A stretch of 64,000 nt of DNA from Mycoplasma sp. (ex Biomphalaria glabrata). Lineage in GTDB: Bacteria > Bacillota_I > Bacilli_A > Mycoplasmatales > GCF-1484045. Where the stretch lies: contig NZ_CP013128.1 of NCBI RefSeq assembly GCF_001484045.1, positions 476,283 through 540,282 on the forward strand, written 5' to 3'. The position numbers and the translations under genes were made by a program. This document shows positions 1 through 64,000 of the stretch, piece by piece (position 1 is the stretch's first letter; each line of letters opens with the position of its first letter). The notes beneath the pieces are model-generated. The model had not been told where the DNA came from, did not search any database, and was given only the letters and a program-made list of their open reading frames with translations.

Positions 1-171
1 AGTAAACAAAAAAACATTCGTATTCTGAAGTTCTCTAATAGCAATGATATTAATTGCGACTATATCTATTATATTGCCTATAATTCAAATATTTATTTAG
101 TTTTGGTAATTAAATTAGATTATTTAACGAAATTCTTTTTTATAAAAATTTTAATAATTCAGATTTTTTAA
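1..171 (+). CDS. 3' end of an unidentified gene (partial)
   Basis: An open frame runs from the first base of the window to a TAA at 169-171, giving a 56-residue C-terminal tail. It is rich in Ile, Leu, Tyr and Phe and ends in a hydrophobic, basic stretch. Nothing in it identifies a family. It could be the tail of a longer gene lying outside the window or a chance open frame in AT-rich DNA. The following 78 bases to the ACP gene hold only A/T runs and a promoter-like box. Confidence 0.35.
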   Translation, partial: SKQKNIRILKFSNSNDINCDYIYYIAYNSNIYLVLVIKLDYLTKFFFIKILIIQIF

Positions 172-235
172 ACATTTTTTTATTTTCTTTACAAAAAATT
201 TATTTATTAAAAAAATTGCTGGTGCTTAATTTACA

Positions 236-241
236 TATAAT
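236..241 (+). promoter_or_regulatory. -10 box directly upstream of the ACP gene
   Basis: A perfect TATAAT lies 8 bases before the ATG at 250, and no Shine-Dalgarno lies between them. Transcription would begin at or next to the start codon, so the mRNA may be leaderless. No good -35 hexamer sits at 16-18 bases. Confidence 0.4.
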
Positions 242-249
242 AATTATGT

Positions 250-480
250 ATGAACAAAAAAGACATCTTAGACATTATCCAAAAAGAGTTAGAAAAGAAA
301 AACGTTAAAATTAAAGTTAATGAAAATACAGTTATTAAGGATTTAAATATTGATTCATTAGATATTTTAGAATTTTCTATTAATGTTGAAAATGAATGTG
401 ATGTTACAATTCCAGAAGATAAGTTATTAAAAATAAAAACAATTGGTGAATTTTTAGTTTTAATAGAGGCAAATAAATAA
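250..480 (+). CDS. acpP: Acyl carrier protein
   Basis: A 76-residue acidic helical protein with the ACP signature NIDSLDIL. Ser36 in the DSL motif is the expected attachment point for 4'-phosphopantetheine. The length matches bacterial ACPs, although the N-terminal part is unusually rich in lysine. The likely modifying enzyme, AcpS, is encoded in this window at 58146. No fatty-acid synthesis gene is nearby; in Mollicutes that lack FAS II, ACP is thought to serve lipid or lipoprotein acyl transfer, which is inference here. There is no ribosome binding site, consistent with a leaderless transcript. Confidence 0.9.
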   Translation: MNKKDILDIIQKELEKKNVKIKVNENTVIKDLNIDSLDILEFSINVENECDVTIPEDKLLKIKTIGEFLVLIEANK

Positions 481-482
481 TA

Positions 483-512
483 TTGCAATATTACCTATAC
501 TTTTAGTATAAT
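483..512 (+). promoter_or_regulatory. Promoter of the tRNA operon
   Basis: TTGCAA (483-488), an 18-base spacer, then TATAAT (507-512). A start near 519 would leave a leader of about 25 bases before tRNA-Asn. The promoter lies just after the acpP stop, so the tRNAs appear to be an independent unit. Confidence 0.6.
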
Positions 513-544
513 GATTAAGTGTCTATTGACACCTCTAAATATTT

Positions 545-619
545 GCCTTGTTAGCTCAGCGGTAGAGCAATCGGCTGTTAACCGATTGGCCGTAGGTTCG
601 ATCCCTACACAAGGCGCCA
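545..619 (+). tRNA. tRNA-Asn (GUU)
   Basis: Full cloverleaf: acceptor arms GCCTTGT and ACAAGGC, anticodon loop CTGTTAA with GTT at 577-579, T-loop GTTCGAT, and an encoded CCA. First of three tandem tRNAs. Confidence 0.95.
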
Positions 620-623
620 TTTA

Positions 624-699
624 GGCCTGTTGGTGAAGCGGTCAACACACATGCCTTTCACGCATGCATACACGGGTTCGAATCCCGTACAGGTCACCA
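624..699 (+). tRNA. tRNA-Glu (UUC)
   Basis: Acceptor GGCCTGT pairs with ACAGGTC, with one G-U pair. The anticodon loop carries TTC, the T-loop is GTTCGAA, and CCA is encoded. It follows tRNA-Asn by four bases. Confidence 0.95.
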
Positions 700-703
700 A
701 TAT

Positions 704-779
704 AGGGGTATAGTTCAATTGGTAGAACGGCGGACTTCAAATCCGCGTGTTGTGGGTTCGAGTCCTGCTACCCCTGCCA
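704..779 (+). tRNA. tRNA-Trp (UCA), reads UGA
   Basis: Acceptor AGGGGTA pairs with TACCCCT. The anticodon stem GCGGA/TCCGC holds loop CTTCAAA, giving TCA at 737-739, and CCA is encoded. A UCA anticodon decodes UGA and, by wobble, UGG. This is the direct basis for reading in-frame TGA as Trp in this window. At 76 bases with a 7-bp acceptor it is not a selenocysteine tRNA. Confidence 0.93.
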
Positions 780-803
780 ATATTTAAACATAAAAAAATT
801 GCA

Positions 804-834
804 TAAAAAAAGCACCCATGTGGTGCTTTTTTTC
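804..834. terminator. Bidirectional terminator, tRNA operon and degV
   Basis: Stem AGCACC (811-816), loop CATGT, stem GGTGCT (822-827), with an A run on the left and a T run on the right. It can stop the rightward tRNA transcript and the leftward degV transcript. Confidence 0.8.
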
Positions 835-842
835 ATTACTAA

Positions 843-1694
843 TTAAAAATAATTAATTTTTTTCTTTAAAAGAGCCCCATACATGTTTAGACCTAAGTGA
901 GCACTAATAATGATTGCAACTTTTTTAGATTCAATCTTTTTATTAAATTTAGCTTCAAGCATTTGAACAAAGTTCTTAACTTCATCCTCATTTGGAATAG
1001 TATGAATAGCGACTATTTCATAATCTTTTCAACCTTTGTCACTTACGACTTTTTCAATTCCTTGGATAACTCCAGAAATTAAACCACGGTTTTTCCCGAT
1101 TGAATCAAATCCTTCGTAGTCAAATTTAATAATAGGATTAATTTTTAGTGTTGTTGCAACAATTAGTTTAGCTAAATTGATGCGACCACTTCTTTTTAAA
1201 TAACTCATATCAGATGGTACTAATATGGCAGCGTATTTCTTTTCTAATTCATATAGTCTATTTTGGATATAGTCAAAATCCTTATCTGCATAAATATCAT
1301 CTTGTAATTCTTCAAGAACATGAAGCATTAATAGAGCAATAATATTGCTATGTAATACAAAAACTTTACCTGGATATTTTTTTGCAACTAACAGAGAAGA
1401 AGCATATGAACCACTAAATTTTTCGGTAATTGGAATTACATAAATTTTTTCATATTTTTTTAATAATTCATCATATTTTTCTTTAATTGATTCTTGATTA
1501 GCTTGACTTGTTTTTAATAATCCTTGCGATAGTACTTGATATGCTTTAGCCGGATCTAAATCTATTCCATCATCTTTATAAACGTTATTATCGCCATCTA
1601 GTAGAGTTAATGGAATAAATTCTCATCCTAATTTTTCAACTTCACTTTTGCTTAAATTAATTCCTGAATCGACTAATATTCCAATCTTTTTCAT
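843..1694 (-). CDS. DegV family fatty-acid-binding protein
   Basis: A 283-residue protein with two DegV hallmarks: the N-terminal KIGILVDSG strand with a Ser-containing loop, and the basic SDMSYLKRSGRI segment in the C-terminal half. DegV proteins bind fatty acids; in Firmicutes, FakB relatives present the acyl chain to the kinase FakA. No kinase is adjacent. Two ATGs are in tandem; the second, at 1694, has the better spacing (5 bases) to the GGGG of AAGGGGAT. The first, at 1697, cannot be excluded. The gene is divergent from the 1766 gene and shares its roughly 70-base upstream region. Confidence 0.88.
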
Positions 1695-1765
1695 CATATC
1701 CCCTTAAATTTTAGATGGTAATCTTTCTATTACTAAAATGCTTATTTAATTATAATTAAAATGAT

Positions 1766-2071
1766 ATGAAAAAAGACTATACAGAGAATATTTATACAGA
1801 AATTATCTCACCAATTAAAGGTAAGGTAACAGAAAATAAAGAAGTCAATTCTTCATTTACTGTCGAAAAAATTGTACGAAATACGAATGGAAAATCTCCT
1901 TTCACATCTTTGGATGATTACTGAAATAAAAGAAAAATTCATGAAAAAAAAGAAGCATACAAAGAATCATTCAAACAAGAGTATAAAACATTAAACGACA
2001 AAGTTCGTTTAAGTAAAACTGATACATCAGAGTGATTTGAAGATGATTATTCTTTTTTAGGTAAAAAGTAA
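1766..2071 (+). CDS. Conserved hypothetical protein upstream of pncB
   Basis: A 101-residue, strongly charged and hydrophilic protein without signal or membrane segment. It holds two TGA-encoded tryptophans and ends in an aromatic acidic stretch near EWFEDDYSFLG. I recognise no domain. Its TAA overlaps the ATG of pncB (TAATG), so the two are probably translationally coupled. TATAAT at 1751-1756 lies 9 bases before the ATG and there is no Shine-Dalgarno, so the transcript may be leaderless. A role linked to NAD salvage is only suggested by the coupling. Confidence 0.7.
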
Positions 2072-3114
2072 TGATATCTAACAAAAAATTTTTAAAGAAA
2101 TTAAAAAGTGGTTTTTTTCAAGCAATTTACTTTAATAAAGAAAAAGAAATTTTAAAAGCATCTTCACCTGACGATATCATTACCATCCAATGATTTCAAC
2201 GACACAATAATGCTATTCTTTGCGGAATTAATGAAAGTATTGAATTAATTAATCATTTGACAGAAAAGAAAGTAAAAATTTGAGCACTAAAAGATGGTGA
2301 TCATATTAATGCTAATGATATCGTCTTAGCAATAAAAGGAAAATCGTATGATGTGTGCCCGCTTGAAGGTATTATTGATGGTATTCTTGCTCGTAGCACA
2401 AGCATCGCAACAAATGCTTATCGTGTTAAGCAAGCTGCTAAAAATAAAGAAGTAATCTTTATGGGTGATAGAGCAGATCATTATATAACGCAAGGTATTG
2501 ACGGATATGCTGCACATGTTGGTGGGATTGATCTACAAGTTACTAATGCTCATGTTTCCTTTTGAGGAAATAAAAAGAATGTTATCGGAAGCATTCCTCA
2601 TTCATTAATTCAAGCATTTGGTGGTGATATTATTGAAGCTTTGAGTGCTTACGAAAAAACATTAAATGAAAAGAAAATCGTTGCCTTAATAGACTTCAAT
2701 AATGATTGTGTTAAAGAAGCAGAAAAAGTTGCTCATTATTTCAAAGATCGTCTATTTGCTGTAAGAATTGATACCTCAATCTCAAATCAAGATGAATACT
2801 TTAAAAGAGTTCCTGGTCAATGACCAGAGGAAGAAACTTATGGCGTTAATATTCATTTAATCCGAGGTGTTCGTTCAATGTTAGACATTTGTGGATGTCA
2901 TCATACTAAGATAATTGTTTCATCAGGGATGAATCCAGAAAAAATAACATCATTTTTAGAACAAAATGCCCCAATTGATTATTTTGGAGTTGGTGAATAT
3001 ATATTAAATATTAATATTCGTTTTACTGGTGATGCAGTTGAACTAAATGATGAGATAGTAGCTAAAGTTGGCCGTAAAAAAGGCGATTATAGTAAATTGA
3101 AAAAAATTCAATAA
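2071..3114 (+). CDS. pncB: Nicotinate phosphoribosyltransferase
   Basis: A 347-residue NAPRTase of the short Mollicutes and archaeal type. It makes nicotinate mononucleotide from nicotinate and PRPP, the entry step of NAD salvage. Visible features are GDRADHY (about 132-138) followed by GIDGYAAHVGG, the strand FAVRIDTS and VSSGMN near the C-terminus, which form the phosphoribosyl-binding face of the barrel. The start overlaps the upstream stop by one base. Continuity depends on TGA as Trp. Quinolinate phosphoribosyltransferase shares the fold, but the GDRAD block fits NAPRTase better. Confidence 0.85.
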
Positions 3115-3153
3115 TTTTTAATTTATATATATTGCATATATAATTATTTAAAA

Positions 3154-3169
3154 GTTATAGTTTTATAAC
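3154..3169. promoter_or_regulatory. Inverted repeat between the feo -10 box and start codon
   Basis: GTTATA, spacer GTTT, TATAAC: a perfect 6-bp dyad. It begins 10 bases after TATAAT (3139-3144) and ends 20 bases before the GTG of feoA, so it covers the expected transcription start. That placement suits a repressor operator. The link to iron control is inference from the downstream genes. Confidence 0.4.
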
Positions 3170-3189
3170 ATAGTTAGGCAAAAATAATT

Positions 3190-3429
3190 GTGAAAACATT
3201 ATTAGATCTGGAAAAAAATAAATCTTGTTATATTAAAAAAATTCACGGAAATGAATTAGATGTAATTCGTGTTAGATCAATTGGTTTTTTTGAAGGAGAG
3301 AAAGTAACATTTTTGTATGCAGCTCCTTTTAAGAAACATTTAGCATATGAAGTTAGCGGGAATGTTATTGGTTTGTCAAAAAGACTTGCTACAAAAATAG
3401 AAATTGTTGAGGATAGTGATGCAAAATAG
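3190..3429 (+). CDS. feoA: FeoA-like small protein of ferrous iron uptake
   Basis: A 79-residue protein with the SH3-like FeoA fold pattern: a first strand, the RVRSIGFFEGEKV turn typical of FeoA (normally R-L-x-x-L-G-x-x-x-G), and a last strand in the AKxIEI region. FeoA works with the FeoB transporter. The start is GTG. The last 11 bases overlap feoB in another frame, so the genes are tightly coupled. The assignment relies on both the motif and the neighbour. Confidence 0.8.
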   Translation: MKTLLDLEKNKSCYIKKIHGNELDVIRVRSIGFFEGEKVTFLYAAPFKKHLAYEVSGNVIGLSKRLATKIEIVEDSDAK

Positions 3430-5584
3430 AAGTTTTAAAGTAGCTTTTGTTGGAAACCCTAATGTTGGGAAATCTAGTTTAATAAACGCATACGCTAAGA
3501 ATGCTAATTTGCAAGTTGGTAATTGAAGCGGTGTGACTGTTGAAAAACTAGAAGTTGAATACAAACATAATGAAAAAGAATTTATTTTAACTGACTTACC
3601 TGGAATATTTGATTTTCATGATAGTTCAATTGATGAAAAAATTACAGTTTCTAACATCTTATCTCAAAAATATGACCTATATGTAAATGTAATTGATGTA
3701 ACAAATATTAGAAGAGGTTTATATTTAACTCTCTTATTAAGAGAATTAAATTTACCATGTCTTGTTGTGTTAAACTTCATTGATAAAGTTAAAAATAGTG
3801 AAAAATCTATTAATGAAAAGAAACTATCACAAATGTTGGGTTATAAAGTTATTTCAACTTCTTGTGCTAAAAAAATCAACATTAAAGAATCGTTAGATTT
3901 AATATTAGATGAAGCACAAAAAGCTATCGAAGTAAGAGTAAAGAAAAGTTTTTTATATTCTCAAAATTTAGAGGACTTAAAAAATAGCATTTCTTCAACA
4001 CTTGCTAAAGAAAAATTTAGCATTATTATGTCAACTCCTGATTCACATTGCATCAATGATTTCGGTGCAATTAGATTAATGGAACAAGACCATCATTACT
4101 TTAGTCATTTAAAAATTGAAGGAGTTAAAACTCACGATATCAATAAAGCTATTTTAGATTTTGAATACGAAGTAGGGGAAAATACCAAAGATTATTTGGA
4201 AGAAAAAAGAAAAAAATTTATTAACAATTTAATGTTCATTTTAGATAAAGAATCAATAACTAATGATCGTTTAAAATTTACAAAAAAAGTAGATAAAGTT
4301 TTATTAAACAAATATGCCGGGATCCCATTAATTTTAATTATTTTTGCAGTGTCTTTCATATTAGTTTTTAATTTATCAGTTCCGTGAAAAAACTGAATTG
4401 ATGAATTATTTAATTCATATTTAGCTGGTCAAATTAATAACATCATTATGCCAGATTGATTAAAACACTTGATAATAGATGGTGTTGTGGCGGGTGTTGG
4501 AACAATTTTAACTTTCTTTCCTGTAGTTTTTACTTTGTTTATTTGAATGAACATTTTAAAAGAATGTGGTTATTTAAATCGAATATCCTTTTTATTGTCT
4601 CATATCTTTAGAAAATGTGGATTGAGTGGAAAATCATTAATTCCATTAATTTTAGGATTTGGATGTAATGTTACAAGTATTTATGTAACAAGAAGCATTC
4701 AATCAGAAAAGCGTAGAAAAATTACTGCCTTAGTTGCGCCAATGATGGCATGTAATGCAAGAATTGCTATTTTTGGATTATTTTCAGCTGCATTTTTTGG
4801 AACATCATTAGTCCCAATAATTATGCTTTCAATGTATGTAATTGGGATAGCAATAGCTTTATTAATCGGAACAATTCTAAATTTCTTTATTAAAGAAGAT
4901 AATTCACTTGAAGATGAAATTATCGAATTGCATCCATATCAATGACCAAGTTTTCGTGTGGTAATGAAATCAGCGTGAGTTAATTCAAGAGGATTTATTA
5001 AAAAAGCTTCTACATTTATTTTGGTGTTTTCAATTTTAATGTGAGTGTTAACATATTTCCCAAATAATGGAGATGCTAATAATTCTTATATTTCAATGAT
5101 TTCAAAAGAAATTGCTGTTATTTTTAAACCACTTGGATTTGGCGATCATTGAGAGTTGGTTGCTGCAATTTTCCCAGCGATTATTGCTAAAGAATTAGCA
5201 ATTACATCACTTGCTATTTTTATTCATGTACCAAATGTAACAACATATGATAACATTGGTAATTTATTAAATAGTTTATGATTATCTTTTCAACAAATGT
5301 TTATAGGTTTATTGCCAAACAATTGAGGTTCTAATTTCCAAAATGCATGAGCTAATGATAATACCATTACTAATAAAGTTCGTTCATTAACTGGATTTAA
5401 TCAAACAGGTGCTTTTTCATATATGGTATTTATGTTACTAACTATCCCATGTGTCACAACCTTGGCCGCAATTAGGCATGAGTTTGGTTGAAAGATGACT
5501 TTAGCAAGTACGGGAATTAATTTAATAACACCATACATTGTCGCTTTATTAATTTTTCAGACAACTAATGCTATTTGAAAGTAA
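3419..5584 (+). CDS. feoB: Ferrous iron transporter FeoB
   Basis: A 721-residue inner-membrane Fe(II) transporter. The N-terminal GTPase has G1 GNPNVGKS (12-19), the switch threonine in GVTVE, G3 DLPG and G4 NFID. A helical linker follows, then hydrophobic segments of the two Gate domains with the cysteine motif GCNVTS and the PAIIAKE segment. All in-frame TGAs give conserved Trp. It starts inside feoA. FeoB is absent from the smallest mycoplasmas, so its presence says something about lineage or habitat. The inverted repeat upstream of feoA may control the pair. Confidence 0.95.
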
Positions 5585-5604
5585 GTATTTTTTAATTAAA
5601 ATTA

Positions 5605-6849
5605 ATGAGTATGCATAAAGATAAAATCACAATTAAATACCTTCAAGATCGCAATATTATTAAAGATATTACGAATGTTGAAAAATTAGAAGAATCAATT
5701 AAAGAACATAAAGGTATTTATTGTGGTTTTGACCCAACCGCAGAATCACTACATTTAGGAAATTATGTTCAAATTGTTGCTTTAAAGTGATTTGCTAAGG
5801 CGGGTTTAAAACCAATTATTGTTCTTGGTGGAGCAACTGGTATGATTGGTGACCCGAGTGGTAAGAAAGTGGAACGTAAATTACTTTCTTCAGAAGACGT
5901 TTTAAAAAACGAAGCTAAGATTAGAAAACAAGTTGAGAATTTAGTTTGTTCAAATGTTGAAATTATTAATAATAAAAAGTTTTACGAAAACTTAACATTT
6001 ATTGACTTTTTACGAGAAGCTGGCAAGTATGCTAATGTAAGTAACATGATTGCAAAAGACCAAATTAAAAAACGAATTGATGATGGAATTTCTTATACAG
6101 AATTTAGTTACATGATGTTACAAGGTTGGGATTTTTATCAACTATATCAAAATAATAATTGTGCTGTTCAAATTGGCGGAAGCGACCAATGAGGAAATAT
6201 TACTTTTGGAGTAGAGTTAATTAGAAAAATTATCTCAAAGGATAACTTAGCGTGTGGATTAACATTTAATTTATTAACTAAAACAGATGGTACTAAGTTT
6301 GGTAAAACCGAAACAGGGACCATTTGATTAGATCAAAACATGACTAATTCTTATGAACTATACCAATTCTTTCTAAATCAAGAAGATGACATGTTAGAAA
6401 AATTATTTTATAGTTTAACTCTTAAATCTAATAATGAAATTAAGGAAATTTTAAAAGATCATTTCTTGAAACCAGAACTACGTAAAGGCCAAAAAGAATT
6501 AGCCTACACAATCATTACAGATCTGCATGGAAAAAATGGACTAGAAGAAGTATTAGATGTAAGTCATAATTTATTTGAAAATGATTTTAGTAATTTATCA
6601 GCTGATAGTTGACAAGTTTTATATAAAAATCTTCGTGGCAAAGAAATCAATACCGATAATCTAATGGATATTTTATTAATTGATATTTGCAAAAGCAAAA
6701 GAGAAGCAAGAGAGTTAATTAGCAATGGTTCATTAAGTTTTAATGGTCAAAAAGTAACTAATGAGAATTTTGAAGTTGTTTTTAAAAACAGATATTTATT
6801 GATTAAAAAGGGCAAAAGAAGTTTTTTTATTTATAAAAAAATGATATAG
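5605..6849 (+). CDS. tyrS: Tyrosyl-tRNA synthetase
   Basis: A 414-residue class I synthetase that charges tRNA-Tyr. It has the HIGH-type motif HLGN (50-53), the TyrRS strand YCGFDPTA before it, the GGSDQWGN substrate-binding segment, the KMSKS-type loop KFGKT (231-235) and a C-terminal S4-like RNA-binding domain (from about 350). I see no T-box in the 20 bases upstream. The ATG at 5605 is followed by a second in-frame ATG at 5611. In Bacillus, tyrS lies beside rpsD; here an accessory block separates them. Confidence 0.95.
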
Positions 6850-6888
6850 AAATATTTTTTCTAAAAGCAAGAGGGATACAATTTTAAT

Positions 6889-8109
6889 ATGGCTAAAATA
6901 TTTAAATATAAAGGTGACGAAAAATTTACTCTTGATACTTTAATTAATTTAAAAGATATAGATGTGGATTGAAGCAGAACGGGAGACAAAAATGCTTCTT
7001 CTTTGCACTCAATTTCTTCATATTTAGCAATGTTTGCCCCCGCAATGCCAAGGTATTTTATCGAAAAATTAACACAAGAAAATGATTTAGTGTATGATCC
7101 TTTTTCTGGAAGAGGTACAACGGCACTTAAATCTAGAGAAATGAATAGAAGATTTGTAGGATCTGACCTTAATCCATATGCTTTAGTACTATCAAGATCA
7201 AAAATAGCAACTTGCACTAAACAAGAAGCTATTAATTATGTAAATAATCTTGAAATTAATTTTAAAGTTTGAAAAGATAATGAGAATAATGTTAATAAAT
7301 TTAATAATGAAAATTTTTCTGAACTAAGATATTTTTATTCTAAATCCGTTTTAACTCAATTAATTTTCTTAAGAGAAAATTATGGAATAAATTGAAGAAA
7401 TTTCTCAGATGTTCAAAACTTTGTATTTGGAATAACTTTAGGAATAATGCATGGAAAATTAAAAAAGGATGGTACAACTATTTATTTTTCATTAGATATG
7501 CCTAACACCATTTCTATGGCTCCAAATTATGTTAAAAAGTTTGCCGCTGCAAAAAACTTAATAAAACCAGATGTAAATATTTTTGAATTAATTAGAAATA
7601 GAATTAATCAAAAATATGATGAATTACTATCTAAAAAATTTAAATCTAATATTTATGAAATTAATGCATTAGAGAACAATAAGGATATTGAAAATAATTC
7701 AATTAAATTACTTATAACTTCTCCTCCATATTTAAGTGTAGTTAACTACACAAATTCAAATTGATTAAAATTATGGTTATTAGGTTATGAGAGAAGTAAT
7801 TTAAGAAATGAGATTAAGTTATCAGATAGACTAAATTTTGAAAAATATACTAATTTTATGATTGATTTTCTAGAAAATGTTTATGACAAGATACAAATTG
7901 GGGGATATATAGTTCTAATTGTCGGTGATGTACATAATGAAAAATTAATTGAAAAAGTATGAGAAATAATTCAAAATAAAGTTAAATTTAATTTAAAGGA
8001 AATTTATTGAGATGATAAATATTTACAAACACACAAAATTACAAACATGTTAAATGGTAAAAAAGGTAAAGCAACAACTATCGAAAAAGTGTTGTTATTA
8101 AGGAAGTAA
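6889..8109 (+). CDS. Site-specific DNA methyltransferase (N4-C or N6-A)
   Basis: A 406-residue SAM-dependent DNA methyltransferase. The SAM-binding motif DPFSGRGTT (70-78) comes first and the catalytic TSPPY (277-281) about 200 residues later. SPPY is the amino-methyltransferase signature; cytosine-N4 versus adenine-N6 cannot be decided by eye. The order, motif I before IV, differs from the common beta class. An AGAGGGAT ribosome site precedes the ATG at 6889. No restriction endonuclease is recognisable nearby; the next gene, three bases on, is a ParB-like protein. The pair sits between tyrS and rpsD and looks acquired. Confidence 0.85.
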
Positions 8110-8112
8110 TTT

Positions 8113-8769
8113 ATGGATAATACAATAATAATAAGAAAAAGAATTAACATAAGTCAAATTTTCGCTGCAACAATGAACCCACGAGTGGTAATTGACGAAA
8201 TCCATGCAGGAATAAATGGGGATTATTTTAGAGAGAAACAAAATAATAAAGAAGAAGATGCACTTAAAGATATTTTATCTAATGAGGAAGATTTTAAAAA
8301 TTTTTTAGCTCTAATAACTTCTTTAAGTTCAATGTATAATCCAGTTATAGATATGCCTTATGTAATTAGTTCTAAAAATGGTGAATATATTGTTGTAGAA
8401 GGGAATAGAAGAATTTTGGCATTAAAATTATTATCTAAAATTTTACATATGCCAGAATATGATGAAATTATAGCTAATCTAGATGAAGAAATATCGGTTG
8501 AGTCGTTAGATGATGATGATGAACAAGGATCAAATTCAAATGATAATTCACAAAACAGAATGAAAAATTACAATAAAATAATCAATGTTATAAGAGACCA
8601 CAAAGAAAAAATAACAGAAATAGATGTAAATTTTATTAATGGTGCTGATTCTAATAAGGAATCAGATGGAATAAGAGCTGCAGTTTTTGCAAACCACATT
8701 ACAGGAAAAAAATTGGTAAGAGAAATTGAAATCGCGGTAGAACATTATCCATATATTCCAATATGCTAG
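8113..8769 (+). CDS. ParB/sulfiredoxin-like protein, N-terminal part before a frameshift
   Basis: Residues 1-218 of a ParB-like protein beginning three bases after the methyltransferase. The fold signature is the strand EYIVVEGNRRILALKLL (about 91-107), comparable to the ParB D/E-G-x-R-R box. A loop near 124-138 is very acidic (several D/E in a row). The frame ends at TAG 8767-8769, but homology-like sequence leaves this frame at the A7 run 8706-8712: shifting back one base continues as IGKRNWNRGR and onward. The last 20 or so residues as written are therefore probably not native unless the short product is the real one. Function is unknown. Confidence 0.6.
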   Translation: MDNTIIIRKRINISQIFAATMNPRVVIDEIHAGINGDYFREKQNNKEEDALKDILSNEEDFKNFLALITSLSSMYNPVIDMPYVISSKNGEYIVVEGNRRILALKLLSKILHMPEYDEIIANLDEEISVESLDDDDEQGSNSNDNSQNRMKNYNKIINVIRDHKEKITEIDVNFINGADSNKESDGIRAAVFANHITGKKLVREIEIAVEHYPYIPIC

Positions 8770-9179
8770 ATTCATTAACGGGTGAGGAGTGAGATGTAAA
8801 GGTATCTAAAATAGCGAACATTTTTTTTCGTGAAAAAAAAGATGTGTTGTGTTACATAAAATCTGCTCAATACATTGAATGTTTGTTAAATTGAGCTGGA
8901 ATGGATAGAAAAAAATTTTTTAAAGAAAAAAAAGTTTCATCTTTGGAACAGCAATTTGTTAAAAAATTTATTAATGAATATAAAAGTGATTATTATGAAA
9001 ACATATTGTCTTTTAATCTTAATCAAAAGTCTGGTGGTTATGAATTAACTTTGAAAGATAATAATATAGATAAATCAAAATTGTCAAAATTTATTTTAGA
9101 CTCTTCAGAGATTCTATTTAATACCAGGACAATTAACTATCGCCCAAGAACAAGAAAGAAATATATTAAAAAATTGTAA
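8704..9179 (+). pseudogene. ParB-like protein, central part in the -1 frame
   Basis: This continues the ParB-like gene after a -1 shift at GGA AAA AAA. It reads about 158 codons to TAA 9177-9179 without interruption, and TGA serves as Trp at three sites. Segments such as TGEEWDVKVSKIANIF and the later NTRTINY resemble the helical body of ParB-like proteins. Expressed alone it could start at ATG 8763 (inside the previous stop region) or 8901. It is either a frameshift product with the upstream part or one piece of a broken gene. Confidence 0.5.
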
Positions 9180-9519
9180 AAATTGTGAAAAGATTAGAAA
9201 AGAAAAATTAGAAAAATATATTAAAAAAGATCACAAAAAAATTTTAGAAGATCTAATAGAACTTATGAAATTACAAAATGAATCTTATAGTGAGAAGAAT
9301 CTTACTAAATCAATAATCATTGATTATACAGATGCTATAAATTCTAAAAAAATAGAAAAACATAATTCAGAAACATTTATATATTCTATGAGAAATTATA
9401 AAGAAATGTCCGAAAATTTAACCACAATAGATAGTTGAGTTTCTTGTAATAAACATAACAAAAATTTAATTAATTTAAAAGCAAACATAAATGCAATAAA
9501 CATTAGAAAAAACGTATAA
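9169..9519 (+). pseudogene. ParB-like protein, C-terminal part after a second shift
   Basis: Dropping one A from the A6 run at 9168-9173 takes the frame past the TAA at 9177 and on to TAA 9517-9519, adding about 116 residues. They are lysine- and glutamate-rich and look coiled-coil, with a Cys-x2-Cys (NCKNCEK) at the junction. This is the same frame as the N-terminal part, so two shifts of opposite sign would restore one protein of about 469 residues. A separate small gene from ATG 9265 is possible but has no ribosome binding site that I can see. Confidence 0.4.
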
Positions 9520-9620
9520 AAAATGATTATGTTTAAGAAAATAAATGTAATGAGTCGTTTAGTGGTTTCTTAGCAGTATTTTTATGTATCATTAAAAATA
9601 ATTATTACTCCTAATAAATT

Positions 9621-9649
9621 AAAAACCCAAGCACTTGCTTGGGTTTTTT
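9621..9649. terminator. Bidirectional terminator between the ParB-like gene and rpsD
   Basis: Stem CCCAAGC (9626-9632), loop ACTT, stem GCTTGGG (9637-9643), flanked by five A on the left and six T on the right. It ends rpsD transcription leftward and the accessory transcript rightward. Confidence 0.85.
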
Positions 9650-9668
9650 GATTAAATTATTTAGATTT

Positions 9669-10274
9669 CTATCTATTGTAGAACTCAATAATGAATGATT
9701 CGTTAATTTCTGAGTTTAATTCATTTCTCTCAGGGTATCTAACGAATGTTCCTTCGAATTTATTTTTATCAAATGATACGAACGGTAATGTTGTAGCATT
9801 TAATTTTAATCCTTCAGTAACGGTTGGGATTGATCTTGAAGCTTCTTTTAGAGAAATCATTTGACCAAGACGAACAGTTGTTGATGGAATATCATTTTTT
9901 CTACCATCTAATAAGATATGTCCGTGATTAACTAACTGACGAGCAGCAGCTCTTGTTGGAGCTAATCCCATTCTGTAAACTAAGTTATCTAGACGAGATT
10001 CGATAATGTGTAAAAGGTTTAATGATGATGAACCTTTCATTGTGATCGCTTTTTTGTAAATATTCTTTAGTTGTTTTTCTGTTAAACCATACATGTATTT
10101 AACTTTTTGTTTTTCAACTAATTGTTGACCATATCCTTTTAGAACAATTCTTTTTGTTCCGTGCATTCCTGGTGCTGTTCTTCTTTGTTTCCCTTTAGCA
10201 AATTCTTTATTTGTTTCTAAAATAGAAAATTTTAAACGGCGTGAAATACGGTGTTTTGGGCCTGTGTAACGCAT
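9669..10274 (-). CDS. rpsD: 30S ribosomal protein S4
   Basis: A 201-residue S4, a primary 16S rRNA binder. The conserved start MRYTGPKHRISRRL, then RRTAPGMHG, and the S4 domain ESRLDNLVYRMGLA with ARQLVNHGHI are all present. The start at 10274 is chosen because it begins at the conserved MRY and has AAAAGGAAAATA upstream; a longer start at 10301 would add a non-conserved extension. A leader of about 150 bases precedes it. S4 represses its own synthesis in Bacillus, so autoregulation is plausible. Confidence 0.96.
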   Translation of the reverse strand: MRYTGPKHRISRRLKFSILETNKEFAKGKQRRTAPGMHGTKRIVLKGYGQQLVEKQKVKYMYGLTEKQLKNIYKKAITMKGSSSLNLLHIIESRLDNLVYRMGLAPTRAAARQLVNHGHILLDGRKNDIPSTTVRLGQMISLKEASRSIPTVTEGLKLNATTLPFVSFDKNKFEGTFVRYPERNELNSEINESFIIEFYNR

Positions 10275-10440
10275 TATTTTCCTTTTCCGCATGAGTAGCA
10301 AATTCTAACTGGCTGATTATTTACTAAAACTTTCCTTTTTTCAGCAGAAGTACTTGTTATCCTAGCGTTAAAATAATTTGACCAATCATATTTGATTGCT
10401 GACAAATGCTTTACTATGATAACATATTTTTTTAATTTAT
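10275..10440 (-). promoter_or_regulatory. rpsD leader region, possibly structured or encoding a leader peptide
   Basis: On the minus strand about 150 bases separate promoter-like sequence (near 10420) from the rpsD start. The interval is less A/T-homopolymeric than other gaps. It contains an open frame of about 43 codons from TTG 10405 whose TAA overlaps the rpsD ATG and whose product ends in CYSCGKGK. Whether this is a leader peptide or an accident of an S4-binding RNA cannot be told from the sequence. Confidence 0.3.
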
Positions 10441-10507
10441 AAAATTATCATTATTTCTTAGAAAAATAAAATGTTATTTAAAATAGAATTATAACAAAGG
10501 GGTTTAA

Positions 10508-12214
10508 ATGAGTATTTTATTTATTTCGTTGATATCAACATTATCAGGTTTAACGGCAATTGTGATGGGTATTACTGTGTTTTGTATCAAAATAAGATTA
10601 TCTGAACACAATTTTCAACACCAACAAGATTTATTATTTGAAATTAATAATTTACCTTTTACATATTCAATGAATAAACTAGAAAATCTTTCAAAGTATA
10701 GTGAAGAGATTGCCGCTAATTACTTAACATGAAAAACAAATTATGAAAAATTTCTTAAATTTGAAAAAGAAACTATTGAAAAAGAAATACTTGATGTTAA
10801 GAAATTAGCTGATACTAAAAAATACTTTCGCTTTTTTCTTGGTTTGAAATCGTTAAGTGTTCAAGTTGCCAATTATGAAAAAATATCACTAGAATTATTT
10901 AGTGACATTGAAAATCTAACAAATGAAGAACTAAAATTAAGAATTGAATCTGCTGAACTTAAAAAATATTATTTATCTTTGAAACAAGAAACAGATAAAA
11001 ATTATTTAGGTTTTGATAAAGTTCGTGACAAGATCGAGGGAATGGAAAAAAACATTAACACTTTATTAGATCGTTTTGAAGAATTCCTACAAATTGGGAA
11101 TTATGAGCAAGCAAAATATGTCTTAAGAACAACAGCTGATGGTTTAAAAGTTTACGCTAAGGTAGTACAAAAAATTCCAAAAATATTTTTAATCATTGAT
11201 CGTATTATTCCGTGTTCAATTAAACGTATTGAAAACAACTTAGCTGAACTTCGTAAAGAAACTTCCTTTTTAGATGGAACTAGATTTAACTTTCTAAAAA
11301 TATCAACAGAACGAGCTATTAATCAATTAAATGAATATGCTTGTGATTTGCAATACATTAAAGCATCAAAACTAGTCGCTAAGGCATTACAAGATATTAA
11401 TAACTTTGAAGCAATTTTAAATAAGCAATTAAAAGCTAAAGAAATGTTAAATGATATGTTTTTAGTATTTGAAAAAGCTTTTATTGATATGCGTGAAACG
11501 CAACAAAATTTAAATAAAAATATTTATATGCACCAAAAATCAGTGCAATTATCTCAAACAACTGTTCAATTAATGACAATTAGTGCAAAAAAATGAAATG
11601 AAATTGAAAGAATGTATGAATTAACTGTTTCTGAATTAAATAAGGATAAAATAACTCGTGATCCAATTGAGATACTAGAATCAATATATTATATTTCTAA
11701 AAAAATGCTAGAAGAAGCAAACAACATTCGTCGCAAGGCTGATGTAGTTGCGCAACTAAAAGATAAAAATATTTACTTAGAAGAATTAAAAAAATATAAA
11801 AATTCAATTGCCACAATTAAATTAAATTCGCATTTAACAAATGTTAGATATGCCTTACAAGAAGCAGCTATTTCGGTTGAAGTACTATCTGAAATAACGA
11901 ATGCCATTGATGCTCAACTTAAAAAACCTCGTTTAGATGAAGAAAAAGTTGATAACTTATTCTTTGATTTAAAAAATCATATTAATCGCATTAATCTAAT
12001 TTCAAAAGAAAAAGAATGAAATTCAGAAAAAATTGAAGAACTATTAAGTATTGCTAATCGTTATCGTCGCGTTAAACCAGATTATGAAATAAAATTATCT
12101 CAAGCAGAATCATGAATATCAAACAATAATCACGATAAAGCTCGTGAATTGATTGAGCATGTCCTAAATTCAGTTGATCAAAATATTTTAAGAAAATTTA
12201 ATGGTAATGTCTAA
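10508..12214 (+). CDS. ezrA: Septation ring regulator EzrA
   Basis: A 568-residue protein with an N-terminal membrane segment (about 5-27) and long helical spectrin-like repeats over the rest, the layout and length of Firmicute EzrA. Recognisable pieces are the acidic SAELKKYYLSLK region and the C-terminal RYRRVKPDYE. EzrA binds FtsZ and influences Z-ring assembly. FtsA, FtsZ and SepF are encoded at 47.7-50.8 kb. Its place between rpsD and thiI matches the Bacillus order. Several in-frame TGAs give Trp. AAAGGGG precedes the ATG. Confidence 0.85.
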
Positions 12215-12218
12215 AAAA

Positions 12219-12256
12219 ATAAGGTCGAGATAATATTATGGTTATCGACCTTATTT
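12219..12256 (+). terminator. Terminator after ezrA
   Basis: Arms AATAAGGTCGA (12219-12229) and TCGACCTTATT (12245-12255), then a T-rich tract. The hairpin lies between the ezrA stop and the thiI start, so thiI may need its own promoter or depend on readthrough. Confidence 0.65.
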
Positions 12257-12271
12257 ATTTAAAATAATTTT

Positions 12272-13432
12272 ATGAATTTAAAATATAATTTTGTAATCAT
12301 TCGTTTTGGTGAACTTTATTTAAAAGGTGCTAATAAAAAATACTTTGTAAATAAACTATTTTCGAATTTAAATAAAAAACTAAAACCAATTGGTGTAAAA
12401 CCAATTTTAGAAAAAGATCGTATTGTTATTGAATTAGAACAAAATATTGATGCTCGTATTAATGATATTTTAATAAAAACACCAGGTATTTCTAATTTTT
12501 CTTTTGGTTGAAAAATTACTCGTGAATGAGATGATCTTGTTAATTTAGCAGCTCAAGTTATTAAACAGCACAATCAACCTTATTATATTGAATGTGAAAG
12601 AAAAGATAAACGTTACCAAAAATCATCATTAGAAATAAAACAATACTTAGCTCATGACATTGAGAAAAAAACAGGAATTGTGGGTTCATTTGATTGTGAT
12701 TTTGCTTTAAGTGTTATTGTTTATGAAAATTTCTTTTTCCTATGCGAAAATAAGCGAAAAGGGGTTGGGGGATTGCCAGTTGGCACAAGTGGAAGAGCTT
12801 TAATACTAATAAGTGGAGGAATAGATTCACCAGTTGCAGCTTATGAATTAATGAAACGCGGAATGGAAGTAGAATATGTTCATTTCATAACACCACCTCA
12901 AACAAGTGATCTAGCTTTAAGGAAAGTAAAAGATTTAATTTCTAAATTAAATGATTTTGCACCAAATCCCCAAAAGTTATATATTGTTGATTTTGCTAAA
13001 ATGCAACATGAAATTATGTGTTCAGCCAAAGAAGAATATCGTATTGTGTTAATGCGTCGTATGTTTTATCGTTTGGCAGAAGCTATTGCAAACAATAATA
13101 AAATTCAAGCAATTGCAACCGGGGAATCGTTGGGACAAGTGGCAAGTCAAACGATTGAAAATCTTCAATCTGTTGACTCAGTAATTGATATGATTGTAAT
13201 TCGCCCATTAATTACATTTGATAAAGTGCAAACTATTGAAATTGCTCAAAGAATTGGAACATATGATATTAGTATCCGTCCATATGAGGATTGTTGTACT
13301 TTGTTTGTTCCAAAAAATCCAGTTATTAAATCAAAAACCTATATTGCAAAACATGAAGAAGAGAAAATGTTAATGCTAGAAATTTTGAAAACTATTATGG
13401 ATTCTGAAATTACTGAAGAAATTACAAATTAA
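12272..13432 (+). CDS. thiI: tRNA 4-thiouridine synthetase ThiI
   Basis: A 386-residue enzyme that installs 4-thiouridine at position 8 of tRNA. It has the N-terminal ferredoxin-like and THUMP region, then the ATP pyrophosphatase loop SGGIDS (181-186) and the YEDCCTLFVPK segment. It lacks the C-terminal rhodanese domain of E. coli ThiI, as is usual in Firmicutes. The cysteine desulfurase partner beside thiI in Bacillus is not here. The stop overlaps the stop of the oppositely oriented NTPase by a few bases. Confidence 0.93.
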
Positions 13433-14118
13433 TAGAAAAAATCATTTGAAAATATTACACGTTCTGCATCTTCTTTAATAGAATATAGATTTAATTTATC
13501 AAAATTATGAAATTTTTTTCGAAGCAGATTTTCTATTTCTAAATTTTTATCTGAATTAAGTTCTTGATTTTTTAATATTAGGTTATATTCTGTCACACAA
13601 TTTTCTAATTCTGAAAAATTATTTTCTATTGAGTTTTTTATAAATTCTTTATTTTTTATATTTTTGTTATTCACTTCAATATTATTTTCAAATTCTTTAA
13701 TTTCTTTGTTGATTCTTTCAATTCTGTTTAAGTTTACATCCTTCATAATTTTTCATTTAGCCAACACTCCAGCATTATGATTTTCATCATTTCCGGTTTC
13801 CATTTTATCAACACTTGTATCAAGATTTTCATTTTCTCTTTTAAGATTCGCAATGTTTTCCTTTTTCTTTTCGATTTTCTTTGCTTCAGATAAATTCAAT
13901 TGAGCTAAATCATTAATTTCTTTTGTTAGTTCTTTTTTTCGATTTTCAGTTATTTCTAAGCATGTGTTAAATGCTTCAGAATAATCAAAGTCAACTTTGT
14001 AATTTGCTCTACTTAAATATTTTTCATCATTAAAAATACTATTTAAACAATTTCAATAAGCACCTATTACATTTGGATTTAAATTAATGTACTCATAAGG
14101 AATAAAATTTGTTTTTTG
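13429..14118 (-). pseudogene. KAP-type NTPase, C-terminal part after a frameshift
   Basis: About 229 codons on the minus strand, open to TAA 13431-13429. It continues the upstream NTPase after a -1 shift at the A6 run (T6 at 14112-14117 on the plus strand). The sequence is very rich in Lys, Glu and Asn with heptad-like spacing, so it is probably coiled coil. A separate start exists at ATG 13746, but the open frame extends well upstream of it. Its stop overlaps the thiI stop tail to tail. Confidence 0.5.
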
Positions 14119-15254
14119 CTCATTTGGTCTAAAATTTTATTAAAAAATTCGTTCTTTTTAATTTCGCGATTAATGAAATTTATAATTTCACTTTTTATAA
14201 ATTTTGAAAAAACTTCATTCGCATCTCATATTTCTTTTTTAATTTTGCGCAAAATTTCATATTCATGTTTTATTTCAAAAATTTCGTGCTTTTTAAATAA
14301 GCGTTCAACTTCTCGAATTGATAACTTTTCACCATCTATTTCAAAATTAAAAACTTGTTCCAAAGTTATTAAAAAATCTTTTGATACATTCTTAAAATGT
14401 TCTTTAAAAAAATTAGAGTAGTCTTGCTTAAAATTATAATAATTAAAATCTACATATTTTTCTATTGGGTATTCATTTATGTCTTTTTTCTCATTATTGT
14501 GTTTTAGCATCTTTAAATTCAATGTCAAAATAATTAAATAATTTTCAAATTCCTGTAATTTCAAAACGGCTTTTAATAAATCTCAGGATAAGGAACCTAA
14601 TCTTTCAATATTATCTATAAAAATAATAGTTTTTATTTGATTATTTTCAATTTTTGATCAATAATCTATTTCTTCTTTATTAGTATCGTTGTTTGGCTCT
14701 TTGAAGTTAAGTTTTCAAGCTTGTTCTAATCCGTAATCACTTTTGATAATGTAACTAAACTCTAATAATGAAAGAAATTTTTTTAGCATCTTTACTCTCA
14801 TTTTATTTTTTATTCCTTCGTCATTAACATCAGACAAGTGAGTTTTTATTAATTTATTTGTTAATTGTGTAATAAATTCTGCTGGAATATCTTTTGAATT
14901 AGAAAATTTTCAAGCATCAATGATTATCATTTTCTCAAATATTTTTGATTCTATTTCTTTATCTATAAAAAGTTTTAAAAAATTCTCAATAAAAAAAGTT
15001 TTTCCGGTTCCTCATGGTGCATTTATAATTGTTAAGGGAGATTTTTTTGCAAGTTTTTCTGGAAAAAATTCGAAATTTTGGTCATTTAAGTACTTACTGT
15101 TATTTTTTTCATATCTACCGTATTCATTTTTAAATTTTTTGAATTCGGATTCAATATTTTTCAAAAAATCTAAAGAAACTTCTTTTAAATTTTTATCATC
15201 AATTTTAACAATTAAGTCTTTTGCATAACCTTTATTTTTCATTATTTCCAACAT
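14079..15254 (-). CDS. KAP-family P-loop NTPase, N-terminal part
   Basis: 391 codons holding a P-loop NTPase: Walker A APWGTGKT (79-86) and Walker B TIIFIDNIERL (about 202-212), the arrangement of the KAP family. KAP NTPases occur in bacteria in signalling and phage-defence settings; the role here is unknown. Walker B is followed by ERL as in KAP proteins. The frame ends at TAA 14081-14079, 12 codons after the A6 run where the native frame appears lost. Start is 15254 or ATG 15242, the latter with GGAAATA at good spacing. The gene opposes its core-gene neighbours and looks acquired. Confidence 0.65.
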
Positions 15255-15266
15255 CCTCTTCTTTTT

Positions 15267-15300
15267 TGATATGTTAATTTATTAATTTTATAACATATCA
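15267..15300. promoter_or_regulatory. 10-bp inverted repeat upstream of the KAP NTPase
   Basis: Arms TGATATGTTA (15267-15276) and TAACATATCA (15291-15300) are perfect complements with 14 bases between. A minus-strand -10-like TATAAA lies at 15287-15292, within the dyad. The site begins 12 bases upstream of the NTPase start, as an operator would. Confidence 0.45.
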
Positions 15301-15366
15301 TGCTAACAATATGCAAAAAATCAAGTTAAAAATAGCCATTACATTAAACTAATATATAATTTAATC

Positions 15367-16311
15367 ATGTCAAAATTAATTAAAATAATTTTAGAATCAG
15401 AAAACATAATACTAGCAAGGCATGAATTTCCAGATTTTGATGCACTTGGCTCACAATTTGGATTATTTTATTGAATTAAAGAAAATTTTCCAACTAAAAA
15501 AATTTATTGTTTAGGAACAAACGTTCCAAATAAATTTCCTGATTTATTTTCTGAACAAAAAGATATTTCTGACGAGGTCTTTTCTAATTCATTAATTATT
15601 ATTTGTGATGTTAGAGCAACAGACAGAGTAGATGACCAAAGATATAAGAATTCTAATAATATTTTTGTTATTGATCATCACATCAAAAAAGATGAAAAAA
15701 CTTTTGAACACGATAGTATTATTATCGAAAGCGCTTCATCAACTTGTGAGATTATAGCTCAAGAATTATTATCTGTAATAGATAAATATAAATTACCAAT
15801 CAAATCTATTAATTCATTATTCCTAGGAATAGTAACTGATACTGGAAGATTTTTATATTCAAATACTAATAAGAATACATATGAAGTAGTTTTAAAATTT
15901 AAAGAACTAGGCCTTCAAGAAAAACCGTTATATGACAAACTAACAGTTTCTAATTTAACCTCACGAAAATTTTCTTCTCAGATTATTAATAATATGAAAA
16001 TTACTAAAAAAGGAGTAGGATATTACATTTTAAACCCTAAAGTTCTTAAAAAATCAAAAATGGAATATAGCGAAGCAAAAGACTACGTTTTTGCTATGGC
16101 TGGTATTGAAGAAGTTAAAATATGAGCATTTTGCAGTTACGATATTGATAAAAAACAATATCGTATTAGTTTAAGAAGTAGAAATTATAATGTTAATAAA
16201 ATTGCAGCAAAATATGGTGGTGGTGGTCACATGTATGCTTCTGGATGTAAAGTAGATAAGTTATCAATTTTTAAAAAAATCATTAACGATCTAAACTTAC
16301 TAATAGAATAA
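15367..16311 (+). CDS. nrnA: DHH-family phosphoesterase (NrnA type)
   Basis: A 314-residue bifunctional nanoRNase and pAp phosphatase type protein. The DHH domain has HEFPDFDALGS near the N-terminus, CDVRATDR, and the DHH triad at 103-105; the DHHA1 domain ends in KYGGGGHMYASG. It degrades 2- to 5-mer RNAs and converts pAp to AMP. In Bacillus it also neighbours dnaE. TATAAT at 15355-15360 lies six bases before the ATG with no Shine-Dalgarno, so a leaderless mRNA is likely. It is followed by dnaE after one base. Confidence 0.9.
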
Positions 16312-16312
16312 T

Positions 16313-19288
16313 ATGAATGTTGTTGTTGGAATAAATAGTAGTTACTCAATACTAAACTCACTAATCAAATTAGAAGTTTTATTTGATGAACTAAAAAAAG
16401 AACAAGTTAAATACGTTGGAGTATTTGAAGTAAATAATTTATATTCCTTAAATCGTTTTAATAATTTAGCTATTGAAAATAATTTTGTTCCAATTATTGG
16501 AATTGATATTGAATGTTTAGAAAATAATTTTGTTCTTGTTGCTAAAAACAATAATGGTTACTATCAATTAGTAAAAATTAATAACTTACTAAATAATCAA
16601 TCAAAACCATTAAATTCTTTAACCTCATTAATCGATTTAATAACAGATGATTTAATTTGTATCATCAGAAGTGTTAAAGATGTTAGTAACTTTAAAAGTA
16701 TTAAAAACTTATTTCAAAATTATTTATCTAAATATTCTGATATTAAAAAAATATATTGTCCAAGAATTAGATTTATAAAGAAAAGTGATTCTGAAAATTA
16801 CAAAGTGATTAGATGTATTGCTAATCAATGAAAATTAGAAGAGTTTAAAGAAACTAGTGATTTTGTTTCCTTAGAAGACTTTATTAAATCAAGATTAATT
16901 GAAGAAATTAAAAAAACAACTGAACAGGTTTTTCAATCATGTGATGTTAAATTTGAAAAACAAGAATCACAATTTATAAAGTACCCAACTACAACTACTT
17001 TAACTTCAGCTGATATGCTTAAAAAATATTCCGAGTCAGGTCTTAAAGCGCGATTTTTGTCAATGACTAACATTAATGAAAAAATATATTACGAACGTTT
17101 AAATTATGAATTAAAAGTTATTAATAATTTAAACTTTAATGATTATTTTTTAGTTGTGTATGATTACACAACATATGCTCGTAAAAAAGGAATTATGGTA
17201 GGTTTTGGGCGAGGGAGTGCGGCTGGTTCATTAGTATCATATTGTCTTGGAATTACAAATGTTGACCCAATTAAATACAATTTAATTTTTGAACGATTTT
17301 TAAATCCAGATCGTAAAAGTCCACCAGATATAGATATTGATTTTCAAGATAATCGTCGCGATGAAGTTTTTAATTACATTTTAGAAAAATATTCATCAAA
17401 TAATGTAGCAAACATTATTACTTTTCAGACAATTAAAGTAAAAATGGCAATCCGTGATATCGGAAGAGTTCTTGATATTCCATTACATGAAATTGATGCA
17501 CTTGCCAAATTAGTTTCCATTCATCATGATAATGATTTAGATTACGTTGTTAATCGTACTTTAGCAATTAAGAAAAAAATTGCTGAGAATAAAAAAATCA
17601 AAAAATTATTTGATATTTGTTATGCCATTATTGATAATCCAAGACAAGTTGGACAACATGCTGCTGGAATGATTATGTCAAAAAAACCATTGAATGATTT
17701 CATTCCTATTAACATTAACGAGGATGGTTTAGCGGTAACGCAATTTGACATGAACGAATTGGAATATTGAGGTTTGTGAAAAGTTGATATTTTAGGATTG
17801 AAAAACTTAACAATTCTAAAAGATATTCTTATTTTAATTTCTAAGAATCACAAAAAAACAATTAGTTTAGAAAAACTACCAATTAATGATAAAAAAACAT
17901 TTACATTACTTTCTAGTGCTAATACGCTAGGAATATTCCAATTGGAATCATACGGAATGAAAAATGTTTTAACGATGGTTGAACCTAATAAATTTAGTGA
18001 TTTATGTGACATCATTAGTCTTTATCGACCAGGTCCGCAAGACCAAGTTGAATTATATGCTAAAAGAAAAAAAGATAATGAACAAATCAAACTTGATAAC
18101 GATGTTCTTGAAAAAATTTTAAAACCAACTTTAGGAATAATTATTTATCAAGAACAAATTATGCAAATAGCTTCTAGTTTTGCCAATCTAACCTTGGCAC
18201 AAGCTGATAATCTCCGAAGAGGGATGAGTAAAAAAGATCAAAATTTAATTCTTCAGCAAAAAGAATTATTTATCAACGGAGCGATTAAAAAGGGATATTC
18301 AGAAACTGAAGCTAATCGAATTTTTGATTTAATTGAAAAATTTGCAGGATATGGTTTTAATAAAAGTCATGCTGTTGCTTATGCTTTATTGGGATATTAT
18401 TTGGCTTATTTAAAAGCAAATTATTCTGAAGAATTTTATACATGTCTTTTATCTAATAATCTAGGTGATTATAAAAAATTATCTGAGTACATGCGTGAAA
18501 TTAATAGTTCAAGTAATGTAAAAGTTGGTAATTTAAAATTAAACGAAACAAAACATTATTTTGTATTACTAAATCAAGAAATTATTCCATCAATTTATAT
18601 AATAAAAGGTTTTGGAAGAAACTATTATGAATTATTCGATAAAGAAAGAAAAATTAGTAATTTTAATAATGACCCAATTGAAACTATTACACGATTAGTT
18701 CGCGCTAAGATTTCTGAAAAAATAATTCAATCAATGATTGTCTTAAATGCTTTTCAATCAAATAAATATAACCAAACAACCTTATTAAAAAATTTAAATA
18801 AAATTGTAAAATATAGTCATATTGTTATCAATAAAAATAATGAAATAGATTTTTCATTAGTCCCAAAAATAGAACTAATTCAAGAACAAGAAGATTATCC
18901 ATTACTATCTAATCTTGAAGAAGAATCAATTGGTTTTAATATTTATTATTCATTAGATAAAGTCATTAAAAAACAAAGAAATATTCCTTTGACTATTAGT
19001 GAAATTAAAAGAAACAATATAACTAATTTCAAAATATGCGTTCAAGCAACATATGTAAAAGAAGTTAAAACAAAAAACCAAAAAAATATTTGTTTTTTAC
19101 AAACTAAAGATTACACAGGAGAATTAGATTTTGTCGTATTTGAAAATAAATACGAAGAATTAAAACCTAAACTTAAATCTACTAATTATTTAGTTATAGA
19201 TGCGACTAAATCAATAAAAGATAATAAGATATCGTACATTGTAAAAGACATAGAATTGATCGAGGTCAATAATGACAAAACACAATAA
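16313..19288 (+). CDS. dnaE: DNA polymerase III alpha subunit, DnaE type
   Basis: A 991-residue replicative polymerase subunit. An N-terminal PHP-like domain appears degenerate. The palm has GFGRGSAAGSLV (297-308) and the catalytic PDIDIDF (338-344), followed by helix-hairpin segments and a C-terminal OB-fold that gives FLQTKDYTGELDFVVF. In Firmicutes, DnaE extends primers before PolC takes over; PolC would be elsewhere. Three in-frame TGAs are Trp. It starts one base after nrnA and overlaps the next gene by 17 bases, so this is one operon. Confidence 0.95.
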
Positions 19289-21098
19289 TGAACTATGAAT
19301 AATTGATTTAAGTGCCTTACTTTATCGAATTCATTACGGAATGGGTAATATCGTTTTAAAAACAAAAACTGGGCAACCGACTGCTGTTATTCGGGGAGTA
19401 ATTAATATTATCGAAAGATTTATTTTTGATCATAATATTACTCATATTGCCTTTGCTTGTGATGTTTCTGGAGAAACATTTCGCTCAATGAGTTATGAAA
19501 ACTATAAAGCCAAAAGAAAACCAATGCCAGAAGACTTAGTAGCTCAACTTGAACCAATTAGAGAGTATTTGAATTTGAGAAAATTTAGTTCTTATGCAAA
19601 AGAAAAATATGAAGCTGATGACGTGATCGCTACAATCGCAACAAGAGCAATTCAAGAAGATCCTAATATTCGTGTGAAGATATTAACATCTGACAAGGAT
19701 ATGTTGCAATTAGTAAATGACAATATTTCTATTCTTCGTATTACATCAGGGTTTAAAAATTTCGATGAATTTAATATTTATAACTTTGAGAAAAAAACAA
19801 AATTATTACCATCTCAAATTATCGACTTAAAAATCATGCTTGGGGACAAATCTGATAATTACCCAGGTATTCGTGGGATCGGCGAAAAAACGGCTATGGA
19901 GTTATTGAAACAATATGGTAGTTTGGATGGGATTTATGAAAATTTAGCTTCCATCAAAAGCAATAAACATCGCGACGCATTTATTAATGAAAAGAGCAAG
20001 GTAACGATGATTCGCGAATTAGCAACCATTATCGATGATGTTGATATCGATTTTCGCTTAAAAAATAATTTTATTAATTATAATGAAATTTTTAATAATT
20101 GAAATGGAATTAAAAATTATATCGATAAATATGAATTATATAGTATTAAAAATAATTTAAGAGGAAGATATCATAATCAAACCAGAGTAATGATAATTGA
20201 TCTTGGAAGTAATTCAATAAAATATAGTATTTATTACTGTTTATCTGAACATAACTTTAATTTAATTGAGCACAAAAATAGATTTATTAAGTTAATTGAT
20301 TTTGTTGAAAATTCACAAATTAGCACAGAAAAAATGGCAACAATTGTTGATGAAATTAAAAAATTTGTTGAGCCATCTCTTAAAAAATACAATATCCAAT
20401 TAGAGAAAGTGATAGCTTTTGGAACTGAATGAATTAGATTAATTAAAAATCGTAAAGAATTTGTTGAAATGTTCCAAAAAGAATTGAATATTAAATTAGA
20501 AATTATTTCGCCTGGCGCTGAATGTAAATATAATTGATTGGCATATAAAAATGATCAAATCCATTTAAATAACGTGATTGTTATGGATATTGGTGGAGGT
20601 AGTGTTGAATTTATTCATATTGAAGAAGAAACTCCTCGCGATAAATATTCAATTTCAATGGGATTGAATGTTTTAAAAAATAGAAATTGCTCAACTAAAA
20701 TGATTTTTGAACCAGAACTTAAAAATGTGGAAAAAGATATCAAAAAACTTCTTCCAGATATTTCAATTAAAGAACATCCATTTATTTATTGTAGTAGTGG
20801 GGCATTTTATTCTGTTATGGAATTATTGCAATATTTTGAAAACCTCAAGTTTATCAATAAATTTGTATCCTTATCGGAATTAGAAAATTTATATAAAGAA
20901 ATTGTTAATTATGATTTTAATGACTTTTATAAAATTAATACATTTAATCAAGCGCGTGCTGATATTATCAAAATTGCTTTATTGATTTTGATTTGTGCTG
21001 GCAAAAAATTCGGAGTTGAAAATTTTGTTCTTGGACAAAAATCAATTCGCGAGGGATATTTAATTAATTTTATTAATCAATTGAAAAAGGGGAAATAA
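19272..21098 (+). CDS. 5'-3' exonuclease fused in frame to a Ppx/GppA phosphatase domain
   Basis: One uninterrupted 608-residue frame. Residues 1 to about 300 form the PolA-type 5'-3' exonuclease (flap endonuclease): DLSALLYR, EADD (114-117), TSDKDML (139-145) and GDKSDNYPG (191-199) with the helix-hairpin-helix. There is no polymerase domain, as usual in Mollicutes. Residues from about 307 form a Ppx/GppA domain with phosphate loops DLGSNS (310-315) and DIGGGS (439-444). No TAA or TAG lies between them; the first in-frame ATG of the second domain is 20190. Separate translation from 20190 is possible, but its only purine tract (AGAGGAAGA) is over 20 bases upstream. Confidence 0.85.
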
Positions 21099-21925
21099 TG
21101 CCAGAACTTCCAGAAGTTGAAACCGTTAGAAGATTTTTAGATAAATCTATTTCACACAGCAAAATTGTTAATATAAATATTTATGTTCCTAAATCTATTA
21201 AAAATGCTTCCCAAGAGGATTTTAAGTTGAAATTAATAGGTCAGCGTATTGAACACATTTCTAGAAAAGGAAAACACATTTTATTTATTTTAGATGATTA
21301 TGTTTTAATAAGCCATTTGCGAATGGAAGGAAAATATTTTTATCAAAAAGTAGATGATGAAATTAATAAAAAACATTTAATGATGGAATTTTTCTTGTCT
21401 AATGGAATGGTATTAAGATACCTTGATACGAGAAAATTTGGAACTTTTCACTTAATTGAAAAAAAACAATGAGAAAAAAATCCGCTAGTAACAAAAATTG
21501 GCAAAGAATTATTTGACGAAGATATTACTGTTAACTATTTAAAACAGTCATGGCATAAACGAAAAAATGCTACTATAAAATTAGTTTTACTAGAGCAAAA
21601 CATAATTGCTGGTATTGGAAATATTTATGCTGATGAAATTCTTTTTAAGGCTAAAATACTACCGACAAGAAAAATTCACGAACTATGCGATTTAGAATAT
21701 CAAGCAATTATTGATGCTTATCGCGAAATAATGGCTCATGCCATTGAACATAAAGGAACAACGATTGCTACATTTCACAGCCAGCAAGGTGTCTCAGGGA
21801 ATTATCAAAAATTTTTAAAGGTGTATGGTCGAAGCAAACAGAAATGTTTTATTTGCGGAACAGAAATTAAAAAAATAAAATTAAATGGCAGAGGAACTCA
21901 TTATTGTCCATCTTGTCAAAAATAG
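21098..21925 (+). CDS. fpg: Formamidopyrimidine-DNA glycosylase
   Basis: A 275-residue base-excision repair enzyme that removes 8-oxoguanine and nicks the abasic site. It keeps the catalytic Pro2 and Glu3 (MPELPEVETVRR), the Lys in SRKGKHI, the HLRMEGK strand, GIGNIYADE for the helix-two-turn-helix, and a C-terminal zinc finger with CFIC and CPSC. Its ATG overlaps the stop of the exonuclease fusion. The fpg-coaE-dnaB-dnaI order follows the Bacillus chromosome. Confidence 0.96.
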
Positions 21926-21934
21926 GAGATTATT

Positions 21935-22555
21935 ATGATTTATTGTGTAACAGGGAGACCAGGGTCTGGTAAAACAACATTGTTAAAAACTATTGAAGGT
22001 CGTTATGCAGCTAAAGTACATGTTATTTATGCTGATGACATTGTTAAAAATACTTTGTATGTTGAACATCATCCATGTTTTTCTCAATTAGTTAGTAATT
22101 TTGGTGAAAAAGTAATTGCTAAAGAAAACAAAGATAACAAAACTATCGATCGCAAAGTGTTATTGAATATTATTTTTGATAATAAAGAACAGCAAATGAA
22201 ATTACAAAAAATTGTTTGGCCATTCCTAAGAAGAGAAATATCAAAACAATTAATTTCGGATAAACGCCCAATTAAATTAGTAGAATTAGGTGCTTATTTA
22301 AATAGTGATGGAGAATTTGATGATTTATTTGACGAAGTCATCTTGATTCATCGCAATGACTCATCAATTTATGATACATTAAGAGAAAAAAATCATTGAA
22401 GTGACGGGTATATTGAAAAATTCTTAAATGTTTTTTTCTCAGATTATAATCGCAATGATTTTAAATTAATTGTCGATAATATTGAAACCTTGGAGAGAGC
22501 TGTTATACAATTAGAATTATTGACAGGAGTTTTTGTATCATACGACTATGAGTAA
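21935..22555 (+). CDS. coaE: Dephospho-CoA kinase
   Basis: A 206-residue P-loop kinase for the last step of CoA synthesis. Walker A is GRPGSGKTT near residues 7-15. The usual D-A-D of CoaE appears as YADDIV, and WPFLRREI matches the P-x-[LV]-R-R-x-I region. The C-terminal half is more divergent than usual. The assignment rests on these motifs and on its position directly after fpg, as in Bacillus. AGGAG precedes the ATG. CoA also supplies the phosphopantetheine that AcpS transfers to ACP. Confidence 0.82.
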
Positions 22556-23963
22556 TGCTGATATTTTAAATGAAGATTTAGATATTACTAAGCCTGAGCT
22601 GGAAACGATAAAAGATGCTACTTCACCAAAAAAGAATACTTTGAAGAAGCTAAAAAACGATCCAACTACCGCTGATGTTTATCAAATTTTTACAACAACA
22701 CTATTTTATGATGTTGACGACATGTCGCTATACTTTTTGTATCAACCAATCGTTGGGGTGGATGCAATTAGTATTTATAAAGTTCTTCTTTCGCAAGTAT
22801 CAGCTAACTACCACAAAGTAGTCTCTTATGAACATGATTATTTACTAGCATTACTTGGTTTAAATTTTGATAATTTTATTGTGGCAAAAAATAAACTTGA
22901 ATCAATCGGATTAATTTCTACATACATTAACACTAACGCAAGTTGAAGTGTTGGAGATAAGAGATGTTTTTACTATGTATTAAACCCACCATATACTCCA
23001 AAAAGTTTCTTTGACCACTTTTTGCTAGATCAAAAATTACTATTAGTTCTTGGTGAAGAACACTACACTAATACTAAAAATTTATTTAGAAGAGAAACAC
23101 CAGACTGAACAACGATGAAGGATGTTTCAAAAAATTTTGATGAGTCTTTTGAAAAATTTAATCTTAATGTTAAAAATTATAAAACAATGTCTAACAACGA
23201 TATTGTTTCACGTGAGAAAATTGATTTAGTTGGTAAATTTTTATATGAGATTAATCGTCACTTGGAAATTGTTGGTTCAGAACACCGAATTGAAAATAAA
23301 AATCACGTTCAAGGTTTATATAATTTAATGTCAGAATACAATGTTAATTATTTAATGATTGCTCGAGCAATTAAGAGTTTAGAAATTAAAGGTGAAAAAA
23401 TTTCTAAGAAAAATATTGAAATTGAAATGCTAGAACGTATGGAAATTGCCAAGAAAATTGATATGCATGGTTTAAATGATTATAAGAACTCGCTAGTTAA
23501 TGAAAATATCGAAATTGGATCAGTTCAAGTTAAACAAGAAATTGAAAAGAATACATCAATCACTACAGAAGATACACAACCAAAACTTCATTTGGATTGT
23601 TTAAATAACGATTTCGAAGAAGATAGTTTAGATTGTTGTAACTTAAATGATGTTTTTAAAACAATATCTTATCGCGATTTATACTCAAAATTATTTGATG
23701 TAGAATTAACAACAAGCACAAAAAATTCTTTTAACCAATTACTGACATTAATAACTCAAGAACAATTGAATTGAATTTTAGCCTTTAACTATATTAAACA
23801 AGGATATTACAATAAAAAATACACTGAGGTTATTGCTAAATCTTTACAACAGCGAAATTCAGAAAATTTTCAGAGTTTTCTAGAGTCAACAGGGATAAAA
23901 TCTTTGAAGGATTTAAAGAAAAATTTAACATCCCTGCATGATCTTTTAAATAACGAGAAATAA
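22533..23963 (+). CDS. dnaB: Primosomal protein DnaB (Firmicute type, DnaD-like)
   Basis: A 476-residue replication initiation and membrane-attachment protein; it is not the replicative helicase. The N-terminal domain starts with FYDVDDMSLYFLYQPIVG, which is typical, and the C-terminal DnaD-like helices contain LNWILAFNYI. A low-complexity acidic linker joins them. Start choice is open: TTG 22533 has AGGAG three bases before it, while ATG 22548 has none. Either overlaps coaE. The stop overlaps the dnaI ATG, so the two primosome proteins are coupled. Confidence 0.85.
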
Positions 23964-24877
23964 TGAAACAATTATCACACGAATTAAAAGTTAAAAAATT
24001 TAATGATTTAAAAAAAGATATTTATGATAATTCCTACCTAGTTCATTTGATTAAAAAAAACAAATTAACAGATACGAATTTAATAGATGGCATTTTGAAT
24101 ATTGAATTATTTCTTCATTACGATAAAACTTGTGACTCATGTAATGGAATCAATGAGTGTCATTTTAAACCGATTGGTAATTTTCAAAATGCCATTTGAG
24201 ATGGCGAACATATTGACAATAAATTAACAATGTGTCCATTTGGGCAAGAAAAATTTGAAAAGATAAGTAATTTTCAAAACAATATACTACCACTTTCTAA
24301 TATCGATAATTCATTTATGGAATTACGTTTAGAATCGATAAAAGCATGAAATGAACGTCAAGAGAAATTAATTAAAGCACTCCGAAAATTGTATTTTAAG
24401 GATAATCACAATCGTGGTCTTTATATTTTTTCATATTCAGGTAATAAAAAAATTGAAACTAAAAAAAATGAACTTAAAAATTCTTCTATCGGTAAAAGTT
24501 ATATTTTTTCAGTCTTTGCAAATCAACTTGCCCAAGAAGGTAAAAAAGTTGCCTACATTGATACACTTAAATTGTTGAGAAACATTAAAAATTCATGAAA
24601 CAAACCTGACGAAGAAAGGAAATATTTTTCCCTAGAGGAATTAGAAAACGTTGATGTTGTTATTTTTGATAATTTTGGATTAGCTAAATGACAAGATTGA
24701 TTTCATATTGAGTATTTGGAACCAATTTTAGATCATCGTATGAAATTCAATAAATTGACATTCTTCATTTCAGATCGTGAATTGAAAACAATTTGTAATG
24801 AAGAAAAAAATTATGATTGCTGCATGTTGTTGAAATCAAAAATTGAAAGATTAATAGAAAAGGAAATTTCAATCTAA
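23963..24877 (+). CDS. dnaI: Helicase loader DnaI, divergent AAA+ core
   Basis: A 304-residue DnaI/DnaC-like helicase loader. The N-terminal domain has the CDSC zinc-type motif followed by a late His and Cys, as in DnaI. The AAA+ core has RGLYIFS, FANQLAQEGKKVAYID and a sensor-like strand FFISDRE. Walker A is abnormal: the usual G-x-F-G-x-G-K-T/S reads as SSIGKS (174-179) after an extra lysine-rich stretch (about 158-174). Walker B is FDNFG (235-239) with Asn where a second Asp is usual. ATP hydrolysis may be weak or lost. It follows dnaB with a one-base overlap. Confidence 0.83.
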
Positions 24878-24878
24878 T

Positions 24879-25805
24879 ATGAACTTACGTCCACTTAATT
24901 ATGAATCATTAAAAGAAATTTTAAACGAAGTAAAAAAAAGAAATGATTTACTGCATTCTAAGTGAACAACAATTATTTATTTTTTTTATAATCACTTAAA
25001 AAATTACGAAAATTTTTATTATCAAGATGATGAAAAGTTTTTTTTAGTTTTTGTAAGTCATGAAAACAGAAAGATAAAGCATTTAAATTTAATTGACGAT
25101 AAACCACAAATTGAAATAATTGCTCAAATAATGGAAGATATGAAAATAAAAGATTACAAAATAATTTTCCTACATCGCATTCACAACATTATAGCAACTT
25201 TAAAAAATAATAATCTCTTAAAAAATTTAACTGTTTACAATTCTTTTGTTTATATATATTTAACAGAAAAATTGATCGGGTTTCCTGGTAAATCAATGCA
25301 AAAGAAACGCAATTTATATAACAATTTTCTTCATAATTTTGCTGATAAAATTGAGATTATTGATATTAAAAATGCTAACAAACAAGAACTAGTTAACTAT
25401 GTTGAAAATTGACGAACTGCTAAAATTGAACATAGTGTTGATCATGAAGAAAAGTATGGTTTGTATCATGAATGCTATACGACTCAACAAATTCTTTTAA
25501 ATTGAGAAAAACACGATTATAGCGGAATTGTTTGAAAGTATGAGAATAAAGTCCAAGGAATTATTTTTGGGAACGTCACAGATAAAAATAATGAATTAGT
25601 GGAAATGATGGTTTCAAAGACTTCTATTGAATTTAAAGGTGCTTATCAATATATGTTATCTGAAGTTTTGAGAAGGAATTTTCCTAACATCAAATACGTT
25701 TCTCTTGGTGATGATGAGTGTAATCCAAGTTTAAGAAAAAACAAATTGTCATATCACCCAGCTTACATTGTTGATAAATGAGATATTATATGCGAATTAG
25801 CTTAG
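24879..25805 (+). CDS. DUF2156-like acyltransferase-fold protein
   Basis: A 308-residue protein that looks like the DUF2156 / lysylphosphatidylglycerol synthase C-terminal fold, a tandem GNAT-like family. Supporting pieces are LTEKLIGFPGKSMQKKRNLYNNF in the middle (key residues G-K-x-x-x-K-K-R-N) and the C-terminal NPSLRKNKLSYHPAY. Enzymatic role and substrate are unknown. There is no membrane segment. It starts one base after the dnaI stop and overlaps the next gene by 16 bases. Linkage to replication genes may reflect only operon packing. Confidence 0.65.
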
Positions 25806-26635
25806 CAAAAGAAATTGATTTTGAAAATATTAAAGCTAGCTGAAAAATAGCTTTTAAAAACGATTCACCTATTGATTATATTGATTGATTTTTTGAAAAA
25901 AATTACAACCCTAGTTGCACTTTCGTTTTAAAGAATAAAAAACAATTAATTAGTTCGCTACAATGAAAAGAATGCGAACTTCAATTTAATGATAAAAAAC
26001 AAAAGGCTGCAATGATTTTTGGAATTAATACTTTGGAAGAATTTCAAAACCTTGGGTATATGAAAAAAATTCTTGAACATGCCATTAAATTATTATCAAA
26101 GAAATATGATCAAATTTTAATTCAAGCATATAATTGAGATTTATATCGCAAATTTGGATTTGTAAATATTGCCTATAAATATCATTTTTCAATTGATTGA
26201 AATGAATTGATTGGTCAAAAAATTAATTTCATCAAGAATCCATCTAATCAATCACTTTGCGCTATTTATCAGCAATTTATAAATAAATTTTCATTCTATA
26301 GTCACCGACATGAAAATGATTTCCAATTAATTAAAGAAGAAAATAAATTTTTCGAAGTTGATTTTTATGCTTCCAACAATGCATATGTGGTGTATTGTAA
26401 AACTAATAACACAATTTTTGAAACTTGTTATAAAACTACTAATGACTTAGAAGATCTATTAATTTCTATTAAAGAAAATATCCCAATTAATACAATTGTT
26501 TTACCACTTTACCAAGACAAAGTTAATTGAGCAAAATATGAAAAAGAAGAATTATTCTTACAAATTTTATCATCACCAAAAGTTCAGATTGAAAAAGCAA
26601 AATTAACAAATATTAACTTCCTAGATTGAGTGTAA
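25790..26635 (+). CDS. GNAT-type N-acetyltransferase family protein
   Basis: A 281-residue protein. The N-terminal part fits a GNAT fold: MRISLAKEIDFENIKASW, then NTLEEFQNLGYMKKILEHA where the acetyl-CoA loop would be, then YRKFGFVNI. The long C-terminal half, with a sterol-carrier-like alternation, recalls Eis-like proteins. The acceptor substrate is unknown. It overlaps the DUF2156-like gene, so both may act in one modification step. It is the last gene of the operon before gapA. Confidence 0.6.
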
Positions 26636-26652
26636 AATAGATTTTAAATATA

Positions 26653-26681
26653 TTGAAACTAATTATGACATTTGCTAAACT
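26653..26681 (+). promoter_or_regulatory. Probable promoter of gapA
   Basis: TTGAAA (26653-26658), 17 bases, then TAAACT (26676-26681). A start near 26688 leaves a leader of about 28 bases containing TATAGGAGAAAA before the ATG. Confidence 0.5.
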
Positions 26682-26715
26682 TATAGAAGTTTATTCAAAT
26701 TATATAGGAGAAAAT

Positions 26716-27720
26716 ATGAACAAAAATATCAAAATCGCTATCAATGGTTTTGGAAGAATTGGTCGTTTAACATTCCGTCAATTATGAGACAATAAGAATG
26801 TTGAAATCGTAGCCATTAATGACTTAACAGACCCAGCTACATTAGCATACTTGCTAGAATTCGATTCAGCACAAGGTGGATTTAAAAGAAATAAAATTTC
26901 TTCAGATGGTAAAGATATTATCGTTGAAGGAGAAAAAGTTGCAGTTTTTGCTGAAAAAGACCCATCTAACTTACCATGAGGTAAATTAGGTGTGGATATC
27001 GTTATCGAATCTACAGGAATCTTCACTTCAGAAGAAAAAGCAAACGTTCACATTAAAGCAGGAGCAAAAAAAGTTGTAATTTCAGCTCCAGCTAAAGGAA
27101 AAATGAAAACTATTGTTTTCAACGTTAACCATAAAGAATTAACGCCAACGGATGTTATTATCTCTGCTGCTTCATGTACAACAAACTGCTTAGCACCAGT
27201 TGCTCATGCTTTACATACAGAATTCGGTTTAAAACACGGAAACATGTTAACAGTTCACTCAGTAACTAATGATCAAAGAATTCTTGACTTACCACATAGC
27301 GACTACAGAAGAGGACGTAGTGGATTTACAAACATTATTCCTACAACAACAGGTGCTGCTGCTGCTGTTGGTTTAGTATTACCTCAATTAAAAGGTAAAT
27401 TGGACGGAATTGCTATGAGAGTTCCAACAATTACTGGATCAGTAGTTTATTTATCTTGTCAATTAGATAAAAAAGTTACAGCTGAAGAAATTAACTCAGC
27501 AATTAAAAAACATTCATCAGAAACACTAGCTTACTGTGAAAAAGAAATTGTATCATCAGATATCATTGGTGAAACACATGGTTCAATTTTTGATTCAAAA
27601 CTAACAAAAGTTATGGACAACAATGGTGAACAATTAGTGCAAATCGTTAGCTGATATGATAATGAAGCATCATATGTTAACCAGTTAATTAGAACAACAC
27701 TATACTTCGCTGGATTATAA
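26716..27720 (+). CDS. gapA: Glyceraldehyde-3-phosphate dehydrogenase
   Basis: A 334-residue glycolytic enzyme that makes 1,3-bisphosphoglycerate and NADH. It has the NAD-binding start INGFGRIGRL, the catalytic block SAASCTTNCLAP with Cys154, the partner His in the HSVTNDQ region, and SWYDNE near the C-terminus. A strong TAGGAG ribosome site precedes it. The codon pattern is more uniform than in its neighbours, as expected for a highly expressed gene. It is followed by a small hairpin and then pgk. Confidence 0.97.
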
Positions 27721-27726
27721 AAATAA

Positions 27727-27750
27727 ATGAAGGGCAACCTTCATTTTTTT
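27727..27750 (+). terminator. Hairpin with GCAA loop between gapA and pgk
   Basis: Stem ATGAAGG (27727-27733), tetraloop GCAA, stem CCTTCAT (27738-27744), then T7. It looks like an intrinsic terminator placed directly before the pgk Shine-Dalgarno AAGGAG (27751-27756), so it may set the gapA:pgk transcript ratio. Confidence 0.7.
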
Positions 27751-27762
27751 AAGGAGATTAAA

Positions 27763-28959
27763 ATGTTATTAAAACAAAAAACAATTAAAGATATTAATGT
27801 TAAAAACAAGAAAGTTTTATTGCGTGTTGATTTTAATGTGCCAATTAAAAATAACGTTATCACTGATGACAATCGTATTGTTGCTGCATTACCAACTGTC
27901 AATTACTTAATCGATCAAGATGCTAAAGTTATTTTATTTTCTCACTTAGGTCGCGTTGAATCAGAAGAAGATAAACAATCAGCTTCACTATTTCCAGTCG
28001 CTAAAGCTTTGGAAAAATTACTTGGTAAAAAAGTTATATTCATTGACCAAACAAGAGGTTCAAAATTAGAATCTGCTATTGATGATATGAACTTTGGTGA
28101 TGTTTTATTATTTGAAAACACAAGATTTGAAGATGTTCCTGGAAAAAAAGAATCTAAGAATGATCCAGAATTAGGTAAATACTGAGCTTCACTAGGTGAT
28201 GTTTTTGTTAACGATGCCTTCGGAACAGCACACCGCGCTCATGCTTCAAATGTAGGTATTGCTAAAAATATCAGCGAATCATGTGTTGGATTTTTAATTC
28301 AAAAAGAATTAGAAATGTTATCACAAGGAATAGATAACCCAACTAAACCACTTGTAGCAATTCTTGGTGGAGCAAAAGTTTCAGATAAAATTGCTGTTAT
28401 TGAAAACTTAATTCCAAAATCAGATCAAATTCTAATTGGTGGAGCAATGGCTTACACATTCTTAAAAGCACAAGGTATTAATATTGGAAGTTCACGTGTT
28501 GAAACTGACAAATTAGAATTAGCTACTGAATTACTAAAAAAAGCAAATGGTAAAATTGTATTACCAATCGATCATGCGGTTACTGCTAAATTTGAAGATG
28601 TAAAACCAAATTATACACTAGATGCTAACATTCCTGATGGATCGATGGGATTAGATATCGGACCAAAAACAATGGAAAAATATGCTAATATTTTAAAAAC
28701 TGCTAAAACAGTTGTGTGAAATGGACCGATGGGAGTTTTTGAATTTAAAAACTTTGCTAAAGGAACAATTAGCGTTTGTGAATCAATTGCAAATTTAACT
28801 GATGTATTTAGTATTATTGGTGGAGGAGATTCTGCATCTGCTGCTATTAATCTAGGATACGAAGATGATTTTACTCACATTTCAACAGGGGGCGGAGCAA
28901 GTCTAGAATACATGGAAGGTAAAACTTTACCAGGTATTGCTTGTATCCAAAATAAATAA
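27763..28959 (+). CDS. pgk: Phosphoglycerate kinase
   Basis: A 398-residue enzyme that makes ATP from 1,3-bisphosphoglycerate. It has the signature [45 protein letters not shown] and the nucleotide-binding GGGDSASA plus [14 protein letters not shown]. The length is normal. The ATG at 27763 is chosen because of AAGGAG just before it; an upstream in-frame ATG lies inside the gapA-pgk hairpin. It works with GapA next door. Confidence 0.97.
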
Positions 28960-29056
28960 GAGTGTTATTTTCCCAGATCGATAAAAAAATAAGGAATAAT
29001 ATAATTACCTTGCAAGGGTCAAAATTCCACTCCTTTCTCGATTAAAAGAAATAATT

Positions 29057-29087
29057 AAAGCCAAGTTTATAACTTGGCTTTTTTTAT
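29057..29087 (+). terminator. Terminator after pgk
   Basis: Stem AAGCCAAGTT (29058-29067), loop TAT, stem AACTTGGCTT (29071-29080), then a T run. It also lies just beyond the stop of the leftward gene at 29098 and could serve both strands. Confidence 0.85.
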
Positions 29088-29097
29088 TGGTGAAAAA

Positions 29098-29490
29098 TTA
29101 TCTTTGGATTTTATTAATTTTACCGTTTATTGATGCTACTGTTAAAATGATTCCACTAATTATTGTTAAAATACCAAGAATTGAAAGCATAATACATAAA
29201 CCAACTTCTTTATTGTTTAGTGTACGTTTTTTGGCATAATGCATAAAACATACAAATAGAACAAAGAAAATAATAATATACACAATCGGTATATAAGCTC
29301 ATAATTGAGCAAAATCGTCAGAAATTAGAACTATTAATAAAAAAACTATAGCAGCAACAACTTCAATCGCGATTATTATTAAGGAAAGAATTAGTGATTT
29401 AATACTTAATGGCATTGGTTTTTTTGATTTAGCTTTGATACTTTTTAAATCTCGTTTAAAGTTTGTAAAGAAACTTTTAAAAATCATCAT
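29098..29490 (-). CDS. Small membrane protein of unknown function
   Basis: A 130-residue protein read through one TGA (Trp). The N-terminus is basic (Lys-rich over residues 10-30), followed by three hydrophobic segments (about 33-56, 63-82, 95-120) with a KKRTLNNKE loop, and a basic C-terminus. AAAGGAT lies upstream of the ATG pair. No family is recognised. It is the only leftward gene within the glycolytic cluster and is divergent from tpiA. Confidence 0.6.
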
Positions 29491-29590
29491 AATTTATCCT
29501 TTTTCTGTACTTTAATAAATTTAACTATTGCAATTATCTTAATTATGATAACATTTTAAAAGAAGTTTTTAAAACTAAAGGGGTTAAAAA

Positions 29591-30331
29591 ATGCGTAAAA
29601 AAATAATTATCGGTAATTGAAAAATGAACAAAAATAATCATGAAACGATTGAATTTATTAAAGTAGCAGATGAATTTAAACAAGAAAATATTATTCACGG
29701 AGTAGCGGTTCCGGCACCATATTTAATGACTGCTAACTATTTAGCAAACAATTTAGTAGTTTGTGCTCAAAATTGTCATTTTGAAGATAAAGGAGCTTTT
29801 ACAGGTGAAACTTCTCCGATGATGTTGAAAGATTTAGAAATTAATTGATGTGTTGTTGGACATAGCGAAAGAAGAGAATATTTTAATGAAAGCGATGAAA
29901 TAATTAATAAAAAAGTTCTTGCTTTATTAAAACATCACATATCACCAATATTATGTTGCGGGGAAACGCTTCATCAATATAGTAATAATGAAACAAAATC
30001 AGTTGTTGAAAATCAATTAAGAAAAAATTTAGCTAGTGTGTCAGCTGATGAAGTAGTACATGTAGTAATAGCTTATGAACCAATTTGAGCAATTGGAACT
30101 GGAAAAACAGCAACGGCTGAAATAGCAGAAGATGTATGTAAATTTATTCGCGAAACTTTATCTAAATTATATGATGAAAAAACAGCTAACAAAGTATTAA
30201 TTCAATATGGTGGTTCAGTTAAACCTGACAACATTAAAGAATTATTAAATAAACCAAATATTGATGGAGCTTTAGTTGGTGGAGCTAGTTTAGAAATTAA
30301 TTCATACTTAGCACTATTAAAAAACATTTAA
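29591..30331 (+). CDS. tpiA: Triosephosphate isomerase
   Basis: A 246-residue TIM barrel that interconverts dihydroxyacetone phosphate and glyceraldehyde 3-phosphate. It has the substrate Lys in GNWKMN, the catalytic His in GHSERREYF, the catalytic Glu in AYEPIWAIGTGK (loop 6), and the phosphate-binding GGSVKPDN and VGGASL. AAAGGGG precedes the ATG. It is in the same unit as gpmI, 10 bases downstream. Confidence 0.97.
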
Positions 30332-30341
30332 GGATAACATT

Positions 30342-31847
30342 ATGAAAAAAACTCATTTAGTATGTATTATGGATGGTTTTGGGATCAGAAAATCTCATGA
30401 AGGTAATGCAATTTACTTAGCAAAAAAACCCAATCTAGATAAGTTGATGTCTGGATACCCAAATATCGAATTATATGCAAGTGAACAACCAGTAGGTTTA
30501 CCAAAAGGGCAAATGGGTAACTCAGAGGTTGGTCATTTGAATATTGGTTGTGGAAGAATTGTTTATCAATCCCTGACTTTGATTGCAAAGCACATCATGG
30601 ATAAAACATTCTTTAAAAACGAGGAATTATTAAAAGCATGTGAGCACGCAAAAAACAATAATTCTAATTTACATATTTTAGGTTTATTGAGCGATGGCGG
30701 GGTTCATTCACACATTGAACAAATTTTTGCAACAATCGAATTAGCTAATATGCAGGGAATCAAGAATATATATATTCATGCTTTTTTAGATGGTCGCGAT
30801 ACTGAAAGAGATTCAGGGGTTAAATTTTTAGACGAATTGGAAACCATTTTAGCAAAGTATCCAAATACTAAGTTGTTAACTATTTCTGGGCGTTATTGAG
30901 CAATGGATCGTGATAAAAGATGAGAACGTGTTCAAAAAGCTACTAATGTAATGATTAATCGTCAAGGTGAATCATTTACTAATCCTCAAGAATATGTGAA
31001 AACTGGATATGTAAAAGGAATTTTTGATGAATTTGTTGAACCAGCATACAATACTAGCGTAAACGCTAAAATTAGCGACAATGACGCAATTATTTCATGT
31101 AATTTCCGCCCTGATCGTATGATTCAATTAGCGAGTTGCTTAACTAATCCAAATTATGATTTTTACCCAAATAAATTTAATAATTTACACTTTGTAAGTT
31201 TTACACCATACGCTGATTCAGTTAAAGCACCTTATGCTTATAAAAATAGTGACATCGTTAATTGCTTAGGTGAAGTATTATCAAAAAATAATAAAACTCA
31301 ACTAAGAATCGCTGAAACAGAAAAATACGCACATGTAACTTTTTTCTTTGATGGTGGAGTGAATGTTGAATATCCTGGTGAAAAAAGAATTTTAATTCCT
31401 TCACCAAAGGTAGCAACTTATGATCTAAAACCAGAAATGTCAATCGAAGAAGTAACTAATACTTTAATTAAAGAGTTGGATAACAATTATGATGTAGTTA
31501 TTTTAAATTTTGCAAATTGTGACATGGTTGGACACACAGGAGTTGTTGAAGCAGCCGTGAAAGCAGTTGAAGCAGTTGATTCAGCGATTGGTAAACTATA
31601 TCAAAAAATTAAAGCAATTAATGGAACAATGTTTATCTTAGCTGATCATGGTAATGCAGATTACATGTTAGACGGAGATGTTGTGATTACCTCTCACTCA
31701 TTAAGTCCAGTACCATTCATTGTTACTGATAAAAATGTTAAATTAAAAAATAAAATTGGGAAATTAGCTGATGTATCACCAACGCTATTAAGTTATATGG
31801 GAATCAAAATTCCTCATGAAATGGATGGGGAAATTTTAATAAATTAA
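30342..31847 (+). CDS. gpmI: Cofactor-independent phosphoglycerate mutase
   Basis: A 501-residue Mn-dependent enzyme that converts 3-phosphoglycerate to 2-phosphoglycerate. The phosphatase domain carries MDGFG and the phosphoserine nucleophile in GQMGNSEVGH (Ser61). The phosphotransferase domain has SDGGVHSH, DGRDT, and the metal ligands in NFANCDMVGHTG and LADHGNADYM. It is an alkaline-phosphatase superfamily member, unrelated to GpmA. It follows tpiA with AAGGAT as ribosome site. Confidence 0.96.
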
Positions 31848-31909
31848 CCTTTCTAAAATTATAAAAATTTAATAATATATAATAGAAAACAAATAATTTG
31901 AGGATCAAA

Positions 31910-32896
31910 ATGAGTAAAATTAACAAAATTGGGATTATCACTTCAGGTGGTGATTGCCCAGGAATGAATGCAACAGTAACTGCCATTGCTAATGCAGCTA
32001 TTGAACATGGTATTGATGCTTATTTTGTTGTCGATGGATATCGCGGATTAATTAATAAACAATTTATTAAAGCAACAAAAGAAAGTGCAGATAATTTCTT
32101 TAACTTAGGTGGGACATCAATCGGAACAGCGCGTTTACCAGAATTCGCCCAAGTAGAAGTTAGAAAAATAGCAGTAAAAAGTTTAAATGAAGAAGGCATC
32201 GATGCGCTTGTTATCATTGGTGGTGACGGTTCATATAAAGGAGCAATTCGTTTAAATGAAATGGGAATTCGTGTTATTACAATGTCAGGAACAATTGATA
32301 ACGATATTGCCTCATCATTTTATACTCTAGGTTTCGATTCGTGTTTGAATACGTTAACAGATTATATAGATAATTGTAAAGATACTTCAAAGAGCCACAA
32401 TCGTTGCACTATCATTGAAACAATGGGTCATGGATGTGGTGATTTAGCACTATTATCAGCAATGGCAACAAATGCTGATTTAGTTTCAACAAATCAAAAT
32501 CAATTTACGATTGCTGAAATTGCTGAATTTGCCAAACAAGCCAAACAAGCAAACAAACGTATTTTTAGTGTAATTGTTTCAGAACAAATGTATGATTTGA
32601 AAGAATTGGAAACAACAATTCAAAAAGTTTCAGGATACGATACTAGAGCCAATCGTGTTGGTCATTACCAACGAGGTGGTCGCCCAAGTAATTTAGATCG
32701 CATCATTGGGGTTATGCAAGGAACTAAAGCAGTAGAATTATTGGTTCAGGGTCACACCGGTAAAGCCTTAGGGTATTTTTTTAATGAGATTAAAGTTTTT
32801 GATATTGAAGAAGCTTTAGATATGAAAAATGATAGGGACACCCATAAAAGATACATTAATGCTTTGAAATTAATGGGTTGCAAAGTTAAGGAGTAG
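31910..32896 (+). CDS. pfkA: 6-phosphofructokinase
   Basis: A 328-residue ATP-dependent PFK, the committing step of glycolysis. It has TSGGDCPGMN at the start, the ATP-site GGDGS, and the fructose-6-phosphate site SGTIDNDI with the catalytic Asp, followed by ETMGHGCGDLA. The ATG at 31910 is favoured: GAGGATC lies seven bases upstream, inside a possible longer TTG start at 31898. TATAAT at 31878-31883 suggests its own promoter. The pyk start codon follows the stop by three bases. Confidence 0.96.
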   Translation: MSKINKIGIITSGGDCPGMNATVTAIANAAIEHGIDAYFVVDGYRGLINKQFIKATKESADNFFNLGGTSIGTARLPEFAQVEVRKIAVKSLNEEGIDALVIIGGDGSYKGAIRLNEMGIRVITMSGTIDNDIASSFYTLGFDSCLNTLTDYIDNCKDTSKSHNRCTIIETMGHGCGDLALLSAMATNADLVSTNQNQFTIAEIAEFAKQAKQANKRIFSVIVSEQMYDLKELETTIQKVSGYDTRANRVGHYQRGGRPSNLDRIIGVMQGTKAVELLVQGHTGKALGYFFNEIKVFDIEEALDMKNDRDTHKRYINALKLMGCKVKE

Positions 32897-32899
32897 AAA

Positions 32900-34300
32900 A
32901 TGAAATATAAAAGTTTAGATAAAAGTATTTTAGTTAGAAAAACTAAATTAGTTACAACAATTGGACCATCGTCAGAAATACCTGCTGTATTTCCAAAAAT
33001 GTTTGAAAATGGAAGTACATGTGTGAGAATGAATTTTTCACATGGGGATTATGCTGAGCATGGTGGAAGAATTGCGGCTGCAAAAAAACTTACTAATGAA
33101 AGACACTTACCAATTACCTTGTTATTGGATACAAAAGGACCAGAAATTCGTACAGGAAATTTTGTTAATGATGCATTAGATGTTGAAAAAGGAAAAATTT
33201 ATAAAATTTATTCTAAAAAACCTTTCATCGGAAATAGTGAAGAATTTTACATCGATTACAAACAATTGCCAAATGATGTTAAAGAAGGATCATTGATTTA
33301 TTTAGATGATGGAAAATTAAGATTGAAAGTTATTTCGACAAATCCGGAAATTTCTTGTGTAACGGTTCAGGCCTTGAACAATCACAAAATTAAAAACCGT
33401 CGTGGGGTTAATTTACCAGGAACAAACTTATCATTAAGTTTCTTATCAAAAAAAGATAAGGAAGATTTAGTTTTTGGTTGCGAAAACAAAGTTCATTATG
33501 TTGCAGCATCATTTGTAAGAAATGCTAAAGATGTTAAAGAAATTCGTAAATTTTTAAATAAAAATGGTGGGAACGATATTAAGATTATTTCAAAAATTGA
33601 ATGTCAAGAAGCTGTTGAGAAATTCGATGAAATCTTAAAATTATCAGATGGAATTATGGTTGCTCGTGGAGACTTAGGTATTGAAGTACCATTTGAATTA
33701 GTACCTAATTTTGAAAAAACTTTTGTAAGAAAATGTATTATCGCTAGAAAACCAGTTATCGTCGCTACTCAAATGCTTGACTCAATGACAAAAAACCCAG
33801 CACCAACAAGAGCTGAAGTAACTGATGTTTTCTGAGCTGTTGATTTAGGAACTAGTGCAACAATGTTATCTGGGGAAAGTGCTAATGGAGATTATCCACT
33901 TGAAGCAACAAATGCAATGGCAAAAATTGCTTTACAAGCAGAAACTGAAATAACACATAATTTCATAAAAGAAGTGGCTATGAAAAAATGACCAAAAACT
34001 TCACGTGCTTTGGCAAAAAAAGTTTTGAACGGTGAATTTAACACATTAGTTGCTCATGAACCAAGTTATGATTTAGTTTCAAGTATTGCTTCAATGCATT
34101 TACCACTAAACATTATTGCTTTAACTAACGATTTAAGAAAACTGTGTTTCTTTGGAATTCAATACGGTGTTAAAGCTTGTTATAGTGATATTAAAAATTT
34201 TGACAAAACCGAAATCACTAAAATTGTTAAAAACATGGACACAATTGAAGAAGAAGGATTAAAAATCGCTTATCTAAATAGCGATGGAACAATTTGTTAA
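32900..34300 (+). CDS. pyk: Pyruvate kinase
   Basis: A 466-residue enzyme that makes pyruvate and ATP. It has [32 protein letters not shown], the catalytic Lys in [11 protein letters not shown], the metal and substrate loop [10 protein letters not shown], and ATQMLDSM. It lacks the extra C-terminal PEP-utiliser domain found in Bacillus Pyk. pfkA-pyk pairing is usual in Firmicutes. Its TAA overlaps the thrS ATG by one base. Confidence 0.97.
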
Positions 34301-36225
34301 TGAAAAAAAATATCAACATTACTTTAAAGAATAATCAAGTAATTAGTGTTGAAAATGATTTAAGCATTTACGAAATAGCAGGAAAAATAAGCACTTCTTT
34401 AAAAAAGAGTGCTTTATTTGCTTTGTTAGACAATAATGTTGTTGATTTACATACACAAGTTACTAATGATGCAACTCTAGAAATAATAACTAGTTCATCA
34501 GATAAAAATTATTTCGGAATCATTAATCATTCCTGTGCTCATTTATTAGCATACGCAATTATGGAGTTGTTTCCAGAAACTAAATTTTGAGTTGGACCAA
34601 ATATTAAAGAAGGGTTTTACTACGATTTTGATTCATCAATTCCTATTACTAATGAGGATTTACCAAAAATTGAACAAATGATGCAAAGACTACTAAAGAC
34701 GGGTTTTAAGATTTCCAAAGAAATCGTTTCAAAAACTGATGCAAAAAAAATTTTTCACAATAATAAATATAAATTAGCATTAATCGATAAAATTGACTCA
34801 GAAATTAGTTTGTATCACTTTGGTAAATTTGTTGATTTATGCCGTGGTCCGCACGTTTTTTTTACTAAAGAATTGAGTAATTTTAAATTATTATCAGTGT
34901 CTGGTGCTTACTTTGAAGGTAATGAAAAAGAAAAAATGCTAACAAGAATTTACGGAACATGTTGAGCAAGTAAAGAAGAATTAGATAAATATTTAACAAT
35001 TCTGCAACTTCGTAAAGAACGTGATCATCGTAAAATCGGGAAAGATTTAAAAATTTTTATGTTTGATCAACTGGTTGGTCAAGGATTGCCAATTTGATTA
35101 CCAAACGGGGCAGTTGTTAAAAATGAAATTGCTAAATACATTCGCGAGGAAGAAGAAAATTACGGTTTTGAATTCTTACAAACACCAATCATGGGTTCAA
35201 TTGAGTTGTATAAAACTAGTGGTCATGCAGAGCATTATTTAGGAAATATGTATCCGATTATGAAAGTAGATAACGAACAATTAGTTTTGAGACCGATGTC
35301 ATGTCCACATCATTGCATTGTTTATCGTTCGGAAATTCATTCATATCGTGAATTACCAATTCGTTATGCTGAAGAAGTATTGCAACATCGTTATGAAGCA
35401 TCAGGTGCCTTAACCGGACTTGAACGTGTACGAGCTATGTCATTAACTGATTCTCATATTTTTTGTAATTTTGCTACTTTAGAAAAAGAATTTTTAAATT
35501 TAATCGCCTTTATAACAAAAATTTTAGCAACTCTTAAAATTAATGTGAAAGAGTTTCGTTTAAGTTTGCGTGACCCAAAAGATCATAAGGGTTTTTTTAA
35601 TGACGATAATATGTGAGATAATGCTGAACAAACATTAGCGAAAATATTGAAAAAAGCAAAAATCGATTGCGTTGAAGCAATTGGTGATGCAGCATTTTAT
35701 GGTCCAAAACTTGATATTCAAGTAGAAACAATTTTGGGTCATCAAATTACTTTAGCAACATTGCAATTAGACTTTTTATTACCTAAACGTTTTGAATTAT
35801 TTTATATCAACGAAAGAGGTGAAAAGGAAGTTCCAATTATGATCCATCGCGGATTAGTAGGAACTTATGAACGTTTAGTAAGTATTTTGTTAGAACAAAC
35901 AAATGGTAATTTGCCAATTTGAATGGCTCCCAAACAAGTTGCAATAATTTCAGTTCACGAAAGTCATGTTGATTATTGCACTCAAATAATTCAAGAATTT
36001 AAAAAGAATAAAATTCGATTTTTATTCCAAGATAATGATGAACGTTTGTCTTATAAAATTCGCGAATCACAAACACAAAAAATTCCATATCAAATTATTA
36101 TTGGAGATAAAGAAAAAGAAACTCAAACAGTACAAGCTAGAAAATATGGTTCAAAGGATAGTATTTCTTACTCATTAAATGAATTCATTGAATTAATTAA
36201 ACTAGAAATTGTGAATAAAAACTAA
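34300..36225 (+). CDS. thrS: Threonyl-tRNA synthetase
   Basis: A 641-residue class II synthetase. It has the TGS-like N-terminal domain (1-60), an editing domain with [10 protein letters not shown] and the later CRGPHV, the catalytic core with the zinc Cys in [23 protein letters not shown], and a C-terminal anticodon-binding domain. The start is the ATG overlapping the pyk stop. I see no T-box before it; transcription probably comes from the pfkA-pyk promoter. thrS next to infC is an ancient arrangement. Confidence 0.96.
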
Positions 36226-36228
36226 ATA

Positions 36229-36376
36229 TTGACATTATTAAAATACTCTTTATAATATTTATGTGTAAATTAAGTAGGAGTATGTCTTCTCACCCTCACG
36301 TATTAGGAAAGGGTAGTTGTATTTAAGCATACCTCTTTGGTATGTTTTTTTTATTTAGTTTGCTCACCGGAGGAAC
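36229..36376 (+). promoter_or_regulatory. Promoter and attenuator-like leader of infC-rpmI-rplT
   Basis: A strong promoter, TTGACA (36229-36234), 16 bases, TATAAT (36251-36256), drives a leader of about 110 bases. The leader ends in a terminator-like hairpin: AGCATACC (36326-36333), loop, GGTATG (36339-36344), T8. The infC ribosome site CGGAGGAAC follows. In Firmicutes the same operon has an L20-binding leader that ends in a terminator, so this is likely its counterpart. The L20-binding fold itself was not verified. Confidence 0.6.
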
Positions 36377-36919
36377 ATGAGTCAAAAACCTAATTTTGGT
36401 AAAAATAATAATAACTCAAAAGAATTAGTCAATCAAAAGATTAGATTTGAAAAGGTATTAGTAATTGATGATGATGGTGCTAAACTTGGCGAAATGTCAT
36501 CATATGAAGCGAATATGATAGCTGCAAGTAAAAATCTAGATTTATATTGTGTAGCACCAAACCTATCAATTCCAGTTTGTAAAATCTGTAATTTTGGAAA
36601 ACTAAAGTATGAAATGTCAAAATCTCAAAAAGAGAATAAAAAGAAACAATCACAAACTAAGTTAAAAGAAATTCGTATTAAAACAGGAATTGCATCAAAT
36701 GATTTAAACACAAAAGCACGCCATGCTATTGAGTTTTTAAAAAGTGGTGATCGCGTTAAATTATCGCTTAAAATGTTTGGACGCCAATTGGCAACACCAG
36801 AAATCGGTTTCGAAAAAATTAATCAATTTCTAGAGTTAGTTAAGGATTATGGTCAACCAGAATCAGAGGTTAAAAAAGTAAATAACTTTTTTGATATCAT
36901 CATTATTCCGAAGAAATAA
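36377..36919 (+). CDS. infC: Translation initiation factor IF-3
   Basis: A 180-residue IF-3, which dissociates ribosomes and proofreads start-codon choice. The N-domain has LCVAPN-like [23 protein letters not shown], with [10 protein letters not shown] before it, and the C-domain begins [14 protein letters not shown] and continues [17 protein letters not shown]. It starts at ATG with CGGAGG, unlike the AUU start of many infC genes. It is first in the classic infC-rpmI-rplT operon. Confidence 0.96.
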
Positions 36920-36932
36920 GAAAGGGTATAAC

Positions 36933-37139
36933 ATGGCAAAAATTAAAATGAAAACAAAAAAAGCAATTGCTAAACGTGTTAAAGTTACTAAAACTGGTCA
37001 ATTAAAACGTGCATCTGCTTATACAAGTCACTTATCTTTAAATAAGTCAACTAAACAAAAACGTCAATTGAGAAAAGGTGGATTAGTTCACAAAACTGAT
37101 ATCGATAGACTAAAGAGAGGATTACCTTACTCAGGGTAA
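36933..37139 (+). CDS. rpmI: 50S ribosomal protein L35
   Basis: A 68-residue highly basic protein with [15 protein letters not shown] at the start, [15 protein letters not shown] and [12 protein letters not shown], the L35 pattern. AAAGGG precedes the ATG. It lies 13 bases after infC and 16 bases before rplT. An upstream in-frame ATG inside infC is rejected because it would add non-conserved sequence. Confidence 0.95.
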
Positions 37140-37155
37140 TTTATAGGAGGATCAA

Positions 37156-37536
37156 ATGCGTGTAAAAGGCGGACCAATTAGAGCTCAAAAGAGAAAAAGA
37201 ACTCTTAAAAAAGCAAAAGGATACTTTGGAGCAAAAAGTAAATTATACAAAAAAGCTCATGAACAAGTTATTCGTTCAGAAGCTTATGCTTTTGCTGATC
37301 GTAAAAAATTAAAATCTGATTACCGTAAATTGTGAATTACAAGAATTAGTGCAGCATGTAAACAACATGGCATTTCTTATTCAAAATTTATTTCAGGTTT
37401 AAACAAAGCTAATGTTGAACTAAATCGTAAAATGATTTCTGAAATGGCAATTAATAGTCCAGAAACATTTGCTGAATTAGTAAAAATTGCAAAAGAAAAT
37501 GTTGTTACTCCAAAAAATGACAACACAACTCTTTAA
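37156..37536 (+). CDS. rplT: 50S ribosomal protein L20
   Basis: A 126-residue basic protein with [23 protein letters not shown]-type start, the helix rich in Lys/Arg, [25 protein letters not shown] with one TGA-encoded Trp, and a slightly extended polar tail. TAGGAGG precedes the ATG. In Firmicutes L20 represses its own operon by binding the leader, here at 36257-36376. A long terminator hairpin follows. Confidence 0.96.
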
Positions 37537-37563
37537 TATTTTATTTAACTAAATAAAGTAATT

Positions 37564-37604
37564 AATCACCTCCTAATCTAACTTTAGATGGAGGTGATTT
37601 TTAT
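37564..37604 (+). terminator. Terminator of rplT that also contains the next ribosome binding site
   Basis: Arms AATCACCTCC (37564-37573) and GGAGGTGATT (37590-37599), with an inner ATCTA/TAGAT extension and a T5 tail. The 3' arm is a near-perfect Shine-Dalgarno, and the SSB-like coding sequence starts just after it. Folding would end transcription and hide the ribosome site. Confidence 0.8.
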
Positions 37605-37890
37605 TAATGACGTAATTTTAATTGGGGTTGCAACTACATCGACAAGTCAAATAAATACTGGTGATTTATGTTACCAGAAAATAGCGATTGAAGTACCTTA
37701 TAGTTCAAAAGATAAAAGAACTGTTTTGATTAATTGTTTAGTGACACCAAAACTTTTAGAACGTTTTAAGAAACAAATAATGCCAGGTGATTCGATCGGG
37801 ATTCAAGGATATCTATCGTTTGATGACGATAAAAATATTGTTGTAATAGCAGAAGATTGTACATCATTTAAAAAACAACCTAACTTATAG
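37603..37890 (+). CDS. Small SSB-like OB-fold protein, probable AUU start
   Basis: About 95 residues with an SSB-like OB-fold: NDVILIGVATT (compare the usual N-x-V-x-L-I-G), KIAIEVPY, TVLINCLVTPKLLERF, GDSIGIQGYL and VVIAEDCTSF. The acidic C-terminal tail of SSB is missing, so it may be PriB-like or a second SSB. The start is ambiguous. ATT 37603 gives M-N-D-V-I-L-I-G and lies 8 bases after GGAGG; ATG 37588 and GTG 37594 lie inside the Shine-Dalgarno and are unlikely. A small terminator hairpin overlaps the 3' end. Confidence 0.6.
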   Translation: MNDVILIGVATTSTSQINTGDLCYQKIAIEVPYSSKDKRTVLINCLVTPKLLERFKKQIMPGDSIGIQGYLSFDDDKNIVVIAEDCTSFKKQPNL

Positions 37891-37901
37891 GTTGTTTTTC
37901 T
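37874..37901 (+). terminator. Terminator overlapping the end of the SSB-like gene
   Basis: AACAACC (37874-37880), loop including the TAG stop, GGTTGTT (37890-37896), then T4. It ends transcription inside the last codons of the small gene. Confidence 0.7.
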
Positions 37902-37956
37902 ATTTTGTAACTATGTACTTGTGGTATAAAATAAATACAATAAATTGGGGAACATC

Positions 37957-38520
37957 ATGAAATCAAATCAATTGAGTAAAAATACTGATAATATAAAATC
38001 AGGAAAACTAATAATGAATTTTGATGTTGTTAAGCTTTACGAAATGCAAAGCAAATTAGATGGTTACATTATTGTTAATCATAATGTTAAAGAACAGGAA
38101 ACAATTAATGAACGTTGAATTGCTCTACTTGTTGAGTTAGGTGAACTTGCAAATGAAACAAGGTGCTTTAAGTATTGATCACTAAAATCAGCTAGCGAGA
38201 AAAATATTGTTTTGGAAGAATATGTTGATGGGGTTCATTTCATTTTGAGCATTGGGAACACAATTAAGCAATCAAGAATTCTGCCAAATATAAATGAAGT
38301 TAAAATTAATCCAACTAAAAAGGAATTAACAAATAAATTTGCTGAATTATTTACATGCATTACTGATTCAATGAATAAAACAGATATTTTTACGCATAAT
38401 GAAGTATTCGCTAAATTTTTGGAACTAGGGTTAATGTTAGGATTTTCAAGTGATGATATTTATAATGCATACCTTAACAAAAACCAAATTAATTTCGCAC
38501 GACAAGATAATAAATATTAA
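37957..38520 (+). CDS. Dimeric dUTP diphosphatase (dUTPase_2 / MazG-like)
   Basis: A 187-residue all-alpha NTP pyrophosphatase. The metal-binding ELGELANETRCFKYWS segment (E-x-x-E) and the second acidic pair in EEYVDGVHFI are typical of dimeric dUTPases, which hydrolyse dUTP to dUMP. This keeps uracil out of DNA and feeds ThyA (58487) with dCMP deaminase (56569). AAATTGGGGA precedes the ATG. A TATAAA with a TG extension at 37922-37930 is a possible promoter. Confidence 0.85.
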
Positions 38521-38595
38521 TAATCACATTAGTTGACAATTTTATTTTCAGTAGTTAAAATCTAATTCCAATCTAAAAATAAGAGGGGAGTTGGA

Positions 38596-39096
38596 ATGAA
38601 AATAACTCAAGTATTACATAAATATTTACCAATTATTACGTCAATTTTATTTCTAGGAATAGTAGCAGAATCAGTAATAATCCTTAATTATTATTTTACG
38701 CACCGTAATTTAGATTTAGGAACTAAATCAATTACTATCGAATTAGATGCCAATGACGGAACAAAATTTCAAGAAAATTTTCAAACAGAAGATGGATTGT
38801 TAGGTGATATAGTTCACGACCACGGAATTATTTCCGGGGCGCAGCCAGTTACTGCTCCATCAGAACAGGTTCTTTTTCAATTTGCATCATATACTGCAGG
38901 AATATATGTCACTGCAATGGCTGAATTTGATAGTAAAACTCAAACTTATCAATGAGATGCACCGCAGAACCACGAAGCAATATTATACTATCAATGAGAT
39001 AATCAAAAAAAAGTGTGAGTTCAACCTAATTTAGGAGTAAGTGATTGACATATTCATAATGGTGATATCTATAAATTTGATATTGAAAAATTCTAA
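38596..39096 (+). CDS. Membrane-anchored protein with a DUF4430-like domain
   Basis: A 166-residue protein with an N-terminal membrane segment (about 12-33) that probably anchors it outside. The remainder has strands and turns recalling DUF4430 (transcobalamin-like): TEDGLLGDIVHDHG, YVTAMAEFD, then Trp-rich pieces and GDIYKFDIEKF at the end. Four in-frame TGAs give Trp. There is no lipobox cysteine. GAGGGGAGTTGG precedes the ATG. The role is unknown; ligand binding or adhesion is possible. The next gene is a decayed envelope gene. Confidence 0.6.
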
Positions 39097-39118
39097 CAAT
39101 AAATATAGATGGAAAGAA

Positions 39119-39652
39119 TGTCAAAAACATTAAAAAATTAGAATATTTTTAGGAACTTTATTAATATTTAGTGGAGTTATTTCAGTAAGTATTGCTGATA
39201 AAAATACTAAAAAATTAAATGAACAACTTACATCCTTTGATCTGAGTTTTAATTTAGAAAAGCATTCAAATAATTTAACTAACAATTTAATTAACGATAA
39301 AGTTATAGAATATCAATTTTCACTAAACTTAAATGTTGCAATTCAAAAACTAAGTTCTAAAAATGAATCAGTTAATATGTGAAATGTTATGTCTTTGCAA
39401 AGTGACAAGTTTCAATTTTCGAATGTCCGAGGCTTTACTAATAAATTAGTTAAACTATTTGTTCCGATATCAAAGGAATAAATAGATACAACAAATATTG
39501 ATTTTGAGTCATTTTCAAATATAGACACAAAAGATTGCGGGATTGGCCCAAGTATCAGAATTACTACACCATATGAATGTCATTCATGACTAGATGGTTT
39601 AAATCCTACAATACATGTAAACAATGTCTTTTGATTCAATGTATTTGATTAA
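39119..39652 (+). pseudogene. Decayed envelope protein gene
   Basis: From ATG 39119 the frame stops after seven codons at TAG. Removing one A from the A6 run 39132-39137 gives MSKTLKIRIFLGTLLIFSG, a good signal or anchor segment, then an asparagine-rich polar region. This frame meets an in-frame TAA at 39479-39481, after which it stays open for another 56 codons to TAA 39650-39652, ending NVFWFNVFD. Two lesions indicate a pseudogene. Length, position and signal suggest a relative or partner of the preceding protein. No family is recognised. Confidence 0.55.
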
Positions 39653-39683
39653 AGACAATTTAGTATTAATATATATATAAACT

Positions 39684-41228
39684 ATGATTTCAAAAGCTAA
39701 AAAGAAAATAAATCTTGACGATTTATATTATCACACATCACCATTTAAGGCTATTTTGAAATTATCAATTCCCGTAATGATAACTCAATTCATTTTGGGA
39801 ATTTTTACTTTTATTAACTTGTTATTTATGTCACTTGTGATTAAGGGAGCACCAAATGCAAATGTAATTAGTATTTTTGTGCCACTATATACAGTTTTGA
39901 TGAGTTCCATATGAATGTTCACTAGTGGTTCAACCGCTAGAATGTCATTTTATTTAGGAAAAGGTCAGTACGAACAAGTTAAAAAAATTTTTAATTGCGT
40001 AACGATAAATGTCCTGGGGTTGAATAGTCTTTTCATAATAATCGGTTTAGCTTGCGCTTATCCAATCTTTCTATTATTAGCTAGCGGGGCAACAAATATT
40101 GCTAATTATGCCTGAGATTTCTTTTGACCAACTGCACTAAGTATGCCATTTTTAGCTATTGGATATTTATGAGGAATTAGTTTTAGAAACATGGGTAACC
40201 AAAAAGTTTATGTCACATTAAACGTAATTATGTTGGTAAGTAATGTTTTGGCTCAAATTATTATGTGAAAAACATTAAATACAGATAGTAAGGATTTGCA
40301 ATACACAATGATCGGAATATGTAATTTAATTTCTGCGATCGTCATTTGCGCTGCAGCTTATGTTTGTTATTTATTAAACAAACGTTGAAATCCTGACACT
40401 CCATTATCTTTAGAGAAAAAGTACATGTTTAATAATTGGTCAATTACAAAAGAAATCATGAAAATTGGTTCGCCGGCTATAGTACTAAATTTTGGGGTGA
40501 CGATGATTGGGTTTTTAACTAATTTAGTTTTTCACTTTGTCCCTATCCATCCTGATCAATACATATGAAAGTCAGGAACTGTGGATAGTAATTTGAAAGT
40601 ACATTATTGGCAATTACTTTTTGGCGCTGGTTATCCGATTTGGACAATGTTAATTAACCCGATTAATGGAATTATTATTTCCGGACGTGTTGTTGCTATT
40701 TATAATTATGGAAAGGCCGATTTTACTCGTGTTAAGCAATCATTTCGAGCAACAGTTTTAATTCTTGCAGTTTATATGGTTCTTGTCGAAGTTATTTTAA
40801 TTTCCGCTAGTCAATATATAGCAAGAGATCTATACAACATAAGAAATAATATGCAAATTAATTTTAATGGTAATGATTATATCTTACCAAAGGCTAATGA
40901 TAATTCGCACGCCGTTATGATGATTATTGGTATGTTATATTGATTGAATGCTTTTACGGTATCACTATCAATCTTATGACAGGCTAGAAATAAACCAATT
41001 CAAGCAAATTTATGTGTTTTGAATCGGAATGTACTGGTAGAATTATCTCTTGTTCTAGTCTTTGGTGAGTTAGCTAAAGTAACAAACAATTACTGAATAT
41101 TTTGAGCATCATATCCAATAATGGATGTAATAGGGGTGTGCGTAGGATATTTCTTATATCATTACGGAATGAAATCAATTAAATCTGAATTAAATTTAGT
41201 AAATTTACGGAAAAAAATAAAAATTTAA
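39684..41228 (+). CDS. MATE family efflux transporter (first of two)
   Basis: A 514-residue polytopic membrane protein with about 12 hydrophobic segments in two similar halves. MATE features include SPFKAILKLSIPVMITQ, SGSTARMSFYLGKG and, in the second half, IGSPAIVLNFG. MATE proteins export cationic drugs or metabolites using Na+ or H+. The substrate is unknown. Many TGAs give Trp, mixed with a few TGG. TATAAA-like sequence ends two bases before the ATG and there is no Shine-Dalgarno. A second, diverged MATE gene follows pheT. Confidence 0.85.
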
Positions 41229-41288
41229 TTTTAAATAGGAAAGATTCTAAAAAAATAGGAAAATATAAGTAATGCTAAGTGGGGAATT

Positions 41289-42341
<1,053 letters not shown>

Positions 42342-42350
42342 GGGAAATTT

Positions 42351-44798
42351 ATGTATTTAAGTAGAAAAGAGTTAAGTAAATATATTGCAAGAATTGATTC
42401 GGTTTCTGATGAAAAAATTGCTAATGCGTTAATTGATATAGGATTTGAAGTTGAAACGATGTGTAATTACGCAAGGTCAAATAGTAATTTAGTTGTTGGC
42501 GAAATTTTATCATGTGATAAGCACCCCGATTCAATAAAATTGAATATTTGCAAAGTGAATATAGGCGATGACAAACCAAGAACAATTGTTTGTGGAGCAA
42601 ACAATGTCCGTAATGGTATTAAAGTTATTGTTGCTTTACCTGGAGCTTACTTATCATTTCAAAATATAAAAATCGACGTTGCAGAATTGCGTGGAGTCGT
42701 TTCTGAAGGTATGATTTGTTCATTAAGTGAATTAGGAATAAATGACAAAGTTTTTCCTGATGAAGAAAAATCTGGAATTTACATTTTACCAGATGACGCG
42801 ACACCAGGTAATAAAGCACCTTTAACTTACATTGGTTACAATGATACCTTTTTTGATTTATCAATAACTTCAAATCGTAATGATTGTAATAGTATTTATT
42901 ATTTATGTCGCGAATTGGCACACAAATTAGATCACAAATTTTTACCGCTTGAATTATTTGAATTTGAAAAAAGCAATAATAAAAAATTAGAACTAGAAAT
43001 TTCAACAGACAAATGTTGGGCTTTTAGTTATGCTATTTTAGATGGGGTTAAAGTAGCACCATCTCCAAAATGATTAAGAAATTATTTAATATCACACGGA
43101 GTTAATGTTGTTAATAACATTGTAGATCTAACTAATTACGTTCTTATCGAATTGGGGCAACCAATGCATGCTTACGATTATGATGTTGTTGGTAATAAAT
43201 TAAATGTTTATGAAAACAAACATCATGTAAAAATAGAAACTTTAAATAATAAGGAATTATCAGCTGAAAAAAAAGTAGTCGTTGGCAGTGATGATAATAT
43301 TTTTTCATTTGCAGGAATTATTGGTGCTAAGAAGGGATCAATCAACAATCAAACTAGAAGTATAATATTGGAAGCTGCGATTTGAGATTATAAATATATT
43401 CGTACTACAACAACTAAATTAGGGTGAAATACGAAATCATCACAATTATTTTCTAAACCTTTATCATGAAACAATTTGCAAAATGCTATTTTACTTTTTA
43501 TTAAAATTTGTCGCGAAAATAATTGAATTGAAAACACATCAACAATTTACACATATAATGATTTACCAAAAATCGTTAATGAAATTAATTTTAATGTATG
43601 TGAAGTTGAAAAATTATTAGGTTTATCGATTAATGCTAAGGAAATTAAGAAAATTTTAACAAGCATAGGGTTTACAATTAATAATTTTGTGGAAAATAAT
43701 TTTTCAGTATTACCACCAGCAAATCGTTTAGATATTCTAAGAAAAGAAGATGTTATTGAAGAATTACTTCGTTTCTATGGTTTAGATAATATTCGTTCAA
43801 TTCCACCATGTCAAGTAACTTGTCCTTTTGAAAATGATCAACTAATTGAATGAGAAAGAAGTATTACTAATTCATTAACCAGTTTAGGTTTTAACCAAGT
43901 AAAAACTTATTCATTAACTGATGTTGATTCTGCAATGAATAATAATTATTTTGAAAATCCAAAATTGATTAAAATTGCAAATCCATTAAGTCAAGAACGT
44001 GAATATATGAAAACAACATTATTAAATTCAATGCTGGATGTGATTCAATACAATGTCTCAAGAAAACAAGAACACGTTACATTATTCGAAATCGCTAAAG
44101 TATACTCGGATTATAAAAATTTAAGTATTAATAACCGTTTATGTATTGCATCAACGTACACACTTTTTGGAGATATTTACACAAAAGACAAAATCAATTC
44201 AGATTTTTATTCGTTTAAAATGATTATTCAAAATATATTGTCTCTTGAAAGTTTTGACATATCGCATATCACATATCGCAATATCGAAAATGATACATAT
44301 CATTTGTTTCATCCGGTTCAAAAAGCTGCAATATATTTTAAAGATACATTTATTGGAGTGTTGGGCAAGGTGAATCCAAAAATTAAGAAACAAATTAAGT
44401 GTCAACATGATATTATTATGGCCGAACTAAACTTAACTAAGTTGAATAAAATTAATCGTCGTCCGTCACAATTTAAAGAAATATCAAAATTCCCAATCGT
44501 GAAACGAGATTTTTCGTTTCTCTTAGATAAAGAAATTACCGCTCAAAGAATAGAAAATACAATTGAAGAAGCAATAAACAAATTAATTGATACAGCTGGT
44601 AAAATTCTAAACTACAGCATTAACATTTTTGATGTTTATGAAGGCGAGAAAATTAAGGAAAACAAAAAATCAGTAGCTATTGAAGTATTAATTTCAACCA
44701 AAGAACAAATTTCAGATGCAGAAATTAAAAAACTTGAAGAAATTATAAATGACTATTGCTCAGAAAGACTAGAAAGTAAATTAAGAATATATGGATAA
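42351..44798 (+). CDS. pheT: Phenylalanyl-tRNA synthetase beta subunit
   Basis: An 815-residue beta subunit. It has an N-terminal tRNA-binding EMAP-like domain (VVGEILSCDKHPDS, ICKVNIG, IVCGANNVR), then NNIVDLTNYV, ELGQPMHAYDYD, PPANRLDILRKEDVIEE, the editing region and the C-terminal anticodon-binding domain FPIVKRDFSFLLD. Many in-frame TGAs occur. It ends eight bases inside the next MATE gene, so the two are co-translated. Confidence 0.96.
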
Positions 44799-46365
44799 GG
44801 ATATTGCTCAAACTAAATCGAGGCTAGACAAAAAAGAACATCGTTTTATTCATACTCCAGTTTTTAAAGCTATTTTACAAATTAGTATTCCAGGTTTGAT
44901 TATGATGTTTGCATTTGCATTATATAGTGTTGTTGACGTTATTATTAGTTTATATTTTGGAACGATAAATTCTAATGATCCATCACAAGTTTTGACAGCT
45001 GTAGATATTCGTTCAGCAATTTCTTCAACGCAAAGTATTAATACAATGTGCTTTGCGTTGATTGGATGTTTGGCAATCGGTTCAGCTACACGAATTCCAA
45101 TTTTGTTGGGTAAAAAAGATAATAATTTAAAGCCATTTATTGGTACAAGCATTTCATCATTATTCTTTTGTTCAATATTAGTGATTGCTATTTTTTCACC
45201 ATTGAGTGAATCATTAATTAATTCACAAATTGTTCATAGTAGTCAACCAGGAAATGCTAATTTAGAAACTGTCCGAAAATATGCATGATGATATATCAAC
45301 ATTTTTATTTGAGGAATCCCTTTATATGCTTTTAGCTTTTATTCAGGTTCACTTTTAAGAAATGAAGGTTTTATCTATATTTCTATTGTTGCTAATATTG
45401 TTTCAAATATTTTAAATGGAATAGGGGACTTTATTTTCTTAAAGTATTTTCACTGATCTTTGATTGGTTCGGCTGTATCAACAGATATTTCTTGATTAAT
45501 TTCTTTACTGATTATGTATAGTTATGTCTTGTATCGTCGTAACGAAGTCGTATTTTTATCAGCATTTAGATTTCTAAAAATTCGTTGATCTTATGTTGCA
45601 GTTATTATTCTAATGGGATTATCCACATTAATTAGAAATTCTGGAATGTCTTTTAATGCATATCTTGTTAATATATTTTTAAACCATCTACCAGCTCCGC
45701 CGAAATATGCCAATAGTGCAATGTTTCACGGTTTTTACTTATCATTATTTGGAGCAATTGGTCAAATTATTATGATAACTGTTATGCCTTTGTTTGGTGT
45801 TATTCAATCCTCTTCTAGTTTTATTGGATATAACTTTGGAAGAAAGGAATATAAACGAATAAGAAAAGCGATTTGATCCATCCTAATCGTTGCTTCCATG
45901 TATTTGGTGTTCATTGAATTAATTATTATGATTTTTCCAAATGTTTTTTTGAATTTATTTGAAGGAGATATTAGCGGGATTCCTAACTTTAATGAATATC
46001 AAAATATGTACCATAGTGTTGGAGATATTATTTTACGTGTTATTTTTTCACTATTCCCATTATTAGGAATTCAAATTATGGCACAAGCAATTTTACAGAG
46101 TTTAAATAAACCAATTCAAAGTATTATTGCAGCATCATTACGTTCATTTATTGTGTTTATACCTGTTTCAGTTATTTTATATTTAATTGAAACTCATATT
46201 ACGGTTACTGGAAATTGATGATTACTATTTTTCTTTTCTTGAACTATCACAGATATTATTTCATCTTTTGTTTCCTTTTTTATGGGAAGAAAGATTTATC
46301 ATAATCTAGAGAGCATAAAAATTATTGGAATAGACAAACAAAAAATTGCTATTTCAACAGATTAA
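44791..46365 (+). CDS. MATE family efflux transporter (second)
   Basis: A 524-residue transporter with about 12 membrane segments. HTPVFKAILQISIPGLIMMFAFALY matches the first MATE helix, followed by GSATRIPILLGKKD, GNFGRK-like SSFIGYNFGRKEYKR and ILQSLNKPIQSII. It shares the opening pattern of the gene at 39684 but is clearly diverged, so the duplication is old. The start overlaps pheT by eight bases. The substrate is unknown. A weak T-rich tract follows and no clear hairpin is seen. Confidence 0.85.
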
Positions 46366-46445
46366 AAAAACACTTTTTTTGATTTGTATTTTTTGCTAAA
46401 ATAAATAGTGCCCTTATGTAAAAATAAGATTATAAAGGAGATAAA

Positions 46446-46613
46446 ATGGCTGTTCCATTTAGAAAAACGAGTAAGAGTAAAAAAGGTAAAAGAAGATCGC
46501 ATCAAGCATTAACAGCACCAACATTAGCAAAATGTTCAAATTGCGGTGCCATGATTAAACCACATAGAGTGTGCCCTGAATGTGGATTCTATAATGGTAA
46601 AAAAGTTGCTTAA
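46446..46613 (+). CDS. rpmF: 50S ribosomal protein L32
   Basis: A 55-residue basic protein: [22 protein letters not shown], then a zinc ribbon with CSNC and CPEC, which makes it a zinc-binding L32. AAGGAG precedes the ATG by six bases. It stands alone between the MATE gene and a terminator. Confidence 0.96.
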
Positions 46614-46661
46614 TTAAGTAAAATACTAATTTGCTACTAATTTAATATAATTTTATTACTA

Positions 46662-46687
46662 ATGCCTCCGCTAGGGGGTATTTTTAT
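46662..46687 (+). terminator. Terminator after rpmF
   Basis: ATGCCTCC, loop GCTA, GGGGGTAT (two G-U pairs), then T5. It separates rpmF from the division cluster. Confidence 0.75.
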
Positions 46688-46704
46688 TTCAATATATTTT
46701 TCGT

Positions 46705-46722
46705 AAATATTAATTAATATTT
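46705..46722. promoter_or_regulatory. 18-bp palindrome just upstream of rsmH
   Basis: AAATATTAATTAATATTT is a perfect palindrome ending 10 bases before the ATG at 46733, with CATAAT (46723-46728) between them. It is made of A and T only, so chance is a real alternative, but the position suits an operator. Confidence 0.3.
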
Positions 46723-46732
46723 CATAATAAAA

Positions 46733-47695
46733 ATGGTTATTATGCCAAATCAAATTTCTAATTTTCAACACTATTCAATTTTGCTACCAGAAATAACGGA
46801 ACAACTTTCTATAAAACCACACGGAATTTATTTAGATGGAACGTTAGGTTTAGGTGGACATAGTTTGGAAATTTTAAAACGATTAAATAACCAGGGTTTA
46901 TTGATTGCTTTTGACCTTGACAAAAAAGCTATTGAAATGGCAACTAATAAATTTAGAGTGGCTGGTTATGATAATTTTAAGATTATTAATGATAACTACG
47001 CTAATGTAAAAGCACAACTAGACAAATTAGAAATAACTAGTTTAGATGGTGTGCTTGTTGATCTCGGAGTTTCTAGTATGCAATTAGATGATGGTTCGCG
47101 AGGGTTTTCATATCATCAAGATGCAAAACTTGATATGCGAATGAATCAAGATAGTAATTTATCTGCTTATGAAGTGGTGAATGAATATGATGAAAATTCA
47201 CTTAGTCGAATTTTTTGGTTGTATGGTGAAGAAACTTTTGCAAAACGCATCGCTGCCATGATTGTAAGAAGTAGAGTAAATAAACCAATTGAAACAACTT
47301 TTGAACTTGTTGAGATTATTAAGTCTGCATTTCCAAAAAAAGTTCTTTATACAATGGAAAAACATCCAGCTCGAAAAGTTTTTCAAGCAATTCGCATCGA
47401 AGTTAATCAAGAATTAAAATCGTTAGAAAAATTTTTAAATGACATTCTAGATTTTTTAAAACCGACTGCAAAACTTTGTGTAATAACTTTTCACTCACTT
47501 GAAGATCGAATAGTTAAACAATTTTTTGTTGATAAAACGTCATCAAATTTACCAAGTAAATTACCAATTAAAGCAAAAGATATCAAAATCAACTATGAGT
47601 TGATTACAAAAAAACCAATCTTGCCTAGTGAACAAGAATTACAAGAAAATAGTCGAAGTCGCTCAGCAAAATTAAGAATTATTCAAAAAAAATAA
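46733..47695 (+). CDS. rsmH: 16S rRNA m4C1402 methyltransferase RsmH
   Basis: A 320-residue RsmH (MraW) that methylates N4 of C1402 in 16S rRNA. It has HYSILLPE, the SAM motif LDGTLGLGGHS, DLGVSSMQLDDGSRGFSY, MRMNQ, ARKVFQAIRIEVNQEL and TFHSLEDRIVKQFF. The start is ATG 46733 or ATG 46742; neither has a Shine-Dalgarno, and the -10-like CATAAT ends five bases before the first. MraZ, usually just before it, is absent. It leads the division cluster. Confidence 0.95.
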   Translation: MVIMPNQISNFQHYSILLPEITEQLSIKPHGIYLDGTLGLGGHSLEILKRLNNQGLLIAFDLDKKAIEMATNKFRVAGYDNFKIINDNYANVKAQLDKLEITSLDGVLVDLGVSSMQLDDGSRGFSYHQDAKLDMRMNQDSNLSAYEVVNEYDENSLSRIFWLYGEETFAKRIAAMIVRSRVNKPIETTFELVEIIKSAFPKKVLYTMEKHPARKVFQAIRIEVNQELKSLEKFLNDILDFLKPTAKLCVITFHSLEDRIVKQFFVDKTSSNLPSKLPIKAKDIKINYELITKKPILPSEQELQENSRSRSAKLRIIQKK

Positions 47696-47705
47696 GGGGA
47701 ACAAA

Positions 47706-48974
47706 ATGAATTATGTATACGCAGGGTTAGAAATAGGAAATACAAGCTTACGTTTTATTGTGAGTGAAATTATCCACGATAAAGTAAATATTTTGTATAA
47801 GAAAGTTGTTCCTGGAATATTTTTGAAAAATCATTTAGTTGTTGATCCAAAAACAATCGGGAAAATGGTGGACGAGTTTGTCGATGATGCAAATTTCTTG
47901 TTAAAAATGAATATATCTAAAGTTTTATTAGTTTTACCTTCTTTTGGTTTAACTATTAATAAAATTTCAAGAGGGATTAACTTACAAGAACCAAAAACAA
48001 TTACATTCTCAGATATTAACGCGTTAAAAATGGATATTATGATTGAAAAATCGAATAATGAAAAACTATCTCCGATTGAAATTATTTCAACTTCATATTC
48101 AGTTGACGACAAAGAAACAACTTTTAAACCAATTGGTCAAAGAGCTTTTAAATCTTTAAAATTAGAAGGTTATTTATATTCAATTAACAAAAAAGTTTAT
48201 GAGAATTATTTACAAATTTTTGTAAAAACAAAATCTAAAATTTTAGATGTAGTTATTGATGCATTCGCATGACAAGAGGAAGTTTTTAAATCTGTAGCTG
48301 ATAAAGAAAATGCAGTTATAGTTGACTATGGTCACAAAAAGACATTGGTAATGGTTTATTCTCACCAATTCCTAAGTTCTATCGATGCGTTACCGTTTGG
48401 TGTTAATAACATTGATAAAGATGTTAATTATGTTGTCGATTGTGATAATTTTGCAAAAATAGAAGAATTGCGTAAAACTTGTGTTAAATTAAACGACCAA
48501 CCAGCAGAAGAACCGTTCATCATTAAGCAAAAATGTTTTCCATTAGCACCAAATAAAATTGTTGATTTCACATCTAATGAATTAAATGTTGTTGCAAAAG
48601 CAAGAATTATTGAATCATTTGAAAAAATTTACAAAACAGCTTTAGAGAGAACAGAAGGAAATTTATCAACAATTCATCTAGTAGGAGGAGGAGCTAGTCT
48701 GCACGGGTTAGAAGAATTCCTACATGGTTATATGCATTTAGATGAAATTGTAATCTACAATTCAAATACAATTAATGCTAAAAATCCCTCTTTATGAAAT
48801 GTTTTAGGAGCGATTAAGTATAAACACCATTCTAATACAGAAGAATCAAAAAGAGAAACATCACTTAAAAATAATTTTAGTTACACTTTAAAGAAAAATG
48901 TTGTTTTTCCGAGAGTATTTAGTGAAATGTCAAAATCAATTAACAAAAAATTATTCAATAAGGGGGCACAATAA
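47706..48974 (+). CDS. ftsA: Cell division protein FtsA (divergent)
   Basis: A 422-residue actin-like protein. The phosphate loops are GLEIGNTSLRF (about 7-17) and IVDYGHKKTLV (about 203-213), and the adenosine motif is HLVGGGASLHGL. FtsA tethers FtsZ to the membrane through a C-terminal amphipathic helix; here the tail is basic with hydrophobics (SEMSKSINKKLF). Divergence from other bacteria is high, as usual in Mollicutes, and the position between rsmH and ftsZ supports the call. AAGGGGA precedes the ATG. Confidence 0.85.
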
Positions 48975-49059
48975 AAATATAAAATCATATTTTAACATTA
49001 ATAAAATATTAAATATAAAATAAAAGCAAATTTATTGGAAAAATATAAAAGGAGAAATT

Positions 49060-50361
49060 ATGTACGGAAAAAAAGACATTGAATTTAATTCAACGCAAGC
49101 AAGTAACGGACAAGCTTGCATTAAAGTAATTGGTGTAGGTGGCGGTGGATGTAACGCTGTTAACCGCATGATTGTAGAAGGGATTTCAGGAGTAGAATTT
49201 TGAGTAGTTAATACTGATGCTCAAGTTTTAGCTGAATCAAAAGCTAAGAATAGAATTATTCTTGGAAAAGAATTGACAAAAGGATTAGGAGCTGGAGCCA
49301 ACCCTAATACAGGAAGAGAAGCGTCAATTGAATCTGAGGAAGAAATAAGAGAAGCACTAAAAGGTGCAGATATGATTTTTATTGCAGCTGGAATGGGTGG
49401 AGGAACTGGTACAGGTTCAGCCCCAGTAATTGCTAAAATTGCCAAAGATTTAGGAGCTTTAACGATGGCTATCGTTACTCGTCCATTTACATTTGAAGGT
49501 ACTACAAGAATGGCTAATGCTAATCAAGGATTACAAGAACTTAAAGAAAATGTAGATTCATTAATTGTAGTATCAAACGATAAATTATTGGAAGCGATTG
49601 GTAATATTCCATTAAAAAGCGCCTTCCAAGAAGCAGATAAAGTATTAAGACAAGGGGTACAAACAATTACAGATTTAATTGCCATCCCATCTTTAATTAA
49701 TTTGGACTTTGCTGATGTTCGCACGATTATGCAAGATAAAGGTTACGCTTTAATCGGAATTGGAATGGAAAAAGGTGAAAACAAAGCTGAAGGTGCCGCA
49801 TTAAAAGCAATTTCTTCACCATTGTTGGAAGCATCAATTACAGGAGCAAAAGATGCTATCGTTAACGTGACTGGTTCAGAATCAATGACATTGTTTGAAG
49901 CTAATGCGGCTGTTGAAGTAATTCGCGAGCATGCTGGTTCAGACATTAACATAATTTTTGGGGTTGCCATTAATGAAGAATTAGATGACCAAATGATCGT
50001 TACCGTTATTGCAACTGGTTTTGATGAAGAAGCGATTATTTATGCTGATCCAAATGCTATTGCACAACGTCGCACTGAGTGAAAGAAAAATTTGAAAGCA
50101 AGCGTATCAGACAAATTTAGAACTGAACAAGAATTATTAGCTTCAATGAAATATCAATCAAGTCAACGTAGCAGCAATACTGCAAGTAGTAAAATTGAAG
50201 TAGCACCACACTTAAGCCCAGCTTCTAGAAGTAGTGCAAGTCAATTATCTAGAACGATGAAACAAAATGTGTCAAATATCAGAATGGACAAAGTTTCATC
50301 AACACAAAATATAAGTATGAACGAAGAAGATGATATTCCAGCGTTCTTAAGAAAGAGATAA
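49060..50361 (+). CDS. ftsZ: Cell division protein FtsZ
   Basis: A 433-residue tubulin-like GTPase. It has [21 protein letters not shown], the tubulin signature GGGTGTGS (113-120), TRPFTFEG, and the T7 loop NLDFADVR. A polar Ser-rich linker of about 80 residues leads to the conserved C-terminal tail DIPAFLRKR, the docking site for FtsA and SepF, both adjacent. AAGGAG precedes the ATG. Intact tail and partners argue for a working Z-ring. Confidence 0.97.
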
Positions 50362-50364
50362 AAT

Positions 50365-50754
50365 ATGTTAAATTTATTTAGAAAAAATAACATTCATCAA
50401 CAAGCAACAACATCAAAAAAACCAGATATCGTTTCTGGTATTCAACATGCTGTTCGTAAGTTAACAAAAGTACATGAAATTAAAACTTGTATTTTAAAAG
50501 ACTATAGTCAAGTGACGAAAGTTGCTGATTATGTAAAAGAAGGTGAAAGTGTAATTGTTAATTTACACAACATTGAAGAAAATAAATTCTTTAGAGCAAT
50601 CGACTTCTTAAGCGGAACTGTTTATGGTATTAATGGAAATATCGAAAAAATTGGTGAAAAAGGAACAAAAATTTACTTATTAACACCAAAATCAGTAATT
50701 TTAAGTGCTGAACTTAGAAAAACGCTAACAGTAAGTATTGATAACTTTAAATAA
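50365..50754 (+). CDS. sepF: Cell division protein SepF
   Basis: A 129-residue SepF. The N-terminal MLNLFRKN amphipathic stretch would bind the membrane. The core has KTCILKDYSQVTKVADYVKEGESVIVNLHNIE-type sequence followed by FRAIDFLSGTVYGING and the YLLTPKSVIL strand. SepF polymerises into rings that align FtsZ. It starts three bases after ftsZ; a terminator follows at once, ending the cluster. Confidence 0.95.
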   Translation: MLNLFRKNNIHQQATTSKKPDIVSGIQHAVRKLTKVHEIKTCILKDYSQVTKVADYVKEGESVIVNLHNIEENKFFRAIDFLSGTVYGINGNIEKIGEKGTKIYLLTPKSVILSAELRKTLTVSIDNFK

Positions 50755-50765
50755 ATAAAAAAATA

Positions 50766-50792
50766 AAATAGCTCAACTGAGCTATTTTTTTT
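50766..50792 (+). terminator. Terminator of the division cluster
   Basis: AATAGCTC, loop AACT, GAGCTATT, then T6. It lies about 12 bases after the sepF stop. Confidence 0.85.
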
Positions 50793-50820
50793 ATTCTTAA
50801 AAAGGGATTTACTATTTTTG

Positions 50821-50842
50821 CTTGATAAGATAAAAACATAAG
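50821..50842 (+). repeat. 22-base direct repeat, copy 1
   Basis: CTTGATAAGATAAAAACATAAG, identical to 51221-51242 and exactly 400 bases from it. Each copy lies 9-12 bases before the ATG of one of two paralogous membrane protein genes, so it probably marks a shared promoter or 5' leader. Confidence 0.8.
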
Positions 50843-50851
50843 GAAATTTTT

Positions 50852-51187
50852 ATGTACTCAAAACAAAATAAAGTAGTTGCAACAGGGCTTTGGCTAAATA
50901 TGATCGTCTTACCATGATTTTTCGGATGAATGATGGTACAAATGGTTGATTATTTTTATGATGGAATCCAACTAGATTTTATTGTCGCAACATTTGCAAT
51001 TTTTCTAGGAATATTAATGTTTGGGATGTTTGTTTGAACATCAGTAATTATTTTGACTGATCACGAAGTCGGTGTTCTATACACAGTATTGTCATTTTTC
51101 GTTAATATTTTTAGTTTCATTTTATTTATTGCATGTTATGTGGTGGGATCAAGAAAAGAAAATAAAATTAATGAGTTAAATAATTAA
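50852..51187 (+). CDS. Small membrane protein, tandem paralogue A
   Basis: A 111-residue protein with three hydrophobic segments (about 12-32, 43-66, 75-98). It starts MYSKQNKVVATGLWLN and ends in a short charged tail. TGA-encoded Trp residues lie in the first and second segments. It is clearly paralogous to the next gene: both start MY-x-K-x-N-K-V-V-A-x-G-L-W-L-N and share a middle (I/L)TD-x-E segment and the F-I-L-F-I-x-CY-x-VG ending. AAGGAAA lies upstream. Function is unknown; no family is recognised. Confidence 0.65.
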
Positions 51188-51220
51188 AAAATAATTTTTA
51201 AAATTCATTATTCTTTTCAT

Positions 51221-51242
51221 CTTGATAAGATAAAAACATAAG
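51221..51242 (+). repeat. 22-base direct repeat, copy 2
   Basis: Identical to 50821-50842. Sequence on either side differs, so the 22 bases have been conserved more than their surroundings. Confidence 0.8.
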
Positions 51243-51254
51243 AAAGGAAAACGT

Positions 51255-51617
51255 ATGTACACAAAGAGAAATAAAGTAGTTGCTGTAGGATTATGGCTAA
51301 ATATAATATTCATACCATGATTATGTGCATTTTCAATAGCATTAACTGTAGAACTATTTAACGGGGACTTAAGTGCAAGTTCAAATATTTTTTGAGGAAT
51401 ATTTACTATATTCATAAGTTTCATTACTCTTTTGATGTTAATTTGAACAATTGTTATATTAGCGACAGATCAAGAAATTCTGGTTTGATATACCGTCTTA
51501 ACGTTTTTTGCAAACTTTATTAGTTTTATTTTATTTATTATTTGCTATATTGTAGGAACGAATCAAACAACCAAACCTGTCGTTACTCGGGTATCAACTT
51601 TTAACCCAACTTCTTAA
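51255..51617 (+). CDS. Small membrane protein, tandem paralogue B
   Basis: A 120-residue paralogue of the preceding gene with the same three-segment layout. It has a longer polar tail (GTNQTTKPVVTRVS). Identity is concentrated in the first 16 residues and the last membrane segment; the first loop is different. AAAGGAAAA precedes the ATG. A terminator follows. Function is unknown. Confidence 0.65.
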
Positions 51618-51623
51618 AATAAT

Positions 51624-51650
51624 AAAAATAGCTCCGAAGAGCTATTTTTA
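51624..51650 (+). terminator. Terminator after the paralogue pair
   Basis: AATAGCTC (51627-51634), loop CGAA, GAGCTATT (51639-51646), then T3. The stem is almost the same as the sepF terminator at 50766, which suggests the duplicated unit carried a terminator copy. Confidence 0.75.
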
Positions 51651-51657
51651 TTATTAA

Positions 51658-51846
51658 TTATTCATTAACACAAACTTTTTGACGATCAGATTGTTCTTCT
51701 ATTGTTTGACCGATCAAAATTAAGATAAAACCTAAAATAGAGCAGCAAAAGAAACTTAATACTAAATACCCTGTAGAAACACTTTTGTTTTTACCTAATA
51801 TATATACTTCAAATACCCATATCTGTATAAAATACTTTGTACATTA
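51658..51846 (-). pseudogene. Possible remnant of a small membrane protein gene
   Basis: This region makes up most of the roughly 310-base gap after the paralogue pair. On the minus strand a frame of about 62 codons is open to TAA 51660-51658. It contains one clear hydrophobic segment (YLVLSFFCCSILGFILILIG) and a charged tail ending RQKVCVNE. It has no ATG, GTG or TTG start, so it is either a truncated gene or a chance frame. The remaining bases to 51928 are A/T-rich with no structure I can support. Confidence 0.3.
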
Positions 51847-51928
51847 TATGATGTTTACGATATTTTAGTCAATCATTTTTAAAATATTGTAACTACATTC
51901 TATTTATGTTTTGTATAATACAACTATT

Positions 51929-52054
51929 ATGAAAAAAGCATTAATTGGAATTGGTTTGTTGGTTGTTATTACAACAATCATCATTGTTGTAGTTGTATTA
52001 AATAATCAAACAGGATCATCATCTGGTTCTGGTTGTCATGGGCATCAGTGTTAG
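51929..52054 (+). CDS. 41-residue membrane peptide with a Cys/His tail
   Basis: A short protein: basic start, one long hydrophobic segment (about 5-25, rich in Ile and Val), a GSSSGSG linker and the terminal GCHGHQC. The Cys-His-x-His-x-Cys spacing could bind a metal ion, or a Cys could be modified; this is inference. TATAAT at 51914-51919 lies nine bases before the ATG and there is no Shine-Dalgarno, so the mRNA may be leaderless. It is one base upstream of the next gene and so probably leads the ileS operon. Confidence 0.5.
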   Translation: MKKALIGIGLLVVITTIIIVVVVLNNQTGSSSGSGCHGHQC

Positions 52055-52055
52055 C

Positions 52056-52340
52056 ATGGATAATAAAGATTTAATGGAACAATGATCAAAACTTTTTCAA
52101 GATAAGAGAAGTTTTGAAAATTTTACAAATAATTTAACAAATGAGCAAAGAACTATGTTTGTTAATTTATTAACTAGTGAACTGGCTCAATATATTAATG
52201 ATGTGCATAATTTTAGCGATAATGTTTTAATTTCATTCTTGGTTAAAAACTTAAAAATTGATGAAGTCGAAATTAAAAAAGATTATCGCGATAATTATGA
52301 AAAATACTTAACAACTTTAGTTAAGAAATTAAAAGGATAA
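52056..52340 (+). CDS. Hypothetical protein upstream of ileS
   Basis: A 94-residue, soluble, mostly helical and charged protein with no motif I recognise. One TGA codes for Trp10. It starts one base after the small membrane peptide stop and ends one base before the ileS ATG. Coding is supported by the tight packing and by the continuous frame rather than by homology. Confidence 0.6.
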
Positions 52341-52341
52341 T

Positions 52342-55029
52342 ATGGAATTTAAAGATACGTTATTAATGCCTGTTACAGATTTTGAAATGCGTGCAAATTT
52401 AAATCAAAAGGAACCGGCAATTCAAGAAAAGTGGGAAAGTAAAAAAATTTATCACAAAGCATTGCAAAAAAATAAGTCTAATGAGCCTTATGTATTTTTG
52501 GATGGTCCGCCATACGCAAATGGTAGTATCCATATCGGACATGCCTTGAATAAGGTTTTGAAGGATATCAATGTTCGTTATAGAACGTTAAATAACATGT
52601 ACACTCCGTTTGTTCTTGGTTGAGATACTCACGGATTACCAATTGAAAGTGCTATCGAAAAATCTGGAGTAAAACGTAAAGAAAAGACAGTCAATGAATT
52701 CCGCAATATTTGTAAGGAATATGCTCTTGACCAAATTAAAAATCAAAAAGAGCAATTTAAAAGATTAGGTTTATTCACAGACTATAGTGAAACGTATTTT
52801 ACTCTTCAAAAAGAATATGAAATTGAACAAGTTAAATGTTTTTTTTCAATGTTAAAACGTGGACTTGTTTTCCGCGATTTAAAACCAGTTTATTGATCGT
52901 GAAGTTCAGAAAGTGCATTAGCAGAAGCTGAAATTGAATATCAAGAAAAAAATTCTCCATCTATTTATGTAACATTTGACATAAATCATAACGATATTTT
53001 ACCTACTGGGACAAAAGCAATAATTTGAACAACAACACCATGAACGCTTCCTGCCAATCGCGCCATTTCTGTAAATCCGACATTTGATTATGTAGTAATT
53101 GAAACTAATAAGGGCTTATTTTTAATTTTAGATAATCTTCGTGAGAAATTAATATCAAAATTGAACTTTGAAGAAGTCAAAATTATTAAGAAATTAAAAG
53201 GGAAAGAACTGGAAAATTTAACATATACCCATTTTTTTAATAACGAAAAATACAAATTAATATTAGGAGAGCATGTTTCTGATATTGATGGAACTGGACT
53301 AGTACACACAGCTCCAGGACATGGGCAAGATGACTACATTGTTGGTAAAAAATATAATTTGGAAGTTGTTTCTGTTGTTAATGCTCAAGGAATTATGGAA
53401 AAGGCTGGCGAATTCGATGGTTTATTTTTAGATAAAGCTTCTCAGTCAATCATTGAAAAATTAGAGTCATTAGGTAATTTACTTTTTAAAGAAATAATTA
53501 CTCACCAGTATCCGCATGATTGAAGAACTAAAAAACCAATTATTTTTAGAGCAACACAACAATGATTTATTACGATTAAAAATATTAAAAATAATATTAT
53601 CAAAGATTTAGATGGAATCGTTAGTTATCCTGATTGAGGAAAATCAAGAATGCAAAATATGATTGCAAATCGTGGTGATTGATGTATTTCTCGTCAAAGA
53701 ATTTGAGGTGTACCAATTCCAATAATTTATGATGCTAATCATGAACCAATTGTGAAGGATGATGTAATTCAACACCAAATAAATATGTTTATAAAACATG
53801 GTGTAGAAGCATGAGATAAATTACCTATTAAAGATCTTTTACCAGATAACTTTAATCAAAATATTGATGGATATACAAAAGAAAAAGATATTATGGATGT
53901 TTGATTTGATAGTGGGACAGCTTTCAATACATTACTAAGAAATTTTGACACAACAGTTGCTGATGTTTATATTGAAGGAAATGATCAATTTAGAGGTTGA
54001 TTTAATTCTTCATTGATTATTTCATCAGCTGTTCATAATAAATCTCCATACAAAAAACTAGTTACTCATGGTTTCGTTTTAGATGAAAAGGGACATAAAA
54101 TGTCTAAATCGAAAGGCAATGTGATTGATCCACTAAAAGTTATAAATCAATATGGTGCTGATGTATTACGTTTATGAGTTTCATCTGTTGACTACCAAGA
54201 AGATGTAAGAATCAGTGATAATTTATTAAAACAAGTCGCTGAAAGTTATAGAAAAATTCGTAACACAATTCGTTTTATGCTTGGAAATTTAAATAATTAT
54301 CATCATAAAACTATTCAATTGAATGAAGTAGACCAATATATGATTCATTTAACAAATGAATTGATTTATGAAGTTAAGAATAGTTATGAAAATTATAAAT
54401 ATGAAAAAGTTTATCAGTTAATTAATAATTTTGTAATCAATGATTTAAGTGCTTTCTATTTAGACATTGCAAAAGACGTCGTTTATGTTCAACGAGAAAA
54501 CGACCCAAGAAGACAACAAATTCTTTTTGTTTTCTATCACATTACAAATACTTTAATCACTTTGTTGGCACCAATCATTCCGCACACATGTGAAGAAGCA
54601 TACTCATTTTTTAATAAATTAAATAAAAATGAGTCTGTAATGTTAGAAGAAATTAAACTATTAGATGTTTCTGTAAATATCAATGTTAATGAATGAAATA
54701 AAATATGAAAATTGAAAACAGATATATATCAAGAAATTGAAAAAGCTCGTCAAGATAAAATTATTGGAAAATCGTTAGAAGCTAAGATTGTTTTAAAATT
54801 AAAAAATGATTTTAAATTTTTTGAAACAATCTATTTGAAAGAAATTTTAATGGTTTCAAAATTAGAAATAAATAATGAGATTTCTAATAATTTAGTTGAA
54901 AAGGAATCTTGTTATGTTCAAGTAACTAAACATCCAGGCAAATCTTGTGAAAGATGCTGAAAATATTTTGAACAAGATGAAATGTTTGATGGAAAAATAT
55001 GTATTAGCTGTCATAATGCAATAAAATAA
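52342..55029 (+). CDS. ileS: Isoleucyl-tRNA synthetase
   Basis: An 895-residue class I synthetase. It has [18 protein letters not shown] (HIGH 64-67), [10 protein letters not shown], the CP1 editing domain with [28 protein letters not shown] (586-590) and a C-terminal zinc finger with CERCWKYF and CISC. More than 15 TGAs give conserved Trp. It lies in a packed unit with lspA five bases downstream, as often seen in bacteria. No T-box leader is present. Confidence 0.97.
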
Positions 55030-55034
55030 TACAT

Positions 55035-55604
55035 ATGATTAAAAACATTTGATTAAAACTAAAAAGAGTTTCTAATATTAATTCAGGAACGGCAAAAAAT
55101 AAAATTTTTGCAATTTTGATTGCATCAATTTTTTTTTGAATCGATGTTTTATTTAAATACATTATTTCTGCTGACCAATCCGGCAAGTCATATCCGATTA
55201 TTTCGCATTATTTCGCCATTAAATATACTGAAAATTATGGTTCCTCTTTTAGTTTATTTAGTGATATGCCATGATTGGTTGCTTTATTAAACGTTATTGC
55301 TTTAATTGTTCCATTGGCTGGTTTTATTTTTTCGACTAGATTTGCTATCAAAATTGGATTTGCTTTTATATTGTTGGGAGCTATTGATAATTTTGCTGAT
55401 CGTGTAATTTTAGGATATGTAATTGATTACATTTCTGTTGAATTAGGAAGTTATACAATAGTGTTAAATGTTGCTGATTTAATGATTACATATGGCGTAA
55501 TTCATGTTTTAGTTGTGTATGTATTTACATCTAATGCTAAAGATGTTGCAATGAATAAAGAAGAAGTGAAAGCAACTTTAGAAATTACGGATAATAATGA
55601 ATAA
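55035..55604 (+). CDS. lspA: Lipoprotein signal peptidase
   Basis: A 189-residue membrane aspartyl protease that removes signal peptides from diacylated prolipoproteins. Four hydrophobic segments are visible. The catalytic Asp pair is Asp122 in GAIDNFADR and Asp148 in NVADLM. KYTENYGSSFSLF matches the N-x-G-(A/S)-(A/S)-F box. The last eight bases overlap rluD. The ileS-lspA-rluD order is shared with many Firmicutes. Confidence 0.93.
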
Positions 55605-56523
55605 TAATGTAAAAGAATTATTTTATAACAATAATAATGCGCAAAGGATTGACAAATTTTTAGCAGAAGAATTAAAAGTTTCTCGTTCATATGTTCAAAA
55701 AATGATTGAAAAACAATTGGTTCTTGTTAATGACGAAATCATTAAATCTAACTATGTGTTAGAAAATAATGACGTTATTAAAATAGATGAATTATTTTTT
55801 ATAAAGGACGAATCTTTAAAATATGTTCGCCCAAACGTGGAAATGAAACTAGACATCATTTATGAAGATGATTATTTAGTAATTATTAATAAACCGAATG
55901 ACACAGTTGTTCATATAGCTCCAGGGCACACTGAAGACACGATCGTGAACGCTTTAAAACATCATTATGCTGATAAATTGGCTAACAATGAATCCATTCG
56001 CCCAGGAATTGTTCACCGTATAGACAAAGATACAACAGGGATAATTGTTGTTGCTAAAAACGATGAAATACTAACAAAACTTCAAGAACAATTCCAAAGT
56101 CATACAATTGTCCGCAAATATCATGCAATTGTTCACGGAAGAATTGAAAAGGATAAATTATTAATTGATTTGCCTATTAAACGCGATCAAAAAAACTATA
56201 AAAAAATGGTGATTGCTCAGGATGGTAAAAAAGCAAAAACAATTTTGAATGTTTTAGAACGTTACAAAAATTACACATATGTAGAATTAGAATTGATGAC
56301 TGGAAGAACTCACCAAATTCGCGTTCACTTGAATTACTTAAAATATCCAATTGTTGGTGATAATATTTATGGATTATATTCTGATCGTAATTATGAGTAT
56401 GGTCAATATCTAAATGCTTTTTATTTAGAATTTACGCATCCAATTACCAACGAAAGATTGAAATTTACTATCGATGATCCAATTGAATTTAAAGATAAAT
56501 TAATCAGAATAAGCAATGAATAA
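55597..56523 (+). CDS. rluD: RluA-family 23S rRNA pseudouridine synthase
   Basis: A 308-residue enzyme with an N-terminal S4 domain (RIDKFLAEELKVSRSYVQKMI) and the RluA catalytic core. The catalytic Asp143 lies in HRIDKDTTGIIVVAK, and MTGRTHQIRVHL is the second conserved block. By position and domain layout it is RluD-like, which modifies helix 69 of 23S rRNA; the exact target is inferred. Confidence 0.9.
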   Translation: MNNNVKELFYNNNNAQRIDKFLAEELKVSRSYVQKMIEKQLVLVNDEIIKSNYVLENNDVIKIDELFFIKDESLKYVRPNVEMKLDIIYEDDYLVIINKPNDTVVHIAPGHTEDTIVNALKHHYADKLANNESIRPGIVHRIDKDTTGIIVVAKNDEILTKLQEQFQSHTIVRKYHAIVHGRIEKDKLLIDLPIKRDQKNYKKMVIAQDGKKAKTILNVLERYKNYTYVELELMTGRTHQIRVHLNYLKYPIVGDNIYGLYSDRNYEYGQYLNAFYLEFTHPITNERLKFTIDDPIEFKDKLIRISNE

Positions 56524-56568
56524 ATTAATTTAGTTAAAATACATAATGACTATAATAAAGAGGGGAAA

Positions 56569-57075
56569 ATGCAAAAAGACAAACATATAAGTTGAGATGA
56601 ATATTTTATGGGGATAGCGCAAATGTCAGCGCTAAGAAGTAAAGACCCACACACTAAAGTAGGGGCTTGCATTATAAGTAATCACGATAAAATCATTTTA
56701 GGAACAGGTTACAACGGGGCACCTCGTCGAATTGACGATAAAAATATTCCATGAGAAACTCGCGTTGATAAACATGTTAATCAAACTAAATATCCATATG
56801 TAGTTCATGCAGAACAAAACGCCATCATTAATTCATGAGGAAGAAATACTGCTAAATCTCATGCTTATGTGACGTTATTTCCTTGTTCAACATGTACTAA
56901 ATTATTATTACAAATTGGAATTGAAGAATTAATTTATCTACACAACCCATACGAAAAAGAAGATGACATTAAAGCTTCAACTAAATTATTAAAGGAAGCT
57001 GGAATTAAAATTCGTCAATATACACCTGAACATATTAATTTATTATCTAATGATAACTACCCAACTTACAAATAA
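56569..57075 (+). CDS. dCMP deaminase family protein
   Basis: A 168-residue zinc deaminase. It has the zinc and proton-shuttle motif HAEQNAI (His80, Glu82) and PCSTC (Cys106, Cys109). TKVGACI and GTGYNGAP are typical of dCMP deaminases. It converts dCMP to dUMP, the ThyA substrate (58487). GAGGGGAAA precedes the ATG. Three TGAs give Trp. Confidence 0.9.
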
Positions 57076-57080
57076 CGATA

Positions 57081-58094
57081 TTAATTTACTTTATAAGTTT
57101 TATTAACATAATGTATCGCATCTTCGATGCGATTTTTTATAGTTTCTCTAACTATTTTTTCAATTTCCTGTTTTGGTCGCTTACTTCTTATTAAATGATC
57201 GATAAATGGTTTAATATTTTTTTCAAAATTTGCACCAATTGTTAAATCAAAATTATATTTTCTACTAATTTCTTGAATAATATCTAAATACTTAGCGCGA
57301 GCAAAAATACTTGCACACATTACTGAGATATATTCTTGATCTGCCTTTTCTATTAATTTAATTTCGCTATTATAAGATGATAAATTTTCAATATTTTCAA
57401 TTTGAATTTTATGACTTGTAAATTTATCAATAACAACGTTGTGATTAATATCACGATTAATACATGCTTGTTTAATTAGTAATTCATAGTGATAACACAT
57501 AACTTCATTTAAGTTAGAACCCTTTTCACGAGCATTGTGTAATTCAGATGGAGAAGCAAATGAATAAAGTATATTTTTTTGTTGGATTAATTTTGAAATT
57601 TGTTCTCTTAATTGAATAATTTTCATGTCTGTTAATTTTTTTGAATCATTAATACCGAAATCAGTTAATTTTTGAAAATCACTTTGTTGGACAGTAACTG
57701 AGCAAAAAACTACAGAACCAAAGTCTTCACCTTTACCTGATTCATCCATTCCAACATAATTTTCTTCTTCTAATTCAAAATCTAAAATTTTTTGAGGTTT
57801 TGGTTTATGGATAATAGCATTTTTTTCATTATGGAATTCTGGCACAAATTTTGGATTAATTTCTTTAATTATCGAAAGTACTTCTGTTTTTATAGTTTTT
57901 CCTTTTCCTTGAACATCTAATCTTTTAGGTTCCTCGTATCAAAAAATAGAATAACCATTTCGCTTTAAGTATTTGGCATTATTTTTTATTTCGAATGGAT
58001 TAGAAATAAATCATTTTTCTAAATCATTTAGTTGTTGCTTTGTAAAATTTATTTTTCAGTAAGTATCATTTAAAATATCTATTATTATTTTCAT
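57081..58094 (-). CDS. rnhC: Ribonuclease HIII
   Basis: A 337-residue RNase HIII that cleaves RNA in RNA-DNA hybrids. The N-terminal TBP-like substrate-binding domain (about 1-80) is followed by the catalytic domain with DESGKGE (Asp117, Glu118), where RNase HII has DE-x-G-R-G. A further acidic residue lies in VVIDKF, with ASIFARA later. The start is ATG 58094, which gives the family's usual N-terminal domain; no good Shine-Dalgarno is seen. It is convergent with the dCMP deaminase and divergent from acpS. Confidence 0.92.
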
Positions 58095-58145
58095 CAATAC
58101 AATTTTAATATTTATTTTTAGAAATTAGTAATTTAAAATTAATCT

Positions 58146-58487
58146 ATGATGAATAACTTTATTGGTATTGATATCGTTGAAAATAAGAGATTGATTATTT
58201 CAGCTAATAAGATAGCTAAGCGAATTTTATCTCAGGATGAATTGTGTGAATTTACAAACCGTAAAACAAAACTAGCGAAACGCGAATTTTTAGCTGGGAG
58301 ATGAGCAGCTAAAGAAGCTATTATCAAATGTATTGAACAACCGATACCAATGAATAAAATCGAAATCCAAAAAACCGAAAATAATAAATTGTATTTCATT
58401 TATAATAAGTACAATGTGACAATAAGTATAAGTCACGAGAAAGCATACACGGTTGCTGTTGCTTATTATAATGCAGAGGGAAAATAA
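58146..58487 (+). CDS. acpS: Holo-acyl carrier protein synthase
   Basis: A 113-residue phosphopantetheinyl transferase that activates ACP with CoA. It has the magnesium-binding FIGIDIVE (Asp9) and [12 protein letters not shown] with the second acidic ligand, and ends with the [16 protein letters not shown] strand pair. Two ATGs are adjacent (58146, 58149). The stop overlaps thyA's ATG. The likely substrate is the ACP at 250. Confidence 0.93.
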
Positions 58488-59356
58488 TGAAACAATATTT
58501 AGATTTATGCCGTTTTGTTTTAGATAATGGTGAAAAGAAAGGTGACCGAACAGGAACTGGTACCATTAGTTGATTCGGATATCAATCTCGTTATAATCTA
58601 AAAAATGAATTTCCTCTTGTCACAACTAAAAAAGTTCATTTTAAATCTGTTTTAGTTGAATTACTATGATTTGTTAAGGGAGATACTAATATTCAATACC
58701 TTGTTAAAAACGGAGTAAGAATTTGAAATGAATGACCATTTAAAAAATATCAATCCTCTTCAGAATATGATGGAATAGATATTAAAACTTTTGCCCAACG
58801 TATTGCGGATGATGATAATTTTGCTCAAAAATGAGGAGATCTGGGTCCAGTATACGGAAAACAATGACGGGATTTTAATGGAGTTGATCAACTAAGTTGA
58901 GTTGTAGAAGAAATTAAAAAGAATCCGCAATCTAGACGTTTAATTGTTTCAGCATGAAATCCAGTTGAAGTTAAAAATATGCTTTTACCTCCTTGTCACT
59001 CTTTAATGCAATTTTATGTCACTGACGATGGATATTTAAATTGTCAACTATATCAACGTAGTGGAGATATCTTTTTAGGTATTCCTTTCAATATTGCTTC
59101 ATATTCCTTATTAACATATATGGTCGCTGCCATAACTGGTCTAAAACCTGGTACTTTCATTCATGTAATTGGGGATGCTCATATATATTCAAATCATGTT
59201 GACCAAATTAATCTTCAATTAACAAGAACACCATATAAATTGCCAAAATTAATAATAAAAAGAGAAGTTAAAAATATTGAAGACTTTAACATTGAAGATT
59301 TTGAATTAGATGGATACGAGGCTCACCCTCATATTGCTGGAGCGGTGGCTGTCTAA
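58487..59356 (+). CDS. thyA: Thymidylate synthase ThyA
   Basis: A 289-residue folate-dependent enzyme that methylates dUMP to dTMP. It has GDRTGTGT near the N-terminus, [24 protein letters not shown], the catalytic Cys170 in [27 protein letters not shown] and HIYSNHVDQ. Many TGAs give Trp. It is one base before dfrA, which regenerates its folate cofactor, a standard functional pair. Confidence 0.97.
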
Positions 59357-59357
59357 T

Positions 59358-59825
59358 ATGATTTCTTTTATTCTTGCGATGGACAGAAATGGCCTAATAG
59401 GTAATGAGAACAAATTACCATGACATATCCCGGCTGAATTAAAATATTTTCGCCAAGTAACACTTGGAAAAGATATGTTAATGGGCAGAAAGACTTTTGA
59501 ATCAATCGGTAAACCATTACCTGGTCGAAATACCATTATACTGACAAATAATAAGGATTATTATTTTGATCATCCTAATGTACGTGTTGTCTTTAATGTA
59601 GATAAATTATTGGCAGAATATAGCGACAAGGAATTGATGGTTGTTGGTGGTGCAGCTATATTTAAGTTATTATATGAAAAGTGTGAAACTTTGTATTTAA
59701 CAATTGTTAAAGGTGAATATCAAGGTGATACTTATTTTAAAGATATCAACTTAAATGATTTCATTTTACAAAGTGAGCAAGATAACGAAGATTTTACAAC
59801 TTACGTTTACAAAAGAAAGAGTTAA
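59358..59825 (+). CDS. dfrA: Dihydrofolate reductase
   Basis: A 155-residue NADPH-dependent DHFR. It has ILAMDRNGLIGNENKLPWHIPAEL (active-site acidic residue in the helix following LPWH), MLMGRKTFESIGKPLPGR and VVGGAAIF. The length is normal. It is encoded between thyA and plsC with gaps of one base. It reduces the dihydrofolate produced by ThyA. Confidence 0.96.
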
Positions 59826-59826
59826 A

Positions 59827-60567
59827 ATGCGCCTTTGATTTTTACCATTTTATTTTATTTGCCTACTATGACTTAAATGAAGAGCTAAATCTTTATATAA
59901 AGGTGTGAAAGTAAAAAACAAACCATATGACAAAAATAGAGCATATCATCTTGTTCGCCGAATTTGTCAATATACTAAATTCTTATATAAATTTAAAATT
60001 GAAGTTCAAGGATTAAAAAATATCCCTGATAAAAAAATGTGCTTAATTACACCGAACCATCAATCAAATTTTGATCCTATTTTAATGATTTTAGCTATGC
60101 CTAAAAAAACTTACCCAGCATTTATAGCAAAAGAAGAATTGTTAAAAGATTGAAAAGTGAATTCTTTTTTAAAAATTATTTATTCGTTTCCATTAAATCG
60201 TCAAAGTTTACGTCAATCATTGGAAATTATTAATGCAAGTACTGAACACATGATTAAAAATAAATCACCATTGATTATTTTCCCAGAAGGGACTCGTTCT
60301 AAATCAAAAGAAATGGGAGAGTTTAAACCTGGTGCTTTCAAACCTGCTTTTATATCAACAGCACCAATAATTCCAGTAACTATTGTTAATTCAATTGACA
60401 TTACATCAAATATTCACAAACGAATGATAAATAATAGTTTTAGTAAAAAAATGAAACCTACTATAAAAATTATTTTTCATACACCTGTAAAATATGACAA
60501 TTTTCATCATAAAAATACTACTTCAGTAGCTGAAGAGGTTAAAAAAATCATCGGGAAAAGCATTTAA
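59827..60567 (+). CDS. plsC: 1-acyl-glycerol-3-phosphate acyltransferase
   Basis: A 246-residue membrane-associated acyltransferase that makes phosphatidic acid. It has an N-terminal hydrophobic segment (MRLWFLPFYFICLLW), the catalytic HX4D in NHQSNFD (His78, Asp83), and the substrate-binding FPEGTRS. Linkage with acpS suggests that acyl-ACP or acyl-phosphate metabolism is regulated together; this is inference. A terminator follows. Confidence 0.93.
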
Positions 60568-60580
60568 ATACATACTTTTA

Positions 60581-60610
60581 AAAAATATGCCTTAGTGCAT
60601 ATTTTTTTTA
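60581..60610 (+). terminator. Terminator of the acpS-thyA-dfrA-plsC operon
   Basis: AAATATGC (60583-60590), loop CTTAGT, GCATATTT (60597-60604), then T5. Confidence 0.8.
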
Positions 60611-60657
60611 ATAAACACTTTTTTAACTATTTAAAAGATATAAAATAAAATTAAAGT

Positions 60658-61932
60658 ATGATTGATAAAATTTTAGAGAAAAGACATTTAGGTTTAGAAT
60701 TAAACGAAGAAGAAATTACCTACATTGTAGATGGTTTTTTATCTGGTGAAATAATAGATGCACAAATGACTAGTATTTTGACTAGTTCTAAATACAAAAG
60801 ATTAACAACTAAAGAAGTTATTTGATTTACAGAGAAATCTGTTAATGTATCAAAAAATATTAAAATTAGGTCTAAAAAAATTATTATCGATAAACATTCT
60901 GTTGGCGGAATTGGGGATAAGTTTACATTATTGCTTGTTCCAGTTTTAGCATCTTTAGGTTTTACTGTTGTTAAAACAAGTGGAACCGGTCTAGGAATAA
61001 CTGGGGGAACTATTGATAAAGTACTTTCTATTCCAGGATTTAATCCATTTTTATCAATTAAAGAAGTTGAAAAAATAACATCAAAAAATGACATGATATT
61101 GTTTGCACACTCTCCTGATTTCGCTTTAATTGATGAAAAAATTTATAATCTACGTAATCAAACTAATACAGCTAATATAATTGAATGAGTAGCTATTAGC
61201 GTTATGACCAAAAAAATACTAATTGATTCAGATTTAATATTAATCGATTTAAAAGTTGGTGACGGAGCTTTTTGTAAAACTACAGCTGATGCAGATAAAT
61301 TAATTCATTATTTTCAAAAAATTGCAGATCATTTCAAGCGAAAAATTTCCATTGTTGTATCAACAGTTAATGAACCGTTAGGTTTTAGTGTCGGAAATGC
61401 TTGTGAAGTTCATGAAGTAATTTCATATTTATCTGGGGAAAAAAATTCTGATTTAGAAACCCTTTTAAAAGCATTTTTGAATCACTTAGCTAAGGAGTAC
61501 CCATTAGCTAATACAAGAATCGAAGAAGCGATAAAATCAGGTAAAGCTTTTAAAAAATTTGTTCAACTAATTGATAATCAAGGCGGAAATTTTAATGAGT
61601 TTATGGAAAAATATGCTAGTGAATTAGCAAAAATGAATTTAACTGAAATTAAAGCTAATAAATCAGGAATATTTAAAATGACAAAAGTTAGCCAAATAGG
61701 TGAAGTTAGTCGTGATATAGGAATCATTGCTACCTCAAAATATCCAACTCCAGAAAAGTATTCAGCGATTTTTGTTGACAAAAAAAATAATCAATCTGTG
61801 AAAAAAAATGATGTTTTAATTAGAGTGTATTCGCCAGAACAATTATCAAAAGAAACATTAGATAAATTAAAAACATGTTATCGAATAGATCAAACAAGAG
61901 GCAGTTATAAATTAATTGTGAAAATGGTTTAA
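60658..61932 (+). CDS. deoA: Pyrimidine-nucleoside / thymidine phosphorylase, divergent active site
   Basis: A 424-residue member of the thymidine/pyrimidine-nucleoside phosphorylase family, which releases the base and makes (deoxy)ribose-1-phosphate. It keeps KHSVGGIGDK (Lys79, His80, Ser81), GGTIDKVLSIPGF, the Arg in YNLRNQT, Ser and Lys in AISVMTKK, and EPLGFSVGNACEV. The family block S-G-R-G-L-G-H-T-G-G reads S-G-T-G-L-G-I-T-G-G, losing Arg and His, and the usual G-Q-T-G reads A-H-S-P. Specificity or activity may therefore differ. It abuts scpA without a gap. Confidence 0.85.
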
Positions 61933-62697
61933 ATGAGTGAGAAAAAATTTTTAGCAATAGATGCTCATAAATTTACTTTGGAAAATTTTGAAGGCCCGAT
62001 GGATCTTCTTTTAAGTATGGTTCGTGACAAGAAAATAGATTTATTAGAAATAGATTTACTTAATTTAATTCAACAATATTGTGATTTTGTAACAAAAAAT
62101 ATTCACACCAATATTGATGATGTTAGCGAATATTTAGTGATGGCAACATATTTGTTAGAACTAAAAAGTAAGTTACTTCTACCGAAAACGAAATTAGAAG
62201 TCGATGAAGATATGGTTGCAGCAGAAAAAGATAAACTTATTAATGCTTTGATAGAATATAGCAAATTTAAAAAAGTGTCCGCACTATTGCAAAAAAACTT
62301 TCTAGAGCGTCAATATTTTTACGATAAAATACCGATGGATTTAACTCAAATTAAATCATCTGCAAAACCAACAATACGTAACGTTTCGTGAGATAAGGTA
62401 AATTATGTTTTAAAAAACATGATCGAAAGAATAGCTTGAGAAAAACCACTTGATCAAAAAATAGTTCAATCTAAATACTCTCAAGAAGAAGTTAAAGAAG
62501 TATTTGATAATTTTGTAGATGAATTAACAGACAATAATCCAATTTCCATCTATCATGTTTTGAAAGCACAAAATATCGATAGAGATGATTATCTAACATA
62601 TTTTGTTTTATTATTTACAACTTTATTAGAATTAGTAAAGGAACAAAGAGTTTTTATTGATTGCAATGAAAACGATGTTTTTTTTGTAAAGAGGTAG
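61933..62697 (+). CDS. scpA: Segregation and condensation protein ScpA
   Basis: A 254-residue kleisin that joins SMC heads. It has FTLENFEGPMDLLLSMVRDKKIDL at the start, the YLVMATYLLELKSKLLLPK helix and a C-terminal winged helix. The middle is charged and variable. It begins directly after the deoA stop and precedes scpB by five bases; the pair is standard in Firmicutes. Confidence 0.95.
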
Positions 62698-62702
62698 GGG
62701 TT

Positions 62703-63242
62703 ATGAATTTTTTAAAACAAATTGAAGCAATTTTATTTGCTAAAGGCGGAGATGGAATATCACTAAGTGAATTATCTAAAATTCTTCAAATTAGCAATAA
62801 AGCATTATTGGAAAATATTAGCGAATATGAAAAGGAATTAAGTAGTGAAAATCGCGGATTAAGCCTTCAGTTATTTAATGGCAATATTAAACTTGTTACA
62901 AAAAAAGAATGCTCAATTTACCTGGAAAAATTAAAAAACGAGCAATTAAAAACCTCATTATCTATTGCTGCAATCGAAGTCTTAAGTATTATTGCAGCTA
63001 AAGAGCCAGTAACAAAACAAGAAGTGGAAAAAATCCGCGGGGTAGGATGTGATGGTTTATTTTTAAAACTAAGAGCATTGGAATTAATCGAAGAAAAAGA
63101 ACGTAGTAATTTGCCTGGGATGCCGATACTATATGTTATTACAAGTAAATTTTATGATTTGTTTAAATTAGAAAATAAAGAAGCGATTATTTCTTTATTA
63201 TCCGAATTAGAATTATCCCAACAACAAAACATTTTTAATTAA
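62703..63242 (+). CDS. scpB: Segregation and condensation protein ScpB
   Basis: A 179-residue partner of ScpA with two winged helices. It has QIEAILFAKGGDGISLSEL, LSIAAIEVLSIIAAKEPVTKQEVEKIRGV, and the second-domain ELIEEKERSNLPGMPILYVIT. AGAGGTAGGGG precedes the ATG. rluB follows after one base. Confidence 0.95.
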   Translation: MNFLKQIEAILFAKGGDGISLSELSKILQISNKALLENISEYEKELSSENRGLSLQLFNGNIKLVTKKECSIYLEKLKNEQLKTSLSIAAIEVLSIIAAKEPVTKQEVEKIRGVGCDGLFLKLRALELIEEKERSNLPGMPILYVITSKFYDLFKLENKEAIISLLSELELSQQQNIFN

Positions 63243-63243
63243 T

Positions 63244-63966
63244 ATGAAAAGATTAGGTTTAGCGATTTCATCGCGAGGTTTTTGTTCAAGAAGACAAGCG
63301 GATAAATTAATTCTCGAACAAAAAGTAAAAGTAAATGGCGAAATCGTAACCGATTTCTCATTTAAAGTTGCTGATAACGATCAAATTACTATTGATGGTT
63401 ATGAAAATACAATAACTAAAAATCCTGATGAATTTGTTTATTTTTTATTTAACAAACCTCCTGACTGCGTTTGCACCAATAACGACCCACAAGGCAGAAA
63501 AACTTACTTAGATTATTTCTCCATCGAAGATAAAAAACATCATTTATTTCCTATAGGCAGATTAGATTTAAAAAGCCAAGGATTATTGATTGTGACAAAT
63601 GATGGTGAATTATATAATAAATTGATGCATCCAAGAAATCACGTCGAAAAAGAATATTTAGTAGGTGTTGATAAATCATTAAGAAAAGACGAATTAAAAA
63701 AATTTTCCCAAGGACTTATGATTCGTGAAGGATATGAAACCGGACCTTGTGAAATAAAAGAATACAGAATGGTCGGTAAAACTTATTATTATTTAGTAAT
63801 CTTAAAACAAGGTAAAAATCGTCAAATTCGCGAATCATTTAAATTATTTCATATATATGTTTCATTTATCGAAAGAATTCGAATAGGTTCTTTAGAGATA
63901 GGGGATTTGCACTTAGGAAAATATCGTAAATTAACAATACATGAATTGGAGAAATTAAAAAGATAA
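63244..63966 (+). CDS. rluB: RsuA/RluB-family rRNA pseudouridine synthase
   Basis: A 240-residue enzyme with an N-terminal S4 domain (MKRLGLAISSRGFCSRRQADKLI) and the RsuA-type core. The catalytic Asp is in GRLDLKSQGLLIVTNDG, with KEYLV and GKNRQIR later. scpA-scpB-rluB is a conserved Firmicute order, which favours RluB (23S rRNA U2605) over RsuA. Its TAA overlaps the next ATG. Confidence 0.9.
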   Translation: MKRLGLAISSRGFCSRRQADKLILEQKVKVNGEIVTDFSFKVADNDQITIDGYENTITKNPDEFVYFLFNKPPDCVCTNNDPQGRKTYLDYFSIEDKKHHLFPIGRLDLKSQGLLIVTNDGELYNKLMHPRNHVEKEYLVGVDKSLRKDELKKFSQGLMIREGYETGPCEIKEYRMVGKTYYYLVILKQGKNRQIRESFKLFHIYVSFIERIRIGSLEIGDLHLGKYRKLTIHELEKLKR

Positions 63967-64000
63967 TGAAAAGACTTTTATACAAAAATTCTTTATTAAG
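63966..64000 (+). CDS. Start of the next gene (partial)
   Basis: An ATG overlapping the rluB stop (TAATG) opens a frame that runs off the window: MKRLLYKNSLL. The coupling pattern matches other real gene junctions here. Too little is present to name it. Confidence 0.4.
   Translation, partial: MKRLLYKNSLL

Follow-up and report, generated by a model that had tools for sequence, protein, structure and literature searches.

In-frame fusion of a PolA-type 5'-3' exonuclease to a Ppx/GppA phosphatase in a mycoplasma replication operon: an apparent merger of operon neighbours

Single-domain members of the Ppx/GppA family, represented by the profile TIGR03706, the Aquifex aeolicus structure 1t6c and M. 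tuberculosis PPX1 (Rv0496), are about 300 residues long. In PPX1, Arg84 and Glu112 are catalytic residues, and Asp135 and Glu142 bind metal (PMC3411833). The PolA-type 5'-3' exonuclease is in turn known as a stand-alone protein of Mollicutes or as the N-terminal domain of Pol I (PF02739 plus PF01367; NF011547). In the genome of Mycoplasma sp. (ex Biomphalaria glabrata), here called G000 (647,830 bases in one contig, GC 28%), the two are found in one reading frame, within a stretch of 64,000 nucleotides that was analysed as a whole and is referred to below as the window. The exonuclease part is as complete as its stand-alone counterparts, keeps the carboxylates that were checked and occupies the same polA slot downstream of dnaE, but where those counterparts stop or are followed by a polymerase, it runs in frame into a phosphatase. 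The phosphatase part shares its length, fold and catalytic residues with the single-domain enzymes, whereas its N-terminus is attached to a nuclease.

Read with TGA as tryptophan (code 4), positions 19272-21098 of the forward strand form a single frame of 608 codons, which contains four TGA codons (W9, W277, W387 and W422) and has its lone TAA at the end. The initial annotation had proposed that one frame joins a complete PolA-type exonuclease to a complete-looking Ppx/GppA domain, and this was borne out by translation, by Pfam and by TIGR03706. The Pfam matches in the fused protein are 5_3_exonuc_N at residues 8-166 (E 1e-44, 152.6 bits, cut-off 34.3), 5_3_exonuc at residues 180-265 (E 8e-29, 100.5 bits, cut-off 40) and Ppx-GppA (PF02541) at residues 327-599 (E 2e-33, 116.8 bits, cut-off 27). 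The initial annotation's reading of the joint was equally correct: the TGA at 20100 encodes W277, and the 29 codons from 20103 to 20189, up to the ATG at 20190, contain neither TAA nor TAG. The two alternative frames across the joint meet stops at 20153/20158 and then at 20174/20188. The length of the open joint is in itself unremarkable, given that a random frame at 28% GC stays open by chance over 14 codons with a frequency of about 36% and over 32 codons of about 10%. We count it as real because the homology on both flanks lies in one frame and is interrupted by only about 10 residues. The fused frame is thus confirmed in the assembly (Table 1).

Table 1. The fused gene, its parts and the surrounding operon (positions in the window; G001, G007 and G014 are comparison genomes)
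Feature	Position	Strand	Basis
nrnA/DHH-family phosphoesterase, operon head	15367..16311	+	sequence reading and synteny; same order in G001, G007
dnaE, 17-base overlap with fusion start	16313..19288	+	ORF list, spacing
5'-3' exonuclease (flap endonuclease) half, residues 1-294	19272..20153	+	Pfam, PDB alignment, residue check
Linker, residues 295-303 (NLRGRYHNQ), about 10 residues	20154..20180	+	between end of exonuclease homology and first strand of Ppx model
Single-domain Ppx/GppA half, residues 304-608	20181..21095	+	Pfam/NCBIfam, alignment, AlphaFold2 model, Foldseek
M307, sole in-frame ATG near the joint; unlikely start	20190..20192	+	Shine-Dalgarno calculation, Ppx model
mutM (formamidopyrimidine-DNA glycosylase), 1-base overlap with fusion stop	21098..21925	+	ORF list; also after ppx in G001, G014
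coaE, dnaB-like, dnaI, remainder of replication operon	21935..24877	+	ORF list, spacing

With respect to the exonuclease half, a PDB alignment places it over most of its length on M. smegmatis Pol I and Taq, and all the positions checked for the conserved metal-binding carboxylates of PolA-type 5'-3' exonucleases are filled (D12, D64, E114, D116, D117, D141, D143, D192 and D195). The family A polymerase domain PF00476 has no match in the fused protein or anywhere else in the G000 genome. The most likely role of the exonuclease half is the removal of RNA primers and flaps, as in other bacteria that have retained no other portion of PolA.

The Ppx/GppA half is nearly full length, since TIGR03706 (NCBIfam) spans residues 307-600 with all but the outermost positions of the profile (3-298 of 300). 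The score of this match, 140.5 bits, lies below the curated cut-off of 307, and for this reason we do not claim an exopolyphosphatase as such. Both phosphate loops that the initial annotation had assigned to this half are there, 310-DLGSNSIK and 439-DIGGGSVE. In an alignment of the Ppx half with 29 diverse bacterial Ppx sequences, to which it is only 19-25% identical, R389, E417, D439 and E446 correspond to Arg84, Glu112, Asp135 and Glu142 of PPX1 and are invariant across all 30 sequences. An AlphaFold2 model built from residues 285-608, i.e., from the Ppx half without the exonuclease, has a mean pLDDT of 90.8, and its best PDB matches in Foldseek are the Ppx/GppA structures of Aquifex (1t6c, E 8e-24), E. 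coli (1u6z, TMq 0.81) and H. pylori (6pc1). Judged by these conserved residues and domains, both halves of the protein look functional.

A fused frame need not give a single product, and the start signals in the window bear on this. Calculated Shine-Dalgarno pairing is -7.1 kcal/mol at 19272 and -8.4 kcal/mol at the mutM start at 21098, as compared to +0.1 kcal/mol at the ATG at 20190. The median in the window is -5.6 for 40 listed starts, a set that includes two non-start positions (pfk and rsmH) without changing the overall picture, and -1.7 for all 1441 ATGs, 77% of which match or beat the ATG at 20190. Furthermore, the first beta strand of the Ppx model comprises residues 304-311 with M307 inside it, such that a start at M307 would truncate this strand, and the free-standing Ppx proteins of two relatives, G014 and G001, have extra residues ahead of it. 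From the lack of a Shine-Dalgarno signal at 20190, the position of M307 within the first strand and the upstream extension of the relatives' proteins, we conclude that a single polypeptide is made, and we take a fused protein to be the most plausible interpretation of the locus.

Two other readings have to be weighed against this. The frame could be fused and separate exonuclease and Ppx proteins nonetheless be made, either by internal initiation at 20190 or by proteolysis of the linker. The model, though built without the exonuclease, has low confidence in the linker and in the stretch immediately preceding it, and some genes in the window do manage without a Shine-Dalgarno site; as 9 of the 40 listed genes pair poorly, internal initiation is conceivable. 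However, a signal at 20190 that is no better than background makes separate products very improbable in our view. The other reading is an assembly artefact. A run of five A (20148-20152) lies at the end of the exonuclease, and a one-base assembly error in it could mask a stop precisely where this protein would naturally terminate (20153-20158), in which case a separate ppx would start from the ATG at 20190. The stops of the other frames at 20153/20158 would yield an exonuclease of about 294 residues, close to the 300 residues of that in G001, and the two genes are indeed separate in G001 and G014. Against this stand the absence of a Shine-Dalgarno signal at 20190, its location inside the first Ppx strand, the further upstream residues of the free-standing relatives and the intact state of the remaining operon genes in the ORF list, such that we regard an artefact as improbable.

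The single fused protein would be encoded within a compact operon, nrnA-dnaE-[exo::ppx]-mutM-coaE-dnaB-dnaI, in which the spacing between genes ranges from -23 to +9 bases. Several neighbouring genes deserve mention in their own right. At the end of the operon, dnaI is followed by two genes that overlap by 28 bases (24879-26635, forward strand), one of the LPG_synthase_C (FemAB-like) type and one for a GNAT acetyltransferase, and just ahead of the operon a KAP-family P-loop NTPase is encoded on the opposite strand (14079-15254, reverse strand). Further away, an N6/N4 DNA methylase gene is followed by a gene for a 218-residue protein without a Pfam match (6889-8769, forward strand); this protein reads like a ParB/nuclease-type partner, and the pair may be what is left of a restriction-modification or defence module. 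Next to the dUTPase gene, a 166-residue protein is encoded (38596-39096, forward strand), which carries a hydrophobic segment at its N-terminus and matches nothing in Pfam.

A search with the Ppx half found Ppx in 3 of 320 genomes of the order, namely G000, G001 and G014, which represent three families; the comparison genomes all lie outside the family of G000. All three genes sit in one slot, between polA/exo and mutM, each immediately after the gene for the PolA-type nuclease and in a genome in which PPK1 was not found. In G014 (C39, L063 1-2869), the end of a PolA with polymerase domain overlaps ppx, which is followed by mutM and coaE. In G001 (C1, L062 9438-11481), the order is nrnA-dnaE-exo (300 residues)-ppx (365 residues)-mutM. 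The order of genes in the polA/exo-ppx-mutM neighbourhood is thus identical in all three, and nrnA-dnaE lies upstream in G001 and also in G007, a genome of the same genus as G014, which has nrnA-dnaE-polA. What differs is the joint, since the genes are separate in the two relatives, with a gap of 43 bases in G001 and a short overlap behind a full PolA in G014. Relatives with two separate proteins, which the initial annotation had counted against a fusion, therefore do exist, but as they belong to other families they explain its origin and leave the fusion itself standing.

The series from G014 through G001 to G000 explains the fusion as operon neighbours that were merged in the course of genome reduction. 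An ancestor would have carried ppx between polA and mutM, the polymerase domain would then have been lost from polA, and loss of the exonuclease stop codon would finally have joined the neighbours exo and ppx. In a tree of 35 exonucleases, G000 and G001 both have very long branches and their placement is not settled; because the tree places neither of them, the order of these steps is one that we infer. It looks as though two adjacent genes of an operon have been merged, and not as though a new type of machine has arisen.

The architecture itself was sought more widely. Among the matches listed for whole-protein searches of up to 395 genomes of the class and of 295 genomes of the phylum, only G000 spans residues 1-608. 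Likewise, among the matches listed for the search of the 320 genomes of the order with the Ppx half, there is no second fusion. At 80 distant bacterial Ppx loci, which are the matches listed for a profile search with a three-sequence Ppx alignment and do not include G000, no exonuclease was found near Ppx, and no report of an exonuclease-Ppx/GppA fusion was found in the literature. By these searches the domain architecture is apparently new and a singleton among the genomes covered, while its parts are known. Frames of 411-900 residues at the exonucleases of some relatives were considered as other fusions and rejected, as those checked are full PolA proteins. Weak PF02541 matches in family f5 and others were also rejected as Ppx, being short, in other frames and absent from the search with the Ppx half; we take them to be candidate other ASKHA-fold proteins, e.g., rod-shape proteins.

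With respect to the substrate of the Ppx half, polyphosphate or (p)ppGpp had been proposed. Neither PPK1 nor PPK2 was found in the G000 genome, and no PPK1 in G001 or G014, whereas all three encode a RelA/SpoT enzyme, which in G000 is a long Rel of 723 residues with HD_4, RelA_SpoT and TGS domains. Polyphosphate is thus the less likely of the two, and the presence of Rel, where no polyphosphate kinase was found, tentatively favours (p)ppGpp or a related nucleotide. The argument is a weak one, because M. tuberculosis PPX1, which is also single-domain, does not hydrolyze pppGpp (PMC3411833).

The idea that two enzymes have been brought onto one polypeptide of the replication operon fits the data, but the proposed coupling of primer and flap removal to hydrolysis found no support. 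Such coupling would mean that, at the replication fork, the fusion ties the processing of flaps or primers to the clearance of (p)ppGpp or some other phosphate compound. It would be in keeping with the long Rel of G000 and with the fact that, in three families of the order, Ppx has stayed next to the gene for PolA or the exonuclease. However, plain operon inheritance can account for the adjacency, and in most of the order the exonuclease occurs without any Ppx, so that we consider functional coupling unlikely. We are just as doubtful about a truly bifunctional enzyme, in which a phosphohydrolase for alarmones or other nucleotides, tethered to the flap nuclease, would clear (p)ppGpp during lagging-strand primer processing, or in which the alarmone level would tune the nuclease. 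Instead, we favour two active sites that are probably independent on one chain, with co-expression as their sole link. One two-domain protein of 608 residues would be made from the ATG at 19272; its N-terminal half would provide the cell with its 5' nuclease for RNA primers and flaps, the Pol I polymerase being absent, and its C-terminal half would act as a Ppx/GppA phosphohydrolase. Taken as a whole, this account of one fused protein, a stepwise merger of neighbours and a nuclease and a phosphohydrolase working independently has a good probability of being right; the parts of it that we infer are the succession of steps in evolution, the substrate and the independence of the two activities.

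The relatives of this mycoplasma show likely intermediates, from a PolA that overlaps ppx, through a bare exonuclease followed by ppx, to the fusion, and the locus is therefore a clear example of operon neighbours merged through genome reduction. It also draws attention to the few Mollicutes that retain a Ppx/GppA protein without any known polyphosphate kinase having been found, always adjoining a PolA-type nuclease. Whether alarmone turnover is linked to replication or repair in minimal cells can thereby be put to the test.
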